Below are positions 1-64,000 of a DNA stretch of 64,000 nt, in pieces. This DNA is from Nocardia bhagyanarayanae (GTDB lineage: Bacteria > Actinomycetota > Actinomycetes > Mycobacteriales > Mycobacteriaceae): contig NZ_VFPG01000001.1 in NCBI RefSeq assembly GCF_006716565.1, forward strand, positions 2,790,001 through 2,854,000, written 5' to 3'. The position numbers were made by a program, and so were the translations under genes. How positions within the stretch are numbered: the first letter of the stretch is position 1; the number at the start of each line of letters is the position of its first letter. The notes beneath the pieces were generated by a model, which was given only the letters and a program-made list of their open reading frames with translations, was not told where the DNA came from and made no database searches.

Positions 1-1201
1 GCCGCGCGAGATCCGCCCAGCCGATGCGGATTTCGCGGTCCACCATGCCGTGGATGCGCAGCGACCAGTCCTCGATCGACACCTGCGGCAGGAACAGCGC
101 GGTGTCGATCCGATAGAAGTCGTCGTTGGCGGTGAGGTACGGCGTCAGGCCGGGCACCCGCAGATCGGCGTCGGGCAGCAACGCGATCTCCGGCTCGGTC
201 GGCCGCGGCAGGACGACGGCCGCCCGCTCCCCGGAAACGTCCCCGCGGCGCGCCCCGAAGAGTCGCCCGCCCGCACCGGCCAGCACCGCCAAACCACCGG
301 TAATGGCCAAGCCGCGCAGGAGCTCTCGCCGCTGCGGACCTGTCGCGAGGCGTCCGCCACCCTCGCGACCCGCCTCGGTCCCCGACTCGGCGGCACCGCC
401 GGAATGTCCCGGGGTCGCCTCGGTGCCCAACTCGCCGGCGCCCGGAGTAGCACCAGGCGCGGAAGCATCGGCGCGCGGGTTCGTCGAACGGGAGGCGCTG
501 TCCGCGTGCACGGCAGATGAAGCGGATGTTCCCACGGTTCGGCGGAAATCGGCCGCGGTCTGCTTGGGCTGCCCGGTGGAAGTATCAGCCGTCGGCGCGG
601 GGCCGGAGGTGTCGGCGCGCGGAGTGGCGTCAGCGCCGACGGGCGTCGAACCAGCCCGCACTCGATCGCTGCGGGAATTGTTACCGGTCTCCGCGCGAGA
701 CCCTGGGGTAGTGGCGTCGGCGGGCACGCGACCGGAAGGTGTCGCGTTCGGCGGCTGTTCGGATACCGCGCCGGTAAACACATCCGCGATCTTTTCGGTC
801 AGCACGCGGAGCGCGTAAACGCCCGCTGCCACGCCGATTACGGTCGGTATCGCGGCGAGGAAACCGTAGCGCTCGGCGGCGAGGAAGGCGGCGACCAAGC
901 CGAAGAAGACGAGCAGCGTGGAACCCGTCGCGCGATCGACGCGTTCGAGTGCGCCCGCGAGACCCGCGACGACAACCGCGACAATTCCCATGCAGGCGAA
1001 AAGCACCGTCTTGTCGGCCGTGCCGAATGTGCTGATCGCCCATTCGCGCAAGCCGTCGGGAGTGTGGTCGACAACGGTCGAACCGAGCACGTACATCGGC
1101 GCGCTCTCCGACCGTATGAAAGCCGCGACCAACTCCGCCACACCGAGCGCCAGCCCGGCGGACAGTATCCCGGCAGCCACCCGCCACCGCAGTACGGCCA
1201 T
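1..1201 (-). CDS. membrane-anchored molybdopterin oxidoreductase, sulfite-oxidase type (C-terminus cut by window edge)
   Basis: Reads from an ATG at 1201 to the window edge (400 codons seen). The N-terminal part has four hydrophobic segments at about residues 8-29, 66-86, 95-111 and 116-133, then a Ser/Thr/Ala/Pro-rich linker of about 130 residues, then a second RR-plus-hydrophobic stretch (RRELLRGLAITGG, about 290) and the beginning of a sulfite-oxidase-like fold (VPGLTPYLTANDDFYRIDTAL split around residue 362, then GMVDRE). This layout matches the family of M. tuberculosis Rv0218: a molybdenum-cofactor domain expected on the outer face of the membrane. The catalytic cysteine lies beyond the edge, so substrate and activity cannot be judged. 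A copy of the 91-bp hairpin element lies just upstream. Confidence 0.8.
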   Translation of the reverse strand, partial: MAVLRWRVAAGILSAGLALGVAELVAAFIRSESAPMYVLGSTVVDHTPDGLREWAISTFGTADKTVLFACMGIVAVVVAGLAGALERVDRATGSTLLVFFGLVAAFLAAERYGFLAAIPTVIGVAAGVYALRVLTEKIADVFTGAVSEQPPNATPSGRVPADATTPGSRAETGNNSRSDRVRAGSTPVGADATPRADTSGPAPTADTSTGQPKQTAADFRRTVGTSASSAVHADSASRSTNPRADASAPGATPGAGELGTEATPGHSGGAAESGTEAGREGGGRLATGPQRRELLRGLAITGGLAVLAGAGGRLFGARRGDVSGERAAVVLPRPTEPEIALLPDADLRVPGLTPYLTANDDFYRIDTALFLPQVSIEDWSLRIHGMVDREIRIGWADLAR

Positions 1202-1251
1202 GCCGCGAGCCTACTGCGCCCACCTCACCCGCGCCCCCCGAGCGCAGACCA

Positions 1252-1342
1252 CCATTTCTCTCCCGTCGATAGAGAAATGGATCCGACGGGGGAGAAATGG
1301 CGGACGAATCGCCCACTGCAGCCACCATTTCTCTCCCGTCGA
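1252..1342. repeat. 91-bp three-arm hairpin element, copy 1
   Basis: Arm 1 (1252-1269, CCATTTCTCTCCCGTCGA) is followed by AGAGAAATGG (1271-1280), an inverted arm (1282-1300), a 24-nt spacer and a third arm (1325-1342) identical to arm 1. The first 10 nt of arm 1 pair perfectly with 1271-1280; the inverted arm pairs with the third arm over 16 bp with one G-U. It lies between the CGNR gene and the start of the molybdopterin gene, so it may sit in the 5' leader of the latter. Further copies are at 10524, 39143 and 56390. Confidence 0.85.
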
Positions 1343-1370
1343 TTCCCGCTCACGCGATGAGGCGGCGGAC

Positions 1371-1922
1371 CTACTCCTTGTGCTTGCGGTAGTAGCGCGC
1401 CACGCGGACGCGGTTTCCGCAGCGGTCCGGGGAGCACCAGCGGCGTTTGGGGTGGGCCGGGAGGAAGAGGAGTACGCAGTCGTCGGCTTCGCACCGCTTG
1501 AGTTTGGTGAGGGCGGGGTCGGTGAAAAGGTCGACCGCGGCTTCGGCGAGGACCGCCGACAGGCGGGCGGCCGGTGCGCCGTCCCGCTGGAGCGTGGCGA
1601 CCACGGCGGCGCCATCCCAGTCCAGACGGCGGACGGCGGGCGCGGCGGACTGGGCGGCGGTGAGGGCGCGCAGTGCGTCGGCGGGCGGGCGGATGCCGTG
1701 CAGGAGCGCGTCGAGTACGGCCGAGATGTGGTCGCGTACCTCGTGCACGGCGGCCAAGTCGGCCGAGGTGGGACGGTCGAGCGCAAGTTCGGGGTGGCGC
1801 TCGGACTGCCGGGCGAGCCAGTCGGCCAGCTGTTCCGTGCTCGCGAGGAGGTCGGCGCCGAGCGGCCGGGTGTTGACCAGGTCCAGTGCCAGGGGCTCGC
1901 CGATCAGCGGGGTCGTATCCAC
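1371..1922 (-). CDS. CGNR zinc-finger (ABATE-domain) putative regulator
   Basis: 183 residues from a GTG at 1922. The N-terminal 130 residues resemble the ABATE domain (EPLALDLVNT near the start) and the C-terminus carries the CGNR zinc finger: Cys144, Cys149, Cys163 and Cys168, with CGNR at 168-171 and a basic tail (ARYYRKHKE). Proteins of this family are presumed DNA-binding regulators; targets are unknown. It is transcribed away from the alpha/beta hydrolase at 2007, and the 84-bp gap holds repeated CTAATG/CATTAG half-sites, so control of that neighbour and of itself is a reasonable guess. No good Shine-Dalgarno precedes the GTG, and a leaderless transcript is possible. Family call is firm; role is inferred. 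Confidence 0.85.
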   Translation of the reverse strand: MDTTPLIGEPLALDLVNTRPLGADLLASTEQLADWLARQSERHPELALDRPTSADLAAVHEVRDHISAVLDALLHGIRPPADALRALTAAQSAAPAVRRLDWDGAAVVATLQRDGAPAARLSAVLAEAAVDLFTDPALTKLKRCEADDCVLLFLPAHPKRRWCSPDRCGNRVRVARYYRKHKE

Positions 1923-2006
1923 GATCTAATGGTACATCTCCGTGTTGACACATTAGAACTGAACCGGCTAGAACTAATGCATCATCACCTAGGTAAGGCA
2001 TGTGAA
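1923..2006. promoter_or_regulatory. divergent promoter region with CTAATG half-sites
   Basis: The gap between the divergent CGNR and hydrolase genes contains CTAATG (1926-1931), its inverse CATTAG (1951-1956) and a second CTAATG (1974-1979), spaced 23-25 nt, i.e. roughly two helical turns. A TTGACA at 1945-1950 with TAGAAC about 18 nt downstream could be the rightward promoter. This is a candidate operator for the CGNR protein; it is a visual call only. Confidence 0.4.
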
Positions 2007-2870
2007 ATGTTCGAGCTCCCCCGCATTCAGCACCGCACCGTCCAGATCGACGGCGTCGAGGTCTTCTACCGTGAATCGGTTCCGGATCGAGCCGATGCCC
2101 CAATCCTCTTGCTGCTACACGGTTTTCCTTCGGGTTCGCACCAATTCCGCGCGCTGCTCCAAGCTCTCGGCGCGAACTACCGCCTGATCGCCCCCGACTA
2201 CCCCGGCTTCGGACAAACCCGCGCGCCCGGCGATTTCGAATACACCTTCGACAATCTGGCCGACGTGATCGAGCGGTTCGTCCAGGCTCTCGATCTGCGC
2301 CGGTTCGCGATGTACGTCTTCGATTTCGGCGCGCCGGTCGGCTTCCGGCTGGCCCAGCGCCACCCCGAGTGGATCACCGGCCTGGTGGTCCAGAACGGCA
2401 ACGCCTACGAGGCCGGACTGTCCGAGGGTGCAAGGGAATTCGTCGCACTACGTCCCGAGCAGGAGGGCGCCGAGGACACCATCCGCGGGCTGCTCACCCT
2501 CGAAGGCACCCGCGGCCAGTACGAACACGGCGTGCCGGATCGGTCCCTGCTCGCGCCCGAGAGCTGGCTGCTCGACCAGCACTTCCTCGACCTGCCCGGC
2601 CGCAAGGAGGCGCAGATCGCGCTGGCCTTCGACTACCGGTCGAACGTCGACGCCTACCCCAGCTGGCAGCGGTGGCTGCGCGAACACACCCCGCCCACGC
2701 TCATCGTGTGGGGCGCCGAGGACCCGTTCTTCCCCGCCCCGGGCGCGCACGCCTATCTGGCGGACCTCCCCGACGCCGAACTGCACCTCTTCGACACCGG
2801 CCATTTCGCCTTGGAAACCCACCTGCCGGAGATCGCGCCGCTCATCGCGAAGTTCCTCGACCGCCGCTGA
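2007..2870 (+). CDS. alpha/beta hydrolase, haloalkane-dehalogenase/epoxide-hydrolase type
   Basis: 287 residues from ATG 2007, chosen because AGGTAAGG lies 8 nt upstream; an in-frame ATG at 1977 has no comparable site, and the open frame runs much further upstream without being coding. The oxyanion motif HGFP is at 38-41. The nucleophile-elbow region reads FDFGAPVG, which puts Asp106 where haloalkane dehalogenases and epoxide hydrolases have the attacking aspartate; Asp239 (GAEDPFF) and His266 (TGHF) complete a triad. Substrate is unknown. It stands alone, divergent from the CGNR regulator, and ends at a strong bidirectional hairpin shared with fadD15. Confidence 0.85.
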   Translation: MFELPRIQHRTVQIDGVEVFYRESVPDRADAPILLLLHGFPSGSHQFRALLQALGANYRLIAPDYPGFGQTRAPGDFEYTFDNLADVIERFVQALDLRRFAMYVFDFGAPVGFRLAQRHPEWITGLVVQNGNAYEAGLSEGAREFVALRPEQEGAEDTIRGLLTLEGTRGQYEHGVPDRSLLAPESWLLDQHFLDLPGRKEAQIALAFDYRSNVDAYPSWQRWLREHTPPTLIVWGAEDPFFPAPGAHAYLADLPDAELHLFDTGHFALETHLPEIAPLIAKFLDRR

Positions 2871-2896
2871 TCGGCTGAAACCGCGAAAACGCGAAA

Positions 2897-2931
2897 GGCG
2901 CTGCCCGCGAGGTGAACTCGCGAACAGCGCC
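2897..2931. terminator. bidirectional hairpin terminator, nested inverted repeats
   Basis: Between the convergent stops of the hydrolase (2870) and the fadD15-like gene (2949). The inner stem is GGCGCTG..CGCGAG (2897-2911) with CTCGCG..CAGCGCC (2917-2931), a 5-nt loop and one CC/AA mismatch. An outer perfect 10-bp pair, GATCGGCTGA (2869-2878) and TCAGCCGATC (2941-2950), overlaps the stop regions of both genes. No U-tract, as is common in actinobacteria. Confidence 0.7.
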
Positions 2932-2948
2932 CTTCGGCGATCAGCCGA

Positions 2949-4742
2949 TCAGCTGTAGATCTTCTCCACCTCGGAGGCGTACTGCTTCATCACGACGGCG
3001 CGCTTGAGCGACATCTTCGGGGTGAGCTCGCCGCCCTCCTGGGTCCAGTCGACCGCGAGGATGCGGGTCTTCTTGATCTGCTCGGCGTGCGAGACCTTCT
3101 TGTTGGTCTCGGCGATCGCCGCGTCGATCTCGGCGACCAGCTCGGCGTTCTCGATGAGCTTCTCGATCGCGGTGTCGGCAGGCAGCCCGTGGCGCTCCTT
3201 CCAGCCGGGCAGCGCCTCCGGGTCGAGCGTGATCAGCGCGCCGATGAACGGCTGGCCGTCGCCGACCACCATCACCTGGCTGATCAGCGGGTGCGCCCGC
3301 AGCGAGTCCTCGAGCAGCGCGGGGGAGACGTTCTTGCCGCCCGCGGTGACGATGATTTCCTTCTTACGGCCGGTGATGGTGACGAAGCCGTCGGCGTCGA
3401 TGGCGCCGAGGTCACCGGTCTTGAACCAGCCGTCCGCGAAGGCTTCCTCGGAGGCCTCGGCGTTGCCCCAGTAGCCGCCGAACACCACGGAGCCGCGCAG
3501 CAGCAATTCACCGTCCTCGGCGATCTTCGCCGCGTGGCCCTCGATCGGACGGCCCACGGAGCCGACCCGGATGTGCTCGGGGGTGTTCACGGTGATGGCG
3601 GCCGTGGTCTCGGTGAGGCCGTAGCCCTCGTAGATGGTCACGCCGACGCCGCGGAAGAAGTGGCCGAGGCGCGCGCCCAGCGGGCCGCCGCCGGAGACGG
3701 CCGCCTCGCACTGGCCGCCGAGAGCCGCACGCAGCTTGCTGTAGACCAGCTTGTCGAACACCGTGTGCTTGAGCTTGAGCACCAGGCCCGGGCCGCCGTT
3801 GTCCAGCGCCTCGCTGTAGGCGATGGCGGTGTCCGCGGCGGCGTCGAAGATCTTGCCCTTGCCGCCGTCGTGCGCCTTCTGCTTGGAGGCGTTGAACACC
3901 TTCTCGAACACGCGCGGCACCGAGAGGATGAAGTGCGGCCGGTAGCTGCCGAACTGGTCGACCAGGGTGGACCAGTCGGCAGTGTGCGCGACGATCACCT
4001 TGGCGTCGAAGGCCGTCAGCGCCACCGCGCGCGCGAACACGTGCGCGAGCGGCAGGAACATCAGGGTCTTCTTGCCCTCGGTGATGTACTTCTTCAGCGC
4101 GATCCGGTCGGACTTGGACTCCGCGTAGAGGTTCGCGTGGGTGAGCATGACGCCCTTGGGGCGGCCCGTGGTGCCCGAGGTGTAGATCAGGGTGGCGGGC
4201 GAGGCGGCGCCGACCTGCGCGCGGCGGTCGTGCACGACCTGGTCGTCCAGCTCGGCGCCGCGGGCGATCAGCTCGTCGATGGCGCCCTTCTCGATCTGGA
4301 GGGTCTCCTTCAGATCCGGCAGCGAGCCCGCCTCGATCTCGTCGATGGTGGCGCGGTGCTTGTCGTTGTCGACGACGAGCAGCTTGGTCGCCGAGTCCTG
4401 CAGGATCCACTTGGCCTGCTCGGCGGCGGAGCTGTCGTAGATGGCGACGGTGCAGCCGCCCGCCGCCCAGATGGCGAAGTCGAGCACGGCCCACTCGTAA
4501 CGCGTGGGGGCCATGATGGCGACGCGGTCGCCGAGTTCGATGCCGGAGGCGATGATGCCCTTGGCCACGCCGGTGACGGTTTCGGCGAACTCCGCCGCCG
4601 TGACGTCGCGCCACCCGCCGCTGCCGTTCGGCACATTGAACAGCACCGCGTTCGGCGTCTGCTCGGCGTGGCGGAAGACGTTGTCGGAATTGTTCGCGTC
4701 ATCCGGAATGGTGTAGGAAGCCGGGACTTCGAACTCTCGCAT
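2949..4742 (-). CDS. fadD15: long-chain fatty-acid CoA ligase, FadD15-like
   Basis: 597 residues, the same size as mycobacterial FadD15. It activates fatty acids to acyl-CoA through an acyl-AMP. The AMP-binding P-loop YTSGTTGRPKG is at about 187-197, followed by the GYGLTETT motif, the hinge/lid motif GRKKEIIVTAGGKNVSP, and a C-terminal lysine in TPKMSLKR. It starts MREFEVPASY with the ATG at 4742. It is on the same strand as the monooxygenase operon but 126 bp downstream of it, so co-transcription is possible but not shown. All catalytic motifs look intact. The chain-length preference cannot be read from sequence. Confidence 0.9.
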   Translation of the reverse strand: MREFEVPASYTIPDDANNSDNVFRHAEQTPNAVLFNVPNGSGGWRDVTAAEFAETVTGVAKGIIASGIELGDRVAIMAPTRYEWAVLDFAIWAAGGCTVAIYDSSAAEQAKWILQDSATKLLVVDNDKHRATIDEIEAGSLPDLKETLQIEKGAIDELIARGAELDDQVVHDRRAQVGAASPATLIYTSGTTGRPKGVMLTHANLYAESKSDRIALKKYITEGKKTLMFLPLAHVFARAVALTAFDAKVIVAHTADWSTLVDQFGSYRPHFILSVPRVFEKVFNASKQKAHDGGKGKIFDAAADTAIAYSEALDNGGPGLVLKLKHTVFDKLVYSKLRAALGGQCEAAVSGGGPLGARLGHFFRGVGVTIYEGYGLTETTAAITVNTPEHIRVGSVGRPIEGHAAKIAEDGELLLRGSVVFGGYWGNAEASEEAFADGWFKTGDLGAIDADGFVTITGRKKEIIVTAGGKNVSPALLEDSLRAHPLISQVMVVGDGQPFIGALITLDPEALPGWKERHGLPADTAIEKLIENAELVAEIDAAIAETNKKVSHAEQIKKTRILAVDWTQEGGELTPKMSLKRAVVMKQYASEVEKIYS

Positions 4743-4868
4743 CAGTGCCCTTCCACGTGGGTTTACTCGCCAGTAATCTACGACACCTTGTGCCGGGCCG
4801 TGTCATCGACTACCGAAAATCTCGCTGCTCGGTAATCGGTCGACACTTCCAGGACTCCTCTTGTCGTC

Positions 4869-5786
4869 TTATCCTAGGTCGCTGGCCGACACCGGCTGGA
4901 CGGCATCGCGCAGGAAATCGGATAGTTCGCGCAGCGCGACGGCGGCGGGCCGGAACAGTCCGGCCTGCAGTTGCGCGACGTGCCATAGCCCGCGGCTCTC
5001 GGTGAACCGCACGTGCACGCCCGCGCCGCGCAGGGCCGCGACCAGCGCGACGCACTGCGCGTGCAGCAGCTCGCTGACGTCGACCTGCACGTAGGTCGGC
5101 GGCAGTCCGTGCAGCACTCCGCGCAGCGGCGCGTAGCGGGGATCGTTCCCGTCGCCCGCGCCGAGGTAGGCGGCGGCGCAGGCGCGCGACCAGGCCTTGT
5201 TGATCACCGTGTCGCCATCGCGATCGGGGATCTCGTTGGGATCGGTCCACGGCGCGATCAGGCCGAGCGCGGCCGGTGTCATCCCGTGCTCGGCGATCAG
5301 CCGCTGGGCGGTGGCCATGCTCAGGCCGCCGCCCGCCGAATCGCCCGCTATGGCGATCTGGTCGGGCCGGAAGCCTTTCTCCGACACCAATTCCAGGAAC
5401 GCGGCGACCGCGTCGTCCAGTCCGGTCGGGCACGGGTGTTCCGGCGCCATCCGGTAGTCGAGGACATACACCGCGCTGCCGGTGTCGCGGGCCAGCTGCG
5501 CCGCCAGCGAGCGATGGGTGGCCATCGAGCCGACCGCGTAACCACCGCCGTGCAGGTAGAGCACGGCGGTGGCCGGGTTGGTCGAGTCGGCGATGTGCAG
5601 TTCGGCCGGACGAGCGCCGAGCCGCGTCTTGCGCACCGTGACGCCCGCGGGCATCAGTTGCAGCGGCGCACCGAGATCCATCAGCTTGCGCTGCACCGTG
5701 AACGGCAGTCGAGCGTTCAGCATCAACCGGAACACCGGCTTCAGCAGCACGCGGCCGACGGGCAGCGGAATATCGAACTCACGCAT
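4869..5786 (-). CDS. HSL-family esterase/lipase, third gene of mymA-like operon
   Basis: 305 residues with the hormone-sensitive-lipase signature: HGGG oxyanion motif at 79-82 and nucleophile Ser150 in GDSAG. His269 (LWHVAQ) is the likely general base, and Asp236 or Glu239 the acid. No signal peptide, so probably cytosolic. It starts 5 nt after the SDR stop and shares that gene's strand, so the two are in one transcript. In M. tuberculosis the mymA operon also groups a flavin monooxygenase (Rv3083), a lipase (LipR) and an SDR (SadH), which is the basis for the mymA-like description; gene order differs here. The substrate is probably a fatty-acyl or ester intermediate made by the upstream enzymes (inference). 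Confidence 0.88.
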   Translation of the reverse strand: MREFDIPLPVGRVLLKPVFRLMLNARLPFTVQRKLMDLGAPLQLMPAGVTVRKTRLGARPAELHIADSTNPATAVLYLHGGGYAVGSMATHRSLAAQLARDTGSAVYVLDYRMAPEHPCPTGLDDAVAAFLELVSEKGFRPDQIAIAGDSAGGGLSMATAQRLIAEHGMTPAALGLIAPWTDPNEIPDRDGDTVINKAWSRACAAAYLGAGDGNDPRYAPLRGVLHGLPPTYVQVDVSELLHAQCVALVAALRGAGVHVRFTESRGLWHVAQLQAGLFRPAAVALRELSDFLRDAVQPVSASDLG

Positions 5787-5791
5787 CGTCG

Positions 5792-6631
5792 TCAGGGCAG
5801 GAAGGGCCGGTTCACCGCGGCGGCGATGCGCTGGTAGCCGGAGGCCGTGACGCGCACGAACATGTCGAGCAGCTTCGCCTCCCAGCCGATCAGGACCCGG
5901 CCGTGGCCCTTGCGCACGCCCTCGGTGATGGTCTGCGCGGCCATCTCGGGGGTGTGCATCGCCAGCTTCTTGTCGAACATCGACGCGGCGGACTTGCCGT
6001 CGATGCCCTCGGCGTAGGTGGCGTTGCGGGCCACCGCGGTCTTGATACCGCCCGGGTGCACGCAGGTCACCTGCACCGGGTGCCTACCCACCAGCATCTC
6101 CTGGCGCAGCGACTCGGTGAAGCCGCGCACCGCGAACTTGGCCGAGTTGTAAGCGCTCTGGCCCGGCACGGCGATCAGGCCGAACAGGCTGGACACGTTG
6201 ACCACGTGCCCGTCACCGGACTCGATGAGCATCGGCAGGAACGCCTTGGTTCCGTTGACGACGCCCCAGAAGTCGACGTCCATGATCCGCTCGATGTCCT
6301 TGAACTCCGAGCGGAGGACCTCGCCGTGGAAGGCGATGCCCGCGTTGTTGTAGACCTGGTGCACCACACCGAAGTGCGCCTTCACGGCGTCGGCGTAGAG
6401 CAGCACCGCCTCGCGCTCGGCCACGTTCAGCCGATCGGACTCGACCTCGGCGCCCAGTTGTTCGCAGCGGCGCACCGTCTCGGCGAGGCCGTCGGTGTCG
6501 ATGTCGGAGAGCGCGAGCTTGGCGCCGCGCTTGGCCAGGTTCTCGGCCAGCGCGCGGCCGATGCCGGAGCCTGCTCCGGTGATGACACAGACCTTGTTCT
6601 TGAAGTAAGCGTCGTTGCTCACTGGTTTCAC
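5792..6631 (-). CDS. short-chain dehydrogenase/reductase, SadH-like
   Basis: 279-residue classical SDR. The NAD(P) loop TGAGSGIG is at 18-25, NNAG at 95-98, and the catalytic Ser148, Tyr161 and Lys165 are in place. An Asp shortly after beta2 (ALSDID) suggests NAD(H) preference. The ATG overlaps the monooxygenase stop by 4 bp (ATGA at 6628-6631), showing translational coupling. It probably oxidises or reduces the alcohol/ketone pair around the monooxygenase product. The C-terminal extension with hydrophobic and basic residues (about 245-279) is typical of membrane-associated fatty SDRs. Family assignment is firm; substrate is unknown. Confidence 0.9.
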   Translation of the reverse strand: MKPVSNDAYFKNKVCVITGAGSGIGRALAENLAKRGAKLALSDIDTDGLAETVRRCEQLGAEVESDRLNVAEREAVLLYADAVKAHFGVVHQVYNNAGIAFHGEVLRSEFKDIERIMDVDFWGVVNGTKAFLPMLIESGDGHVVNVSSLFGLIAVPGQSAYNSAKFAVRGFTESLRQEMLVGRHPVQVTCVHPGGIKTAVARNATYAEGIDGKSAASMFDKKLAMHTPEMAAQTITEGVRKGHGRVLIGWEAKLLDMFVRVTASGYQRIAAAVNRPFLP

Positions 6632-8151
6632 ACTGCTTTCAGTTCGGCGGGCGCGGTTGTCGTCGCGTAGGCGGATACATCGAAATGCTTTGTCAGCCTA
6701 CGGAATTGGAAGGTGAAGTCGGGCCACAGCGTCGTATTGTTGCCGTGCTTGTCCAGGTACCAGCTCGCGCAGCCGCCGGTGTTCCACACCGTCTTGCTCA
6801 GCTTGGCCTGCAGTTCCTTGTTGTAGCTGTCCTGCGCGTCGCGGCGCACCTCGACGGTGCGCAGACCCAGGCGGTCGACGGTGGCGAGCGCGTCGGAGAT
6901 GTAGTTGATCTGGGATTCGATCATGTACACCATCGACGTGTGGCCCAGGCCGACGTTCGGGCCGAGCAGGAAGAACATGTTGGGGAAGTTGGCGATCGCC
7001 GCGCCCTTGTAGCCCTGCTGGCCGATCTCGTCGAAGACCTCGCTCAGCGTGCGGCCGTCCTTGCCCGTGATGGTCTCGTAGGTCGGCGAGTCGGTGACGT
7101 GGAAGCCGGTCGCCACGATCAGCGCGTCGATCTCGCGCTCGGTGCCGTCCTTGGTGACGATCGAGCCGGCGCGGATCTCCCGGATGCCGTCGGTGACCAC
7201 GTCCACGTTGTCGCGGCTCAGCGCCGGGTAGTACTCGTTGGAGATGAGCATGCGCTTGCACCCGATCCGGAAGTCCGGGGTGACCTTCTTGCGCAGTTCG
7301 GGATCGCGCACCTCGTACTGCAGCTTGGCCTTGGCCAGCAACTGGAAGCCCTGCATCAGCGCGGGGAACTTGGCGAGGCCGACGACCTGGGTCTCGCGTG
7401 CGGCGTAAATGGCCGCGCGGGAGAGCCGCTGCACGCCGGGCACGTACTTGAACGCCAGCCGCTCGGCCTTCAGGTACGGCCGGTCCATGCGGGGCAGCAG
7501 CCACGGCGCGGTCCGCTGGTAGACGTCCAGCTTCGCTACCTGCGGCGCGATCGAGGGCACGATCTGGATCGCCGAGGCGCCGGTGCCGATGATCGCGACC
7601 CGCTTGCCGGTCAGGTCGGCGTCGTGGTTCCAGCGGGCCGAGTGGAAGATCTCGCCCTCGAAGGTGTTGATGCCCTTGATGTCCGGCAGGTTGGGCTCGC
7701 AGAGCGCGCCGACCGCGGAGACGACGGTGTCGGCGGTGAAAGCGCCCTTGCTGGAGGTGATTTCCCACTGCGCGGTGTCGTTGTTCCAGCGGGCGCCGGT
7801 CACGTCGCAGTCGAAGATGTGCTTGTCGAGCACGTTGTACTTCTTCGCGACGCCCTGGATGTAGGACTGGATCTCGCCCTGCCGGGAGAACGAGCGCGAC
7901 CAATTCGGGTTGAGTGCGAAGGAATACGAGTACAGGTGCGAGGGGACGTCGCACGCGGCGCCGGGGTAGGTGTTGTCCCGCCAAGTGCCGCCCACATCGC
8001 TGCCGCGCTCCAGGACCAGGTAATCGTTGCGGCCCTGCTGGCTCAGCCGGATGGCGAGACCCAAACCGGCGAAACCGCTGCCGATGATGATCGTCTTGGC
8101 GTGGCGGACTGACCGGTCGCCGACAGCTTTGTCTGTAACCTTGCGACTCAT
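6628..8151 (-). CDS. flavin-containing / Baeyer-Villiger-type monooxygenase, MymA-like
   Basis: 507 residues. FAD Rossmann motif GSGFAG at 24-29, NADPH motif GTGASA at about 189-194, and the Baeyer-Villiger fingerprint FxGxxxHxxxW at 164-174 (FEGEIFHSARW). It should insert an oxygen into a ketone, or hydroxylate/sulfoxidise, using NADPH and O2. It is the first gene of the operon with the SDR and lipase, and faces a TetR gene 60 bp away. In M. tuberculosis the MymA enzyme (Rv3083) is acid-induced and tied to cell-envelope lipids; whether this one does the same is inference. Start ATG at 8151 (MSRKVTDK); no closer alternative fits the GxGxxG spacing better. Confidence 0.9.
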   Translation of the reverse strand: MSRKVTDKAVGDRSVRHAKTIIIGSGFAGLGLAIRLSQQGRNDYLVLERGSDVGGTWRDNTYPGAACDVPSHLYSYSFALNPNWSRSFSRQGEIQSYIQGVAKKYNVLDKHIFDCDVTGARWNNDTAQWEITSSKGAFTADTVVSAVGALCEPNLPDIKGINTFEGEIFHSARWNHDADLTGKRVAIIGTGASAIQIVPSIAPQVAKLDVYQRTAPWLLPRMDRPYLKAERLAFKYVPGVQRLSRAAIYAARETQVVGLAKFPALMQGFQLLAKAKLQYEVRDPELRKKVTPDFRIGCKRMLISNEYYPALSRDNVDVVTDGIREIRAGSIVTKDGTEREIDALIVATGFHVTDSPTYETITGKDGRTLSEVFDEIGQQGYKGAAIANFPNMFFLLGPNVGLGHTSMVYMIESQINYISDALATVDRLGLRTVEVRRDAQDSYNKELQAKLSKTVWNTGGCASWYLDKHGNNTTLWPDFTFQFRRLTKHFDVSAYATTTAPAELKAV

Positions 8152-8211
8152 ATAGCGAGACTACGATCTTATTGAGCGACAGTCAACAGTAATTGAATTC
8201 CGTTCAGTAGC
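8152..8211. promoter_or_regulatory. divergent promoter/operator between monooxygenase operon and tetR
   Basis: The 60-bp gap is AT-richer than its surroundings. It contains TTGA-N7-TCAA (about 8173-8187) and TGAA-N5-TTCA (about 8195-8207), short dyads that could be TetR half-sites. The layout (repressor gene facing the operon it controls) makes this the likely operator; the exact site is not certain. Confidence 0.4.
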
Positions 8212-8856
8212 ATGAGTGCCGTGGACAGCAAAGGCGCCGGTGCGAACGGCAAGCGGATCCGGCTGAGCCCGGACGAACGCCGTCAGCAGCTGCTCGCGCT
8301 GGGGGCCAAGATGCTCGGCGAGCGGACCATCGAGGAACTGTCGGTCAGCGAGATCGCGGCCCAGGCGGGGGTCTCGCGCGGTCTGCTGTTCCACTACTTC
8401 CCGACCAAGCAGGACTTCCAGCGCGAGGTCGTCCGGCACGCCAACGCCGAACTGCTCGAGCGGGTGGCGCCGGACCGGTCGCTGAGCATCTTCGACATGC
8501 TGCGCGATTCGATCGAGCGTTACGTCGACTACGTCAGCGAGAACCGCTCGTCCTACCTCGCGCTGTTGCGCGGCCCGACCAGCGTCAGCCCCGACCTGGT
8601 CCCGCTGGTCGACCAGACCCGCGACGCCATCATCGGCCTCGTCCTCGCCGAGGCCCCGACCCCCATCGACCCCGCCGACCACCCCCGGCTGATGCTCGGC
8701 ATGCGCGGATGGATCGCGTTCGTCGAGGAAACCACCCTCACCTGGTTGCGCACCGAGCCGATCAGCCGCGAGGAACTCGTCGAGCTCTTGGTGGAATCGC
8801 TGCTCACCTTGGCGATCGCGTTGAGCCCGGAGCTGGCCTCCGCGCTACAGGGGTGA
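8212..8856 (+). CDS. TetR-family regulator of the divergent mymA-like operon
   Basis: 214 residues. A TetR helix-turn-helix occupies about 27-70, with SVSEIAAQAGVSRGLLFHYF at 44-63 followed by the typical PTKQDF. The rest is all-helical ligand-binding domain. It starts at ATG 8212 and is divergent from the flavin monooxygenase operon, so local repression relieved by a lipid or acyl-CoA ligand is the default expectation. This differs from M. tuberculosis, where the AraC-type VirS faces mymA. Family call certain; effector and target inferred. Confidence 0.88.
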   Translation: MSAVDSKGAGANGKRIRLSPDERRQQLLALGAKMLGERTIEELSVSEIAAQAGVSRGLLFHYFPTKQDFQREVVRHANAELLERVAPDRSLSIFDMLRDSIERYVDYVSENRSSYLALLRGPTSVSPDLVPLVDQTRDAIIGLVLAEAPTPIDPADHPRLMLGMRGWIAFVEETTLTWLRTEPISREELVELLVESLLTLAIALSPELASALQG

Positions 8857-8889
8857 GCGGGCCGACGCTGAGCTTCCTCGTGAGCAGGT

Positions 8890-9801
8890 TCAGGGTGTTG
8901 GCGGGTAATGGCGCGTCCACATCTCGCGCACGATCGCTTCGATATCCCAGGTGGGCCGCCAGTCGAGTTCCCTTGCGGCGCGGGAGTTGTCGCAGACCAG
9001 GGTCGGGGGTTCCTGGGCGGCAGGGTGGTGTTCGACCGGGATGGGGCGGCCGGTGCGGCGGGTGGTGCGGTCGATCAGGTCGTTGATGCTGGTGCCGGTT
9101 CCGCTGCCGATGTTGTAGCGGTGGCAGGCGCCCGGGGCGGGGAGATGGGTGAGGGCGGCGGTGAAGGCGCGGGCGGCGTCCTCGATGTGCAGGTAGTCGC
9201 GTGTCGCGGTGCCGTCGCCGTTGATCGGGAGGCGGGCGCCGGTGCCGGCCGCGACGGCTCGTAGGCGGGGGAGGAGACGGGTGGGGTCGGTGTCGGCGCC
9301 GCCGACGAGATTGGACATGCGCAGGACGATCGCGGCGAGGCGGCCGGTCGCGGCCTGGGCGGCGATGGCGGATTCGGCCGCCTGTTTGCTCGCGGCGTAC
9401 GGGTGGGGCGGTGCGTCGGGGAGGTCTTCGGTCATCGGCTGGATGTCGGTGGCGTAGATCGCGACGGTCGACGCGAAGACCATCTTCTCGATGCCCGCCC
9501 GTGCCATCGCCTCCAGCAGCGCCACGGTGCCACCGACGTTGACCTGGAAGTACGGCAGCGGGTCGGCGACCGATTCCCTGGCGCGGGTGAGTCCGGCCAG
9601 ATGGCATACGGCGTCGACATCGCGGACAGCCGCCGAAAGCGATTCCGGCTGACGGAGATCGGCGAACCGGACCGGTAATTCCCTTGGAACACGGTCGCGC
9701 TCACGACGCACCAGGCCGACGACCTCGTACCCGTCGCGATCGAGGCGCTCGGCGACGGCGCTGCCCAGATAGCCGTCGGCGCCTGTGACCAGGACCCGCA
9801 A
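8890..9801 (-). CDS. NAD-dependent epimerase/dehydratase (TTG start)
   Basis: About 303 residues of extended SDR fold: nucleotide loop TGADGYLG at 6-13, Ser111/Thr112, and YxxxK as Tyr135-Lys139 (HPYAASK). The C-terminal half has typical sugar-epimerase elements (RMSNLVGG, NGDGTATRDYLHIEDAA). It resembles UDP-glucose 4-epimerase-like proteins; the substrate is likely a nucleotide sugar. The frame is open another 30 codons upstream, but that part overlaps terD; a TTG at 9801, placed so that the Rossmann strand (LRVLVTGA) begins at residue 1, lies 5 nt after the terD stop. No strong Shine-Dalgarno, so translation probably depends on coupling to terD. Confidence 0.8.
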   Translation of the reverse strand: MRVLVTGADGYLGSAVAERLDRDGYEVVGLVRRERDRVPRELPVRFADLRQPESLSAAVRDVDAVCHLAGLTRARESVADPLPYFQVNVGGTVALLEAMARAGIEKMVFASTVAIYATDIQPMTEDLPDAPPHPYAASKQAAESAIAAQAATGRLAAIVLRMSNLVGGADTDPTRLLPRLRAVAAGTGARLPINGDGTATRDYLHIEDAARAFTAALTHLPAPGACHRYNIGSGTGTSINDLIDRTTRRTGRPIPVEHHPAAQEPPTLVCDNSRAARELDWRPTWDIEAIVREMWTRHYPPTP

Positions 9802-9806
9802 CGACT

Positions 9807-10349
9807 TCAGACGAGGAACGGCGCCAGCTGCGGCACCGCCTCGACCGGATGCTCGGCCTGGATCTCCTCGTCGATCGAGCGGAACTCCCAACCCTGTTGC
9901 GTGCGAACGAGTTTGCCCGCGAGGAAGCCGGTGTGCGCGTGGATCTTGCTCAGGTTGTAGCGGGCGATCTCGGTCTCGGTCATACCGTCGATCACCCGGC
10001 AGAAGGCGTTGTCGATCTGCTCGAAGGTCTGGCCGGTGTAGCAGGTCACCAGAAGGATCACGGTACTGATCTGCGGGGCGATCCTGGTCAGGTCCATCGT
10101 GATCAGCTCGTCGTCGCCGTCACCCTCACCGGTGGTGCTGTCGCCGAGGTGCCGGACCGATCCGTCCTGCGACATCAGCTGTTCGTGATACACCACGTCG
10201 ACGATCGCGTCGTTGGCGAACAGCAACGCCGCCGCGTTCAAGTCGATGTCCTTCGTTCTCCCCGGCAACCACCGCCGCTGGGCCGCCGGATCCCATCCGA
10301 CACCCATCGTCACGAGGGCCAGGGAACCCCCACCCGCATTGGGAACCAC
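9807..10349 (-). CDS. TerD-family protein (GTG start)
   Basis: About 180 residues. TerD hallmarks: MGVGWD near residue 15-20, DIDLNA at 34-39, GEGDGDDE at 74-81 (acidic Ca2+-binding loop), and EIARYNLS near the C-terminal third. TerD proteins bind calcium and occur in tellurite-resistance and stress/phage-response systems; here it is alone, without TerA/B/C/Z, and coupled to an epimerase. The frame is open to 10517, but the GTG at 10349 (GGAAGGG upstream at slightly long spacing) gives normal TerD length; the usual N-terminal strand (LxKGxxVxL) is shortened. Whether it relates to tellurite at all is unknown. Confidence 0.8.
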   Translation of the reverse strand: MVPNAGGGSLALVTMGVGWDPAAQRRWLPGRTKDIDLNAAALLFANDAIVDVVYHEQLMSQDGSVRHLGDSTTGEGDGDDELITMDLTRIAPQISTVILLVTCYTGQTFEQIDNAFCRVIDGMTETEIARYNLSKIHAHTGFLAGKLVRTQQGWEFRSIDEEIQAEHPVEAVPQLAPFLV

Positions 10350-10523
10350 GTTCCACCAATCCCTTCCGCCACGCGGCGCGCCCACCACGCCACGTCCCCA
10401 CCCTATGGTCCGCCGCGCCGTCCCGCCGGTAGATCCGCCCGCGCCACACCCGTTTCCGCTCGCGGACGGTGCACACCACCGCAAACCGGACACCACCGCA
10501 ACCCGCCACCCATGCACCGACCA

Positions 10524-10611
10524 CTATTTCCCTACCGAGCGCAGAGAAATGGTTCCGACGGGAGAGAAATGGTTGCCGCCACGCCGCTCCCAACCACCAT
10601 TCGACTACTGA
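10524..10611. repeat. three-arm hairpin element, copy 2 (degenerate)
   Basis: Arm 1 is decayed (CTATTTCCCTACCG, 10524-10537). AGAGAAATGG (10543-10552) and the inverted arm (10554-10572) are well kept. The 24-nt spacer has the same length as in the other copies, and the third arm (10597-10611) reads CCATTCGACTACTGA. The arms no longer pair well, so this looks like a relic or a hybrid of the CTCTCC and GACTAC types. Confidence 0.7.
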
Positions 10612-10713
10612 ACTCCGCCCGGCCGCCACGCGTCGGCGGGGAACGCACCTGGCAGCCCCGGGGCACAGCGACGCGGCAGCCATCAGACCAGATACGGACC
10701 AGGAAACGGCGAA

Positions 10714-10758
10714 CGCCGGGGCGAAACCGACTGATGGGACAGCGGTTTCGCCCCGGCG
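10714..10758 (-). terminator. kgd terminator hairpin
   Basis: Perfect 15-bp inverted repeat, CGCCGGGGCGAAACC (10714-10728) and its complement (10744-10758), with a 15-nt loop, starting 17 bp downstream of the kgd stop. No T-run follows on the bottom strand; typical of actinobacterial stem-only terminators. Confidence 0.75.
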
Positions 10759-10775
10759 CTCGGGACAGCTAGAGA

Positions 10776-13700
10776 TCAGCTGGTGGGGGCGAACGCCTCC
10801 GCGACGATCTCCGCCTGCTCGACGGCGTGCACCTTCGACGAACCCGAGGACGGGGCCGACATGGCGCGGCGGGAGATGCGGCGGAGTTTGCCGAGGCGCT
10901 CGGGGAGCAGCTCGGGAAGGTTGAGGCCGAAGAAGGGCCAGGCGCCCTGGTTGGCCGGTTCCTCCTGCACCCACGCGATGTCGGTCGCGTTCGGGTACCC
11001 CTCGAGGGCTTCGTTCAGGCGGAACTTGGGCAGCGGGTAGAGCTGCTCGATCCGCACGATGGCGATGTCCTCGCGCTTCTGCTTGGCCTTCTCGGCGACC
11101 AGCTCGTAGTAGAGCTTGCCGCTGGTCATCAGCACGCGCTTCACCTTGCCGCGGTCGCCGATGCCCTGCTCGTAGGTGGGCTCGTCGAACACGGAGTGGA
11201 ACTTGGACTCGGTGAAGTCCTTCAGGTCCGACACCACGGCCTTGTTGCGCAGCATCGACTTCGGGGTGAAGACGATCAGCGGACGACGGATGCCGTCGTG
11301 CGCGTGGCGGCGCAGCAGGTGGAAGTAGTTCGCCGGGGTGGACGGCACCGCGACGGTCATCGAGCCCTCGGCGCACAGCTGCAGGAAGCGCTCGATGCGG
11401 CCGGAGGTGTGGTCCGGGCCCTGACCCTCGTGGCCGTGCGGCAGCAGCAGCACCACGTCGGAGAGCTGGCCCCACTTGGCCTCACCGGAGGAGATGAACT
11501 CGTCGATGATGGACTGCGCGCCGTTGACGAAGTCACCGAACTGCGCCTCCCAGAGCACCAGCGCGTTCGGGTTGCCCAGCGAGTAGCCGTATTCGAAACC
11601 GACGGCGGCGAACTCGCTCAGCGCCGAGTCGTGCACCGCGAACCAACCCGGGTTCTGGCTGCCGATGTTGTGCAGCGGGGTGTACTCCTCGGCGGTCTTG
11701 CGGTCGATGATCACCGCGTGCCGCTGGGTGAAGGTGCCGCGGCGCGAGTCCTGACCGGTCAGGCGCACCGCGCGGCCCTCGTCGATCAGCGTGCCGAAGG
11801 CCATCAGCTCGGCGAAGGCCCAGTCGACCTTGCCCTCGTAGGCCATCTCGCGGCGCTTCTCCAGCACCGGCTTGACGCGCGGGTGCACGTTGAAGCCGTC
11901 GGGCACGTTGAGGAAGGCGTCGCCGATGCGCTGCAGCACGGCCTTGTCGACCGCGGTCTGCACGGTCGCGGGCACCTTCTGGTCGTCCTCGACCGACTCG
12001 CTCGGCCCCGGCGGGAACTTCTCCAGTTCGCGGACCTCGTTGAACACGCGCTCCAGCTGGCCCTGGTAGTCGCGCAGCGCGTCCTCGGCCTCTTTCATGG
12101 AGATGTCGCCACGGCCGATCAGGCTCTCGGTGTAGCTCTTGCGCACCGAGCGCTTGGTGTCGATGACGTCGTACATGTACGGCTGGGTCATCGACGGGTC
12201 GTCGCCCTCGTTGTGGCCGCGACGGCGGTAGCAGATCAGGTCGATGACCACGTCCTTGCGGAACTTCTGGCGGAAGTCGACCGCGAGCCGCGCCACCCAG
12301 TCGCAAGCCTCCGGGTCGTCGCCGTTCACGTGGAAGATCGGCGCGCCGATGAACTTGGCGATGTCGGTGGAGTACTCGGTGGAGCGGCTGTTCTCCGGTG
12401 CGGTGGTGAAGCCGATCTGGTTGTTCACCACGATGTGGATGGTGCCGCCGACCCGGTAGCCGCGCAGACCCGAGAGGTTCAGCGTCTCGGCGACCACGCC
12501 CTGGCCCGCGAACGCGGCGTCACCGTGCAGCATCAGCGGCATGACGGAGAAGCCCTCGGGGCCGTCGCCCTTGTCGAGCAGGTCCTGCTTGGCGCGGACC
12601 AGACCCTCGAGCACGGGGTCGACCGCCTCCAGGTGCGAGGGGTTCGCGGTCAGCGAGACCTCGATCTCGTTGTCGCCGAACATCTGCAGGTAGGTGCCGC
12701 GCGCGCCGAGGTGGTACTTCACGTCGCCGGAGCCGTGCGTGGCCGCCGGGTTCATGTTGCCCTCGAACTCGGTGAAGATCTTCGAGTACGGCTTGCCGAC
12801 GATGTTGGCGAGCACGTTGAGGCGGCCGCGGTGCGGCATGCCGATGACGACCTCGTCGAGCGAGTGCTCGGCGCACTGGTCGATGACCGCGTCCATCATC
12901 GGGATGACCGCTTCGGCGCCCTCCAGCGAGAAGCGCTTCTGGCCGACGTACTTGGTCTGCAGGAAGGTCTCGAAGGCCTCGGCCGCGTTCAGCCGGTTCA
13001 GGATGTACTTCTGCTGCGCGACGGTCGGCTTGACGTGCTTCTGCTCGACGCGCTCCTGGATCCACTGCAACTGGTCGGTTTCCAGGATGTGCATGTACTC
13101 CACGCCGATGTGGCGGCAGTACGCGTCGCGCAGCACCGAGAGCACGTCGCGCAGCTTCATCCGCTCCTGGCCGTGGAAGCCCGCGACGTTGAACTCGCGG
13201 TCCAGGTCCCACAGGGTGAGGCCGTGCTGGGTGACGTCCAGGTCGGGGTGGCTGCGGAACTTGTCCTTGATCAGGCGCAGCGGGTCGGTGTCGGCCATCA
13301 GGTGGCCGCGGTTGCGGTAGGCGGCGATCAGCTCGAGCACGCGCGAGCTCTTGTCGACGCCGCGCTCCTTGACGTCCTTGCGCCAGCGCACCGGCTCGTA
13401 CGGCACGCCGAGGCCGTGGAAGATCTCGTCGTAGAACTCGTCGGAGATCAGCAGCTGGTGGATGGTGCGCAGGAAGTCACCGGACTCCGCGCCCTGGATG
13501 ATGCGGTGGTCGTAGGTGGAGGTGAGCGTCATCAGCTTGCCGACGCCCAGATCCGCGACGCGCTCGTCGCTCATGCCCTGGAACTCGGCCGGGTACTCCA
13601 TGGCGCCCGCGCCGATGATCGCGCCCTGACCGTTCATCAGGCGGGGCACCGAGTGCACGGTGCCGATGGTGCCCGGGTTGGTCAGCGAGATGGTGACGCC

Positions 13701-14570
13701 GGAGAAGTCCTCGGCGGTCAGCTTGCCGTCGCGGGCGCGCCGGACGATGTCCTCGTAGGCGGTGTGGAACTGCCCGAAGGTCATCTCCTCGGTGCCCTTG
13801 ATGGCCGCGACGACCAGCGAGCGGCTGCCGTCCTTGCCGGGCAGGTCGATGGCGAGGCCGAGGTTGGTGTGCGCGGGGGTGACCGCGTTCGGCTTGCCGT
13901 CGATCTCGGCGAAGTGCCGGTTCATGTTCGGGAACGACTTCACCGCCTGCACGATGGCGTAGCCGAGCAGGTGGGTGAAGGAGATCTTGCCGCCGCGCGT
14001 GCGGGCCAGGTGGTTGTTGATGACCAGACGGTTGTCGATCATCAGCTTGGCCGGAATGGCGCGGACCGAGGTCGCGGTCGGGATGGCCAGCGACGCGGAC
14101 ATGTTCTTCGCGACGGCGGCCGCGGCGCCGCGTAGCACCTTCGCCTCGTCGGCGGCCTCGGTGGGCTTCGGCCCGCCGGAGGTCGGCGCGGCGTTGGAGG
14201 TCGGCGCCGGGGTGGTCTGGGGGGCGCGCGCGGCGGTGGCCTTCACCGCGGCCGCGGGCTTGGCGGCGGGCGCGGGAGCCGGAGCGGGCTTGGCGGCGGC
14301 CGGGGCGGGCTTCGCGGCCGGGGCGGGAGCCGGGGCGGAGTTCTTGGTCGGCGCGGCGGTCCGAGTCGGCACAGCGGTCTGGGTCGGCGCAGTGTTCTGA
14401 GTCGGCGCAGTGGGCTGCGAGTTCGTGGCGTCGCCGCTCGCTTCGGGGGTGTAGTCGGCGAGGAACTCGTGCCAACTCTCATCGACGGATGATGGATCCT
14501 GTTTGTACTTCTGATACATCTCGTCGACTAGCCACTGGTTCTGTCCGAACTGGGAAGTTGAGCTGCTCAC
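10776..14570 (-). CDS. kgd: multifunctional 2-oxoglutarate decarboxylase / dehydrogenase E1-E2 fusion
   Basis: 1264 residues from GTG 14570. This start aligns with the mycobacterial protein ([13 protein letters not shown] against MANISSPFGQNEW); an in-frame ATG at 14588 would add six residues. Order: N-terminal helix region, an Ala/Pro/Thr/Lys-rich linker (about 45-140) made of short imperfect repeats, an E2-like acyltransferase domain with the active-site motif [15 protein letters not shown] (His355), then a ThDP-dependent E1 ([36 protein letters not shown]). It decarboxylates 2-oxoglutarate to succinic semialdehyde or feeds succinyl-CoA formation, and condenses with glyoxylate. In mycobacteria it is inhibited by GarA/OdhI. 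Central TCA enzyme; followed by a strong terminator. Confidence 0.96.
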
Positions 14571-14694
14571 AGCAGGTGTTCGCCTCATTTCGTTCTTCGC
14601 GCTGCGACGTTTGTGACGTGCCCGGCATGGGGATCAGCGGATGCGCGCCGATGGACCCTCTGTCGAGGATATGCCCAGCGGCAAATCGGCGAAG

Positions 14695-17600
14695 CTACCC
14701 ACCACCGGACAGACCCAAACTCTTCTGTGCAGACTCGTCCGGGTCCGAGAATATTCCTCCCGTTTCGCGGGCCGCCGCCCAGAGGCGGGTATACGTTCCG
14801 CCCGCCGCGACCAGGTCGGCGTGCGTCCCGAATTCCGTGATCCGGCCCCGCTCGACGACCGCGATCCGGTCGGCGCGCGCGGCCGTGCCGAGCCGGTGCG
14901 CGACGACGACCGTGGTGCGCCCCCGGGTCAGCGATCTGCTCGCTACCAGCACCGACGACTCGGTTTCCGGGTCGAGGGTCGCGGTGGCCTCGTCGAGCAG
15001 TAGGAGGTCGGGACGGACCAGTTCGGCCCTGGCGAGGGCGATCAACTGACGCTGCCCGGCGGACAGTCCGCGCCCGCGTTCGCCGACCGGTTGCCGCAGT
15101 CCGAGGGGTAGCGCGGCGATCATGTCGGTCGCACCCACCGCCGCGGCGGCCGCGCGAATCTCTGCCTCGGTTGCGGATGGTTGTCCGAATGCAATGTTGC
15201 TGGCGACGTCGCCGGTGAAGAGGTGAGCTTCTTGGGGGACGATGCCGAGCCGGGAACGGTAGTCGGCGAGGCGGTAATCGCGGATGTCGACGTCGTCGAC
15301 GACGATCGCGCCGGTGGACATCGCTGTGCCGGAGTCCGCGTCGGACTTCGTGCGGACGGCCCGGGCATCGCTTCGCTCGGTGCCCGCTTCGTCGGCGCCG
15401 CCGGGTGCCCGCGGCAGGTCGTAGAGGCGGGCGAGCAGCTTCACGATCGTCGACTTGCCCGCGCCCGTCGGCCCGACCAGCGCCAGCGTGGACCCGGCCG
15501 GAATACGCAGCTCGACATCGTCCAGTGCCGGAGTCTCGGTTCCGGGATAGCGGAAACGCACGTGATCGAGCGCGACCTCGCCGCGCAGACCGTCGGTGAT
15601 CGCCACGGCGTCCGGCGGATCCGCAGCGATCGAGGACGGCGTGCGCAGCAGTTCGCCGATGCGCCGCAGCCCGACCCTGGCCTGCTGGTAGCCGTCGAAG
15701 ACCTGGGACAACTGCATGATCGGGCCGAACAGCAGCTGTAGATACAGCACGAAAGCGACAAGCGTGCCCGCGCTGGTCGCGCCGACGGCGACCTCCCGCG
15801 CGCCGACGAAAACCACCGCGGCCAGCGCCAGGTCGGCCCAGGCGATGACAAAGGCGAAATACAGCGCGATCGCCCGCTGCGCCCGCATCCGGGAGTTGCG
15901 GTAGCGCTCGGAGTACTCGGCGAACCGCCGCGCCGCGCGCGGTTCGTGCCGGTTGGCCTGCACCGCGCGCAGGCCGGTGACGTTCTCCTGGAAGTCGGCG
16001 TTCACCGTCGACACGCGTTCCCGCGACACCGTGTAGGCGGTCGAGGAGAAGCGCCGGAAGATCACCGTCGCCACGATCAGCGGTGGCAGGGCGAGCAGGG
16101 CGACCACGGCCAGCGAGAGGTCGATGACCAACAGCGCCACCGCGATGCCGAGCAAGGTGAGCACGCCGATGAGGGTGGTCGCCACGCCGGTCTGCAGGAA
16201 GCTCGACAGCGCGTCCACGTCGGTGGTCATCCTGGTCATGATCCGGCCGGACAGTTCCCGCTCGTAGTAGTCCAGGCCGAGGCGTTGCAGGTGCGCGTAA
16301 CTGCGCACGCGCAGGCCGTAGAGGACGCGTTCGCCGGTGCGCGCGGTGAGCACGATGGTCGCCGCGCCGACCGCGAAGCCCGCCGCGACCAGCGCGATCC
16401 CGAGCCCCGCCGCCCGCACGAGCGCGTCGGACTGTCCGGCGCTGACGCCCGTATCGATGGCGTAGCGCACCAGCGCGGGGAAGGCCACGCCGACGAGCGC
16501 GTCCAGCGCGAGCAGGCTCACCACCGTCAGCACCAGCCACCGCACCGGGCGCATCAGCCGCGTCAACCGGAAGCCCGGGTCGGGTTCGCGCAGCGCGCGG
16601 TCGTCGAGGCCGGGTTCCTCGGTGGCGGGCGGGAGTTCCTCGATGGTCCGGCGCAGCTCGGGTGTCTCGGCCAGGTCCGCGGCAGCGGCCCCGAAACCAC
16701 CCGCCCGCCCGGCGGCGCGCGGTGTTCTCGTCGGCTCCTCGGGTTCGATCGTCGCGGGCACCGGCCGGTGGGCGGGCGCGGGCAATCGGATGACCCGGTC
16801 GGCGTGGGCGAGCGTCGACTCGCGGTGCGCCAGGATGATCGTGGTGCGGCCGCCGCGGTCGGGCAGGGTGTCGAAGATGGCGGCCTCGGTGACCGCGTCT
16901 ACCGCGGAGGTGGCGTCGTCCAGCACCAGGATGCGCGGGCGGGCCAGCAGCACCCTGGCGAGCGCGATGCGCTGCCGCTGGCCGCCGGAGAGGGTCAGCC
17001 CGCGCTCGCCGACGACGGTGTCGTATCCGTCGGGCAGTTCGCCGATGAAGTCGTCGGCGGCGGCCAGCTTGGCGGCCTGCCTGATCTCCGCGTCGGTGGC
17101 GCGCGGGTTGCCGAGGGCGATGTTCGCGGCGATGGTGTCGGAGAACAGGAACGGATCGTCGAACACCACACCGACGGCGGCGCGCAGGTCGGCGGCGGCC
17201 ACGTCGGCGATGTCCACCGGCTTGCCGGCGTCGGGTCCGTCGCCGAAGAGCCGGATGTGGCCCGCGTCGGGCGCGTAGAAGCGCGGCAGCAGCAGCGAGA
17301 GCGTCGTCTTACCCGACCCGGCGGGTCCGATGATCGCGACCGTCTCGCCGGGGCGCACGGTGAGGTCCAGATCGCGCAGGATCGGCAGGTCCGGATCGAA
17401 ACCGAAAGTGAGCGAATCCATCTCGATCCCGAGCGGGCCGTCCGGCAGCGCGGCGGGCACGGGCGGATCGGCGATCACCGGCGCGGAGTCGATGACCTGG
17501 AAGACGCGCTCGGCGGCGGCGCGGGTCAACTGCGCCAGGATGACGACCGAGGACATGGCGCGGGTCGCCGAGGTCATGGTCGCCACGTAGGCGGCGAAGG

Positions 17601-18486
17601 CGAGGAAGGTGCCGAGCCCGATGGAGCCGCGCAGCGCCAGCCAGCCGCCGAACGCGATCACCCCGACCAACCCGGCCTGCGGTATCGCCGCGACCACCGG
17701 CGCGAAGCGGGCGTCCACCCTGGCCGCGCGCATGCGCTCGGCGTAGAGCCTGCGGCCGTGCCCTTCCAGCACGTCGACCATCCGGGCCTCCTGCCCGAAG
17801 CCCTTCACCACCCGCACGCCGGTGACCGTCTCCTCGACGTGCTGGGCCAGATCGGCGGCCCGCTGCTGGGCCGACCAAGTCGCCGCGAACAGGCGCGGCC
17901 GCATCCGATAGACCACCGCGGCGATGCCGGGCACCACCAGCAGCGCGACTACCGCCAACGGCGGCGAGAGCCACAGCATCACCCCGGCCGCGAGCAGGAA
18001 CTGCAACAGCGCCATACCGGAGAGCGGCACCATCGCCAGCAGACCCTGCACCAGCTGCAGATCCGTGATCGAACGGGAGACCACCTGACCGGTGCGCAGC
18101 GCGTCCTGACCCGCGCCGTCGAGTCGCTGCAGCGAACCGAGCAACCGCACCCGCAGGCCGTGCTGGACGTCGAGCGAGAGACGGCCCGCGAGCAGCCGCC
18201 TGCCGAACGCCGCGGCGAACCGCCCGGCGGCCAGCAGCGCGAGCAGTGCCGCGATCACGCCGATCACCTCGGTGTCGCCGACACCGGCCGCGTCGACCGC
18301 GCGCTTGGTGAGCAGCGGCGCGGCCACCTCCACCAGCGCGCCCGCCAGGACCGCGGCCGCGACGCCCGCGATGGTGCCGGGATGTGACCGGCTCTCCGCC
18401 CACACCCGCCGTATCCAGCCGCGCCCCGTCGTGCTCTGCTCAGTCGTCGTCGGCTCACTCAATTGCGCTGTCCACCGCCCCTTCAT
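14695..18486 (-). CDS. single-chain ABC exporter (TMD-NBD-TMD-NBD), Rv0194-like
   Basis: 1263 residues, two ABC exporter halves fused. ATG 18486 is preceded by GGGAGGGGAG at 4 nt; the frame is open for another 138 codons but that part is not protein-like. TMD1 about 25-320, NBD1 about 345-590, a Pro/Arg-rich linker, TMD2 about 650-930, NBD2 about 960-1240. NBD1: Walker A GPAGSGKTT, signature LSGGQ, but Walker B LVLDDA, with Asp where the catalytic Glu should be. NBD2: GPTGAGKST, signature LSAGQ, Walker B LLLDEA. So one site is degenerate, as in heterodimeric exporters. Closest idea is the M. tuberculosis multidrug pump Rv0194. Substrate unknown. Confidence 0.9.
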   Translation of the reverse strand: MKGRWTAQLSEPTTTEQSTTGRGWIRRVWAESRSHPGTIAGVAAAVLAGALVEVAAPLLTKRAVDAAGVGDTEVIGVIAALLALLAAGRFAAAFGRRLLAGRLSLDVQHGLRVRLLGSLQRLDGAGQDALRTGQVVSRSITDLQLVQGLLAMVPLSGMALLQFLLAAGVMLWLSPPLAVVALLVVPGIAAVVYRMRPRLFAATWSAQQRAADLAQHVEETVTGVRVVKGFGQEARMVDVLEGHGRRLYAERMRAARVDARFAPVVAAIPQAGLVGVIAFGGWLALRGSIGLGTFLAFAAYVATMTSATRAMSSVVILAQLTRAAAERVFQVIDSAPVIADPPVPAALPDGPLGIEMDSLTFGFDPDLPILRDLDLTVRPGETVAIIGPAGSGKTTLSLLLPRFYAPDAGHIRLFGDGPDAGKPVDIADVAAADLRAAVGVVFDDPFLFSDTIAANIALGNPRATDAEIRQAAKLAAADDFIGELPDGYDTVVGERGLTLSGGQRQRIALARVLLARPRILVLDDATSAVDAVTEAAIFDTLPDRGGRTTIILAHRESTLAHADRVIRLPAPAHRPVPATIEPEEPTRTPRAAGRAGGFGAAAADLAETPELRRTIEELPPATEEPGLDDRALREPDPGFRLTRLMRPVRWLVLTVVSLLALDALVGVAFPALVRYAIDTGVSAGQSDALVRAAGLGIALVAAGFAVGAATIVLTARTGERVLYGLRVRSYAHLQRLGLDYYERELSGRIMTRMTTDVDALSSFLQTGVATTLIGVLTLLGIAVALLVIDLSLAVVALLALPPLIVATVIFRRFSSTAYTVSRERVSTVNADFQENVTGLRAVQANRHEPRAARRFAEYSERYRNSRMRAQRAIALYFAFVIAWADLALAAVVFVGAREVAVGATSAGTLVAFVLYLQLLFGPIMQLSQVFDGYQQARVGLRRIGELLRTPSSIAADPPDAVAITDGLRGEVALDHVRFRYPGTETPALDDVELRIPAGSTLALVGPTGAGKSTIVKLLARLYDLPRAPGGADEAGTERSDARAVRTKSDADSGTAMSTGAIVVDDVDIRDYRLADYRSRLGIVPQEAHLFTGDVASNIAFGQPSATEAEIRAAAAAVGATDMIAALPLGLRQPVGERGRGLSAGQRQLIALARAELVRPDLLLLDEATATLDPETESSVLVASRSLTRGRTTVVVAHRLGTAARADRIAVVERGRITEFGTHADLVAAGGTYTRLWAAARETGGIFSDPDESAQKSLGLSGGG

Positions 18487-18712
18487 CGAACTCCCCTCCC
18501 AGTCTTCGCCGCCGAACGGAGTCCGTCGAAAGCCCGCGCATGGCCGCGGCGAAGGCGGAGGTACGCCATCGAAGGTAACGACGCGCGGCGACACACCGCT
18601 TGTTCCCGGAGTCTGCCCCCCGATCTTGGCGTGTCCGGGCGGATCTGATCTCGCCGCCATGACAACGCAGGGGGATTGGCGCGGGCGAGCGCCCTCGGGT
18701 GACGGTCGCGGG

Positions 18713-19492
18713 TCACATATCGCGGCCGCGCAGCTGCCACCAGCCCGCGCCGGCGATTCCGATCGTCCACAACAGTAGGACGACGAAGGCGGCCGGGGTC
18801 GGGGCGAGGATGTCGCTGTCGGGGAAGGAGCCGACCGCCACGGTGGCGACGGTCGCCGACCCCGGCAGCAGGGTGACCACGCCGCCGAGCCCGATGCCAT
18901 TGGCCACCAACCAGATCAGCGGCTCGATGACGAGCAGCCAGCCGAGGATCAGCGCCACCGCGCCGGTCGACTGGCGCAGCAGCAACCCGAGTCCGGCGCC
19001 GAGCAGCGACCAGCAGACCGCGGCGAGCAGACCGGTGCCCAACACCGTCAGCAATCGGGTGCCGAACTCGAACTTGCCCCGGCCGAACGCCAGCAGGCAG
19101 GCGAACGCGCACACCTCGACAAGCACCGCGACCGCCAGCGTGTACGCGCCGGTGACCAGCAGTTTGGCCGCCGCGAGCCGATCGCGGTCCGCGGTGAACA
19201 GCGAGGTCACCGGCATGGTCCGATAGCGGAACTCACCGCCGGCTCCCGCGGCGCCGAACACGGCGGCGGCCAGGATCGTCGCGGCCAGCGCCAGATACAG
19301 CCCGATGGTCGCGGCGCCGGTGGCCAGCGCGGACTTCGGGTCCGCGGGCCCGGCCATCACCGATGTCACCGTGGCGGCCACCAGCGCGACGGCGGGCAGC
19401 GTCACCCCGAGCGCCAGGCACCAGCGCAGCGTGTAGACCTTGCGGACCTCGGAGTTGACCGGCGGCACGAGGTCCGGTGGCAGAGTGATCAT
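18713..19492 (-). CDS. ABC-2 type transporter permease
   Basis: 259 residues with about six hydrophobic segments (around 25-47, 60-85, 110-135, 143-168, 176-205, 228-250), typical of single ABC-2 permeases. The region FRYRTMPVTSLFTADRDRLAAAKLL is the conserved cytoplasmic loop that couples to the ATPase. Its start overlaps the ATPase stop by 4 bp. The pair is an exporter or a membrane-remodelling system of unknown substrate. The C-terminus reads RGRDM. About 226 bp of AT-unremarkable sequence separates it from the fused ABC exporter downstream. Confidence 0.85.
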   Translation of the reverse strand: MITLPPDLVPPVNSEVRKVYTLRWCLALGVTLPAVALVAATVTSVMAGPADPKSALATGAATIGLYLALAATILAAAVFGAAGAGGEFRYRTMPVTSLFTADRDRLAAAKLLVTGAYTLAVAVLVEVCAFACLLAFGRGKFEFGTRLLTVLGTGLLAAVCWSLLGAGLGLLLRQSTGAVALILGWLLVIEPLIWLVANGIGLGGVVTLLPGSATVATVAVGSFPDSDILAPTPAAFVVLLLWTIGIAGAGWWQLRGRDM

Positions 19493-20439
19493 CGCGGAAT
19501 CCCGTAGGGCGTCGGCTGCGGATGGGGTGCGTGCGCCGCGGGCGGCGGGAACATCGGCGCCGCGGTCTTGCTCGGTTTCGTCAGCGAGGCGAGGACCCGG
19601 TCGGGGTGGATCGGATCCGGGGTGACGCTGTCCAGCCGCACCCCGGCGGCCTTGGCCGCGTCGGTGATCTCGGCCTCGCTCGCCTCGGCCACCGCGAGCC
19701 GCCCGTCCGGGCGGATGACCGCGTCGGTGTAGCCGCGCGCGGCGAGCATCGTGGCCAGCGCCACCGGGGTGGACGCGGCGACCACAAGTCGGTCGGGGTG
19801 ATTGCGGCGCAGTTTCGCGGGAGTGCCCTGGTAGACCACCGCGCCCTCGCTCACCACGATCAGCTGATCGGCCATCGCCACCACCGAGGCGAGGCTCGCG
19901 CTGGACAGCAGCACCGTGCCGCCGCGGCGGGTGTGCCTGCGCAGGAAATCGTGCAGCCAGCCGCGTTCGGCGGGATCGAGTCCCTCGGTGGGCTCGTCCA
20001 GGATCAGCACCGGCGGATCGGTGAGCAACGCGGTGGCCAGTGCCAGCCTGGTCTGCTGACCGATCGACAGCGCGCCCGCCTTGACGCGCGCGGCATCCGT
20101 CATGCCGACCGCCTCGAGCACCGCGTCGACCCGCGCGTCCGGAACTCCGGCCGCGGCCGCGTACACCAGCAGGTGGTCCCGGGCGGCGCGCCCCGGATGC
20201 AGTCCGCGCGGCGCGAGCATCCCGCCCACCGGCGACGCGGTGATCTCCGCGCTACCCGAGGACGGTTCCAGCAGACCGAGCAGGATCCGCAGAATGGTGG
20301 TCTTGCCCGAGCCCGCGGGACCGACCAGCGCCGCGGTGCTCCCCGCGGGAACGCTGAAGCCGACGTCCTCGACGGCCGAACCGAGTTCGTACCGCTTGCT
20401 CAGGCCGCGAACGACCAAAGCCGTTTTGGCTCGGGTCAT
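19489..20439 (-). CDS. ABC transporter ATPase partner of the ABC-2 permease
   Basis: 316 residues: Walker A GPAGSGKT at 40-47, an atypical signature LSIGQQ at 124-129 (usual LSGGQ), Walker B LILDEP at about 145-150 and TEGLD. A C-terminal extension of about 100 residues carries a DUF4162-like region and ends in a Pro/His-rich tail. It overlaps both neighbours by 4 bp (ATGA), so the three genes 18713-21176 form one translationally coupled operon. Works as a dimer with the permease at 18713-19492. Confidence 0.9.
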   Translation of the reverse strand: MTRAKTALVVRGLSKRYELGSAVEDVGFSVPAGSTAALVGPAGSGKTTILRILLGLLEPSSGSAEITASPVGGMLAPRGLHPGRAARDHLLVYAAAAGVPDARVDAVLEAVGMTDAARVKAGALSIGQQTRLALATALLTDPPVLILDEPTEGLDPAERGWLHDFLRRHTRRGGTVLLSSASLASVVAMADQLIVVSEGAVVYQGTPAKLRRNHPDRLVVAASTPVALATMLAARGYTDAVIRPDGRLAVAEASEAEITDAAKAAGVRLDSVTPDPIHPDRVLASLTKPSKTAAPMFPPPAAHAPHPQPTPYGIPR

Positions 20440-21176
20440 TTCGGGTCGGCGGGGAAGTGCGGCGGGGTGGCGTCGAGCGCGGGCAGCGGATCGGCCTCGA
20501 CGACGAGCTGCCGGTCGGCCGGCCAGAAGGCAGGCGCGGGCCCGAAGGCCTTCCGCGCGTTGAGCACCGTGGTCTTGCCGAGCGCGCGGTTGCCGACGCC
20601 GCCGATCACCGCGCCGATGCCCATCGGGATCACCTTGCCCGCCATCAGCGCCATCCGCTTGGTGAGGAACCGGACGATGAACCGCTTCATCAGCGTGTCG
20701 TTCATGCCGGACAGACCCGGTACCCGGTTGGCGAGCAGGGTGCCCCAGTTCTTGGCCGACCGTCCGACCGAACGCTCCACGATCTCCATGCCGGAATCGC
20801 CGAGCACCACCGCGAGCACCAGCGCCCTGCGCTGCTCCTTGGCCTCCGGCGCGACCCCGTGCACCGCGGCGTTCGCCAGCGTGTACAGCGCGGAGGCCTC
20901 CAGGAAGAACGCCGTCTCCGCGGTGATGGTGGCCAGCGAGGCCACCGTGCCGACGCCGGGCATCGCGGCGGTCGCGCCCGCCGCGGTGCCGCTGCCGGTC
21001 ACCGCGAGCAGGTACTGGCGCTCGATCCGGGCGAGGATCTGCGCAGGGGTCTCGTCGGGATGGGCGCGCCTGATCCGATCGATGTACTTCTCGACCGCGG
21101 GCGCCTGCAGCTTCGACCCGTTCTCGAGCAAGGCGACCACGGTCTTCTCGAATCCGCTGTGCCGCATCGGCAACAC
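20436..21176 (-). CDS. conserved hydrophobic protein, EcsC-like, first gene of ABC-2 operon
   Basis: 246 residues. I do not recognise a named function. It has a glycine/alanine-rich hydrophobic hairpin at about 55-105 (TGSGTAAGATAAMPGVG) and another at 172-200 (GKVIPMGIGAVIGGVG), the glycine-zipper style seen in EcsC-family proteins. EcsC is encoded next to an ABC-2 transporter in Bacillus, which fits the position here, 4 bp upstream of the ATPase gene. It may be a membrane-inserted accessory of the transporter. The family is tentative; that it is a real gene is supported by coupling and codon bias. Confidence 0.65.
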   Translation of the reverse strand: MLPMRHSGFEKTVVALLENGSKLQAPAVEKYIDRIRRAHPDETPAQILARIERQYLLAVTGSGTAAGATAAMPGVGTVASLATITAETAFFLEASALYTLANAAVHGVAPEAKEQRRALVLAVVLGDSGMEIVERSVGRSAKNWGTLLANRVPGLSGMNDTLMKRFIVRFLTKRMALMAGKVIPMGIGAVIGGVGNRALGKTTVLNARKAFGPAPAFWPADRQLVVEADPLPALDATPPHFPADPK

Positions 21177-21303
21177 CCCTTAAGTCTCAGCCTTCGCTGC
21201 CAGAACTCTATGGCACCGAACCATCGTCGGCCCAACACGACAACGAACCGGCTCATGGTCCGGGTTCCCGCGCCGCGCCACCCGAAACGACGGCCTCCGC
21301 CGG

Positions 21304-22329
21304 TCAGGCCGGGCCGTGCAGGGCGGGCACCCGCTCCGACAGCGGCGGCGGTGGCGGCGGGGTGCCCTCGCCGAACGGCCTGCCGCCCAGCTCGTCGCGG
21401 CCGTGCGGGGTCAGCCAGTTGCTCAGGTCGGGTCCCTTCGGTACCACCTTGGTCGGGTTGATGTCGGTGTGCACCACGTAGTAGTGGGTCTTGATCTGGG
21501 CGAAGTCGACGGTGTCGCCGAAGCCGGGGGTTTGGTACAGGTCGCGGGCGTAGGCCCACAGCACCGGCATCTCGCTCAGTTTCTGCCGGTTGCACTTGAA
21601 GTGGCCGTGGTAGACGGCGTCGAACCTGACCAGCGTGGTGAACAGCCGCACGTCGGCCTCGGTGATGGTGTCGCCGACCAGGAAGCGTTGTCCGGCAAGG
21701 CGATCCGAGAGCCAGTCCAGCCGGGCGAAGAGCCGGTCGTAGGCCGCGTCGTAGGCGTCCTGGGCGCCGGCGAAGCCGCAGCGGTAGACGCCGTTGTTCA
21801 CATCCCGGAAGACGACGTCGTTGACCTCGTCGATCTCGGCGCGCAGCGACTCGGGGTACAGCTGGGGCGCGCCTTCCCGGTGGAACTTCGTCCATTCGGT
21901 GGAGAAGTCCAGCGTCATCCGGGCGTAGTCGTTGGTGACCACCTGACCGGTCGGGATGTCGACCACCGCGGGGACGGTGATGCCGCGCGGGTAGCCGGGG
22001 AACCGGGCCAGGTAGGCGTCGCGCAGTCGCGGGATGCCGAGCACCAGGTCGACGCCGCCGGGATCGAGGTCGAAGGTCCAGCTCAGCTTGTCGTGGGTGG
22101 GGCCGCACAGGCCCAGCGAGAGCACGTCCTCCAGGCCCAGCAGCCTGCGCACGATGAGCGTGCGATTGGCCCACGGGCACGCGCGCGCCGCGACCAGCCG
22201 ATACCGCCCCGGCTCCACCGGATAACCGTCGCGTCCGTCGGCCGTGATGCGGGTGGTGATGTAGTTGGTGTCCCGCTTGAACTCACCCGGTTCGACGTAC
22301 GAACCGCTTTCGGATGCCGCCTTGGTCAC
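21304..22329 (-). CDS. glutathionyl-hydroquinone reductase-like (ECM4/YqjG-type GST)
   Basis: 341 residues from GTG 22329. An ATG at 22368 would overlap the start of the opposite gene and adds residues unlike the family. The thioredoxin-like domain has the active Cys51 in ACPWANR, and the C-terminal alpha-helical domain has the conserved RFLVGDTITEADVRLFTTLVRFD. Family enzymes remove glutathione from glutathionyl-hydroquinones. Mycolic-acid actinomycetes make mycothiol rather than glutathione, so the thiol partner here is probably mycothiol or none (inference). A Pro-rich tail (PPPPPP) precedes the stop. Start codons of this and the divergent enoyl-CoA hydratase are only 38 bp apart, so promoters overlap. 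Confidence 0.85.
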   Translation of the reverse strand: MTKAASESGSYVEPGEFKRDTNYITTRITADGRDGYPVEPGRYRLVAARACPWANRTLIVRRLLGLEDVLSLGLCGPTHDKLSWTFDLDPGGVDLVLGIPRLRDAYLARFPGYPRGITVPAVVDIPTGQVVTNDYARMTLDFSTEWTKFHREGAPQLYPESLRAEIDEVNDVVFRDVNNGVYRCGFAGAQDAYDAAYDRLFARLDWLSDRLAGQRFLVGDTITEADVRLFTTLVRFDAVYHGHFKCNRQKLSEMPVLWAYARDLYQTPGFGDTVDFAQIKTHYYVVHTDINPTKVVPKGPDLSNWLTPHGRDELGGRPFGEGTPPPPPPLSERVPALHGPA

Positions 22330-22367
22330 ACGATCAGTCTGGCAGATGGAGGTTCTAGGCTGGCGCA

Positions 22368-23162
22368 ATGAGCGAAACCAAGGCCACTCGGCTGGAACGG
22401 GAAATCACCGACGGCGGCGCGGAGGTCGCCGTCCTGACGCTGGCCAATCCGCCGCTGAACCTCTTCGATCGGGCGATGCTGGACGCGCTGGTGCAGGACA
22501 TCGCCGAGCTGAGCGCCAACCCGCCGCGCGCGTTGTTGCTGCGCGCGGAGGGCAAGGTGGTCTCCGGCGGCGTCGACGTGCACGTCTTCGACGGCCTGAC
22601 CACCGAGCAGGGCGCGGAGCTGTGGCGTTCGCTGTTCGCGCAGATCATCCATCCGCTGGAGGCGCTGCCCTGTCCGGTGCTCTTCGCCGCGCACGGCCTG
22701 ACCCTGACCGCCGCCTTCGAGATCGCGCTGGCCTGCGACATCATCCTGGCCGCGCCGAAGGCGAAGTTCGGTCTGGTGGAGACGGTGGTCGGCCTGACCC
22801 CGTCGATGGGCGGTCCGCAGCGGCTCGCCGAGCGCGCCGGATCGGGCCGCGCGCGGGAATTCGTGATGACCGGCGATCTCTACGACGCGGCGACCATGGC
22901 CGAGTGGGGCGTGGTCAACGGCGTGCACGAGGACGTGGACGGCGCGGCGCGGGAACTCGCGCACCGGCTGGCGCAGGGCCCCACCAAGGCACACGCGGCG
23001 ACCAAGCGGATCGTCGAGGCCTGGCGCTCCGGCGGTGTCGCGCACGCCGATTCGGTGACCCCCGAGGTGTCCGGCGAACTCTTCGCGACCGACGATCTGC
23101 GCGGCGCGGTGCGCAGCTTCCTCGAGGTCGGACCGGGCAAGGCGACGTACACGGGCCGGTGA
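22368..23162 (+). CDS. enoyl-CoA hydratase/isomerase family protein
   Basis: 264 residues, crotonase fold. The region GLTLTAAFEIALACDIILA and the following FGLVETVVGLTPSMGG contain the two acidic positions expected for hydratases, but the oxyanion-hole segment that is usually GGGxEL reads TAAFEI, so catalysis may differ. It could hydrate enoyl-CoA or act as a paralogous isomerase. ATG 22368 overlaps the promoter of the divergent GST gene. It is followed after 97 bp by the adenylate-forming protein on the same strand. Confidence 0.85.
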   Translation: MSETKATRLEREITDGGAEVAVLTLANPPLNLFDRAMLDALVQDIAELSANPPRALLLRAEGKVVSGGVDVHVFDGLTTEQGAELWRSLFAQIIHPLEALPCPVLFAAHGLTLTAAFEIALACDIILAAPKAKFGLVETVVGLTPSMGGPQRLAERAGSGRAREFVMTGDLYDAATMAEWGVVNGVHEDVDGAARELAHRLAQGPTKAHAATKRIVEAWRSGGVAHADSVTPEVSGELFATDDLRGAVRSFLEVGPGKATYTGR

Positions 23163-23259
23163 CGGCGGGGACACGGTAATTCGACTATTCCCGCGAAATT
23201 GTGATCCGCGTCATATAGTCGCAGGTGCCTGGCAGCTAGAGGCATCGCGCGGAGGACAA

Positions 23260-24483
23260 ATGTCGCAGCTCTTGGTCGAATACCCCCTGACTCACTCGCC
23301 CGCGTGTGGAAACCCGCTGGCCCGCGGCGCGGACGGTGTGCTGCGCTACGGCAATCTCACCCCGGCGCTCACCGAGCTGCTCGACCTGCAGGTGCACGCC
23401 TTCGCGGCGCGCGAGGCGGTCGTCGAGCTCGGTGGGACACGGCTCACCTACCGGGAGCTGTGGCACTCGGCCTCGCGCATCGCGGGCGGCCTGCAGGAAC
23501 ACGGCGTCGGCTACGGCGACCGGGTCGCCATCCACATGCCCGCAGGCGCGCGCTGGGTGCAGGCGTTCCTCGGCGCGCTGCTCAGCGGCGCGGTGCCGGT
23601 GCTGGTGCACGACGGGCTTCCGGCGAAGGTGGCCGAGCAGGTGATCGCCGACAGCAAGGCGGATTTCGTGCTCGGTCACGGCGCCCGCGGCGGTGAGGTG
23701 GAGCTACCCGACGGCGCCGCGTTCATCGACGACGGCGCGGCGCTCAACGATCTGGCGCTGCTCTGCTACACCAGCGGCACCCGCAAGGGCGTCGAGCTGA
23801 CCAACGAGAACCTGCTCTCGGCGGTCCGCTCGGTGGTCGCCGCGCTGGACCTGCCCACCGACGGTGTGCGCAATCTGGTGCTGCCGCCGCTGGCGCACGC
23901 CAGCGGATGCGTCGACCAGCTGCTGCCCACCTTCGCGGTCGGCGGCACCGTGGTGCTCGCCGCGGAGGGCCGCGGTCTCGCGGAAGCCATTGTGGCCGAA
24001 CGGATCGACATGGTCTCGGGCACGCCGCGCATCTTCGCGGGCCTGCTGCCCGAGCTGGCCGCGCTGCGCGCCGACGGCGTGCCCACCGAGGGCATCAGCC
24101 GGGTCAGCAGCGCCGGGCATCGCGCCGAACGGACCGCGGGCGGCTTGGCTGCCGCGCTGCGCGACGCGTTTCCCTCGGCCCGGCATTGGTCGGTGTGGGG
24201 CGCCACCGAGACGAGCGGCATCGGCCTCGCCGTGGACGACACCGAGACGCCCGCCGACGCGGGCCGCGTCCTCGGATTCCCGTTCGGCGGCACGGAATTG
24301 GCGCTGTGGGGTCCGCGGGCCGGGGCCGGGCAGGGCGAACTGCTCTGTCGCGGACCGAACGTCACCCGGCGGTACTGGAACGACCCGGAGACCACCGCGC
24401 ACCGGTTCACCGGCAGCTGGTTCCACACCGGCGATCAAGTGTCGATCGACGCGCAGGGCCTGGTCCGGCGCGAAATCGCCTGA
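23260..24483 (+). CDS. truncated adenylate-forming (AMP-binding) protein with shortened P-loop
   Basis: 407 residues; normal acyl-CoA ligases are 500-600. ATG 23260 has GGAGGA 6-11 nt upstream. The N-domain is recognisable (LTYRELW, GDRVAIHMPAG, ADFVLGH), but the P-loop, normally YTSGTTGxPKG, reads YTSGTRKG (170-177), three residues short. Later motifs persist: WGATETSG, GELLCRGPNV, and WFHTGD, after which it stops at LVRREIA. The mobile C-terminal domain with the catalytic lysine is absent, and I see no continuation in other frames. It may bind acyl-AMP without ligating, or act with a partner, or be decaying. Codon use looks like an expressed gene. Confidence 0.8.
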   Translation: MSQLLVEYPLTHSPACGNPLARGADGVLRYGNLTPALTELLDLQVHAFAAREAVVELGGTRLTYRELWHSASRIAGGLQEHGVGYGDRVAIHMPAGARWVQAFLGALLSGAVPVLVHDGLPAKVAEQVIADSKADFVLGHGARGGEVELPDGAAFIDDGAALNDLALLCYTSGTRKGVELTNENLLSAVRSVVAALDLPTDGVRNLVLPPLAHASGCVDQLLPTFAVGGTVVLAAEGRGLAEAIVAERIDMVSGTPRIFAGLLPELAALRADGVPTEGISRVSSAGHRAERTAGGLAAALRDAFPSARHWSVWGATETSGIGLAVDDTETPADAGRVLGFPFGGTELALWGPRAGAGQGELLCRGPNVTRRYWNDPETTAHRFTGSWFHTGDQVSIDAQGLVRREIA

Positions 24484-24512
24484 CCTGTGGCCTGTTTCGA
24501 CTCCGAACGGAG

Positions 24513-25259
24513 CTATTCCAGCATCCGGTCGCGCAACCGCCCGCGCAGCTCGGGCGTCAGCCCGACGACGTCGAGGTAGCGGTCGAAGTCCCCGTGCAGT
24601 TGCCGTACCGATTCCAGCGCCATGCCGAGGTACTCCTCGCGCACACCGAGCAGATCTTCGGAGAAGCTCGCGCCCGGCGGCAGGGTGGGCTCGATCAACG
24701 CGCGCAGCGGTTCGACCGCCTGATTGCTGAGCAGGTAGTCGGCGAACACGTCCTCCTCGACGACGTCCACCGCGCGCAGCAGCGTCGCCACCGCCCAGCC
24801 GGTGCGGTCCTTGCCCGCCGCGCAGTGCACCAGCACCGCGCCGTCGCCGCGCACGATCGACTCCGCGATCGAGATGATCGCGGAGTTCGCCTCCGGCAGC
24901 GCGGGGAACTCGCGGTAGACCTCGAGCATGTGGTCGAACGCGGAGCCGGTGCGCGACTCGTGCGGCGGCGCCTCGCCCATTCGCGAGTCGAAGGGCGTCA
25001 CGCTGCGCCGCACGCCGTCGGGCAGGTTGTCGTGGCCCATGTGGTCGATCTCCCGCACACCGCGCAGGTCGAAGACCTCGCTGACGCCGAGTTCGCGCAG
25101 CGTGCGGTGGCCGTCCGCGTCGAGGCCGCTCAGCTGCGCCGAACGCAGCAGCACGCCGCGGCGCAGCTTGGCGCCGCCGACCGTGCGCAGGCCGCCGGTG
25201 TCGCGGAAGTTGAACGTGCCGGAGAGGAAGAACTGATCGGCGGGAGGCGGGAGAGTCAC
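24513..25259 (-). CDS. ptpB: tyrosine/lipid phosphatase, PtpB-like
   Basis: 248 residues of the DSP-related PtpB family. It opens with FNFRDTGGLRT, as in M. tuberculosis PtpB, and the P-loop reads HCAAGKDRTG, with nucleophile Cys146, Asp151 and Arg152. The GKDR signature marks triple-specificity phosphatases that act on pSer/Thr, pTyr and phosphoinositides. No classical signal peptide, as for secreted mycobacterial PtpB. It runs convergently with the truncated AMP-binding gene (30 bp apart). Whether it is secreted to a host is unknown; it might equally counter the kinases at 58441-64000 (speculative). Confidence 0.88.
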   Translation of the reverse strand: MTLPPPADQFFLSGTFNFRDTGGLRTVGGAKLRRGVLLRSAQLSGLDADGHRTLRELGVSEVFDLRGVREIDHMGHDNLPDGVRRSVTPFDSRMGEAPPHESRTGSAFDHMLEVYREFPALPEANSAIISIAESIVRGDGAVLVHCAAGKDRTGWAVATLLRAVDVVEEDVFADYLLSNQAVEPLRALIEPTLPPGASFSEDLLGVREEYLGMALESVRQLHGDFDRYLDVVGLTPELRGRLRDRMLE

Positions 25260-25666
25260 CGATCCAGGCTATCGGCCGTGCGCATCGCGGCGGTGTCGTT
25301 CCCGGATCGAACGCCGAACAGCCGGTGAACCGGTTACACGGCGCTATTGTGCGCTTCACCACAGTGTGGGCGGCGTGGTACCGCTGACCGTAAGGTGGAA
25401 CATTGTGTGTCTTCCGGCCGCGAGGGTCCGGGAGTCGCCCAGGAACGCCGATTCGTGGGGCACTGCAGCGTTGCAGAGACATTCCGTTTGGGTAACAAAA
25501 CATTCTTCCGGTCTGGAATACCCGCTGAACCCGTTCTCAAACCCCGAAAACCCTCTACCATTGATGAACGTTGGACCGGGCAGCCTGGGGATTTCTGGCA
25601 GCTCGCCCACGTTCAGCGAGTCGCGCCAATGGAGGTGCGCGAGTTCTTTCGCCGAGGGAGTCGTCG
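25260..25666. other. 407-bp intergenic region between ptpB and the TetR-like gene
   Basis: No credible gene. The middle (about 25380-25560) is AT-richer than the surroundings and includes GGTAACAAAACATTC, which may belong to promoters for ptpB (leftward) and the gene at 25667 (rightward). Short open frames cross it but lack codon bias. No repeat or hairpin of note. Confidence 0.5.
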
Positions 25667-26146
25667 TTGAGCGCACGTGGAGAAATAGTGGAGAGTCGGT
25701 TGCGGCCGACGATCTGCGAGGCCGTGGAGAAGGCGGCCGCCTCGCTCGATATCACCGGAGTGCGGGCACTGCGGGTGCTGTTGCATGCCGGTGTCACCGC
25801 GTACTGGCCGCTGGTCAAGGCCGCGCCGACCAAGCAGATCCGCGCCTACGAGGCGACCGTGCAGACGCTGCGCGAGCGCTGGGAGGTGCGGTCCGAATCC
25901 ATGCCCGACCCCGTCGCGGCGGCTATGTTCCGCGAGATGGACGCCGAGGTCGGCAACTTCCTGCAGCTCTGCGCCGATCGCTCCGGCACCCAGTGGCTGG
26001 AGCCGGTGGACGACATCGCCACCTACGTGGTGTCGGTCCTGCAGGGGGCGGTGTTGCGCTGGCTGGCCGACTGCAACGACGAGACCACGCTCGTGGTTTC
26101 GGACGATCTGGTGAGCGGCTTGACCACCCGGGCAGCCGAAGTCTGA
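25667..26146 (+). CDS. TetR-like C-terminal (ligand-binding) domain protein without HTH
   Basis: 159 residues from TTG 25667, preceded by GGGAG at 6 nt; a GTG a few codons on is an alternative. The body (RALRVLLHAGVTAYW, AVGNFLQLCADRSG-type helices, DDIATYVVSVLQGAVLRWL, ending DDLVSGLTTRAAE) reads like the C-terminal half of a TetR regulator. The usual N-terminal DNA-binding triple helix is absent, and I found none in the two other frames upstream. It could be a ligand sensor, a dimerising anti-regulator, or a remnant. It precedes the PLP deaminase/aldolase by 48 bp. Confidence 0.65.
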   Translation: MSARGEIVESRLRPTICEAVEKAAASLDITGVRALRVLLHAGVTAYWPLVKAAPTKQIRAYEATVQTLRERWEVRSESMPDPVAAAMFREMDAEVGNFLQLCADRSGTQWLEPVDDIATYVVSVLQGAVLRWLADCNDETTLVVSDDLVSGLTTRAAEV

Positions 26147-26194
26147 GCCGCCCAATACTGGACGTTTGACCAGTTTGGTGGTTGAGTTGTTCTG

Positions 26195-27373
26195 GTGAGC
26201 GAGACATCGCCGATCGCCGGACTGCACGCCGCCACCGCCGACCTCGACCCCCCGCTGGCCGCGCTCGATCTGACCGCGCTGCGCGCCAACGCCGCCGACC
26301 TGGTCCGCCGCGCGAACGGCGTCCCGATCCGTGTCGCCAGCAAGTCCGTGCGCTGCCGCGCCGTCCTGGAAGCCGTGCTCGGCGGTGATCTGACCGCGGC
26401 CGACGGCTTCGCGGGCATCATGTCCTACTCCCTGCGCGAGGCGCTCTGGCTGGCCGGTCTCGGCGCCCGCGACATCCTGCTCGGCTACCCGACCGTGGAC
26501 CGCGCGGCTCTCGCCGAACTCGCCGCCGACGACACCCTGCTCGGCGCGATCACCCTCATGATCGACGACGTCGAGCAGCTCGAGCTGATCCGCGCGGCCG
26601 TCGGCACCGACCGGGTGCGGCCCCGCGTCTGCTTGGACGTGGACGCCTCGTTGCGGATCGGACCGCTGCACCTCGGCGTGCGCCGCTCGCCGATCCGCAC
26701 CCCCGAACAGGCCGCCGCGCTGGCGCGCGCCGCGCTCGACCGCGGCTTCGACGTGGTCGGCGTGATGACCTACGAGGCGCAGATCGCCGGACTGCCCGAC
26801 AGCAATGTCGCGGTGCGGCTGGTCAAGCGGGCCTCGGCCGCCGAGATCGCCAAGCGCCGGGCGCGGGTGCTGGATGCGGTGCGTTCGGTGGTCGGGAAGC
26901 TGGAGATCGTCAACAGCGGCGGCACCGGCTCGATCGAGGTCAGCATCGCCGATCCGGATGTCACCGAGGTGACCGCCGGTTCGGGTCTCTACGTGCCGAC
27001 GCTGTTCGATCACTACCGCGCTTTCACCCCGCGACCCGCGCTGTTCTTCGCCACCCCCGTGCTGCGCAAACCGACGCCGTCCATCGCGACGGTGTTCGCG
27101 GGCGGCTACATCGCCTCCGGTCCGACCGGCGCGTCGCGGGTGCCTAAACCGGTATGGCCCAGTGGCTTACGCCTCATCGGTACCGAGGGCGCCGGTGAGG
27201 TGCAGACTCCGCTGACGGCCGCGTCCGAACTGCGCGTCGGCGACCGGGTGTGGTTCCGCCACGCCAAGGCCGGTGAACTGTGCGAGCGGTTCGATCGAGT
27301 GCACCTCGTCGAGGCGGACGGCAGCCGCAGCACCGTGCCCACCTACCGAGGTGAGGGCAAGAACTTCGGCTGA
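26195..27373 (+). CDS. PLP-dependent amino-acid deaminase/aldolase (alanine-racemase-fold)
   Basis: 392 residues from GTG 26195. N-terminal alanine-racemase-like barrel with the PLP lysine Lys50 in RVASKSVRC, the glycine-rich phosphate segment (VNSGGTGSIE), and a C-terminal beta domain with GEVQTPL and a histidine (FRHAKAGELC) expected in D-threonine-aldolase/D-serine-deaminase relatives. Members deaminate or split beta-hydroxy-D-amino acids. Convergent with the large helicase gene (18 bp between stops), upstream of which no partner enzyme is seen. The exact substrate cannot be told. Confidence 0.85.
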   Translation: MSETSPIAGLHAATADLDPPLAALDLTALRANAADLVRRANGVPIRVASKSVRCRAVLEAVLGGDLTAADGFAGIMSYSLREALWLAGLGARDILLGYPTVDRAALAELAADDTLLGAITLMIDDVEQLELIRAAVGTDRVRPRVCLDVDASLRIGPLHLGVRRSPIRTPEQAAALARAALDRGFDVVGVMTYEAQIAGLPDSNVAVRLVKRASAAEIAKRRARVLDAVRSVVGKLEIVNSGGTGSIEVSIADPDVTEVTAGSGLYVPTLFDHYRAFTPRPALFFATPVLRKPTPSIATVFAGGYIASGPTGASRVPKPVWPSGLRLIGTEGAGEVQTPLTAASELRVGDRVWFRHAKAGELCERFDRVHLVEADGSRSTVPTYRGEGKNFG

Positions 27374-27391
27374 TCCGAGATCCGGCCCGGC

Positions 27392-30300
27392 TCAGCTCAA
27401 TTGGAGGAAGCGGGCCAGGTCGGGCAGGTCGTCGGGTGCGGCGGGCAGGTACTCGGTGAGCAGCGGCGACCGAATGATCACCGCGCGCCACATGGCCCGC
27501 GACACCGCGGCGCGAACCAGATTGGGCGACAACAGGAACGACATGCCGTGCGGCGCGTCGGCCGGGCTCGACGTGGTCATCGACAGCAGTACGACCGCGG
27601 CCTCCCTGCCGCGGAAGCGGTCGACGGTGCCGACGAGCACGTCCTCGATCTTGGCGCGCGCCAGCATGGTCCGGATCCGGCCGACCTGAGCGCCGTACGG
27701 CGCGACGACGAAGATGTCGTGCGGGTGCAGCCGCCGCGTGGTCGCGCCCATCGTCCACGGCAGGCCGAGCAGGGCGCGCACCTGGCGCACCACCTCGCGT
27801 GCCTCGGCCGCCGATTCGGTGGCGTTGCCGTAGTGATCGACGAGGACGGTGCCGATCCCCGGCTCGACGCCGTCGAGTTGTCGCGCCAGCGTGACTGTTT
27901 CGTTGGAGCGCAGCCTGCCGTCGTAGAACAGCCGGGAGATCGGCTCGCACACCCGTGGATGCATCCGCCAGGTGCGATCGAGGAGGTAACCGCGCTCGGG
28001 CGGGACGGTGCCGCGACCCGCGAGCAACCAGCCGAGGACCGATTCGCCCACCGGCCCCGGATGCGCGCTGCGCGCCGCGGTGGGCTGCGGATCGCCGAGC
28101 AGCAGGAGGTTGCGCGCGCTGCCCGCCACCGTCGCGGTCTCCGCCAACGGGAACCGGCCCGCGTCCGCGATCACCAGCAGGTCCAGGCTGTCGGCGGGAA
28201 CCACCGCGTCGTCGGCGAAATCGGCGGCCAGCCCGCCGATGACGCAACCGTTCACGGCGTTGTCCAGGAACCGTGGATAGCGCGCCCCGTCGATCACCGC
28301 CCACTCCGGCGCCACGGCCTCGGCGTCCTTCTTCGCCACCAACTCCGGAAGCACGCCGACCGCGACGATCGCGTCCAGCAGGCTCTCCACCGTCGAATGC
28401 GCTTGCGCCACAACGCCGATCCGCCACTTGTTCCGGACGACGAGCCGTTCCAGCACACGCGCGACGGTGGAGTTCTTCCCGGTGCCCGACGGGCTCTGCA
28501 CCACCAGGTAGGACTCGTCCAATGCGCGGGTGGCGGCGGTGATGGCGGCGGCGTGGTCGCCGTGCACCTCCGGCAGCGGGGCGTCCCCGCGCAGTCGCGG
28601 CGCGCGCCGGGCCAGGATGTCGAACAGCGCGCAGTCCGGGATCTCCGGCAGCGTCACCAGTAGCCGCTGCGCGGCCGATTCCATGGCCGCCTCGGCGTTC
28701 TCGTCCCAGGCGGGCAAGCCGGGCGCTATGGCGATGGGTAGCTCGTCGTAGGGTTCGCAGCCGTCCGGTAGGAGTTCCTCCAGCCGGACGGTGTCGTCGA
28801 AGTCGGCGTCGACCGCGCAGCCGAGCACCGTCGCCGTCGCGGTGCCGCGCTTGCCCGCGGCGGTGCGCATGCCCGCGGCCACCGGACGGTCGTAGTAGGT
28901 GTAGACGGTCGTGCCCGGCGCGAGCGCGGCCGCGCCACCGCCGTCGCGACCGGTGCCGATCCGGCCGGTCAGCGTCAGATACCTGCGCATGGACGGGCGG
29001 TTGGGGCTGTGATGCCACTTGGTGTCCACGGTGCCCCAATCGGCGATCAGTACGCCGGACGCGTCGGGCCATTCGTGCACGGGGTGGCTGAGCCGATCGG
29101 CGTGCGAGTACCACAGCGGCTGGCGTTCGCGCCTGCGGTAGCCGAGCGCCGCGGCCATCAGCGCCGCTGGGTGATCCGGATTCCCCTGGACCGCGGCGTA
29201 TTCCGCGAGCGCGGCCTCCACCGAGGACGGGCCGGACATGGGCGCGAGCTGCGGCGGCTCTACCTCCGAGTACAGGTCGGCGTTCGACGGGACGCCCGCC
29301 CGGGGATCGGTGTGCTGGCCGGCCAGTTCCAGCAGCCAGTCGCGCAGGCGAAGCACCGTGACGCAGGCGGGTTCCGGTGTGCCCGCGGCCTCGGGCAGCA
29401 AGCGCCGCAGCCGATCCAGCCCGTACGAGTCCTCGCCGACCAGCAGCGCGTTGCGCACGATCGGATACAGGTCGACGAGCACACCCTCGCGCAGCAGTTC
29501 GTCGGCGATCTCCTCGCCGACGCCCGACTCCCCGGTCCAGCGCAGCAGCGCCGAGCGCACCTCGGAGGTGTAGTGGTAGACGCGCATGTACGGGAACGTC
29601 CGTCGCCGGTGCGCGAGCAGGTCGAGCACCCGGCTCAGCGCGTCCCGCCACGCCGCGTCCTCGTCGACCGCCGCCGCGGCGAACGGCGCGCGCAAGGACA
29701 GGTGCACGGCGCCCGGCTCGCCGATCTCGATCGCCGCGAGGCGTCCACGGTCGTCGGTGCCGACGGTCAGCGAGAGATCGCCCGGAGTCGCGGGCGGCAG
29801 CCCGGCGAGCGCGAGCGCGTCGACGAGCGTGTGCGCGGGACGGCCCGAATCCTCGCTGCGCCGTTGGATTTCCGCCTGCCTGCGCAGCGTTGTCACGGTG
29901 CGCGGCGGCAGGCCATGCACCGCGCCGTCCAGCCCGCCGAGCCGGTCGATGGTGCTCACCCCGGCCTCGCGCAGCCTGGCGCGAGCAGCGGGGGACATGC
30001 CCGCGACGAGGAGTAGATCGCGCGCGGCGGTCAGCTCGGCCGTGCAGGTGGGGCAGTGGCCGCAGGCGAGATACCGCGGATCGCCCCACTGGACGGGGAG
30101 CAACTCGCCGAGCTTGTCCTCCAAGATCCGTTCGACGCGCCGCCGCCTCGCCAGGTAGACCGGAACCAGATCGGCGAGCGGATGTTCGGCGCTGTCCGCG
30201 CCGAGATGCAGCCGGGCCACGGGTGCGGCGAGGCCGCCGCCCGCGTCCAAAGCAACAGCGCAGGCGGCCGATTCGAGCGCTGTGCCCACCCGGTCCCACG

Positions 30301-30739
30301 GTGTCGCGGCGGCGCCGTGCACCGTGTAGCGCACCCGATGACTCGCGCGGACCAGGTACTCGCACGAGCACGCGAACCCGCCGTCGAAGAAGGTGGCGTT
30401 GTGCACCACCGCCACGCCCGCGCGCAGCGCCGCCCGGGTCTGCTCGTGCGCGTCCCGCAGCGCCGCTACCCGCCCCCCCGGATCGTCCGGATCCTGTGGT
30501 GGCTGGCGGATCTCGACCATTCCGCTGCCGTAGCGGTCGCGAAAATCGGCGAGCCTGCGTTCGCGGGAATCGTCGACGCGGTGCGGCTCGGCCGCGAAAG
30601 TTCGCGCGGCGGCGGCTTCGATGTCGTCCGGAAGCGAGCCCAGTTCGGTGTCGAGGGCACGCAGCAACGCGAATTCACAGCGCGCCGCGCGCACGAGATC
30701 AGCGGCGGCGCATACGACACGATCACCGAACACGAACAA
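27392..30739 (-). CDS. TM0106-type RecB nuclease / RNase H / UPF1-like helicase fusion with lost catalytic motifs
   Basis: 1115 residues from TTG 30739, chosen because AGGAGGG lies 5 nt upstream and VFGDRVVCAAADLVRAARCE then matches the family's N-terminus. Order: RecB-like nuclease (about 1-240), HhH-like segment (LLLVAGMSPAARARLREAG, about 243-262), RNase H-like domain (about 320-460), UPF1/SMBP2-type helicase (about 730-1110). In relatives as I recall them the nuclease has VDTKLAR, the RNase H domain FFDxEGDP, and Walker B DEAGQ. Here these places read VHGAAAT (140-146), LTVGTDD and IADAGR (857-862). Walker A is GTGKNS (Lys755). Motifs RTWRMHP, DRFRGRE and AAVSRA persist. Likely an inactive or repurposed paralog. 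Confidence 0.8.
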   Translation of the reverse strand: MFVFGDRVVCAAADLVRAARCEFALLRALDTELGSLPDDIEAAAARTFAAEPHRVDDSRERRLADFRDRYGSGMVEIRQPPQDPDDPGGRVAALRDAHEQTRAALRAGVAVVHNATFFDGGFACSCEYLVRASHRVRYTVHGAAATPWDRVGTALESAACAVALDAGGGLAAPVARLHLGADSAEHPLADLVPVYLARRRRVERILEDKLGELLPVQWGDPRYLACGHCPTCTAELTAARDLLLVAGMSPAARARLREAGVSTIDRLGGLDGAVHGLPPRTVTTLRRQAEIQRRSEDSGRPAHTLVDALALAGLPPATPGDLSLTVGTDDRGRLAAIEIGEPGAVHLSLRAPFAAAAVDEDAAWRDALSRVLDLLAHRRRTFPYMRVYHYTSEVRSALLRWTGESGVGEEIADELLREGVLVDLYPIVRNALLVGEDSYGLDRLRRLLPEAAGTPEPACVTVLRLRDWLLELAGQHTDPRAGVPSNADLYSEVEPPQLAPMSGPSSVEAALAEYAAVQGNPDHPAALMAAALGYRRRERQPLWYSHADRLSHPVHEWPDASGVLIADWGTVDTKWHHSPNRPSMRRYLTLTGRIGTGRDGGGAAALAPGTTVYTYYDRPVAAGMRTAAGKRGTATATVLGCAVDADFDDTVRLEELLPDGCEPYDELPIAIAPGLPAWDENAEAAMESAAQRLLVTLPEIPDCALFDILARRAPRLRGDAPLPEVHGDHAAAITAATRALDESYLVVQSPSGTGKNSTVARVLERLVVRNKWRIGVVAQAHSTVESLLDAIVAVGVLPELVAKKDAEAVAPEWAVIDGARYPRFLDNAVNGCVIGGLAADFADDAVVPADSLDLLVIADAGRFPLAETATVAGSARNLLLLGDPQPTAARSAHPGPVGESVLGWLLAGRGTVPPERGYLLDRTWRMHPRVCEPISRLFYDGRLRSNETVTLARQLDGVEPGIGTVLVDHYGNATESAAEAREVVRQVRALLGLPWTMGATTRRLHPHDIFVVAPYGAQVGRIRTMLARAKIEDVLVGTVDRFRGREAAVVLLSMTTSSPADAPHGMSFLLSPNLVRAAVSRAMWRAVIIRSPLLTEYLPAAPDDLPDLARFLQLS

Positions 30740-30848
30740 ACGCGCCCTCCTGTGTCTTCGCCGGGACACCCGCACCGGGCGCGCTGGCGTGCGCGCCGGT
30801 CGGCAACACCTTAGCTAGCCCGCGTGACCTCGGCGTACCCCGCCCGGC

Positions 30849-32657
<1,809 letters not shown>

Positions 32658-32719
32658 TGACCAGCAGTTTACTGCCTGGCGGTGGCCGTCCTGGCCACCG
32701 GGCCAATACGGTGAGACCT

Positions 32720-33574
32720 ATGCAACTGAACGACGCGCCCGAACATCAGGATCAGTCCGTTTCTCCGGTGGCCGTCGCGGTCGTCCAGTTCGCCCCCGGG
32801 AAGGATCCGGCGGGCAATCTCGCCGCGCTGCGCGAGCACGTCGGGACCGCCGCGAGCCGCGGCGCGCGGTTGGTGGTCGCGCCCGAATACTCGATGTTTG
32901 CCGTGACCCGGCTCGACGAACGTGTCGTGGCCGTCGCCGAGCCCCTGACCGGCCCGTTCGCCACCGGACTCGGCGCGATCGCCAAGGAGTTCGCGGTGCA
33001 TCTGGTGGCGGGCATGGTCGAGCAGGTGGCTCCTGGCGCGGACCGCATTCGCAACACGCTGCTGGTGTTCGGGCCCGACGGCGAACTCATCACGCGGTAT
33101 CGGAAGGTGCACCTCTACGACGCCTTCGGCTATGTGGAATCCAACGTGGTCGAGCCCGGCGCGATCGAGGCGCCGCCGATCTTCGCGGTCGACGGCGTGC
33201 GCTTCGGCGTGCAGACCTGTTTCGATCTGCGCTTCCCCGAGGGTTTCCGTCGCATCGCCGCCGCGGGGGCGGAGGCGCTGGTGTTGCCCGCGCAGTGGAT
33301 CCCCGGCCCGGCCAAGGTGGACCAGTGGACGACGCTGCTGCGGGCCAGGGCCATCGAGAACACGGTGTACGTGCTCGCCGCCGACCAGAGCGCGCCGCGC
33401 GGCGCGGGCGCGTCGATGATCGTCGATCCGACCGGCAGCGTGCTGGCCGAGCTCGGCGACGAACCCGGCGTGCTCACCGCGGACGTCGACCTCGCGCACC
33501 TGGCGACGGTGCGGACCGCCAACCCGAGCCTGGCGTTGCGCCGATTCGCGATCACCGAGCGCGCACCGGAGTAG
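32720..33574 (+). CDS. carbon-nitrogen hydrolase (nitrilase superfamily)
   Basis: 284 residues from ATG 32720; the open frame extends upstream into the deaD leader but is not coding there. Catalytic triad Glu56 (APEYSM), Lys129 (YRKVHLYD) and Cys167 (QTCFDLRFPE), all in family context. Closest in look to omega-amidase/Nit-type hydrolases of small amides; such enzymes repair deaminated glutathione or hydrolyse amides. It is followed 11 nt later by a phosphoribosyltransferase-fold gene on the same strand, so the two are likely co-transcribed. Substrate unknown. Confidence 0.9.
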   Translation: MQLNDAPEHQDQSVSPVAVAVVQFAPGKDPAGNLAALREHVGTAASRGARLVVAPEYSMFAVTRLDERVVAVAEPLTGPFATGLGAIAKEFAVHLVAGMVEQVAPGADRIRNTLLVFGPDGELITRYRKVHLYDAFGYVESNVVEPGAIEAPPIFAVDGVRFGVQTCFDLRFPEGFRRIAAAGAEALVLPAQWIPGPAKVDQWTTLLRARAIENTVYVLAADQSAPRGAGASMIVDPTGSVLAELGDEPGVLTADVDLAHLATVRTANPSLALRRFAITERAPE

Positions 33575-33585
33575 CGTTCGAATCG

Positions 33586-34209
33586 ATGATCTACGCCGAT
33601 CGGACCGCCGCCGGTCGCGCGCTTGGTGCCCAGTTGGAACACCTGCGCGCGTCGAAGCCGCTGGTGCTCGGCTTGCCCCGCGGCGGTGTCCCGGTCGCCG
33701 CGGCGGTGCGCGAGATCATCGGGGGCGATCTGGACATCCTGCTGGTGCGCAAGCTCGGCGTGCCGTGGCAGCCGGAGCTGGCCATGGGCGCGATCGGCGA
33801 GGACGGGGTCCGGGTGCTCAATTCGGACGTGCTCGCGCACACCGGCGTCACCCAGCGCAGGCTGGCGGCGATCGAGGAGGCCGAGCGCGCCGAGCTCGAG
33901 CGGCGCAGGGAGGTGCTGCGCGGCGACGCGAAGCCGGTGCCGATCGCCGGGCGCACCGTGGTGATCGTCGACGACGGGATGGCGACCGGCGCGACCGTGG
34001 TGGTCGCCTGCCGGGTCGCGCGCCTGCACCAGCCGACGCGCGTCGTCGTCGGCGTTCCGGTGTCCTCCATCGAGGCGATACGCCGGGTGGAGGCCGAGGC
34101 CGACGAGGTGGTGTGTCCGTTCGTGCCGCGCAGCCTCGGCGGCGTCGGCGTCGCCTATCGGGACTTCCACCAGCTCGCCGACCACGAGGTCACCGATCTG
34201 CTGAACTGA
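33586..34209 (+). CDS. phosphoribosyltransferase-fold protein
   Basis: 207 residues from ATG 33586, 11 nt after the nitrilase stop. PRPP-binding loop VIVDDGMATGATV at 127-139 and the LGLPRGGVPVA turn near 28-38. This class (similar to the PRTase domain of predicted phosphoribosyltransferase/hydrolase fusions) has unknown base specificity; the C-terminal DFHQLADHEV motif is typical. The companion alpha/beta hydrolase domain sometimes fused to it is absent. Probably nucleotide salvage or a regulatory PRPP-binding role. Confidence 0.85.
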   Translation: MIYADRTAAGRALGAQLEHLRASKPLVLGLPRGGVPVAAAVREIIGGDLDILLVRKLGVPWQPELAMGAIGEDGVRVLNSDVLAHTGVTQRRLAAIEEAERAELERRREVLRGDAKPVPIAGRTVVIVDDGMATGATVVVACRVARLHQPTRVVVGVPVSSIEAIRRVEAEADEVVCPFVPRSLGGVGVAYRDFHQLADHEVTDLLN

Positions 34210-34227
34210 GCGGTGCGGCTGAACCGA

Positions 34228-34755
34228 TCAGCCGACTTCGCTGATGCCCTTGCGGTGCCGCTGCGCGAGTTCGGCGTAGAACCCCGGGTTCAGCTGCACC
34301 CACATCTGCGCCTGGGTGCCCTCGATCGGACGCTTCACCTCCGCGGGGGAACCGGCCGCGAGCACGCCGTCGGGAATCTCGGTGCCCGGCGCCACCAGCG
34401 AATGCGCGGCGATCATGCTGCCCGCGCCGATCTTGGCCAGGTCCAGCACCGTGGTGCCGTTGCCGACGATCGCCTCCGCGCCGACGGACGCGCCGTGGAA
34501 GACCACGCTGTGCGCGATGGTCGCACCGGGACCGATCTCCATCGGCACGTCCGGCGGCACGTGCAGCACGGCGTTGTCCTGGATGTTGGCGCGTTCCCGG
34601 ATGGTGATCGGGGCGAGGTCGGCGCGCAGCACCGCGCCGTACCAGATCGAGGCGCCCGCCTCGACCCGCACGTCACCGATCAGCGTCGCGGTCGGCGCGA
34701 CGAACGCCGTCGGATCGACCTGCGGTCGCTTGCCTTCGAATTCGTAGAGTGGCAC
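34228..34755 (-). CDS. gamma-class carbonic anhydrase family protein
   Basis: 175 residues, left-handed beta-helix of hexapeptide repeats. The three zinc ligands of gamma carbonic anhydrases are in place: His65 (LHVPPD), His82 and His87 (AHSVVFHG). Family proteins such as YrdA, PaaY and mycobacterial Rv3525c form trimers; some hydrate CO2, others have thioesterase activity. It ends 18 bp from the convergent phosphoribosyltransferase gene and lies 27 bp after the espG start region on the same strand, so read-through from the ESX set is possible. Confidence 0.9.
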   Translation of the reverse strand: MPLYEFEGKRPQVDPTAFVAPTATLIGDVRVEAGASIWYGAVLRADLAPITIRERANIQDNAVLHVPPDVPMEIGPGATIAHSVVFHGASVGAEAIVGNGTTVLDLAKIGAGSMIAAHSLVAPGTEIPDGVLAAGSPAEVKRPIEGTQAQMWVQLNPGFYAELAQRHRKGISEVG

Positions 34756-34782
34756 GGCTACAGGTCTACCAGCGCCGGGCCG

Positions 34783-35649
34783 CTACCACCGCTCGGATCG
34801 CGCGGTCGTCTTCTCGGCCGCGGTCAGCATCGGACGCAGGTGGGCGGCGAAGGTCTCCGCGTTCACCGGCGCGATGTGCACGTCGGCGCCGGTGCGGACG
34901 GCGTAGCGTCCGTCCTCGGCGACGTCGATCCAGCACAGCACCCCGAACGGTTTCAGCTCCTCGGCGCGGCGGATGGACACCACGATCTGGCCGATGCCGT
35001 CGCGCGGACGGGCGAGCAGGCGGCGGATCCGCGCAGGCGCCGACGGACCCGAGACCGGAACGGTCACCAGATCGCGGCTGTCCTCCTTGACCCGTGACAG
35101 CGGCGAGCTGAGCCGGGCCACGGTGCCGGGCGGGTTCTCCGGAAGCATCGAGATCACCCGGGCCGGAAGGCTTTTCGGGCTGCCGACGAACAGGCGGATG
35201 TCGCCGCCGCGGTCGGGTGTGGGGCCAGGGCGTTGCGCGGCGACCACCGCGACGTTGCCGGAGGCGACGCCGAGAACGCGCACGGGCTTCGCGGCGTCGG
35301 TGTCGGGCGCGGCCGTCCCCGGCCCCGTGGCCGCGCCGATGGCGAATTCCGCCGCGTCCGTGAGGTATTCGTCGTCCGGCGCGGCGGCGCGGTTGGTCGG
35401 TCGGTGCTCGCCGAACACCTCGACCCGCACCGTCGGCCGCGCCAGCAGCCGCAGCGCGGCCTCCAGATCGGCGTCCAGCGTCCGCTCGCACCACGCGTGC
35501 AGCGCGGGCAGTTGCGCCGCCCGCTCCACCGAGTCGCGTGCCGAGAGCCGAACGGCCAGCGGGTACGGAATACGGTCACCGTCGGTGCGCTCCCAGGCCA
35601 TGGCGAACTGGTCCGGGGTCAGCGTCCAGTTCACTCCAGCTCGGTCCAT
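34783..35649 (-). CDS. EspG-family ESX secretion chaperone
   Basis: 288 residues. The opening WTLTPDQFAMAWER and the later GQIVVSIRR and GVLCWIDVAEDGRY segments are EspG hallmarks. EspG proteins bind PE-PPE-like pairs in the cytosol and deliver them to the type VII secretion machine. Its start overlaps the end of the PPE-like gene by 19 bp, showing a single operon with the candidate substrate. No EccB/C/D/E or mycosin is present in the window, so the machine must be elsewhere. Confidence 0.85.
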   Translation of the reverse strand: MDRAGVNWTLTPDQFAMAWERTDGDRIPYPLAVRLSARDSVERAAQLPALHAWCERTLDADLEAALRLLARPTVRVEVFGEHRPTNRAAAPDDEYLTDAAEFAIGAATGPGTAAPDTDAAKPVRVLGVASGNVAVVAAQRPGPTPDRGGDIRLFVGSPKSLPARVISMLPENPPGTVARLSSPLSRVKEDSRDLVTVPVSGPSAPARIRRLLARPRDGIGQIVVSIRRAEELKPFGVLCWIDVAEDGRYAVRTGADVHIAPVNAETFAAHLRPMLTAAEKTTARSERW

Positions 35650-36917
35650 TCGCCGACGACCGGTGGCGTGGTCGGATCGAGTTCGCCGATCAACTCGCCG
35701 GTTTCGTCCGCGGGTTCGAGGAAGGTCAGATCGTCGTCGACCCAGTGCAGTTCGTCGTCCTCGTCCTCGGCACGGGCGGCCGCGGCCTTGGACGCGACGC
35801 TGGAACCGTGCCGGGTGTTGTCGGCCGCGGCGAGCGCGCCGCCCATGAGCCCGCCGACGGCGCCCGCGCCCATGCCGGTGACGGCCTCGCTGTTGGCGTC
35901 CCTGCGCCGTTCCTCGCGCTTGCGCTCGTCCTCGGCGGATGTCGTTCCGCTGCCGGGCAGTGTCGCGCCGGTCAGGGCGGTGGAGGCCGTGCCAACGGGA
36001 GCCGAAAGAGCTTGGCGCGGTGCGCGATCCGTCGGCGCCGCTGTGGCGGCGGACGGCGCGTCGGCCGCGACGGTGACGGGCTTGGCCGCGGCGGGCGTCG
36101 TGTCGGTGGCGGGCGGGGCGGTGATCGGTACGGCGGAGGCCGGGGTCACCGTCGCGGGCGTTGTGTCGGTGGCCGGTCGTTGCTCCGGTTCGTTTTCGGT
36201 CTCACGTTCCGGTTCGCCGATCGGCGCGGGCGTCGACGTGAGCGTCGAAACCGGTTGGGCTTCAGGGTTTTCCACGGTATTCACCGGGAGGCCCAACGCA
36301 GTGCCCGGCGTGCTAGCGCCCGGGATATTGCCTGTCGGCACGATCGGCGCGTCGTCCGGGAACGCCGGAACCCCCGAACCGCTTTGCAGGAACGCGTTGG
36401 CGTAGATGGTGTCCATGGCCTGCACGACGTCTTGACGGTCGTGCTCGGTGGTCTTCTGGGTGGTGATGTTGCCGGTCGCCTGATTCGGATCCAGCAGTGC
36501 GGCCGACAGATCCGGCTCGGCGCCGGACGGCGAACCGACCGCGGACCGCAGCGTCTCGGCGGCGTCGCCCGCCTGGCCGAGCCGCTGCGCCACCGCCGCC
36601 ATCACATCGGCGAGCTGCTGGCCGCGCTGTTCGAAATCGCGCACCGCGTCGGCGGCGGTCTGCGCCGCGCCGCCACGCCAGCCGTCGGCGATGGTGGAGC
36701 GAATCTCGTTGTGCGCCTCCGCGACCGACTCGATCAGGCCGGTCGCCGAGGTCTGCCAGGCCTGCTGACCGGCATTGAGCACCGCCGGGTCGAGCAGCTG
36801 TACCTTGCCGTGGATTTCCTGGTGGGTGAGGTTGTCGAAGACCTCGACGCTCGGCGCGTAGGCCGGGTCGACGCGGGTGTGCGGCGCGCGTTCGGTCTGG
36901 TACGGAATCTCACGCAT
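35631..36917 (-). CDS. PPE/WXG100-like ESX substrate with disordered tail
   Basis: 428 residues from ATG 36917 (MREIPYQ). Residues 25-140 are helical with a WxG-type turn (GWRGGAAQTAAD, Trp80) and long amphipathic helices, as in PPE-like or long WXG100 proteins. Residues about 170-330 are a Pro/Thr/Ala-rich low-complexity segment with repeated ATDTTPA-like words. A glycine-rich hydrophobic stretch (GMGAGAVGGLMGGALAAA, about 348-365) and an acidic C-terminus (EDEDDELHWVDDD) follow. It overlaps the small upstream gene by 8 bp and espG by 19 bp. Likely secreted or surface exposed through an ESX system. Confidence 0.75.
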   Translation of the reverse strand: MREIPYQTERAPHTRVDPAYAPSVEVFDNLTHQEIHGKVQLLDPAVLNAGQQAWQTSATGLIESVAEAHNEIRSTIADGWRGGAAQTAADAVRDFEQRGQQLADVMAAVAQRLGQAGDAAETLRSAVGSPSGAEPDLSAALLDPNQATGNITTQKTTEHDRQDVVQAMDTIYANAFLQSGSGVPAFPDDAPIVPTGNIPGASTPGTALGLPVNTVENPEAQPVSTLTSTPAPIGEPERETENEPEQRPATDTTPATVTPASAVPITAPPATDTTPAAAKPVTVAADAPSAATAAPTDRAPRQALSAPVGTASTALTGATLPGSGTTSAEDERKREERRRDANSEAVTGMGAGAVGGLMGGALAAADNTRHGSSVASKAAAARAEDEDDELHWVDDDLTFLEPADETGELIGELDPTTPPVVGEWTELE

Positions 36918-37311
36918 GCGCGGCTCCCGTCGCGTCCACCCTGGCGACCGCGGCCGCGAGTTCGGTGTCGGCCTCGGTGTAGGCCATCGCCGCGGCGCGG
37001 AAGGTCTGGGCCAGCGCCCGCGCCGAGTCGGCGTAGTCGCGCAGCCGCGCGATCGCGCCCTCGGCCTTGTCCTCGAAACCGCGCCGTAGCGCGGCGCCGG
37101 AGGCGAAACCGCCGAAGCCTGGGAGGGATACGGCCGCGCTGAGCACACCGATCTGCGCTTCGACCTCGTCGGCGAGCTGCTCGTAGCGCCGCGCGCACCG
37201 TTCGTGCGCGCCGTCGGCGACCAGCACGCCGTCGATCCAGAGCCTGCCCTCGTCGACCGCTTGGTTCAGTGCCGCGAGTCGCGGTCGCGCCGCGCTGTCT
37301 TGTGGTTGCAC
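36910..37311 (-). CDS. small helical ESX-associated protein (EspC/PE-like partner)
   Basis: 133 residues, almost entirely helical, Ala-rich, no cysteines. It has the two-helix look of ESX substrates (QLADEVEAQIGVLSAAVSLPGFGGFASG is the turn region), with the C-terminal helix RLRDYADSARALAQTFRAAAMAYTEAD resembling EspC/Esx partners; the YxxxD/E secretion motif could be YTEAD near residue 114. It is the first gene of the three-gene operon and probably pairs with the PPE-like protein. The family is inferred from context and helix pattern rather than strong motifs. Confidence 0.65.
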   Translation of the reverse strand: MQPQDSAARPRLAALNQAVDEGRLWIDGVLVADGAHERCARRYEQLADEVEAQIGVLSAAVSLPGFGGFASGAALRRGFEDKAEGAIARLRDYADSARALAQTFRAAAMAYTEADTELAAAVARVDATGAAHA

Positions 37312-37364
37312 CGCCCCGTCCCCCTTGTCTCCTCATCGTGCCGCGTCGTGCGGCCGTACTCGGT

Positions 37365-38087
37365 TCACGCGTGCCGTGCCAACCCCACGACGACGCGCTG
37401 CGTCCAGTCCGCGATGTCGGCGCCGACTCGCGCGTGCACCGGCTCGTGCAGCAGATCGTGCCCGGCGTCGGCGTACTCGCGTAAATCTACCCATTCGTGG
37501 CGTGCAGTCCAGACCCGCATCGCATCGATCGGGGCGCGACGGTCCTCCGTTCCGTGCACCGCGAGGATCGGAAGGCCGGACGGCAGCGGGGTGCCGGGAG
37601 CGCCGGGCAGACCGCTGCCGAGTGCGCGGCGCGGCACGGCCGAGAGCACCAGACCGGTCAGCGTGCCGGGGCTGATGCTCGGAACGGTCGGGAAGTTCGC
37701 CTCGACGGCGTTCAGGTCGGTGGCCGTGCTCGCGTCCGGGACCGCGGCGCCGAGCATGCCGAGCGCGGTGACCGCGCCGAGCGAATGCCCCATCAGCACC
37801 AGCGGCGTGTCCGGCAGTTCGACGCGCAGCAGGTCCACCAGTCTGGTCGCGTCCGCGACCAGCTCGGCGAGGGTGCCGGGATGCGCGGGGTCGCCTTCAC
37901 TGAGGCCGTGTCCCGCGGTATCCAATCCCCACACTTCGATACCGATCGACCGTAGAAGCCGGGCGAACCGGTGATAGTGGCCGCTGTGCTGGCCGATACC
38001 GGGCAGTAGCATCGCCACCGCCTCGGGGTGGTCGACCGTCCAGCGCCGATAGTGCAGCCTGCCGCGCGTGCCGTCGAAGTAGAGCAT
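37365..38087 (-). CDS. alpha/beta hydrolase, monoacylglycerol-lipase-like
   Basis: 240 residues if started at ATG 38087 (MLYFDGTRGRLHYRRW); an in-frame ATG at 38132 would add 15 residues and neither has a convincing Shine-Dalgarno. Catalytic Ser102 in GHSLG (100-104), Asp182 (HGTEDRR) and His210 (DAGHDLL). LLPGIGQHSGHYHRFARLL is the oxyanion region of lysophospholipase/monoglyceride lipases. Same strand as the ESX gene set, 53 bp upstream of it, and divergent from the SMP-30 gene. Cytosolic; substrate probably a lipid ester. Confidence 0.83.
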   Translation of the reverse strand: MLYFDGTRGRLHYRRWTVDHPEAVAMLLPGIGQHSGHYHRFARLLRSIGIEVWGLDTAGHGLSEGDPAHPGTLAELVADATRLVDLLRVELPDTPLVLMGHSLGAVTALGMLGAAVPDASTATDLNAVEANFPTVPSISPGTLTGLVLSAVPRRALGSGLPGAPGTPLPSGLPILAVHGTEDRRAPIDAMRVWTARHEWVDLREYADAGHDLLHEPVHARVGADIADWTQRVVVGLARHA

Positions 38088-38190
38088 GCACTGATAGTGC
38101 CAAACCTTCTGCACTTCATGGGACTTCACCATTCCGGTGAAAGGGCGGTTACACTGCGCGCGTTCGCGGTGCCCGATCAGGAGGTCCCAG

Positions 38191-39105
38191 GTGTCCGTCG
38201 TCGAATTGCCCGCGCTCTTGCGCCGCGCCGTTCCCGCGCTCGCCGTCGCCTTGGCCTGCGCCGGAGTCGCCGCGCCGGGCGCGACCGCGGAACCCGGCCC
38301 CGCTTGCGCGCCCGCCACCTCGGCGACCGCGCTGCCCGCCGCCGTCCCGGTGCTGGACTGGGCGGAGAACCTCGGCTACGACCGGCAGGGCAACCTATGG
38401 GTTTCCCGGCTATACCGCAACGAGGTGCAGCGCTACGACGACGCCGGGCGGCTGACCGCCACGGTCCCGGTGGAGTTTCCCGGCGCCGTCCGGCTCGGAC
38501 CCGACGGGCTGATGTACGTCGTGTACGGCGACGCGCCGACCAGCGTCGTGCGCCCCGGCGGCGTCGTCCGTTTCGATCCGGCCGCCGCCGAACCGCGCCC
38601 GGAGATCTTCGCGTCCGGCTTCACCATGCCCAACGGCGCGGCCTTCGACACCGACGGTTCGCTCTACGTCGCCTCCGCGACCGGGGTGATCCGCGTCGGC
38701 CGCGACGGCGTCGTCGACGCGGGCTGGACCGAGCGAGCAAAGTTGAACGCCAACGGCATCGCCGTGCACGACGGCACGGTGTACCTGACCTCCAACGGCG
38801 GACCGCTCGGGCGGGTCCTGCGTTTCCCGGTCACCGAACCGGACCGCCGCACCGTCCTCACGGATCTGACGTCCGCGCTCCCCGGCGTCCCCGACTTCGC
38901 CGACGACCTGCTGGTGGACGAGGCGGGCGCGGTCTACGTGACCACGCTGTCCGGCCAGCTCGTCCGGATCGATCCGAGCGGCCAGTCCTGCCGCGTCCTC
39001 TCGGCCGAACCGATGACGTCGGTCGTCGCCGTCCCCGGTCGTCCCGGCGAACTCCTCGCCGGTACCGAGCGCGGCGCGGTCCTGCGCATCCAGCTGGCCC
39101 CCTGA
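38191..39105 (+). CDS. secreted SMP-30/gluconolactonase-like beta-propeller protein
   Basis: 304 residues from GTG 38191, which has AGGAGG 6 nt upstream; an earlier in-frame ATG (38137) is disfavoured. A signal peptide covers about 1-33 (LLRRAVPALAVALACAGVAAPGATA). The mature part has repeated propeller blades (NLWVSRLYRNEVQRY, GLMYVVYGD, GSLYVASATG, GTVYLTSNGG, GAVYVTTLSGQLVRID). Could bind a metal and hydrolyse a lactone, or only bind ligand. It stands alone, divergent from the lipase-like gene, and is followed by hairpin element copy 3. Confidence 0.85.
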   Translation: MSVVELPALLRRAVPALAVALACAGVAAPGATAEPGPACAPATSATALPAAVPVLDWAENLGYDRQGNLWVSRLYRNEVQRYDDAGRLTATVPVEFPGAVRLGPDGLMYVVYGDAPTSVVRPGGVVRFDPAAAEPRPEIFASGFTMPNGAAFDTDGSLYVASATGVIRVGRDGVVDAGWTERAKLNANGIAVHDGTVYLTSNGGPLGRVLRFPVTEPDRRTVLTDLTSALPGVPDFADDLLVDEAGAVYVTTLSGQLVRIDPSGQSCRVLSAEPMTSVVAVPGRPGELLAGTERGAVLRIQLAP

Positions 39106-39142
39106 CGCAACCCCCTCGGCTCGCAGTGAGCCCGCTCGACCA

Positions 39143-39233
39143 CCATTTCTCTCCCGTCGATAGCGAAATTGATTCGATGGGAGTCGAATGGCGGTGCGAC
39201 ACGCCTTCACAACCGCCATTTCTCTCCCGTCGA
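39143..39233. repeat. 91-bp three-arm hairpin element, copy 3
   Basis: Arm 1 (39143-39160) and arm 3 (39216-39233) are identical to each other and to those of copy 1. The inverted arm (39173-39191) carries GGGAGTCGAATGG, so it pairs less well, and the 24-nt spacer adds CGG/CCG that would extend the second stem. It lies between the SMP-30 stop and the cobalamin riboswitch. Confidence 0.85.
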
Positions 39234-39370
39234 TTCGTCGACGCGTGGCCTATGCGCAACTGTCTGGCGATCAGCGTGCGGCACTGGTTGGGGGCTGTTC
39301 AACGGTGGTCTGGGGCGCGGTGATTGGACCTCGGGCCGCGGAAGCTGGGAAGCCGCACGTCGGCGCCCGG

Positions 39371-39540
39371 CGGTATCGTCCAACGGCGACGCGGGGAACA
39401 CCGGTGTGAATCCGGGGCTGTCCCGCAACTGTCACCGAGGAGCAATCCGCCGATTCATGGCCACGACCTGCCCGGGTTGGAAGGCCGGCGGTGCGCGTCG
39501 ATCCGGGAGCCAGGACACCCGCGTCGGATGTATCGGGACG
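39371..39540 (+). promoter_or_regulatory. cobalamin (B12) riboswitch
   Basis: Conserved core words of the class are present in order: GGGGAACACCGGTGTGAATCC split across 39393-39412, GGGGCTGTCCCGCAACTGT ending at 39432, and AGCCAGGACACC at 39508-39519. The ribosome-binding site GAGG and the ATG at 39559 follow within 40 nt, which fits translational control: with cobalamin bound, the kissing-loop fold would hide the start region and shut off the importer operon. Outer boundaries are approximate. Confidence 0.9.
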
Positions 39541-39558
39541 ACTCTCCACGAGGATGGC

Positions 39559-41151
39559 ATGGACAACTCGACAGGATCCCGACGGCCGCTTGGCCGCCGG
39601 GAGTTATTGCTGCGCGGCGCCGGAGCGGCGGGTCTCGTCGCGCTCGGCGGCATCGGTGTGCTCACCGGTTGCGGGACCGACGGATCGACCGGAGTACCGG
39701 AGGGCCCGCCGCGCGCGGGCGGCCGGCTGCGCGCCGCGATCGCCGGACGCGCCGCGAGCGTCGACGTGCTCGACCCGCACCGGGCGGGCAGTTCCGCGGG
39801 CGGCGCGGTCGCCAAGAACGTGTGGGACAAGCTGGTCGCCTACAACAACGACCTCACCCTGCGGTACCGGCTCGCGCAGTCGCTGGAGCCCAACGCGGAC
39901 GGCAGCGAATGGCGGATCACCCTGCGCCCCGGCGTCGTCTTCAGCGACGGCACGCCGCTGACCGCGCGGGATGTGTTGTGGAGCTTCGAGCGCATGCTCG
40001 ACCCGGCCAAGCAGTCCTCCGGCGACCTCGCGGTGGTCGACATGGCCCGTACCAGGGCCGACGGCGATCTCGGCGTCGTCGTCGCGATGAAGACGCCGAT
40101 CGCGGACTTCGGCTCGGTGCTCGCGGGGTGGTACTGCTACGTCGTCAAGGACGGCAGCACGGTGTTCGACGAGCGGACCCTCCCGGTCGGCACCGGTCCG
40201 TTCGCGCTGCGCTCGTGGTCGCCGGGCGACCGAACGCTGTTGCGGCGCAACGAGAAATACTGGGACGGTCCGGTGCACCTGGACGAGGTCGAGATCATCC
40301 AGATCGCCGAGACCGAGGCGCGGATGAACGCCTTCCTCTCCGGCGAAGTGGATCTGGTGCAGGAGATGTCGTATCTACAGGCGCGGTCGCTGGACAGCGA
40401 TCCGGACGCCTACGTCGTCACGCCACCGGCGGGTCTCATGGGCGCCTTCCAAATGCGCGTGGACGAACCGCCTTTCGACGATGTGCGGGTCCGCCAGGCC
40501 ATGCGGTTGGCGGTCGATCGGCAGGCCATGGTCGACTCGGTGTACTACGGCTACGGCGAGGTCGGCAACGACATCTACGGCAAGGGCGCGCCCTTCTACA
40601 ACGACAGCCTGCCGCAGCGGACCTACGACCCCGAGCGGGCCAGGCAACTGCTGAAGGAAGCGGGCAAGGAGAACCTGACCGTCACCTTGCAGACCGCCGA
40701 CGCGATTCCCGGGATGGTCGAATCGGCAACGCTTTTCGCCGAGCACGCCAAGGCCGCGGGTATCACGATCCGGCTGGAGACGGTCCCCGCCGACACCTAC
40801 TTCTCCCGGGTTTCGGGCAAGCAGCCGCTGACCCATATCGGCTGGTGGAACTACAGTCTGGACTACTTCTACGGTCAGACCATGACCAGCGCCTCGCCGA
40901 GCAACGGCACCGGTTGGCGTCGCCCGGCGTGGGACGCCAAGTTCGCCGCGGCGCGCGCCGAGATGAATCAACAGCGGCGTCGCGAGCTGTATTTCGAACT
41001 CCAAGAGGAACTCTGGCAGGAAGGCGGCTACATCCTGCACAGTTTCGCGAAGCGGCCGGACGCCGCGCGCAATCGGGTGCGGGGCGTCCGCGACGGCGTG
41101 CCGGGCACCGACGACTGGGCGAACTTCGCCACCACCTGGCTGGCGTCGTAG
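39559..41151 (+). CDS. Opp/Nik-type ABC importer substrate-binding lipoprotein (Tat signal)
   Basis: 530 residues from ATG 39559, 9 nt after GAGG. The signal is twin-arginine plus lipobox: GRRELLLRG then LTGC, so it should be exported folded and lipid-anchored. The mature protein is an SBP family 5 protein (DVLDPHRAG, LAQSLEPNADGSEWRITLRPGV-like start, VGTGPFALRSW, VRQAMRLAVDRQAM). Family 5 proteins bind peptides, nickel or cobalt chelates, or glycosides. The B12 riboswitch directly upstream argues for cobalt, nickel or a corrinoid precursor. First gene of a three-gene operon. Confidence 0.9.
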   Translation: MDNSTGSRRPLGRRELLLRGAGAAGLVALGGIGVLTGCGTDGSTGVPEGPPRAGGRLRAAIAGRAASVDVLDPHRAGSSAGGAVAKNVWDKLVAYNNDLTLRYRLAQSLEPNADGSEWRITLRPGVVFSDGTPLTARDVLWSFERMLDPAKQSSGDLAVVDMARTRADGDLGVVVAMKTPIADFGSVLAGWYCYVVKDGSTVFDERTLPVGTGPFALRSWSPGDRTLLRRNEKYWDGPVHLDEVEIIQIAETEARMNAFLSGEVDLVQEMSYLQARSLDSDPDAYVVTPPAGLMGAFQMRVDEPPFDDVRVRQAMRLAVDRQAMVDSVYYGYGEVGNDIYGKGAPFYNDSLPQRTYDPERARQLLKEAGKENLTVTLQTADAIPGMVESATLFAEHAKAAGITIRLETVPADTYFSRVSGKQPLTHIGWWNYSLDYFYGQTMTSASPSNGTGWRRPAWDAKFAAARAEMNQQRRRELYFELQEELWQEGGYILHSFAKRPDAARNRVRGVRDGVPGTDDWANFATTWLAS

Positions 41152-41160
41152 GCGGCGCTC

Positions 41161-42135
41161 GTGACCCGTTATCTGCTGCGCCGGATCGGTGGCGGCATCG
41201 GGGTGCTGTTCGTCGTCGCGCTGGTGGTGTTCGGACTGTTCGAGGCGCTGGACTCGGACGCGGCCGCCGTCGTGCTCAGTCGCGACGGCGGCGGCGATCC
41301 GTCGCCGGAACAACTCGCCGCCGTCCGAGCCGAACTCGGCCTCGATCGTCCGGCTCCGATCCGATTCCTCGACTGGGCTGGCGATTTCGTGCGCGGTGAC
41401 CTAGGTACCTCGCTGGTTTCGGGGCGTCCGGTCGGCGAGGTCTTGCTGGGTCGGCTCGGCAACAGCGCGGTCCTCGCCGTCGCGACGACGGCGCTGCTGG
41501 TGCCGACCATGCTGTGCCTCGGGCTCGCGGCGGGCGCGCGGCCGGGCTCCCGGCTGGACCGTGCCGTCAGCGCCGCGACCCTGGTCGCCGAATCGCTGCC
41601 ATCGTTCGTGTCCGGCGTGATCCTCGTCGCGACAGTCGCTTTGACGTTTCGGCTGCTGCCGGCGGTCTCGCTGCTGCCGACCGGCGTCAGTGCGTGGCAG
41701 CGACCGGAAGTGCTCGTCCTGCCGGTGCTCTGTCTGCTGATCGGTGCGAGTCCGCATCCGGTGCGGGTGATTCGGGCGCAGACCGCCGACGTGATGGCCA
41801 GCCCGTACATCGAGACGGCGCGGCTCAACGGGGTCGGCCGGTGGCGGCTGCTCGCCAGGCACGTCGCGCCGAACGCGGTGTCCGCGTCGATCCATCCGCT
41901 CGCCGGGTCGATCGTCGGACTGATCGGTGGAATCGCCGTCGTGGAAACGCTTTTCGCCTATCCGGGATTGTCTCAGGAATTGCTGCGCGCCATCTCGGCG
42001 CGCGATTTTCCGTTCGTCCAGTCGGCCGCGATGCTGATGGCGGGCGTCGGGTTGGTGGTGTATCTGATCGCCGATCTGCTCACCCTCGCCGTCAGCCCGC
42101 GGGCCCGGCACGTGGTGTTGGGCGGGCGGTCGTGA
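41161..42135 (+). CDS. ABC importer permease 1 (DppB/NikB type)
   Basis: 324 residues from GTG 41161, 9 nt after the SBP gene. It begins with the family N-terminus TRYLLRRIGGGIGVLFVVALVVFGLF and the extracellular loop VRAELGLDRPAPIRFLDWAGDFVRGDLGTSL; the EAA loop is IETARLNGVGRWRLLARHVAPNA. About six membrane segments. The stop overlaps the start of the fused permease-ATPase gene by 4 bp (GTGA). Pairs with the permease domain of that protein. Confidence 0.92.
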   Translation: MTRYLLRRIGGGIGVLFVVALVVFGLFEALDSDAAAVVLSRDGGGDPSPEQLAAVRAELGLDRPAPIRFLDWAGDFVRGDLGTSLVSGRPVGEVLLGRLGNSAVLAVATTALLVPTMLCLGLAAGARPGSRLDRAVSAATLVAESLPSFVSGVILVATVALTFRLLPAVSLLPTGVSAWQRPEVLVLPVLCLLIGASPHPVRVIRAQTADVMASPYIETARLNGVGRWRLLARHVAPNAVSASIHPLAGSIVGLIGGIAVVETLFAYPGLSQELLRAISARDFPFVQSAAMLMAGVGLVVYLIADLLTLAVSPRARHVVLGGRS

Positions 42136-44657
42136 TCCCGCGTCGCGCGATCCCGCCCGCGGTGGCGTTGGCCTTGGTCGGCGCGACGGTGGTTCTCGGG
42201 CCGCTGCTCGCCCCGCATTCGGCGACCGCGCCGGTGGGTCGTCCGTTCCAAGGCCCGTCCGCGCGGTATCCGTTCGGCACCGATGTGGTCGGTCGCGATG
42301 TGCTCTCGCGGCTCCTGCACGGCGGGGTTCCGCTGGTGTCGATCGCGACGCTCGCGCTGGTGACCGCGTACGTCATCGGGCTGGCGCTCGGTCTGCTCGC
42401 CGGGTTGCGACGTGGCGCCGATCCGTGGGTGATGCGTCCGGTCGACGCCGTGGTGATCGTGCCGTGGTTCCTGCTGCTCGCGGTCGTCGCGACCGCGATG
42501 GGTCCGGGTCCCTGGGCGATCGTGGTGACCACCGCGGCGGCCTCGGCCCCGTGGATCGCGCGGATCGTGCGCACCGCCGTGCTCGACCTGGCTTCGCGGG
42601 GGTACGTGGAGGCCGCGCGCGCCAGGGGCGAGCCGTGGTGGCGAATCGCGGTGGTCGAGGTACTGCCGAATCTGCGCTCGGTTGTGCTGGCGGACGCGGG
42701 AATTCGCGTCTCGGGAGCCATCGCGATGGTGGCGGTGAGTGGGTTCCTCGGCTTGGGTCTGCGCCCGCCCTCGGCGGATTGGGCGTTGATGATCACGGAG
42801 AACCGACCGGGTTTCGCGGTCGCGCCGTGGTCGGTGCTCGCGCCCGCCGGAATGGTGATGGCGTTGGTCGTCTCGGTGAACCTGCTGGTGGATCGATTGC
42901 TCGGCGGGGACGAGCGGCGCGTCGAACCGGTCATCGGGGCGCCCGGCGACGGCGTCGCGGTGCGCGGGCTGAGCGTCCGCGACGCACGCGGCCGTGTCGT
43001 GCTCGACGATGTGACGCTCGCGGTGGACCGGGGCCGCGGACTCGCGGTCATCGGTCCATCCGGCGCGGGCAAGACGACCTTCGCGCTGGCCGTGCTCGGC
43101 GCGCTGCCTGAGGGCATGTCGGCGACGGGCGTCATCACGACACCAGCGGCCACCGGCCGCCGCACCGTCGGTTACGTGCCGCAGGACCCGTCCGCGGGAC
43201 TCAACCCCGCCCTGCGCATCGGCACCTCGATACGTGAAATCGGCCGTGTTCGAGCTGGATCCACCCCGACCGATGTCGCCGCGGCCCTGCGCCGAGTGGG
43301 TCTCCCCACCGACCGCTCCTTCCAGCGCCGCTACCCACATCAACTCTCCGGCGGCCAGCAACAACGCGTACTCCTGGCGATGGCGCTCCTCGGCGATCCA
43401 GCCCTGATCGTCCTCGATGAACCAACCACCGGACTCGACACGCGAACCCGCACGGATCTCCTCGACACCCTCCGCACGATCCGCCGGGACACCGCGACCA
43501 CTTTCCTCGTCGTCACCCACGACCTCCCCGGCTTGTCCTCGATCGTGGACGACGTCGCCGAGTTCGACGGTGGTCGCCTCATCCGCTTCGCGCCACTGCG
43601 CTCGCCGGGGTCGGCCGAGCCCGCACGTCCTGAACTCGGGACCGGCCTATTCCTGCCTGTGGCCAGCGCGGAGGTCGACCGGCTGAACGACCGCGATGCG
43701 AGTCCAATACTGCCGCTGGAGAAGTCGTCCCTCGAGGTCGATGTGGGTCCGACGCTGTTGCGGCCGGTCGCTGGCGCGGAGGCCGACCGGTCGACCGACC
43801 GCGATGCGAGTCCAGCACTGCCGCTGAAGAAATTGCCCGTCGAGGACGACGTGAGTCCGACCCTGTTGTCGCGCGTCGCCGGCTCGGAGGGCGACCTGTC
43901 GACCGACCGCGATGCGAGTTCAGCGCTGCCACTGGAGAAGTCGGCTGGCCAGGTCGAGATGAGTCCGATGCGGCCTGCGGTGTTGCGGGTCGATGGGCTG
44001 ACGGTCCGGCACGGGCGCAGCCGTCCCGTTCTGAGCGGGGTCGGCTTCGAGTTGGGCGCGGGGGAGTGCCTCGCACTCACCGGACGCTCCGGGGCGGGCA
44101 AGACCACGGTGGCGCGGGTGCTCGCGGGTTTGTGCGAACCGCATTCAGGAACCATCGAATTGGCGGGCCGACGTCTGCCCGCGGGCGTCGATCGGCGGTC
44201 GATCGAGGAGCGTCGGGCCATCCAGCTGGTCTTCCAGAATCCGGCGACCTCGTTGAATCCCGCGTACTCTGTCGGCAGACAGGTCCGCCGCACCCTCTGC
44301 CTGCTGCGCGGTTTCGACGAAAAGACCGCGTACACAGAGGCATTGCGTCTCTTCGAGTCACTGCACCTCGACCCGAGCTTGCTCTCCCGGCGACCGTCCC
44401 AGCTCTCCGGCGGTCAACAGCAGCGCGTCGCCATCGCCCGCGCTCTCGCCGCCGCCCCCACGGTGCTCATCTGCGACGAGATCACCGCCTCCCTCGACGC
44501 GAAGGCCCGAACCGCGGTCCTGGATCTCCTGGACTCCCTCCGCACCACCGGCTTGTCCATGATCCTCATCAGCCACCAACCCGAGGTGATCGATCGCCTG
44601 GCCGACCGAGCCCTGACCATCGCCGATGGCAGCCTGACCCCCGCGCCCGCCGGCTAG
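42132..44657 (+). CDS. fused importer permease 2 + two ATPases (DppC-DppD-DppF in one chain)
   Basis: 841 residues from GTG 42132, overlapping the previous stop by 4 bp. Residues about 1-265 are the DppC/NikC permease (FGTDVVGRDVLSRLLHGG; EAA loop YVEAARARGEPWWRI). NBD1 about 270-500: Walker A GPSGAGKTT near 308, LSGGQQQR, LIVLDEPTTGLD. A linker of three 36-residue repeats spans 506-613. NBD2 about 615-835: GRSGAGKTT near 652, LSGGQQQR, LICDEITASLD. Usually these are three separate genes, sometimes with NBDs fused. With the separate DppB-type permease this completes one importer. Under the upstream riboswitch. Confidence 0.9.
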   Translation: MIPRRAIPPAVALALVGATVVLGPLLAPHSATAPVGRPFQGPSARYPFGTDVVGRDVLSRLLHGGVPLVSIATLALVTAYVIGLALGLLAGLRRGADPWVMRPVDAVVIVPWFLLLAVVATAMGPGPWAIVVTTAAASAPWIARIVRTAVLDLASRGYVEAARARGEPWWRIAVVEVLPNLRSVVLADAGIRVSGAIAMVAVSGFLGLGLRPPSADWALMITENRPGFAVAPWSVLAPAGMVMALVVSVNLLVDRLLGGDERRVEPVIGAPGDGVAVRGLSVRDARGRVVLDDVTLAVDRGRGLAVIGPSGAGKTTFALAVLGALPEGMSATGVITTPAATGRRTVGYVPQDPSAGLNPALRIGTSIREIGRVRAGSTPTDVAAALRRVGLPTDRSFQRRYPHQLSGGQQQRVLLAMALLGDPALIVLDEPTTGLDTRTRTDLLDTLRTIRRDTATTFLVVTHDLPGLSSIVDDVAEFDGGRLIRFAPLRSPGSAEPARPELGTGLFLPVASAEVDRLNDRDASPILPLEKSSLEVDVGPTLLRPVAGAEADRSTDRDASPALPLKKLPVEDDVSPTLLSRVAGSEGDLSTDRDASSALPLEKSAGQVEMSPMRPAVLRVDGLTVRHGRSRPVLSGVGFELGAGECLALTGRSGAGKTTVARVLAGLCEPHSGTIELAGRRLPAGVDRRSIEERRAIQLVFQNPATSLNPAYSVGRQVRRTLCLLRGFDEKTAYTEALRLFESLHLDPSLLSRRPSQLSGGQQQRVAIARALAAAPTVLICDEITASLDAKARTAVLDLLDSLRTTGLSMILISHQPEVIDRLADRALTIADGSLTPAPAG
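43647..43970 (+). repeat. three 108-bp in-frame repeats in the linker between the two ATPases
   Basis: Units start at 43647, 43755 and 43863, each 36 codons, with the shared word DRDAS(P/S)xLPLxK near the middle and a shared GACCGCGATGCGAGT in DNA. DNA similarity between units is visibly higher than protein similarity would require, so the expansion is recent. The linker looks disordered and acidic. Confidence 0.85.
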
Positions 44658-45613
44658 GACTCTCGGGGGAGCGCGGATTCGATCCGAGACGAGATGGCGC
44701 GGAGTTGCTCTGTCAGTTCCGGCGATGCGTGAACGCGGAAGGGCACGCCAAGAGCGAGCAGGCGGTGGGCCAACCATTCGGGGGAGTCGTCGCGGGTGGC
44801 GGTCAGACGGCAACTGCCGTCGTCGAGGGAAGTCAGCTCGCCCGGGTCGTCGCCGAGACGGCCCGCCACGCGCGAGACCGACGCGGAGATGGTGACGTGC
44901 ACCCGGTAAGCCGATGCGCCCCAATCGGTTCGGCGGCCCGCCACGTAGTCGGCAGGAGAGTCGGCGGGTAGCGGGCGCGGGGTGAAGCGTGCGCCGGTGG
45001 GTTGCGGACGTTCGATCCGGTCGACGCGGAAGACCCGCCAGTCCGTGCGGTCGAGATCGTGGCCGAGGAGATACCAGCGGCGGCGGATCGGAACCAGGCC
45101 GACGGGCTCCACATGCCGTCGGCCACTACCGCCCGAGTACACGAAACGTATTCGCTCCCTGTTGGTTACGGCCGCAGCGAGGGTGCTCAGAACTTCCGGG
45201 TCGACGGTCGGTCCGTCGTGCGCGGGCGTCGCGGTGGCCGCCCCGAGGACGCGCACGCGGCGGCGCAACTTGGCGGGCAGGATCTGCTCCAGCTTGGCGA
45301 GCGCACGCACCGACGCCTCCTCGATGCCCGCGACCGCGGATCCCGCCGCCGCCCGCAGCCCGACCGCGAGGGCGACAGCTTCGTCGTCGTCGACGAGCAG
45401 CGGCGGCATGGCCGCGCCCGCCACCAGTCGGTAGCCGCCCGTCGCCCCCATGGTTGCCTGCACCGGATAGCCGAGTTCGCGCAGCCGGTCGATGTCGCGG
45501 CGCACGGTGCGGTCGGTGACGCCGAGACGTTCGGCCAGTTCGCTGCCGGAGAATTCGCGCGGGGTCTGCAACAGCGAGAGCAGTCGGAGCAGGCGAGCCC
45601 GGGTGTCGTTCAC
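44654..45613 (-). CDS. YafY-type HTH/WYL-domain regulator
   Basis: 319 residues from GTG 45613. N-terminal winged helix ([23 protein letters not shown], about 22-44) followed by a WYL domain ([29 protein letters not shown]) and a C-terminal WCX segment. WYL domains bind nucleotides or other small ligands. Divergent from the epoxide hydrolase with 63 bp between starts, where a palindrome at 45636-45654 lies; control of that gene is likely. Its 3' end overlaps the convergent ABC importer stop by 4 bp. Confidence 0.9.
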
Positions 45614-45635
45614 GAATTCCAGAATTCCAGAAAAC

Positions 45636-45654
45636 TAGGACATGGATGGTCCTA
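45636..45654. promoter_or_regulatory. candidate operator TAGGAC-N7-GTCCTA
   Basis: Perfect 6-bp inverted repeat with 7-nt spacer (TAGGAC at 45636-45641, GTCCTA at 45649-45654), midway between the WYL regulator and epoxide hydrolase starts. A direct repeat GAATTCCAGAATTCCAG lies at about 45615-45630. Its position fits autoregulation and control of the hydrolase. Confidence 0.55.
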
Positions 45655-45676
45655 TATGACTTCTAGCGTTGTTCTC

Positions 45677-46807
45677 ATGACGAACCCCATCCGCCCCTTC
45701 CGCATCGACATCCCGCAGGCCGAGATCGACGACCTGAACGACCGGCTCGCCCGCACCCGCTGGTCGGCGCAGTTGCCCGGCTCGGATCGCGGCGTCCCGG
45801 TCGACTACCTGCGCGAGCTCGCCGAGCACTGGCGCACCCGCTTCGACTGGCGCGCGCAGGAGGCGGCGCTCAACGAACTTCCGCAGTTCATCACCGAAAT
45901 CGACGGTCTCGACGTGCATTTCGTGCACGTCGAGTCGCCCGAGCCGGATGCGCTTCCGCTGCTGCTGACCCACGGCTGGCCCAATTCGTTCGTCGAATTC
46001 ACCAAGACCATCGGTCCGCTGGCCGACCCGAGGGCGCACGGCCTCGACCCCGCGCAGGCGTTTCACGTCGTGGTGCCCTCGGTGCCGGGTTTCGCGTTTT
46101 CCGCTGCGCCGACGGACGAGATGACCACCGGCCGGTTGGCCCGGATGTGGGTGGAGCTGATGGATCGCCTCGGCTACCGGCGCTACGGAGTCCAGGGCGG
46201 CGACCTCGGCGCGTATGTCGCACCGGAAATGGCGCTGGCCGCGCCGGATCGGGTGGTCGGCGTGCACCTCGACGGCGGCATCGGCATGCCGACCGCGGCG
46301 GACGTGCCGACCATGACCGCCGAGGAACGCACCGAATGGGATCTCATGCAGCAGTGGATGTCCGGCGGCGTCGACCACCACACGCTGTTGCGCGCCGCGC
46401 CGCAGACCTTCGCCCACGCGTGGAACGATTCGCCGGTCGGGCTGCTGGCCTGGCAGGTACAGAAGTTCCAGGAGTTCACGCCACTGGTCGATCACCTGGA
46501 GGAAGCGATCGACCCCGACCACCTGCTGACCAACGTCAGCTTGTACTGGTTCACCGCCACCGCGGGCACCTCGTCCTGGCCGATGTACAACGGACTCGGA
46601 AAGGACGGTTTCGTCTGGCCCGCGGGTCAGAAGCTGGTTCCGACCGGCGTCTACGGCGGCGGCTCCGCGCTCATGCGGCGACTCGCCGAGCAGGACAACG
46701 TCATCGCGCACTGGCCCGAGGGCAACACCGGCAACCACTTCGTCGCGATGGAGGTGCCGGAGACGCACGTCGCCGACATCCGCGCGTTCTTCGCGAAGCT
46801 CGGCTGA
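45677..46807 (+). CDS. microsomal-type epoxide hydrolase
   Basis: 376 residues from ATG 45677. It has the EHN N-terminal domain ([24 protein letters not shown]) and alpha/beta hydrolase core: HGWP oxyanion motif at 99-102, nucleophile Asp176 (QGGDLGA), base His354 (TGNHF), and lid tyrosines ([17 protein letters not shown]). It should open epoxides of hydrophobic compounds to diols. Divergent from the WYL regulator, which probably senses its substrate or a related compound. Followed by a short repeat array (46819-46945). Confidence 0.9.
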
Positions 46808-46818
46808 GTGCCGCCCCA

Positions 46819-46945
46819 ACCGACCGAAGGTCCCCTTCATCCGGCCAGACCGACTGGAGGTGACCTTCGTTCACCCGATCTGCGTGCCGGGTGAAACCGA
46901 CCGAGGGTGACCTTCGGCGCGGTGGGCCGACTGGCGGTGACGTTC
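46819..46945. repeat. four-copy 20-bp motif arranged as a 77-bp duplication
   Basis: ACCGACCGAAGGTCCCCTTC at 46819, ACCGACTGGAGGTGACCTTC at 46849, ACCGACCGAGGGTGACCTTC at 46896 and GCCGACTGGCGGTGACGTTC at 46926. Copies 1/3 and 2/4 are most alike and each pair is 77 bp apart, so a two-motif block was duplicated. The core GAAGGT..CCTTC is nearly palindromic. It lies just after the epoxide hydrolase stop, before the convergent secreted-protein gene. Confidence 0.75.
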
Positions 46946-46953
46946 GGTCGGAT

Positions 46954-47628
46954 CTAGGGGTTCGGTGCGGGAAGCGCCGGAGCAGGTGCGGCTGGCGCGG
47001 GGGCCGGTGCGTCGGGGACCACGAAGGTGCCGACGGTCGGCGTCATCACGCAGTGCGCACCGGGATATCCGATGATGCCCCACATCGAGGCGATGACGGT
47101 GCCGGGTCCACTGTGCACGGTCTTGGACAGCGTCGGCAGGTTGAACTCGGTGACGTCGTCGAGCGGGTCGAGCCCGCTGCGTCCGTTGTTGACGTTGACC
47201 CACGCCACGACGAGTCCGGAGGTGAGCGGGGCGCCAGTGTGCGACGGGGTGGCGCTGAAGCGCAGGGTGCCCGGCTCCGGGTTCGCGCCCTGGTTCGGGT
47301 TGACGCCCTCGGTGGTGCCCGCCGCGATGATCGTGGTGATGGGGCCGTGCGTGCCGCAGCCGAAAGTGGGTGCGGCGTAGGCGAAGGGCGCCCAGTTGCC
47401 CGCGATGTCGCGCAGCTGGGCGACGTCGACGAGCTTGGTGTAGTTGCCGAGCGCTTCGACGCCCGCGCGTGCGGCCTGGTCGGTTCCGGCTCGCTCGGTG
47501 AGGTGGGTGACGGCCTGATCGATCGACGCGTCCGGCGCCGCGGCGGCGGGCCCGGCGAAGGTCAGAACCGCGCCGATGCCGAGGGAGGTCACAGTCGCGG
47601 CCGCGCGTGCGAAGGTTCTGCCGTTCAC
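46954..47628 (-). CDS. secreted protein of unknown function
   Basis: 224 residues with a clear signal peptide (about 1-31, ending GPAAAAP). The mature part has two cysteines (GCGTHGP and AHCVMTP) that could form a disulfide, a beta-rich middle (LVVAWVNVNNGRSGLDPL) and an Ala/Pro-rich C-terminus (APAPAAPAPALPAPNP). I do not recognise the family; similar small exported proteins are common in mycobacteria and nocardiae. It stands alone between repeat motifs and the acyl-CoA dehydrogenase pair, transcribed away from the latter. Confidence 0.75.
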   Translation of the reverse strand: MNGRTFARAAATVTSLGIGAVLTFAGPAAAAPDASIDQAVTHLTERAGTDQAARAGVEALGNYTKLVDVAQLRDIAGNWAPFAYAAPTFGCGTHGPITTIIAAGTTEGVNPNQGANPEPGTLRFSATPSHTGAPLTSGLVVAWVNVNNGRSGLDPLDDVTEFNLPTLSKTVHSGPGTVIASMWGIIGYPGAHCVMTPTVGTFVVPDAPAPAPAAPAPALPAPNP

Positions 47629-47873
47629 CTAATTCTCCTCGAATACGAACCCGGGGCTTCCCGACCCTGGGCAGCAACGTACCAGTTCGACATGACCGCC
47701 GCCGAGTGGCCCGAGCGAGATCCGCCCGGTCGCGGACGGGTTGCGCGGCCGCCCGCGGACCGATGTCGGCGACGTCTTCTGCGTACCGGACCGCGAATGT
47801 GATCCACTCGACAGTGGCGGTTTACCGCGGGGTAGGTTTGACTCGGAAGTACGAGACACAACGGGAGTTGCGT

Positions 47874-49046
47874 ATGAAATTATCCCTTTCCCCCGACGAG
47901 GTGGCCTTCCGCGACGAGCTGCGGCAGTTCTACCGCACCGAGATCCCCGCGGAGATCCGTGAGCGCGTCAAGTACGGCCATGAGCTCTCCCGCGAAGACG
48001 TCGTCACGGCCCACAAGATCCTCAACGACAACGGCCTGGCCGTGCCGAACTGGCCGGTGGAGTGGGGCGGCAAAGACTGGACGCCGATGCAGCGGCACAT
48101 CTGGCAGGACGAGATGCAGCTGGCCTCGGTGCCCGAGCCGCTGACGTTCAACGCCCAGATGGTCGGCCCGGTCATCGCGCACTTCGGCTCGCAGGAGATC
48201 AAGGAGCGCTTCCTCCCCGCGACGGCGGCCCTCGACATCTGGTGGTGCCAGGGCTTCTCGGAGCCGGACGCCGGTTCGGACCTGGCCTCGCTGCGCACCA
48301 CCGCGGTGCGCGACGGCGACTCCTACATCGTCAACGGCCAGAAGATCTGGACCACGCTCGCCCAGTACGCCGACTGGATCTTCTGCCTGGTCCGCACCGA
48401 TCCGAACGCGCCGAAGAAGCAGGCGGGCATCTCCTTCCTGCTGTTCGACGTGAAGAGCCCCGGCGTCACCATCCGCCCGATCAAACTGATCGACGGCGGC
48501 TATGAGGTGAACGAGGTCTTCTTCGAGAACGTGCGGGTGCCCGCCGATCAGCTGGTCGGCGAGGAGAACATGGGCTGGACCTACGCCAAGTTCCTGCTCG
48601 GCAACGAGCGCACCGGCATCACCGGCGTCGGCCGCACCAAGGTGAAGCTCGGTGTCGCCAAGGAGTACGCGCGCCAGATCAAGTCCGGCTCCGGCTCGCT
48701 GCTGGAGGACCCGGTGTTCGCCGCGCGGGTCGCCGAGCTGGAGAACGAACTGCTCGCGCTCGAGCTCACCCAGCTGCGGGTGGTCTCGAACTCCACGGAG
48801 GGCAAGCCGAACCCGGCCTCCTCAGTGCTCAAGATGCGCGGCTCGGAGCTGCAGCAGGCCGCCACCGAGCTGCTGCTCGACATCGCGGGACCGGACGCGC
48901 TTCCGGTCGACGCGGAGGACATCGCCTCCCCCGGCTGGGCCCAGCGCAGCGGCCCCAGCTACCTCAACTACCGCAAGACAACCATCTACGGAGGTTCGAG
49001 CGAGGTGCAGCGCACCATCATCGCCTCCACGATCCTCGGATTGTGA
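47874..49046 (+). CDS. acyl-CoA dehydrogenase, subunit 1 of a FadE pair
   Basis: 390 residues from ATG 47874, with GGGAG 8 nt upstream. Family motifs: the FAD/substrate segment WWCQGFSEPDAGSDLASL, WTTLAQYADWIFCLVRT, and the C-terminal YGGSSEVQRTIIASTILGL. Followed after 9 nt by a second, divergent FadE gene. In mycobacteria such adjacent pairs form alpha2beta2 dehydrogenases for steroid side chains or other bulky acyl-CoAs, which is the best guess here. Oxidises acyl-CoA to enoyl-CoA, passing electrons to ETF. Confidence 0.9.
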   Translation: MKLSLSPDEVAFRDELRQFYRTEIPAEIRERVKYGHELSREDVVTAHKILNDNGLAVPNWPVEWGGKDWTPMQRHIWQDEMQLASVPEPLTFNAQMVGPVIAHFGSQEIKERFLPATAALDIWWCQGFSEPDAGSDLASLRTTAVRDGDSYIVNGQKIWTTLAQYADWIFCLVRTDPNAPKKQAGISFLLFDVKSPGVTIRPIKLIDGGYEVNEVFFENVRVPADQLVGEENMGWTYAKFLLGNERTGITGVGRTKVKLGVAKEYARQIKSGSGSLLEDPVFAARVAELENELLALELTQLRVVSNSTEGKPNPASSVLKMRGSELQQAATELLLDIAGPDALPVDAEDIASPGWAQRSGPSYLNYRKTTIYGGSSEVQRTIIASTILGL

Positions 49047-49055
49047 GGCTTGACC

Positions 49056-50183
49056 ATGGAATTCGAACTCACCGATGAACAGGTCATGCTGCGCGACACC
49101 GTGCGCGACGTACTGGCCCGCAACTACGACCCGGAGTCCCGGCTGAAGGTGACCGACACCGAGCTGGGCTGGAGCCGCGATGTGTGGCGCCAGCTCGCCG
49201 AACTCGGCGTGCTCGGCCTCGGTTTCGCCGAGGAGGACGGCGGCGTCGACGCGGGTCCGGTGGAGACCATGGTCGTGCTGGAGGAGATCGGCCGCCGCCT
49301 CGCGCCGGAGCCGCTGCTGGACGCGGTGCTGGTGCCCGGTGCGTTGATCGGTCTCGTCGGCAGCGCCGAACAGCGGCAGCGGATCCTGCCCGACGTCGCC
49401 TCCGGCGAGAAGCTGCTCGCCTTCGCGCACGCGGAGCCCGGCGTGCGCTGGCCGTCCACCGATCTCGCGACCAGCGCCGCCGCCGAGGGCGACGGCTACC
49501 TGCTGACCGGCGTGAAGAACCCGGTGGCGCACGGTGATTGCGCCGACGAGCTGGTGGTCAGCGCGGTGCTGCCGGGCGGCGGCGTCGGCCTGTTCCTGGT
49601 GGCCGCCGACGGCGAAGGAGTGTCCCGCAAGACCTTCCGCACCGTCGACGGTCAGCGCGGCGCCCAGATCACCTTCGAGAAGGCCCGCGCCGAACTGCTC
49701 GGCGACACGGCCGACGCGTCCGAGGCGGTACAGATCGCGCTCGGTCACGCGCACGCCGGTCTGTGCGCCGAATCCATCGGCGCGATGGAGGAGTCGCTGC
49801 GGCTGACCACCGAGTACCTGAAGACGCGCAAGCAGTTCGGCGTCACGCTGTCGAAGTTCCAGACGCTGACCCAGCGCGCGGCGAACATGTACGTCTCGCT
49901 GGAGCTGGCGCGCAGCATGAGCCTGTACGTCACCGCGTCGCTGGCCGACGGCGTCAACGACCCGGTGGTCGCCTCGCGGGCCCGCCTTCAGGTCGGACGC
50001 GCGGCACGCCACGTCGGGCAGGAAGCCATCCAGATGCACGGCGGCATCGGCGTCACGGCGGAGTACCCGGTCGGCCACTACGTCGCTCGGCTCACCGCGA
50101 TCGGCCGGACGCTCGGCGGCGATCTCGACCACCTGAAGGTGCTCAGCGCCCGGGTCGGCGAGTACGACCTGCCGGAGCTGTAG
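49056..50183 (+). CDS. acyl-CoA dehydrogenase, subunit 2 of a FadE pair
   Basis: 375 residues from ATG 49056 (GAGG 8 nt upstream; a TTG two codons earlier is less likely). N-terminal FELTDEQVMLRDTVRDVLARNYD, a less conserved FAD segment (AFAHAEPGVRW), and the C-terminal RKQFGVTLSKFQTLTQRAANMY and QMHGGIGVTAEYPVGHYV. The degenerate middle and preserved C-terminus fit the partner role in a heteromeric dehydrogenase with the gene at 47874. Ends at a strong hairpin shared with the convergent lipoprotein gene. Confidence 0.9.
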   Translation: MEFELTDEQVMLRDTVRDVLARNYDPESRLKVTDTELGWSRDVWRQLAELGVLGLGFAEEDGGVDAGPVETMVVLEEIGRRLAPEPLLDAVLVPGALIGLVGSAEQRQRILPDVASGEKLLAFAHAEPGVRWPSTDLATSAAAEGDGYLLTGVKNPVAHGDCADELVVSAVLPGGGVGLFLVAADGEGVSRKTFRTVDGQRGAQITFEKARAELLGDTADASEAVQIALGHAHAGLCAESIGAMEESLRLTTEYLKTRKQFGVTLSKFQTLTQRAANMYVSLELARSMSLYVTASLADGVNDPVVASRARLQVGRAARHVGQEAIQMHGGIGVTAEYPVGHYVARLTAIGRTLGGDLDHLKVLSARVGEYDLPEL

Positions 50184-50197
50184 GACCGCTGGAACGG

Positions 50198-50233
50198 GGC
50201 GGCGGTGCGGGCGAAAGCGCCCGTGCCGCCGCC
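50198..50233. terminator. bidirectional hairpin terminator
   Basis: GGCGGCGGTGCGGGCG (50198-50213) pairs with CGCCCGTGCCGCCGCC (50218-50233), a 16-bp stem with two wobble pairs and a 4-nt loop, filling the gap between the FadE stop (50183) and the convergent lipoprotein stop (50234). Confidence 0.7.
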
Positions 50234-50725
50234 TTATTCGTCTTCGTCTCCAGAGGAGTTCGACCGCGGTGTCGCGGTCGGGCGGCGGGCCGTCGGTTCC
50301 TCGTCTTCGGTGGGCGGCGGTGTCGTGGCCGAGAGTGTCCGCCTCGTGGTCGTCGGTTCCTCGGTTTCCCTCGGCGTTTCGGGCGCGGCGGTGCGCGGCG
50401 CCGTGGTGCGCTCGGACGGGGTGCCGCCGATCTCCGATTGTTCTTCCGGCGGAACGGTCATCGTGCTGTACCCGGCGGGCCTGCGCGGCGGTCCGGCGGG
50501 CGCCATCTGCCAGGTCGGCGAGGGCGGGATGACGATGCGCGGCACCGTGGCGCTGGAACCGTCGTCGCGGACAACGGCCGCGGCGGCCGGGCCGTCCTTG
50601 AGCGGCGGTGGCGGGACGTAGGTGTCCTCGCCGCCGATCCCGCAGGAGCCGATGAGGACCAGACCGATCGAGACCGCGCCCGCTGCGATCGCCGGACCCG
50701 CGATCTTGGCCCTGCTGCTCTCCAT
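50234..50725 (-). CDS. proline/threonine-rich putative lipoprotein
   Basis: 163 residues from ATG 50725, with GAGGAG 9 nt upstream; the open frame continues further up but without signal. Hydrophobic signal followed by lipobox-like IGSC near residue 24. The mature protein is low complexity: PPPPL, many TTR/TAP/PPTED words and an acidic end (SGDEDE), so it is probably a disordered, surface-tethered polypeptide. No family recognised. The next 228 bp upstream hold no gene; an AT-rich patch at about 50825-50860 may be its promoter or that of 50954. Confidence 0.65.
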   Translation of the reverse strand: MESSRAKIAGPAIAAGAVSIGLVLIGSCGIGGEDTYVPPPPLKDGPAAAAVVRDDGSSATVPRIVIPPSPTWQMAPAGPPRRPAGYSTMTVPPEEQSEIGGTPSERTTAPRTAAPETPRETEEPTTTRRTLSATTPPPTEDEEPTARRPTATPRSNSSGDEDE

Positions 50726-50953
50726 CCGGGACACTCCTCGTGTGTTTCGAGTGGCCTCACCATAATCCAGGTGTGCCACCCCAAGCCAGGCGAGCGGGTC
50801 GCTGTCGGCGTGCCGGGAGGGCACTTTTAAACATTGATAATTCAGATATCGAATTGATCTCGTCGGCGTGTCGCGGGCACGTGTCGCGGCACAACGGCGT
50901 CTACGGCCCGTAGCGTATGTGATCGAAGTTACGCGTGAGACGCCTATACCAGG

Positions 50954-51304
50954 ATGAGAGACGCGCTGGTCGAGCTGCGCGAGGGCAATACTCTGATCGG
51001 CGTCACCGAGGAGTTGATGATGGGAGCATACTCGACCTCTCCGCTGCCGGCGGCCGACGCGACCGCCGAAACGGCAGAACCTGCTGAGCAGGAAGTGTCG
51101 AAATCGCCCGCAGGCGCCGTATCCACGATCGTGGCGCGGGCATTGGGCTGGCTGTTCTTCCTCGGCGGTGTCGTCGGGGCAGTGCTCGGCATCGCGGGGT
51201 TACACGTCGAGATCACCGTCGCCGGATTGATTCTGGCGTGCACCGCGGGGCTCGTGCTGCTGAAGATCCGCGCCGACACCGGAGGGCGAAGCGGGACGGA
51301 CTGA
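50954..51304 (+). CDS. small two-helix membrane protein
   Basis: 116 residues if started at ATG 50954; ATGs at 51017 and 51020, preceded by GAGGAG, are good alternatives giving about 95 residues. The C-terminal half has two hydrophobic helices, ALGWLFFLGGVVGAVLGIAGL and ITVAGLILACTAGLVLL, joined by a short loop; the N-terminus is acidic and probably cytosolic. I recognise no family. Followed by a short inverted-repeat cluster and the GNAT gene. Confidence 0.6.
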   Translation: MRDALVELREGNTLIGVTEELMMGAYSTSPLPAADATAETAEPAEQEVSKSPAGAVSTIVARALGWLFFLGGVVGAVLGIAGLHVEITVAGLILACTAGLVLLKIRADTGGRSGTD

Positions 51305-51326
51305 CGCGGACCAACTGATCACGGAC

Positions 51327-51406
51327 AGCGAAACTTCGCTTGCGGGAGCGAAGTCGAGCCACCGGAGGACGCTCGCCGAAGCTTCGCGTGCGAGAGCGAG
51401 CGGGCG
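51327..51406. repeat. short arm/inverted arm/arm cluster before the GNAT gene
   Basis: AGCGAA (51327-51332), CTTCGCT (51334-51340) and AGCGAAG (51347-51353) allow two mutually exclusive hairpins. A related second block at about 51371-51406 has GCTCGC pairing with GCGAGC and the palindrome CGAAGCTTCG. It could be a terminator for the small membrane protein gene or a leader structure for the acetyltransferase. Confidence 0.5.
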
Positions 51407-51427
51407 ACGTTGGGGGGGAGACGCCGA

Positions 51428-52264
51428 ATGCGGATCGAGATCACCGAAGACGCCGTCGCCTACCGTGCGGCGACCGAGTCCTTCCTGAGCCGTGATCTCC
51501 TGCGGCACACCGTGATCGCCACGGGCGTCGCCAACCACGTCGAAGGTCGGCAGGCAGCCGACGGGCGGTCGCGCTTCCTCTCCGTGCGCGCCGCGGACGG
51601 TGCCGTCGTCGGTGTCGCTATGCGGGCGGGGGGACGCGAGGTCTACCTCGGCGAATTACCCACCGCGAGCCTGCGTGCCGTCGCCGAGGCGTTCGCCGCC
51701 GTTGCCCCGGACAACACCGGCGTCGAAGGGATCGTCGCCGACGCGGAGGCCTTCGCCGAGCACTGGTGCGCGCTGCGCGGGACCGCGCGCCGTGAGCTGT
51801 TCCGCACCAGGCTCTTCCGGCTCGGCGAGCTGCGTTTTCCCGCGGCTGTCGCAGGCGCACCACGCCGGGCGATGGGCCGCGACGTCGAGCTGTGCGCCGA
51901 GTGGTCCGAGGCGATGCACACCGAAAGCGCTCTGCCGCCGCCGTTTCCGAGCCCGAGCGTCATCCGTGCGCGCATCGCGGCGGGCCGCTGGTGGTTGTGG
52001 GAGGTCGGCGGGCGTGCGGTGAGCCTCGTCGCGCATCAGATTCCGGTGGGCGGCTGGGCCCGCATAGGCCCGGTCTACACGCCGCCCGCCGAGCGCGGCC
52101 ACGGCTACGCGTCCGCGCTCACCGCGCATGTCTCGCACACCCTGCGCCGCAACGGGCTCGACGTCTGCCTGTTCACCGATCTGGCGAATCCCACCTCGAA
52201 CAAGATCTACCGCGCGATCGGCTACCGAGCCGTCCACGATTTCGCGAACTACGTGTTCGAGTAG
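51428..52264 (+). CDS. GNAT-family acetyltransferase
   Basis: 278 residues from ATG 51428, with GGGGGAG upstream. The N-terminal half (about 1-150) is a degenerate GNAT-like domain and the C-terminal half a complete one: acetyl-CoA loop RGHGYA at 223-228, followed by LTAHVSHTLRRNG and the SNKIYRAIGYRAVHDF motif. Two-domain GNATs of this kind are common in actinobacteria with unknown substrates. Its 3' end overlaps the convergent lyase gene by 16 bp. Confidence 0.85.
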   Translation: MRIEITEDAVAYRAATESFLSRDLLRHTVIATGVANHVEGRQAADGRSRFLSVRAADGAVVGVAMRAGGREVYLGELPTASLRAVAEAFAAVAPDNTGVEGIVADAEAFAEHWCALRGTARRELFRTRLFRLGELRFPAAVAGAPRRAMGRDVELCAEWSEAMHTESALPPPFPSPSVIRARIAAGRWWLWEVGGRAVSLVAHQIPVGGWARIGPVYTPPAERGHGYASALTAHVSHTLRRNGLDVCLFTDLANPTSNKIYRAIGYRAVHDFANYVFE

Positions 52265-53187
52265 CCGACGACCCATTCGAAGGCCGCGGCCTTGGAACGC
52301 GCTCCCTCGGCGGTGCGCGAACGGTTCGGTTCGCCGAGTTCGGTGAGCAGATTCTCGGTCAGCTCGACGAGCGCGGCCAACGTGGCCGGGGCGAACCAGT
52401 CCGGCCGGGTGGCGAACAGGATGTCCTCGCTGGAGGTGTTGCCGCTCGCGCCGGGCGCGAACGGGCAGCCGCCGAGGCCGCCGAGCGAACCGTCGACCAT
52501 GCCCGCCCCGGCGCCGATCGCGGCCAGCGTGTTGGCCACGCCCATGCCCCAGGTGTCGTGGCCGTGGAACACGATGCGGCGCTGCGGAGTTCGCTCTCGA
52601 ACCGCCGAGATCAAGGCGGCAACCTGAGCCGGATGGGCTTGGCCGAGGGTGTCGGCGAGGACGATGTCGCCCGTTCCCTCGGTGCGCGGATCGTTCGCGA
52701 TCGCGAGGACTCGCTCCGGATCGACCGGGCCGTCGAACGGGCAGGTGAAGCTGGTCGCCAAGCAGAGCTGAATGGCGCCGCCCACCTCGTGCGCCAAGCG
52801 CACCGCCTCCGGCAGCACGGCCATGCTGTCCTCGGTCGCGCGTCCGATGTTGGCCTGGTTGTGCGCATCCGAGACCGAGAAGCAGTACTGGAAGTTGCGC
52901 ACGCCCGCCGCCGCGGCCTTGGCGACGTGGCGGGGAGTGGCCACCCACACCCAGCAGCGCTCGAGCTCCTCCGGGCTCAGGGCCGCGACGAGGTCCATGG
53001 TGTTGGCCATGGGCGGCACCAGATCGGGCCGCGCCATGGAACCGATCTCCAGCGCGGGCACGCCGAGCGCGAGCAGACGGCGCACGATCTCGACCTTGCG
53101 TTCCACCGGCAGCGTCTTGCCGGTCAGCTGTAGGCCGTCGCGCAGGGTCACGTCGCGCAACACCACGTCGTGCGGTGCGGTCAGCAT
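52249..53187 (-). CDS. hydroxymethylglutaryl-CoA lyase-like enzyme
   Basis: 312 residues from ATG 53187 with GAGAGGA upstream; the longer frame is a Pro/Arg-rich artefact. TIM-barrel HMGL family: LRDVTLRDGLQ (Arg16, Asp17), metal ligands FHGHD (His208, His210), and the flexible loop GGLGGCPFAPGASGN with catalytic Cys241. It should split 3-hydroxy-3-methylglutaryl-CoA or a similar 3-hydroxyacyl-CoA to acetyl-CoA. It lies 160 bp downstream of a family III CoA transferase on the same strand, a pairing seen in leucine- and itaconate-type pathways. Confidence 0.88.
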   Translation of the reverse strand: MLTAPHDVVLRDVTLRDGLQLTGKTLPVERKVEIVRRLLALGVPALEIGSMARPDLVPPMANTMDLVAALSPEELERCWVWVATPRHVAKAAAAGVRNFQYCFSVSDAHNQANIGRATEDSMAVLPEAVRLAHEVGGAIQLCLATSFTCPFDGPVDPERVLAIANDPRTEGTGDIVLADTLGQAHPAQVAALISAVRERTPQRRIVFHGHDTWGMGVANTLAAIGAGAGMVDGSLGGLGGCPFAPGASGNTSSEDILFATRPDWFAPATLAALVELTENLLTELGEPNRSRTAEGARSKAAAFEWVVGYSNT

Positions 53188-53347
53188 CGCCGGTCCTCTC
53201 GCGCCTGCGGCGGCACGCACATCACGCCCGCCCACGGTTTCTGGTTCGCGCCCGCCGGATTCGGGTGCACTGTCGGCCGCGCGTGCCCTGGCGCGCGCTG
53301 CTCCCACGTGTTGCGACCCGTCGGCCTGCGGCGACCGCGCCTGCGAC

Positions 53348-54577
53348 TCATGCCTGCACCTCGCCCTCGCCGTACCCGGCCGCGGCCGCGATCTCGGCTT
53401 CGCTCATGCCGAGCAGTTCGGAGAGCACCTCGCGGGTGTGTTCGCCCAGGTCGGGGCCGACGTTGCGGATCGGAAGCGACTGCCCGCCGATGACCGGCAC
53501 GATGCCGGGGAAGCCGACCGTCTTGGGCTCCGGTTCACCGACGTCCACCGGGAACGGCTGAATCATGTTGCGGGCCTTGTACTGTTCGTCCGCGACTATG
53601 TCGGCGGCGGTGTAGATCGGGCCGCACGGGATGGCCGCGTCCTCCAGGATCTTCAGCGCCTCGTCCCTGGTGTACTGGATCGTCCATTCGCCGATCGAGG
53701 CGTCCAGCCGCTCGCGGTGGCGCCAGCGGCCCGCGTTGTCCTGGAGTTCCGGATCGGCCGCCAAGTCGGGCCTGCCGATCACCCGCATGTAGCGCTGGAA
53801 TATGGCGTCGCCGTTGCCGCCGATGATGATGCTGAAACCGTCCCGGCACGGGTAGGCGTTGCTCGGCGCGATGCCTTCCATCCGTCCGCCGACGCGCTCC
53901 CGGTTGATGCCGTAGGCCAGGTAGTCGGGGACCAGCGATTCCATCACCGAGAGGATGGCCTCGTTCAGCGCGACGTCGATCACCCGTTCGGCCAGCGGCA
54001 CGGTGTTCGTGCGCTCGCGCTGGAACAGCGCCATCACGGTGCCGAAGGCGGCGTAGATGCCCGCGATGGAATCACCGATGGAGACGCCGACCCGCACCGG
54101 GGGACGGTCCGGGTCGCCGACCAGCTCGCGCAGCCCGCCGACGGCCTCGGCGACCGCGGCGAAACCGGGCCGCGACGACATCGGGCCCGTCTGTCCGTAG
54201 GCGGAGATCCTGGTGATCACCAGGTCGGGGTTGGCGTCGTTCAGCGCCTCGGGCCCGAGGCCCCACTTCTCCAGCATGCCCGGCCGGAAGTTCTCCAGCA
54301 GCACGTCGCAGTGCTTGATCAGATCGAGCACCACCGCGCGGCCCTCGTCGGTGCGCAGGTCCAGGGTGATCGACTTCTTGTTCCGGTTGACGGTGCGGTA
54401 CAGCATCGAGGTGTCGCCGCCGTAGAGCCGCCAGTTGCGCAACTCGTCGCCGGCCTTCGGCCGTTCCACCTTGATGACCTCGGCGCCGAAGTCGCCGAGT
54501 ATGCGCCCGGCGGTCGGCGCCGCGATGTAATTGCCGAGCTCGAGGACGCGAACTCCGTCCAACGGCCGAATACTCAT
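53348..54577 (-). CDS. family III (CaiB/BaiF) CoA transferase
   Basis: 409 residues from ATG 54577 (a TTG two codons upstream is possible). Opens with LDGVRVLELGNYIAAPTAGRILGDFGAEVIKVE and has NRNKKSITLDL and LLENFRPGMLEKWGLG. In many members the catalytic Asp follows PG(F/Y); here the sequence is PGFAAVAEAVGG, and the later GVSIGDS is conserved, as in the mesaconate/citramalate-type subgroup as I recall it, so activity should not be dismissed. It transfers CoA between an acyl-CoA and an acid, feeding the lyase downstream. Confidence 0.88.
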   Translation of the reverse strand: MSIRPLDGVRVLELGNYIAAPTAGRILGDFGAEVIKVERPKAGDELRNWRLYGGDTSMLYRTVNRNKKSITLDLRTDEGRAVVLDLIKHCDVLLENFRPGMLEKWGLGPEALNDANPDLVITRISAYGQTGPMSSRPGFAAVAEAVGGLRELVGDPDRPPVRVGVSIGDSIAGIYAAFGTVMALFQRERTNTVPLAERVIDVALNEAILSVMESLVPDYLAYGINRERVGGRMEGIAPSNAYPCRDGFSIIIGGNGDAIFQRYMRVIGRPDLAADPELQDNAGRWRHRERLDASIGEWTIQYTRDEALKILEDAAIPCGPIYTAADIVADEQYKARNMIQPFPVDVGEPEPKTVGFPGIVPVIGGQSLPIRNVGPDLGEHTREVLSELLGMSEAEIAAAAGYGEGEVQA

Positions 54578-54682
54578 GGCCAATAGTGTGGACTAATAGA
54601 GCTCCCGACCTCGGCCCGCCCTCGGTCTCGCGTCGTGCGCGCGTACTGCGGACCAAGGGCGGGCTCGGGCGTAAATCGCCAA

Positions 54683-55606
54683 TCAGGCGGCGCGGGAGAC
54701 CTCTTCGACGATCGAGTAGTGCTCGGCGTTGCCCGCGACGACCGTGCTCGGGGCGCCGTCCACGCCGACCGGGACGTCACCGGCCAGGGTGATGCGGGTC
54801 AGCTTGCGCGGCTGGTCGTCGTAGTCGTCGACGGCGTAGTGCTGGGTGGCGCGGTTGTCCCAGATCGCCACGTCGCCGAGCTGCCAGTTCCAGCGGACGG
54901 TGTTCTCGAGGCGGGTCACCCGGTCCTGGAACAGCCGGAACAGCGCCTGGGACTCGGCGCCGGACAGGCCGACGAAGTTCTTCACGAAGTGCCCGACCAG
55001 CAGCGCCCGCTCCCCGGTCTCGGGGTGCACCCGCACCACCGGGTGCTCGGTCTCGAAGTAGGTCGACTCGAACTCGGCGCGGTACTCGGCGGTGTTCGGC
55101 CGGGCCTTGCTGCCGTGCGCCGCGGCGTAGTCGTACACATTGGTGTGCACCGCGCGCAGATTCTCGGCGAGTAGCTTCAGCGGTTCGGGCAGCGACTCGT
55201 AGGCGGCCACGGTGGAGGCCCAGGTGGTGGACCCGCCGTAGGTCGGCAGCGTCACCGCGCGCAGGATCGAGGCCTTCGGGATGCGGTCGACGAAGGTGAC
55301 GTCGGTGTGCCAGCTGTTGGCCCGGCCGTACTCCGAGTCGATGGCCAGGCTCTTCACCCCGTGCGAGGTGACCGTCGGGTGCGGGGTGGTCGGCGTGCCG
55401 AGCAGCTGCGCGAACTCGTACTGCGCGTCCTCGGTGAGGTGCTCCTGGCCACGGATGAAGACGACCTTGTGCTCGAGCAGGGCGCGCCGGATCACGTCGA
55501 CCGACGCCGCGTCCAGGTCGCCGCCGAGCCGGACGTTGTCGACCTGTGCGCCGATGCGGGCGCCGAGCTTGGTCACCGAGACTGTGGGGGCGGGTGCGAT
55601 CGTCAT
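54683..55606 (-). CDS. TauD/TfdA-family Fe(II)/2-oxoglutarate dioxygenase
   Basis: 307 residues. Iron ligands His100 and Asp102 (SWHTDVTF) and distal His256 ([13 protein letters not shown]); Arg271 binds 2-oxoglutarate. Closest overall look is the alkylsulfatase/taurine dioxygenase group (AtsK, mycobacterial Rv3406), which releases sulfite or sulfate from organosulfur compounds, or TfdA-like herbicide ethers. It starts at ATG 55606, right beside the repeat island, and is on the same strand as the CoA transferase (105 bp downstream). Confidence 0.9.
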
Positions 55607-55948
55607 GTGTGGTCACCTTCGCTGATCTGGAACGGGTTGTGCGTGGTAGAGCACATCACTCGGAAAAGGGGTGTGACCAGGGTTTTCGTCGGGGTGATCG
55701 CAAGGGGTGGGTGTTGGTTCGGGTTCGTGCTCGAGGTTGTGGTCGGGCGGGGTTTTCGGGAGTGGGGTGTCCAGGGGAGCGCTTGCGTGGGAAGTTGCCC
55801 GATGTTGCAGGTGCTCGGGTGGTGTGGCTTCCGGGGTGGTGGCCTGATTTGCGGGTGCTTAGGTGATGTGCCTAGTGAGGTAGTTGCTCGAGGTGGGGGT
55901 GCTCGTGTGCCTTCCCAGGTGGGCGCCCGATGTTGGGGGAGCCAGAGG

Positions 55949-56264
55949 TCTGCCTACCGAGGTAGTTGCCCGAGGTTGCGGGTGCCGAGGGGGTCTGCCT
56001 ACCGAGGTAGTTGCCCGAGGTTGCGGGTGCCGAGGGGGTCTGCCTACCGAGGTAGTTGCCCGAGGTTGCGGGTGCCGAGGGGGTCTGCCTACCGAGGTAG
56101 TTGCCCGAGGTTGCGGGTGCCGAGGGGGGTCTGCCTGCCCAGGTATTCGCCCGAGGTTGCGGGTGCCCAGAAGGTCCGCCCTCCCAGGTAGCGGCCCGAT
56201 GTTGCGCGTACCTAGGTTGTGTGCCTACCCAGGTTTTCCTCGGAGCAGTGCTGGGCACGTCGTG
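55949..56264. repeat. 45-bp tandem repeat tract
   Basis: Units start at 55949, 55994, 56039, 56084, 56130, 56175 and 56220. The first four are essentially identical (TCTGCCTACCGAGGTAGTTG opens each); unit four has one extra G, and later units drift. Weaker relatives precede it from about 55780. No variable spacers separate units. The last unit runs into the left arm of the large inverted repeat. Confidence 0.9.
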
Positions 56265-56344
56265 TGCCGTACCCGGCTTACCTCCCGCAGTTGGGTGCGC
56301 GGTCTTGATTTCCGGCGTGGTCGACCGGTTCTGGTTGCGTCTAG
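56225..56344 (+). repeat. left arm of 120-bp inverted repeat
   Basis: Matches the reverse complement of 56865-56983 over its whole length, by eye roughly four in five bases with one indel. A 32-nt block (56264-56295, starting GTGCCGTACCCGGCTTACC) is identical to the complement of 56914-56945. Arms are separated by 520 bp. Confidence 0.85.
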
Positions 56345-56389
56345 GGAGTTCAATCTGAAGAGAGTCCTGGTCTGTCAAGGCCCCAACCA

Positions 56390-56480
56390 CCATTTGACTA
56401 CCGTCGATAGAGAAATGGATTCGACGGTAGTCATATGGTGGCTGGCGAAGATCAAATAGCCGCCATTTGACTACCGTCGA
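56390..56480. repeat. 91-bp three-arm hairpin element, copy 4 (GACTAC variant)
   Basis: Arms 1 (56390-56407) and 3 (56463-56480) both read CCATTTGACTACCGTCGA, and the inverted arm (56421-56438) carries GGTAGTCATATGG, so the CTCTCC-to-GACTAC change occurs in all three arms and pairing is kept (17 of 18 bp). The 24-nt spacer ends extend the stem by up to five pairs (TGGCT/AGCCG). T5 follows directly, like an intrinsic terminator. It lies inside the large inverted repeat. Confidence 0.88.
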
Positions 56481-56610
56481 TTTTTGGCGTTCTGAGCTAG
56501 CACACCAGCGCCGGGCGAACGGCGGGCTCAGCGCCTGTCACTGGAGGGACCGGTACCCACCCCGGGACCAGTACCTACCCCGCGCACATGCCGCACGGCG
56601 CCACCCCTTA

Positions 56611-56640
56611 GGCGCCACCCTTATATGAAGGGTGCCGTCC
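56611..56640. repeat. short hairpin CACCCTT-ATATG-AAGGGTG
   Basis: A perfect 7-bp stem at 56616-56634 with a 5-nt loop. A related sequence, CCACTCCTATGTGAAGGATG, occurs about 150 bp downstream near 56771-56791, suggesting a second small repeated motif inside the island. Confidence 0.5.
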
Positions 56641-56864
56641 CGCCGGCGGACGCCGCGTATCAGCACTCGTCGCAACAGTCACTGCCTCCCACACCTGCAC
56701 CTGCGCGATCAATCACCGCATCCAGCAGACTTTGTAGGCGCACAGCGCCGCCCACAGGTGACCAGCCAATGGGCCACTCCTATGTGAAGGATGCGATCGC
56801 TGGGCAAGACCACCGCGACCACCCACAAACCGCAGCCTCATCCACCGATCCCCGCGCCGCCTCT

Positions 56865-56983
56865 CTAGACGCAACCACAGCCAGATGACCACGCCGGAGC
56901 CCGAGCCACGCTCCCCAACTGCGGGAGGTAAGCCGGGTACGGCACCCGACGCGCCCAGCACCGTTCGAGGCAAACCTGGGTAG
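56865..56983 (-). repeat. right arm of 120-bp inverted repeat
   Basis: Inverted partner of 56225-56344; the identical 32-nt core is at 56914-56945. The outermost base pairs of the arms read CTACCC/GGGTAG on the outside and CTAG on the inside. No target-site duplication is obvious by eye. Confidence 0.85.
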
Positions 56984-57048
56984 GAGTGCGTGACTTCGCA
57001 GGCCCAGCCCCCGGAACCACGTCAACCGACGCAACCCACCAACAAACC

Positions 57049-57427
57049 CGGACGACACCCACCGAACGCCGCCCCGAAGAACCTGGGCCAACCGCGCGAA
57101 TGGCTCAACCTCCAGAGCCACGTCAACCAACGCAGCTCACCGCGACCGGACGACACCCACCGAACGCCGCCCCGAAGAACCTGGGCCAACCGCGCGAATG
57201 GCTCAACCTCCAGAGCCACGTCAACCAACGCAGCTCACCGCGACCGGACGACGCCCACCAACGTGCCCTACAAGAACCGGTGCCAACCGCGCGCGAGTAT
57301 GGCGGCTCAACCTTCGCAGCCACGTCAACCAACGCAACCCACGGATCCACGTCAACCGACGCAACCACGTCAACCGACGCAACCACGTCAACCGACGCAA
57401 CCCACGGAACCACGTCAACCGACGCAA
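57049..57427. repeat. 98-bp tandem repeats followed by 18-bp tandem repeats
   Basis: Two near-identical 98-bp units begin CGGACGACAC at 57049 and 57147, and a third, diverged one at 57245. Then an 18-bp unit CCACGTCAACCGACGCAA occurs at 57347, 57365, 57383 and 57410; the same word also ends each 98-bp unit in variant form, so the short array probably grew from the long one. 98 is not a multiple of three, which argues against a coding role. Confidence 0.88.
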
Positions 57428-57518
57428 CGACGAACCCGAACCGGACGACACCGATCCCAGCACCCCCAGCACAGCCGGGCCCGACCTGCACCGGCCGAAG
57501 CAAAAGGCGACCGCCAGG

Positions 57519-58289
57519 TCAGCCCACGTGCTCGCGAAGATAGGCGAGATCGTCCGCGACACCCTCGCCCGGAGTCTCCAGCACCACCGGTGCGTCCGCG
57601 CTGCGGCACACCTCGGCCAGCAGTTGCGGGTCGATGGTGCCGTCGGCGAAGTTGGCGTGGCGGTCGGCGCCGGAGTTGAACTCGTCGCGGGAGGAGTTCA
57701 GGTGGACCAGGTCGATGCGGCCCGTGATGGCCTTGATCCGGTCGACGACGCCGAGCAGTTCCTCGCCGCCCGCCCAGGCGTGGCAGGTGTCCAGGCAGAA
57801 GCCGGCGCCGTAGTCGCCGACGGCGTCCCACAGCCGGGCGATGGTGTCGAAATGCCTGGCCATGGCGTGGTTGCCGCCCGCGGTGTTCTCGATGAGGATC
57901 GGCACCGCGAAGCCGCCCTTGTCCTGCTGGCGTTCGAACAGCTTGCGCCAGTTGTCGATTCCGGTCTCCACCTCGGCGTCGGAGCGGACGTGGCCGCCGT
58001 GTACGACCAGGCCGAACGCGCCGAGATCGGCGGCAGCCTTGGCCTGCTGGGCGACCGCGTTGCGCGAGGGCATTCGCAGCCGGTTGTTCAGGCTCGCCAC
58101 ATTGATCTGATAGGAGGAGTGCACCACCACATCGATCGGGCTGGCGAGGATCTCCTCGGTCCTCGGGTGCGGGACCGGTTTGTCCCAGCTCTGCGGGTCG
58201 ACGACGAACATCTGGATGACATCGGCGCCGAGTTTCTCACCGAAGCCGATCGGATCGCTGTCGAGCCGGACGTGTGCTCCAATGCGCAT
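57519..58289 (-). CDS. nfo: endonuclease IV (AP endonuclease)
   Basis: 256 residues from ATG 58289 (MRIGAHVRLDSDP); matches mycobacterial End (Rv0670) throughout. Metal-site segments are present: VVHGGHV, LENTAGGNHAMA, CLDTCHAWAGG, and RDEFNSGADRHANFADG. It cleaves 5' of abasic sites in base-excision repair using zinc ions. Its 3' end abuts the repeat island. The start is divergent from the kinase gene at 58441 with about 150 bp between. Confidence 0.95.
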   Translation of the reverse strand: MRIGAHVRLDSDPIGFGEKLGADVIQMFVVDPQSWDKPVPHPRTEEILASPIDVVVHSSYQINVASLNNRLRMPSRNAVAQQAKAAADLGAFGLVVHGGHVRSDAEVETGIDNWRKLFERQQDKGGFAVPILIENTAGGNHAMARHFDTIARLWDAVGDYGAGFCLDTCHAWAGGEELLGVVDRIKAITGRIDLVHLNSSRDEFNSGADRHANFADGTIDPQLLAEVCRSADAPVVLETPGEGVADDLAYLREHVG

Positions 58290-58440
58290 GGGGCTCAGCG
58301 TAGTGGGCGGCACCGACATCGCGGGAAACCGGCGATACGGCGGCGAATAGCCGAGAATCGAAGGACTGTTGCGCGCACGTGGTTCCGCGAGATACATCGG
58401 TAGGATCCACGTGCTCGACCCGATGAGGGGGGTGAACACC

Positions 58441-61400
58441 TTGCTGCGTACTGGCGAGATCTTTGCCGGTTACGTCATCAAGCGCGTGCTCGGACAGGGC
58501 GGCATGGGCACGGTGTATCTGGCCCAGCACCCGCGGTTGCCGCGGATGACCGCGTTGAAGCTGCTCGATCGCGAGCTCTACGGTGATCTCGAGATCAGGG
58601 GACGCTTCGAGCGGGAGGCCGATCTGGTCGCCCAGCTCGACCATCCCAATATCGTCACCGTCTACGACCGCGGCGCCGAGGACGAGCAGCTGTGGATCTC
58701 CATGCAGTTCGTGGCGGGGTCCGACGCCGCCAGCGCCGACGTCGACGTGCTCGCCGCCGGACGGGCGGTGCAGATCATCGCCGAGACCGCCGCCGCACTG
58801 GACTTCGCGCACGCCAACGGGGTGCTGCACCGCGACGTCAAACCGGCCAACATCCTGCTGGCCAAGGCGCCCATCGGGCAGCCCGAGCGGGTGTTGCTCA
58901 CCGACTTCGGCATCGCGGGCATGCGCAACGCGGACACCACGCTGAGCTCCGCGGGCACCATCACCGCCACGCTGGCCTACGCCGCGCCCGAGCAGCTCAG
59001 CGGGCAGCCGCTGGACCACCGCGCCGACCAGTACTCGCTGGCCTGCACGCTGTTCTGGATGCTCACCGGCAACGTGCCTTTTCCCGGCAGCACCCCGGCG
59101 GCGGTGATGAACGGGCACATGTACACGCCGGTGCCGCCGCTGTCCCGCACCCGCCGCGGCCTGCCGCCCGCCTTGGACGCGGTCATGGCCCGAGCCCTCG
59201 CCAAACGCCCCGCCGACCGGTTCCCCAGCTGCACCGAGTTCGCCACCGCCGCCCGCCACGCCTTGGCCTCCGGTACGTCGGGCCCACACCGCCCGCACCC
59301 CGTGACCGGTCCTGTCCCGCCCCACACGGGCTTCGCCACTCAGCACCAGGGCGTGCCGCCTCGCAGCGGGTTCGTCCCCGACGGACGTCCTCCGCATACG
59401 GGCGGCCCCGCACATACCGGTGCACCGGTCGGTTCGCACCCGGAAACGGGCGGTCCGACGCACACTGGTGCACCGGGCGGTGCGCACCCGGAAACGGGCG
59501 GTCCGACGCGCACTGGTGCACCGGTCGGTTCGCACCCGCACATCGGAGGCCCGACGCACCACGGCTCACCGGGCGGTGTGCACCCGCAGACGGGCGGCCC
59601 GACGCACACTGGCACACCGGCTCACACCAGTGCGCATCCGCATCCCGGTGTGCCGCGCACCGGATTCGTGCCGCCCGCGAATGGTGCGCGATCGCATTCG
59701 CCGCACGGAGGCGATCCCTCGCATCCAGGTGCACCTGCGCAGTCGGGTGGGTTGTTGCCGCCCACGGGATTCGGACCGCCCCCGAGCGGTGCGGTGCGCG
59801 CTGCCCACCCTCCGCGTGGGAGCGATCCGTCGCATCCGGGTGTGCCTGTGCAGGCGGGTGGAGTGTTGCCGCCTACCGGTTTCGGGCCGTCCGCGAGCGG
59901 TGGGACGAATGCTGCGCAGCCTCCGTACGGTGGCGATCCGTCGCATCCGGGTGTGGCTGCGCAGGCGGGTGGAGTGTTGCCACCTACCGGATTCGGGCCG
60001 TCCGCGAGCGGTGGGACGAATGCTGCGCAGCCTCCGTACGGTGGCGATCCGTCGCATCCGGGTGTGGCTGCGCAGGCGGGTGGAGTGTTGCCACCTACCG
60101 GATTCGGGCCGTCCGCGAACGGTGGGACGCATGCTGCCCAGCCTCCGCACGGTAGCGATCCGTCGCATCCAGGTGTGGCTGCGCAGTCGGGTGGAGTGTT
60201 GTTGCCACCCACGGGTTTCGGTCCCCCTCCGAACGGTGCGGCGCGCGCTGCCCACCCGCCGCACGGGGCCGATCCCTCGCACCCGGGTGTGCCTGTGCAG
60301 TCGGGTGGGTTGTTGCCGCCCACGGGATTCGGACCGCCCATGAACGGGACTGGCGCGGCTCAACCGTCGTACGGGAGCGACCCGTCGCATTCAGGCCGAC
60401 CGCCGCAATCTGGTGGGTTTCCTCCTCACGCTGACAGTGCACCGTCGAGGAATGTTCCGCCGCAGGCAAATTCGCTTCCGCATACCGGTTCGCCGCACCA
60501 TGCCGGTGTCCCCGGACATCGGCGTCCGGCGGACCTGCCGGGGCCGAGCCGGAACGGTTTCCCGCCGCACACGGGAGCACCCATCGGCCCGCAGCGCGCG
60601 GTGGATCTGACTCGTGGCGCCGGTCCGCACGGGACCGCCCCGTATCCGCACCCTGCGGCCCCGCGCCCGCGAACCAACCCTTCGCACTCGGTGAGCGACC
60701 GATCCCAAGCTGGTCCGCCGCATGTCGGACGCCCGACGGGTCTACCGCGGACACTTCCACTGCCACTGGACGCGGCCATGCCGACCGGTGAGGGCGAGCA
60801 GGCGATCACGCCTGGAACCGGGGCTGGACAGGCGGGTGCGCCAGGAACCGGGGCTGGACAGGCGGCTGCGCCAAGCGCCGGGGCTGGGCAGTCGAACACG
60901 TCCTCGCCCTCTGCTGGCGGCGCGCGGCCGATCCATGGTCGGCCTACCGGTGCCGGGCGGGGGGACACGTCGTTGCCCTCGACCGGAGCCGGAGGGTCGA
61001 ACACGTCATCGCCGTCTGTTGGCACCGCGCGCCCGGCCGCCTCGTCCCAAGGTGCCACTGCCGAGCAGGCGGCTGCGCCAAGCGCCGGGGCCGGGCAGTC
61101 GAACACGTCCTCGCCCTCCGCTGGCGGCGCGCGGCCGATCCATGGTCGGCCTACCGGGGCCGGGCGGTCGGAAACGTCGTCGTCCTCGAACGGGGCTGGA
61201 CGGTCGAATCCGTCGGTTGGCGCCGCACGTCCAGACGCCTCCTCGCCAGGCCCCGCTGCCGAACAGTCGCCGGACGCAGGATCTGGTGGACGAAATACTT
61301 TGCCGCATGACCAGTCCGCGCCGTCCAACACAGGACGGGCAAGTGCCGGAACGCCTCCGCGGCACACGTCCTCGACGGCCGGAGGCGCGGAAGGCTCGGC

Positions 61401-61569
61401 GACATCCGAGGGCCCAACCCCGTCGGTGCCGCCGCGAGCACAGACTCGTCGTACCGCCCGACCGATCACCATCGCCCTGCCGGACAGGGTGCGGCGGGGG
61501 CGGAGCGCACCCGCCGGGCCGGGGGCTGGGAACGGCCCGCAGCCACCCGAACCACGCCCTCCGCCATAG
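58441..61569 (+). CDS. serine/threonine protein kinase with long repetitive tail (TTG start)
   Basis: 1042 residues from TTG 58441, chosen because the paralogs begin MLxxGxxFAGY at exactly this place and GAGGGGGG ends 8 nt upstream. Kinase domain about 8-270: GQGGMG at 18-23, Lys40, HRDVKP (Asp132), DFG at 155-157, a Thr-rich activation loop (SSAGTITATLAY) and APE at 182-184. The remaining 770 residues are Gly/Pro/His/Thr-rich repeats: five 16-residue GGPTHTGAP-type units, seven 37-residue GGDPSHPG-type units, then PSAGAGQSNTSS-type units. No transmembrane segment is visible, unlike most PknB-type kinases. Confidence 0.85.
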   Translation: MLRTGEIFAGYVIKRVLGQGGMGTVYLAQHPRLPRMTALKLLDRELYGDLEIRGRFEREADLVAQLDHPNIVTVYDRGAEDEQLWISMQFVAGSDAASADVDVLAAGRAVQIIAETAAALDFAHANGVLHRDVKPANILLAKAPIGQPERVLLTDFGIAGMRNADTTLSSAGTITATLAYAAPEQLSGQPLDHRADQYSLACTLFWMLTGNVPFPGSTPAAVMNGHMYTPVPPLSRTRRGLPPALDAVMARALAKRPADRFPSCTEFATAARHALASGTSGPHRPHPVTGPVPPHTGFATQHQGVPPRSGFVPDGRPPHTGGPAHTGAPVGSHPETGGPTHTGAPGGAHPETGGPTRTGAPVGSHPHIGGPTHHGSPGGVHPQTGGPTHTGTPAHTSAHPHPGVPRTGFVPPANGARSHSPHGGDPSHPGAPAQSGGLLPPTGFGPPPSGAVRAAHPPRGSDPSHPGVPVQAGGVLPPTGFGPSASGGTNAAQPPYGGDPSHPGVAAQAGGVLPPTGFGPSASGGTNAAQPPYGGDPSHPGVAAQAGGVLPPTGFGPSANGGTHAAQPPHGSDPSHPGVAAQSGGVLLPPTGFGPPPNGAARAAHPPHGADPSHPGVPVQSGGLLPPTGFGPPMNGTGAAQPSYGSDPSHSGRPPQSGGFPPHADSAPSRNVPPQANSLPHTGSPHHAGVPGHRRPADLPGPSRNGFPPHTGAPIGPQRAVDLTRGAGPHGTAPYPHPAAPRPRTNPSHSVSDRSQAGPPHVGRPTGLPRTLPLPLDAAMPTGEGEQAITPGTGAGQAGAPGTGAGQAAAPSAGAGQSNTSSPSAGGARPIHGRPTGAGRGDTSLPSTGAGGSNTSSPSVGTARPAASSQGATAEQAAAPSAGAGQSNTSSPSAGGARPIHGRPTGAGRSETSSSSNGAGRSNPSVGAARPDASSPGPAAEQSPDAGSGGRNTLPHDQSAPSNTGRASAGTPPRHTSSTAGGAEGSATSEGPTPSVPPRAQTRRTARPITIALPDRVRRGRSAPAGPGAGNGPQPPEPRPPP
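59401..59640 (+). repeat. five 48-bp in-frame repeats in kinase 1 tail
   Basis: Units at 59401, 59449, 59497, 59545 and 59593, each encoding a 16-residue GGPxHTGxPxGxHPxT-type sequence rich in His, Gly and Pro. In frame throughout. Confidence 0.8.
59707..60420 (+). repeat. seven about-111-bp in-frame repeats in kinase 1 tail
   Basis: Units begin at 59707, 59818, 59929, 60040, 60151, 60265 and 60373 (one unit has an extra Leu codon; the last two are shorter). Each reads GxDPSHPGxxxQxGGxLPPTGFGP followed by about 13 variable residues. Units 3 and 4 are almost identical in DNA, so copy number is probably unstable. Confidence 0.9.
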
Positions 61570-61742
61570 CTTTCCGCTATTGATGTCGCCTGGCATACCC
61601 CCGTCTCCTCGGGCATCCGGAGGCCGCGCGACTGCTGCTAAGGTTTCGATGTTTTCCGTGGTCGGGTAAGCGCTGACCGCGCGTTCTTATGCTTAACGTC
61701 TGTTCCCGGCGGGTCCCGGTGCAGGCGGGAATTGGAGCAGAC

Positions 61743-63515
61743 ATGCTGGCCAGCGGTGAGGTCTTCGCCGGCTATGTCATCGAACGGCAATTGGGTCGCG
61801 GTGGCATGGGTTCGGTGTACCTGGCGAAACACCCGCGGCTGCCGCGGATGACGGCGCTGAAGCTGTTGAACCGGGAGTTGTTCTTCGACAAGGAGGTGCG
61901 GGCGCGGTTCGAACGGGAGGCGGATCTGGTCGCCCGGCTCGATCACCCCGGCATCGTCACGGTCTACGACCGCGGTCTGGAAGACGAGCAGCTGTGGATC
62001 TCGATGCAGTACATCGACGGCATCGACGCCGCCTCGGTGGATCCGAAGACGCTGCCGCCGGAGCGCGCCGTGCAGATCATCAAGGAGACCGCCGACGCGC
62101 TGGACTACGCGCACGGCATGGGCGTGCTGCACCGCGACGTGAAACCGGCCAACATCCTGCTGGCCCGCTCCACCGGCGGCCGCGGCGAGCGGGTCTATCT
62201 GACCGACTTCGGCATCGCCCGGCTGCGTGACGACACCGGCCACCTCACCCAGACCGGCACCTTCACCGCCACGCTGGCCTACGCCTCGCCCGAGCAGCTG
62301 ACCGGCGCGTCCCTCGATCACCGCTCCGATCAATACTCGTTGGCCTGCGCGCTGTTCTGGCTGTTCACCGGCAGCGGTCCGTTCGCGGCGACCAACCCGG
62401 CCCAGGTCATCCAGGGTCACCTCCAGTCGGCGCCGCCCGCGCTGAGCAGCGTCCGTCCCGGACTGCCGTTCGCGCTGGACGGCGTCCTCGCCAAGGCGAT
62501 GGCCAAGCGGCCGGACGATCGATTCGCCAGCTGCTCGGAGTTCGCCGCGGCCGCGCAGGCGGCGCTGTCGGGTCAGAGCGTGCCGTCCATGCCGCTGGTC
62601 GGCGGCCCGCGACCGGTCACCGCTCCGCCGCAGCCGATCTCGGGTCCGCACCCGATCACCGGCGGGCCGATCCCGGTGACGGGCGGCCAGTATCCGGTCG
62701 GCCCGACGACCAGCGGTTCGCAGCCGCTCACCGGCCAGCCGATGACCACGCCGCAGGGCGCCATGCCGACCGCGACCGGCCCGCATCAGCAAACCGGTCC
62801 CAGCGGGCAGTACCCACAGCAGTCCGGGTTCGGTTTCGCGCAGCCGCCCGGCCCGCCGATGGGCGGCGGTCACCCGATGGGCGGTGGCTACCAGCCGCCG
62901 CGCAAGTCGAACACCGGCCTCATCGCCGCGCTGGCCATCGGGCTCGTGGTGCTGATCGCCGTCGTCGTCGGCATCGTCGTCGCGCTGAGCGGCGGTTCGT
63001 CCTCTGGTGGCGGCGGCACCACGACCACCGCGCCGGTCACCACGACCAAGCGTCCGGTGACCGCCGACGCCGCCGCCATCAGCAACGAGTTCCCCGGCAT
63101 GGTCCCGGCCGACAAGGACGGCGACACCGGCTACAACGGCGCCACCTGCGGCTCGTACTCGCCGGACCGTCCCTCCGTTCCCACCGACGGCACACCGGAT
63201 TTCGGCAACTGGGCCTACCAGTGGGACTGCTTCGGCGGCGGCAACAACGACGACCCGTTCTTCACCATCTACGTCTACAAGTCTGCGGCGGACGCGCAGG
63301 CGGCGCTGAACAACCTGCCGTCGGACGCCATCAAGTCGACCGACAGCAACGGCGGAAAGTCCTACACCAACTACAAATTCGAGAACAGCGGCCCGAAGAT
63401 GGTCACCGTCTTCACCGGCGACCCGGACCGCGGACAGTTCCTGATGTACACCGACGGCATCGTCGGCACCATCGACGAGGTGCTGCGCTGGTGGCGGTCG
63501 GCGCCGCTGAACTGA
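61743..63515 (+). CDS. transmembrane serine/threonine protein kinase, PknB-like
   Basis: 590 residues from ATG 61743 (GGAG 7 nt upstream). Kinase domain about 8-275 with GRGGMG, Lys40, HRDVKP, DFG, Thr-rich activation loop (TQTGTFTATLAYASPE). A Pro/Gly/Gln-rich juxtamembrane linker, one membrane helix at about 392-418 (LIAALAIGLVVLIAVVVGIVV) and an extracytoplasmic domain of about 170 residues follow; that domain has two cysteines (GATCGSYS, WDCFGGG) and no PASTA repeat. It should sense an envelope signal and phosphorylate cytosolic targets. Confidence 0.93.
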   Translation: MLASGEVFAGYVIERQLGRGGMGSVYLAKHPRLPRMTALKLLNRELFFDKEVRARFEREADLVARLDHPGIVTVYDRGLEDEQLWISMQYIDGIDAASVDPKTLPPERAVQIIKETADALDYAHGMGVLHRDVKPANILLARSTGGRGERVYLTDFGIARLRDDTGHLTQTGTFTATLAYASPEQLTGASLDHRSDQYSLACALFWLFTGSGPFAATNPAQVIQGHLQSAPPALSSVRPGLPFALDGVLAKAMAKRPDDRFASCSEFAAAAQAALSGQSVPSMPLVGGPRPVTAPPQPISGPHPITGGPIPVTGGQYPVGPTTSGSQPLTGQPMTTPQGAMPTATGPHQQTGPSGQYPQQSGFGFAQPPGPPMGGGHPMGGGYQPPRKSNTGLIAALAIGLVVLIAVVVGIVVALSGGSSSGGGGTTTTAPVTTTKRPVTADAAAISNEFPGMVPADKDGDTGYNGATCGSYSPDRPSVPTDGTPDFGNWAYQWDCFGGGNNDDPFFTIYVYKSAADAQAALNNLPSDAIKSTDSNGGKSYTNYKFENSGPKMVTVFTGDPDRGQFLMYTDGIVGTIDEVLRWWRSAPLN

Positions 63516-63518
63516 CAG

Positions 63519-64000
63519 ATGCTGGACAACGGCGCGGTTTTCGCCGGGTACACCGTCGAACGCCTGCTCGGGCGCGGGGGCATGGGGTCGGTGTACCTGG
63601 CGCGGCATCCGCGGTTGCCGCGGTGGACGGCGTTGAAGCTGCTCAATCGAGAGTTGTTCTTCGACACCGAGATTCGGGCGCGGTTCGAGCGGGAGGCCGA
63701 TCTGGTCGCCCAGCTCGACCACCCGAACATCGTCACCGTGTTCGACCGCGGGGTGGAGGGCGAGCAGCTCTGGATCTCGATGCAGTACGTCGACGGTGTC
63801 GACGCGGCGTCGCTCGACGCCCGCGCGCTGCCGCCGCAACGCGCGGTGCAGATCGTCGCCGAAACCGCCAAGGCGCTCGACTTCGCGCACGGCAAGGGCG
63901 TACTGCACCGGGACGTGAAGCCCGCCAACATCTTGCTGGAGCGGGCCGAGGGCGGCCTGGAACGGGTGTTCCTAACCGACTTCGGCATCGCCCGCTTCCG
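63519..64000 (+). CDS. third serine/threonine protein kinase (cut by window edge)
   Basis: 160 codons seen from ATG 63519, 3 nt after the previous stop, so it is translationally coupled to kinase 2. [36 protein letters not shown], then Lys40, HRDVKP and DFGIARF are intact. It is very similar to the other two over this region, in DNA as well as protein, so the trio arose by tandem duplication. The C-terminal part, which differs between kinases 1 and 2, is outside the window. Confidence 0.93.

Follow-up and report, generated by a model that had tools for sequence, protein, structure and literature searches.

What is the short intergenic sequence at positions 56,390 to 56,480 of this stretch of Nocardia DNA, and how do sequences like it come to recur between genes? 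In the window, that is, the whole 64,000-nt stretch of DNA that we analyzed, a short DNA repeat able to form hairpins occurs four times, with three copies intact and one decayed. We give a probability of about 0.55 to the reading that they belong to a new family of extragenic hairpin repeats, dispersed in genomes of the genus Nocardia and REP/BIME-like in character, whose copies would be made by an enzyme acting in trans and would persist at the 3' ends of transcripts.

Anatomy of the copies in the window

The sequence in question, copy 4, is an intact compound element with GACTA-type arms at 56387..56481 on the plus strand. It was delimited by repeat search, and as a query it gives 112 BLAST matches in its own genome. 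It consists of two modules. Module U1 (56390..56418, plus strand) is a 29-bp imperfect palindrome in which arm 1 and a short inverted piece form tail-to-tail half-sites. Module H2 (56419..56482, plus strand) is a hairpin of about 62 bp in which the inverted arm 2, a loop and arm 3 are arranged head to head. H2 is the part common to other Nocardia (alignment A3, described below), and the R2 covariance model, which includes own-genome sequences, matches it at C1:2846419-2846482 on both strands with E-values of 3.9e-17 and 4.1e-17 (the E-values of R2, as those of model R1 below, come from a shortened calibration).

Two more copies, both intact and with CTCTC-type arms, are found on the plus strand at 39140..39234 (copy 3) and 1249..1343 (copy 1). 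Copy 3 follows the end of an SGL-domain gene, whose stop is 34 bp away, and precedes a cobalamin riboswitch by 119 bp. For copy 1, the stop codon of a minus-strand ABATE/CGNR gene (1371-1922) is 27 bp away. Copies 1, 3 and 4 are built alike: two direct arms have a start-to-start distance of 73 bp, an inverted arm lies between them, and a shorter inverted piece overlaps the end of arm 1. The arms, the inverted arm, the short inverted piece and the third arm are all found where the preliminary description of this DNA had placed them. The arm pattern CCATTTNNCTNCCGTCGA, allowing up to three mismatches, has 16 matches in the window, compared to a mean of 1.36 (largest 5) in 100 shuffles, and 13 of the 16 fall within the four copies.

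Copy 2 (10524..10611, plus strand), with a TerD-domain gene on one side and a 2-oxoglutarate dehydrogenase-type gene on the other, is degenerate. It has 78% identity to copy 1 over an 81-bp alignment, and no inverted repeat above the search threshold. The four-copy family that had been proposed holds for three intact copies, the one at 10524-10611 is a decayed relative, and a genome-wide count of at least 53 copies makes the four a small sample.

Copy number and variants in the genome

The repeat has a high copy number. A BLAST search of the 7.56 Mb of its own genome (2 contigs) with copies 4 and 1 returns 60 loci, which correspond to at least 53 distinct places, copy 2 not being counted among them. 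The 29-base compound pattern with up to 3 mismatches has at least 59 matches in this genome, where the reversed-pattern control has 0, and the hairpin model R2 has at least 126 strand-matches. The length of the element is near-constant around a variable loop: 50 of the 53 copies have no internal indel although the loop varies, and extra bases occur in L024 (1), L043 (1) and L054 (11).

There are two main arm types, CCATTT-GACTA-CCGTCGA and CCATTT-CTCTC-CCGTCGA, and chimeras exist. The modules are also rearranged. U1 is flipped in six copies, the H2 loop is seen in both orientations, and the spacing from U1 to H2 is lengthened from 20 to 30-31 bp in L054, L265 and L266. Each module stands alone as well, H2 at C1:1625021 (L260) and U1 at C2:420633 (L262). 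Among 87 exact arms, those outside the first set fall at three loci, which are a lone hairpin, a lone U1 and one further element.

The ends of the element can be read from the 26 copies without the neighboring repeat U (see the last section) on either side. Conservation in these falls off at the element ends, with flank information of at most 0.75 bits upstream and at most 0.94 bits downstream, where 4 of the 26 are mis-anchored. In several lone (GACTA) copies, a common 5' extension ending GTCAA-CCCC makes the left boundary indistinct, and many GACTA copies finish in ATTTC or ATTTTC.

In the reading that we prefer, the basic unit is the arm, which is about 22 nt long and reads (A)TCGA-NNNN-AGTCAWATGGTGGCT. 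The 62-bp H2 hairpin is a pair of facing arms with a loop between them whose length hardly varies. In the clade of the window, U1, consisting of two overlapping half-arms set tail to tail, is attached upstream at a distance of 20 bp or, less often, of 30-31 bp, and U1 and H2 together make up the 91-96-bp compound element.

Distribution in Nocardia and beyond

The compound pattern is found in at least 4 of 150 genomes of the genus: that of the window (at least 59 matches), N. amikacinitolerans NBRC 108937 (G051, at least 21), N. lijiangensis NBRC 108240 (G099, at least 6) and G163 (at least 1). At E<=0.001, the covariance model R1, built from alignment A2 (see below), has matches in at least 21 of 148 genomes of the genus; several of those in other species are weak, such as the ones in G052 (6.9e-4), G049 (5.4e-4) and G023 (2.7e-4). 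The distant matches are single hairpins of the form (A)TCGA-NNNN-AGTCAWATGGTGGCT, loop, complement. We recovered H2-like hairpins from 18 other Nocardia genomes, and their stem letters change in pairs: the letters at NNNN differ between species together with their pairing partners. The strand-matches of R2 number at least 76 in G149, 43 in G140, 40 in G048, 30 in G051, 24 in G074, 22 in G147, 16 in G131 and 12 in G099, and the places are about half as many because the listed hairpins mostly match both strands. The search for further copies that had been suggested as a check, covariance models included, brings up many in the genome of the window and in other Nocardia, and we found no match to a known family, the opposite of the outcome named in advance as refuting.

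The changes of stem letters from species to species bear on a second reading, in which the hairpin element would represent a class built from phased arm half-sites (at 20 and about 31 bp, with up to five direct arms in a row in one species) and copied by a non-HUH enzyme as yet unconnected with REP-like repeats, the arms having co-diversified with that enzyme species by species. Such co-diversification would explain the species-specific NNNN stem letters. We regard it as a tentative proposal, and on balance doubtful.

In an order-wide search, at least 10 of 397 genomes, in at least 6 of 85 genera, have matches at E<=1e-4. Nine of these are besides the window's own genome, and all nine are outside the genus. 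The out-of-genus sequences that we retrieved resemble other hairpin families that have some letters in common with this one. Related-looking hairpins (GATCTAGGG...) occur in another family of the order (L246-L248, L256, L258 and L259), some of them just past an apparent stop codon, in C/G-rich gaps. A phage or plasmid origin was also considered and rejected: a blastn search gives no match in 50,697 records of phages or 72,556 of plasmids, and one exact hairpin pattern has 0 matches in viral contigs.

Folding and covariation

Copies 4, 1 and 3 fold better than shuffled sequences, with z of -7.0, -6.0 and -4.9 on the plus strand and of -8.6, -5.4 and -2.3 on the minus strand, where copy 3 is the weakest. 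The fold of copy 2 is weak and not better than shuffles (z -1.6 on the plus strand, -0.65 on the minus strand). Taken alone, the two 22-nt arm types of this genome reach folding energies of -1.0 and 0 kcal/mol and do not improve on shuffled sequences. The energies are lower for the 23-nt arm of L181 (-3.7, z -2.4) and for U1, the 29-nt palindrome (-3.1, z -1.9).

Alignment A2 includes 37 of the 53 copies, and leaves out L024, L043 and L054, the ones with extra bases. In A2, 89.2% of the cells are paired for arm 1 with arm 2, and 89.8% for arm 2 with arm 3, in agreement with the earlier claim that the middle arm is able to pair with either outer arm. The arm-1/arm-2 pairing exceeds shuffles on 5 of 5 measures. 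The arm-2/arm-3 pairing, which is H2, exceeds them on 3 of 5, and the other two measures are reached by 440 and 386 of 500 shuffles. The U1 stem has no covariation in A2, and falls below shuffles on 5 of 5 measures (500/500 shuffles).

A middle arm with two possible partners raises the case of an RNA switch with two alternative folds, an option of the preliminary description that we now set aside as highly improbable. Arm 2 is able to pair with arm 1 or arm 3, and both pairings beat shuffles on the A2 covariation score, but no Rfam riboswitch matches the element, and the copies of mixed arm type (9 of the 37 in A2) have a better pairing, by 1-4 pairs, in 8 cases and equal pairings in 1. The other-Nocardia loci that we examined have no tail-to-tail pair (the arm-1 type), and what is conserved is therefore not a two-state switch. 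Moreover, 22 of 46 copies are between convergent genes, where a 5'-UTR switch cannot act.

Alignment A3 extends the analysis of H2 across species. It includes 60 sequences, 55 from 18 other genomes and 5 from the genome of the window. For its assembly, 59 loci were scanned, of which 4 have no hairpin, and 74 hairpins were found; after dropping 16 of the 74 (other hairpins, duplicates and irregular ones), 55 of the remaining 58 were used. Paired stem changes across species are frequent: 19 of 24 stem pairs have changes on both sides, and the covariation score is 0.372, versus 0.147 for shuffled and at most 0.087 for slid alignments, with the proviso that the pairing in A3 is inflated, as a model that takes structure into account and a filter for hairpins were used to collect its sequences. 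Template-switch correction could also maintain identical arms.

Arm spacing

The spacing between arm cores takes few values. Between cores in the same orientation, the distance in the genome of the window is 20 bp for 38 of 42 cases and 30-31 bp for the other 4. For G051 and G099, the distance is 20 bp in 16 of 18 cases and 31 bp in 2, and for other Nocardia it is 29-32 bp in 10 of 11, where 5 of the 11 come from one locus (L234). Head-to-head cores are separated by 34 bp in 36 of 43 cases, and by 35 bp in 7. Genome G048 (L267, L269 and L271) has runs of up to 5 direct arms with spacers of about 10 nt, in 29-32-bp steps, beside a hairpin. These runs look regularly interspaced, and they adjoin ordinary genes, those for a glycerate kinase, uvrA, a transporter and a gamma-glutamyltranspeptidase. 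Integron attC, CRISPR and TIGR arrays were also considered and set aside.

Phased spacing of this kind could come from a protein-binding array, also an option of the preliminary description, in which the arms are half-sites for a DNA-binding protein with a role in nucleoid structure, recombination or transposition, and a hairpin results incidentally where such sites are head to head. The same-orientation spacings approximate two and three helical turns, the direct arms of G048 are at 29-32-bp steps, and the U1 sequence is kept without covariation. The phased spacing and the G048 runs keep this explanation alive, but the steps of 29-32 bp are inexact, and the paired stem changes between species together with the near-constant loop length favour a hairpin. 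We consider an array to be improbable.

Turnover of sites between relatives

We used anchors from 25 U-free copies to identify the orthologous stretches in three relatives. An element is present at the orthologous site in 4 of 17 cases in G051, 0 of 16 in G099 and 0 of 14 in G163, which retains one remnant arm at one site. These counts leave out L020 and L051, which had been added because they are shared. The aligned flank pieces are 70-97% identical, and alignments are poor or one-sided for L029 and L047. Two of the window copies illustrate the outcome. Copy 3 occupies the same site in G051 (L134), and is absent from G099 and G163. Copy 1 is absent from the orthologous site in all three, and at that site G099 has a short stretch matching the first 11-13 bases of the element, possibly a remnant.

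Sites turn over fast, with 13 of the 17 tested in G051 lacking the element, and many sites are unshared between sister species. In the comparison of empty sites that the preliminary description had called for, most of the tested sites are unshared, but no clean empty site appears in the relatives compared: differences between the orthologous intergenic stretches extend over tens of bases, and an empty site cannot be read because the intergenic DNA around the sites changes too. The copies are candidates for typing markers in the N. amikacinitolerans group, and for 3'-end elements.

Genomic position and possible role at transcript 3' ends

The element is intergenic, as had been claimed from the first copies. 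None of the 53 genome copies is inside a called gene, and two of them (L034 and L039) overlap the end of a called gene by 5 and 26 bases. For the 46 copies with a resolved gene context, 22 are between convergent genes, 20 between tandem genes and 4 between divergent genes. The background of 66 gaps of at least 100 bp has 10 convergent, 36 tandem and 20 divergent ones. The enrichment between convergent genes (22/46 vs 10/66) has a Fisher p of 2.5e-4, on a background that itself contains elements and that combines the window with 12 loci from N. amikacinitolerans and N. lijiangensis. An earlier gene-calling setting gives 21 convergent, 21 tandem and 5 divergent of 47. The gene caller is home-made and mis-assigns some genes, such as the minus-strand ABATE/CGNR gene to the right of copy 1, which it calls on the plus strand. 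A gene 3' end faces 21 of the U-free resolved copies, and 15 of these 21 sit at most 65 bp from it.

A terminator scan for a GC-rich hairpin with a 3-8-nt loop followed by a T-run finds none at copies 3 and 4. The best Rfam hit on an element is mir-250, with 22.9 bits versus a cut-off of 58, and no Rfam family matches the element above its cut-off. The one match that passes is the neighboring cobalamin riboswitch at 39354-39539 (77.8 bits), which precedes a gene for an extracellular solute-binding protein (SBP_bac_5).

The position near gene ends can also be explained without mobility, if the elements are host-encoded bidirectional 3'-end hairpins, terminators or stabilisers of mRNA 3' ends, that spread by recombination and template switching. 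The convergent enrichment, the 15 of 21 copies within 65 bp of a facing 3' end, the strong folds of 3 of the 4 window copies and the presence at the same site in G051 in 4 of 17 cases are all as expected for such hairpins. A terminator has no need for the conserved blocks AGTC and ATGG, though, and 13 of the 17 G051 sites lack the element, in addition to the negative terminator scan of copies 3 and 4. We judge this explanation unlikely. In the reading that we prefer, a dispersed repeat copied in trans, the same bias would reflect persistence: copies may last at places where transcripts can end in a hairpin without harm or to some use, for termination or 3' protection, and between convergent genes the hairpin would serve transcripts from either side.

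Evidence on mobilisation

No Y1 tyrosine transposase (PF01797) is found in the genome of the window, in a search whose control is positive in 5 of 14. Such a transposase is absent from 13 of 17 element-bearing genomes, and 4 of 17 carry any. Mobilisation by a RAYT is rejected for the window's own genome, as there is no Y1 gene there. We also looked at 20 proteins beside isolated, paired and unusual copies (12 loci). Pfam matches 18 of them, 2 match nothing, and none of the 20 has a transposase or recombinase domain. The pairs of elements at L118, L263 and L264 were considered as possible flanks of a mobile gene, and this was rejected: they enclose ordinary genes (formyltransferase, GNAT, MerR, AlkZ-like and others).

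A target duplication is absent from 26 U-free copies. Duplications of length k = 3, 4, 5, 6 and 8 are found in 13, 4, 1, 0 and 0 of them, within the range of 200 shuffles, whose means are 11.5, 2.2, 0.65, 0.145 and 0. The ends of the compound unit are direct repeats, not inverted ones, and H2 alone is an inverted repeat of 22-24 bp with near-constant length.

These results allow us to weigh a terminal-repeat MITE, that is, a hairpin that is the minimal derivative of a DDE insertion sequence, with the arms as its terminal inverted repeats and the autonomous copy lost or outside the genomes examined. The 22-24-bp inverted repeat of H2 and its near-constant length, the many copies and the many unshared sites fit such an origin. 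However, there is no target duplication, the compound unit has direct ends, and the proteins next to the 12 loci include no transposase domain. The four stem positions that vary between species would be unusual for a transposase-bound end. A MITE origin seems rather unlikely to us.

The broader suggestion of a non-autonomous mobile element fares better. It is the best supported of the options in the preliminary description, with more than 50 copies and most of the tested sites unshared, but no transposase, inverted ends of the whole unit or target duplication has been found to go with it. In our reading, copies would arise by copy-and-paste of a hairpin intermediate, with an enzyme provided in trans that would be other than a Y1 RAYT.

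Comparison with known repeat families

REP/BIME elements with the GTAG/CGTC tag are short, extragenic and present in many copies, downstream of genes and between convergent genes; they form head-to-head and tail-to-tail dimers, often in species-specific families (PMC3733652). Tagged REPs are reported mainly from Proteobacteria, and the same paper mentions untagged REP-like families in M. tuberculosis, with neither the word Actinobacteria nor Nocardia occurring in it (PMC3733652). The Nocardia repeat is like REP in its high copy number, its extragenic location and its bias to gene 3' ends and convergent genes, the latter as called by our home-made gene caller. It behaves like REP/BIME, but departs from tagged REPs in two tests that define them, and lacks a RAYT. 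The REP unit (20-40 bp) is itself palindromic, whereas a single Nocardia arm has no stable stem-loop and hairpins form between arms. REP has an unpaired GTAG/CGTC tag, whereas the CGTC of Nocardia is inside a paired stem and is replaced by GCTC, CCTC and others in many copies from other species. Units in a BIME alternate in orientation and are separated by short motifs; the Nocardia order is > < < >, not a strict alternation, and its core spacing is fixed at 20 or 30-31 bp in the same orientation and 34-35 bp head to head.

REPINs have two inverted conserved arms around a variable loop, are non-autonomous, and spread within a genome. The Nocardia repeat has similar arms and loop, but without a Y1/RAYT gene in its own genome and in the 13 of 17 element-bearing genomes. 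REPINs are described as mobilised by RAYT transposases (PMC3116915, PMC2817692). GTAG REPs too are explained by RAYT transposases, and high-copy, fast-turnover modular hairpins in mostly Y1-free actinobacterial genomes are a natural test of what else spreads such sequences.

As to MITEs, terminal inverted repeats are present in H2 alone and absent from the compound unit, and the target-site duplication is absent here (26 U-free copies). BOX, RUP and ERIC are non-coding, intergenic, modular and non-autonomous repeats. BOX and RUP belong to the small interspersed repeats treated in PMC3049150; compared to them, the Nocardia repeat comes without a detected flanking target duplication or partner insertion sequence. 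The stem-loop families Myt-1, Myt-8, Cod-1, REPLEP and RLEP of mycobacteria and corynebacteria (PMC2267715) are also dispersed structured repeats of high-GC Gram-positives, in other genera, and we liken them by description; Nocardia is absent from the main text of that paper. Among open-licence papers, we found no description of such repeats in Nocardia.

Module U and other repeats near copy 4

Upstream of copy 4 there is a separate dispersed repeat of 125 bp, module U (56224..56350, plus strand), and downstream an inverted copy of it that is 84% identical (56861..56984, minus strand). Module U is found upstream, in a fixed orientation, of 26 of the 53 copies, and is absent upstream of 27. An inverted U is downstream of 13 copies, 12 of which have U on both sides. 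Because U accompanies 26 of the 53 copies upstream and 13 downstream, some members of the family either move within this second repeat or collect next to it. By eye, the core of module U (CTGTGGTTGCGT or near variants) also appears near hairpins in several other Nocardia genomes. Tandem arrays with periods of 45 bp and 98 bp flank the intergenic region of copy 4, itself rich in repeats, at 55793-56234 and 57017-57336. Farther along, at 59392-60390, long tandem repeats with 48/96-bp and 111/222-bp periods are probably a repetitive protein region.
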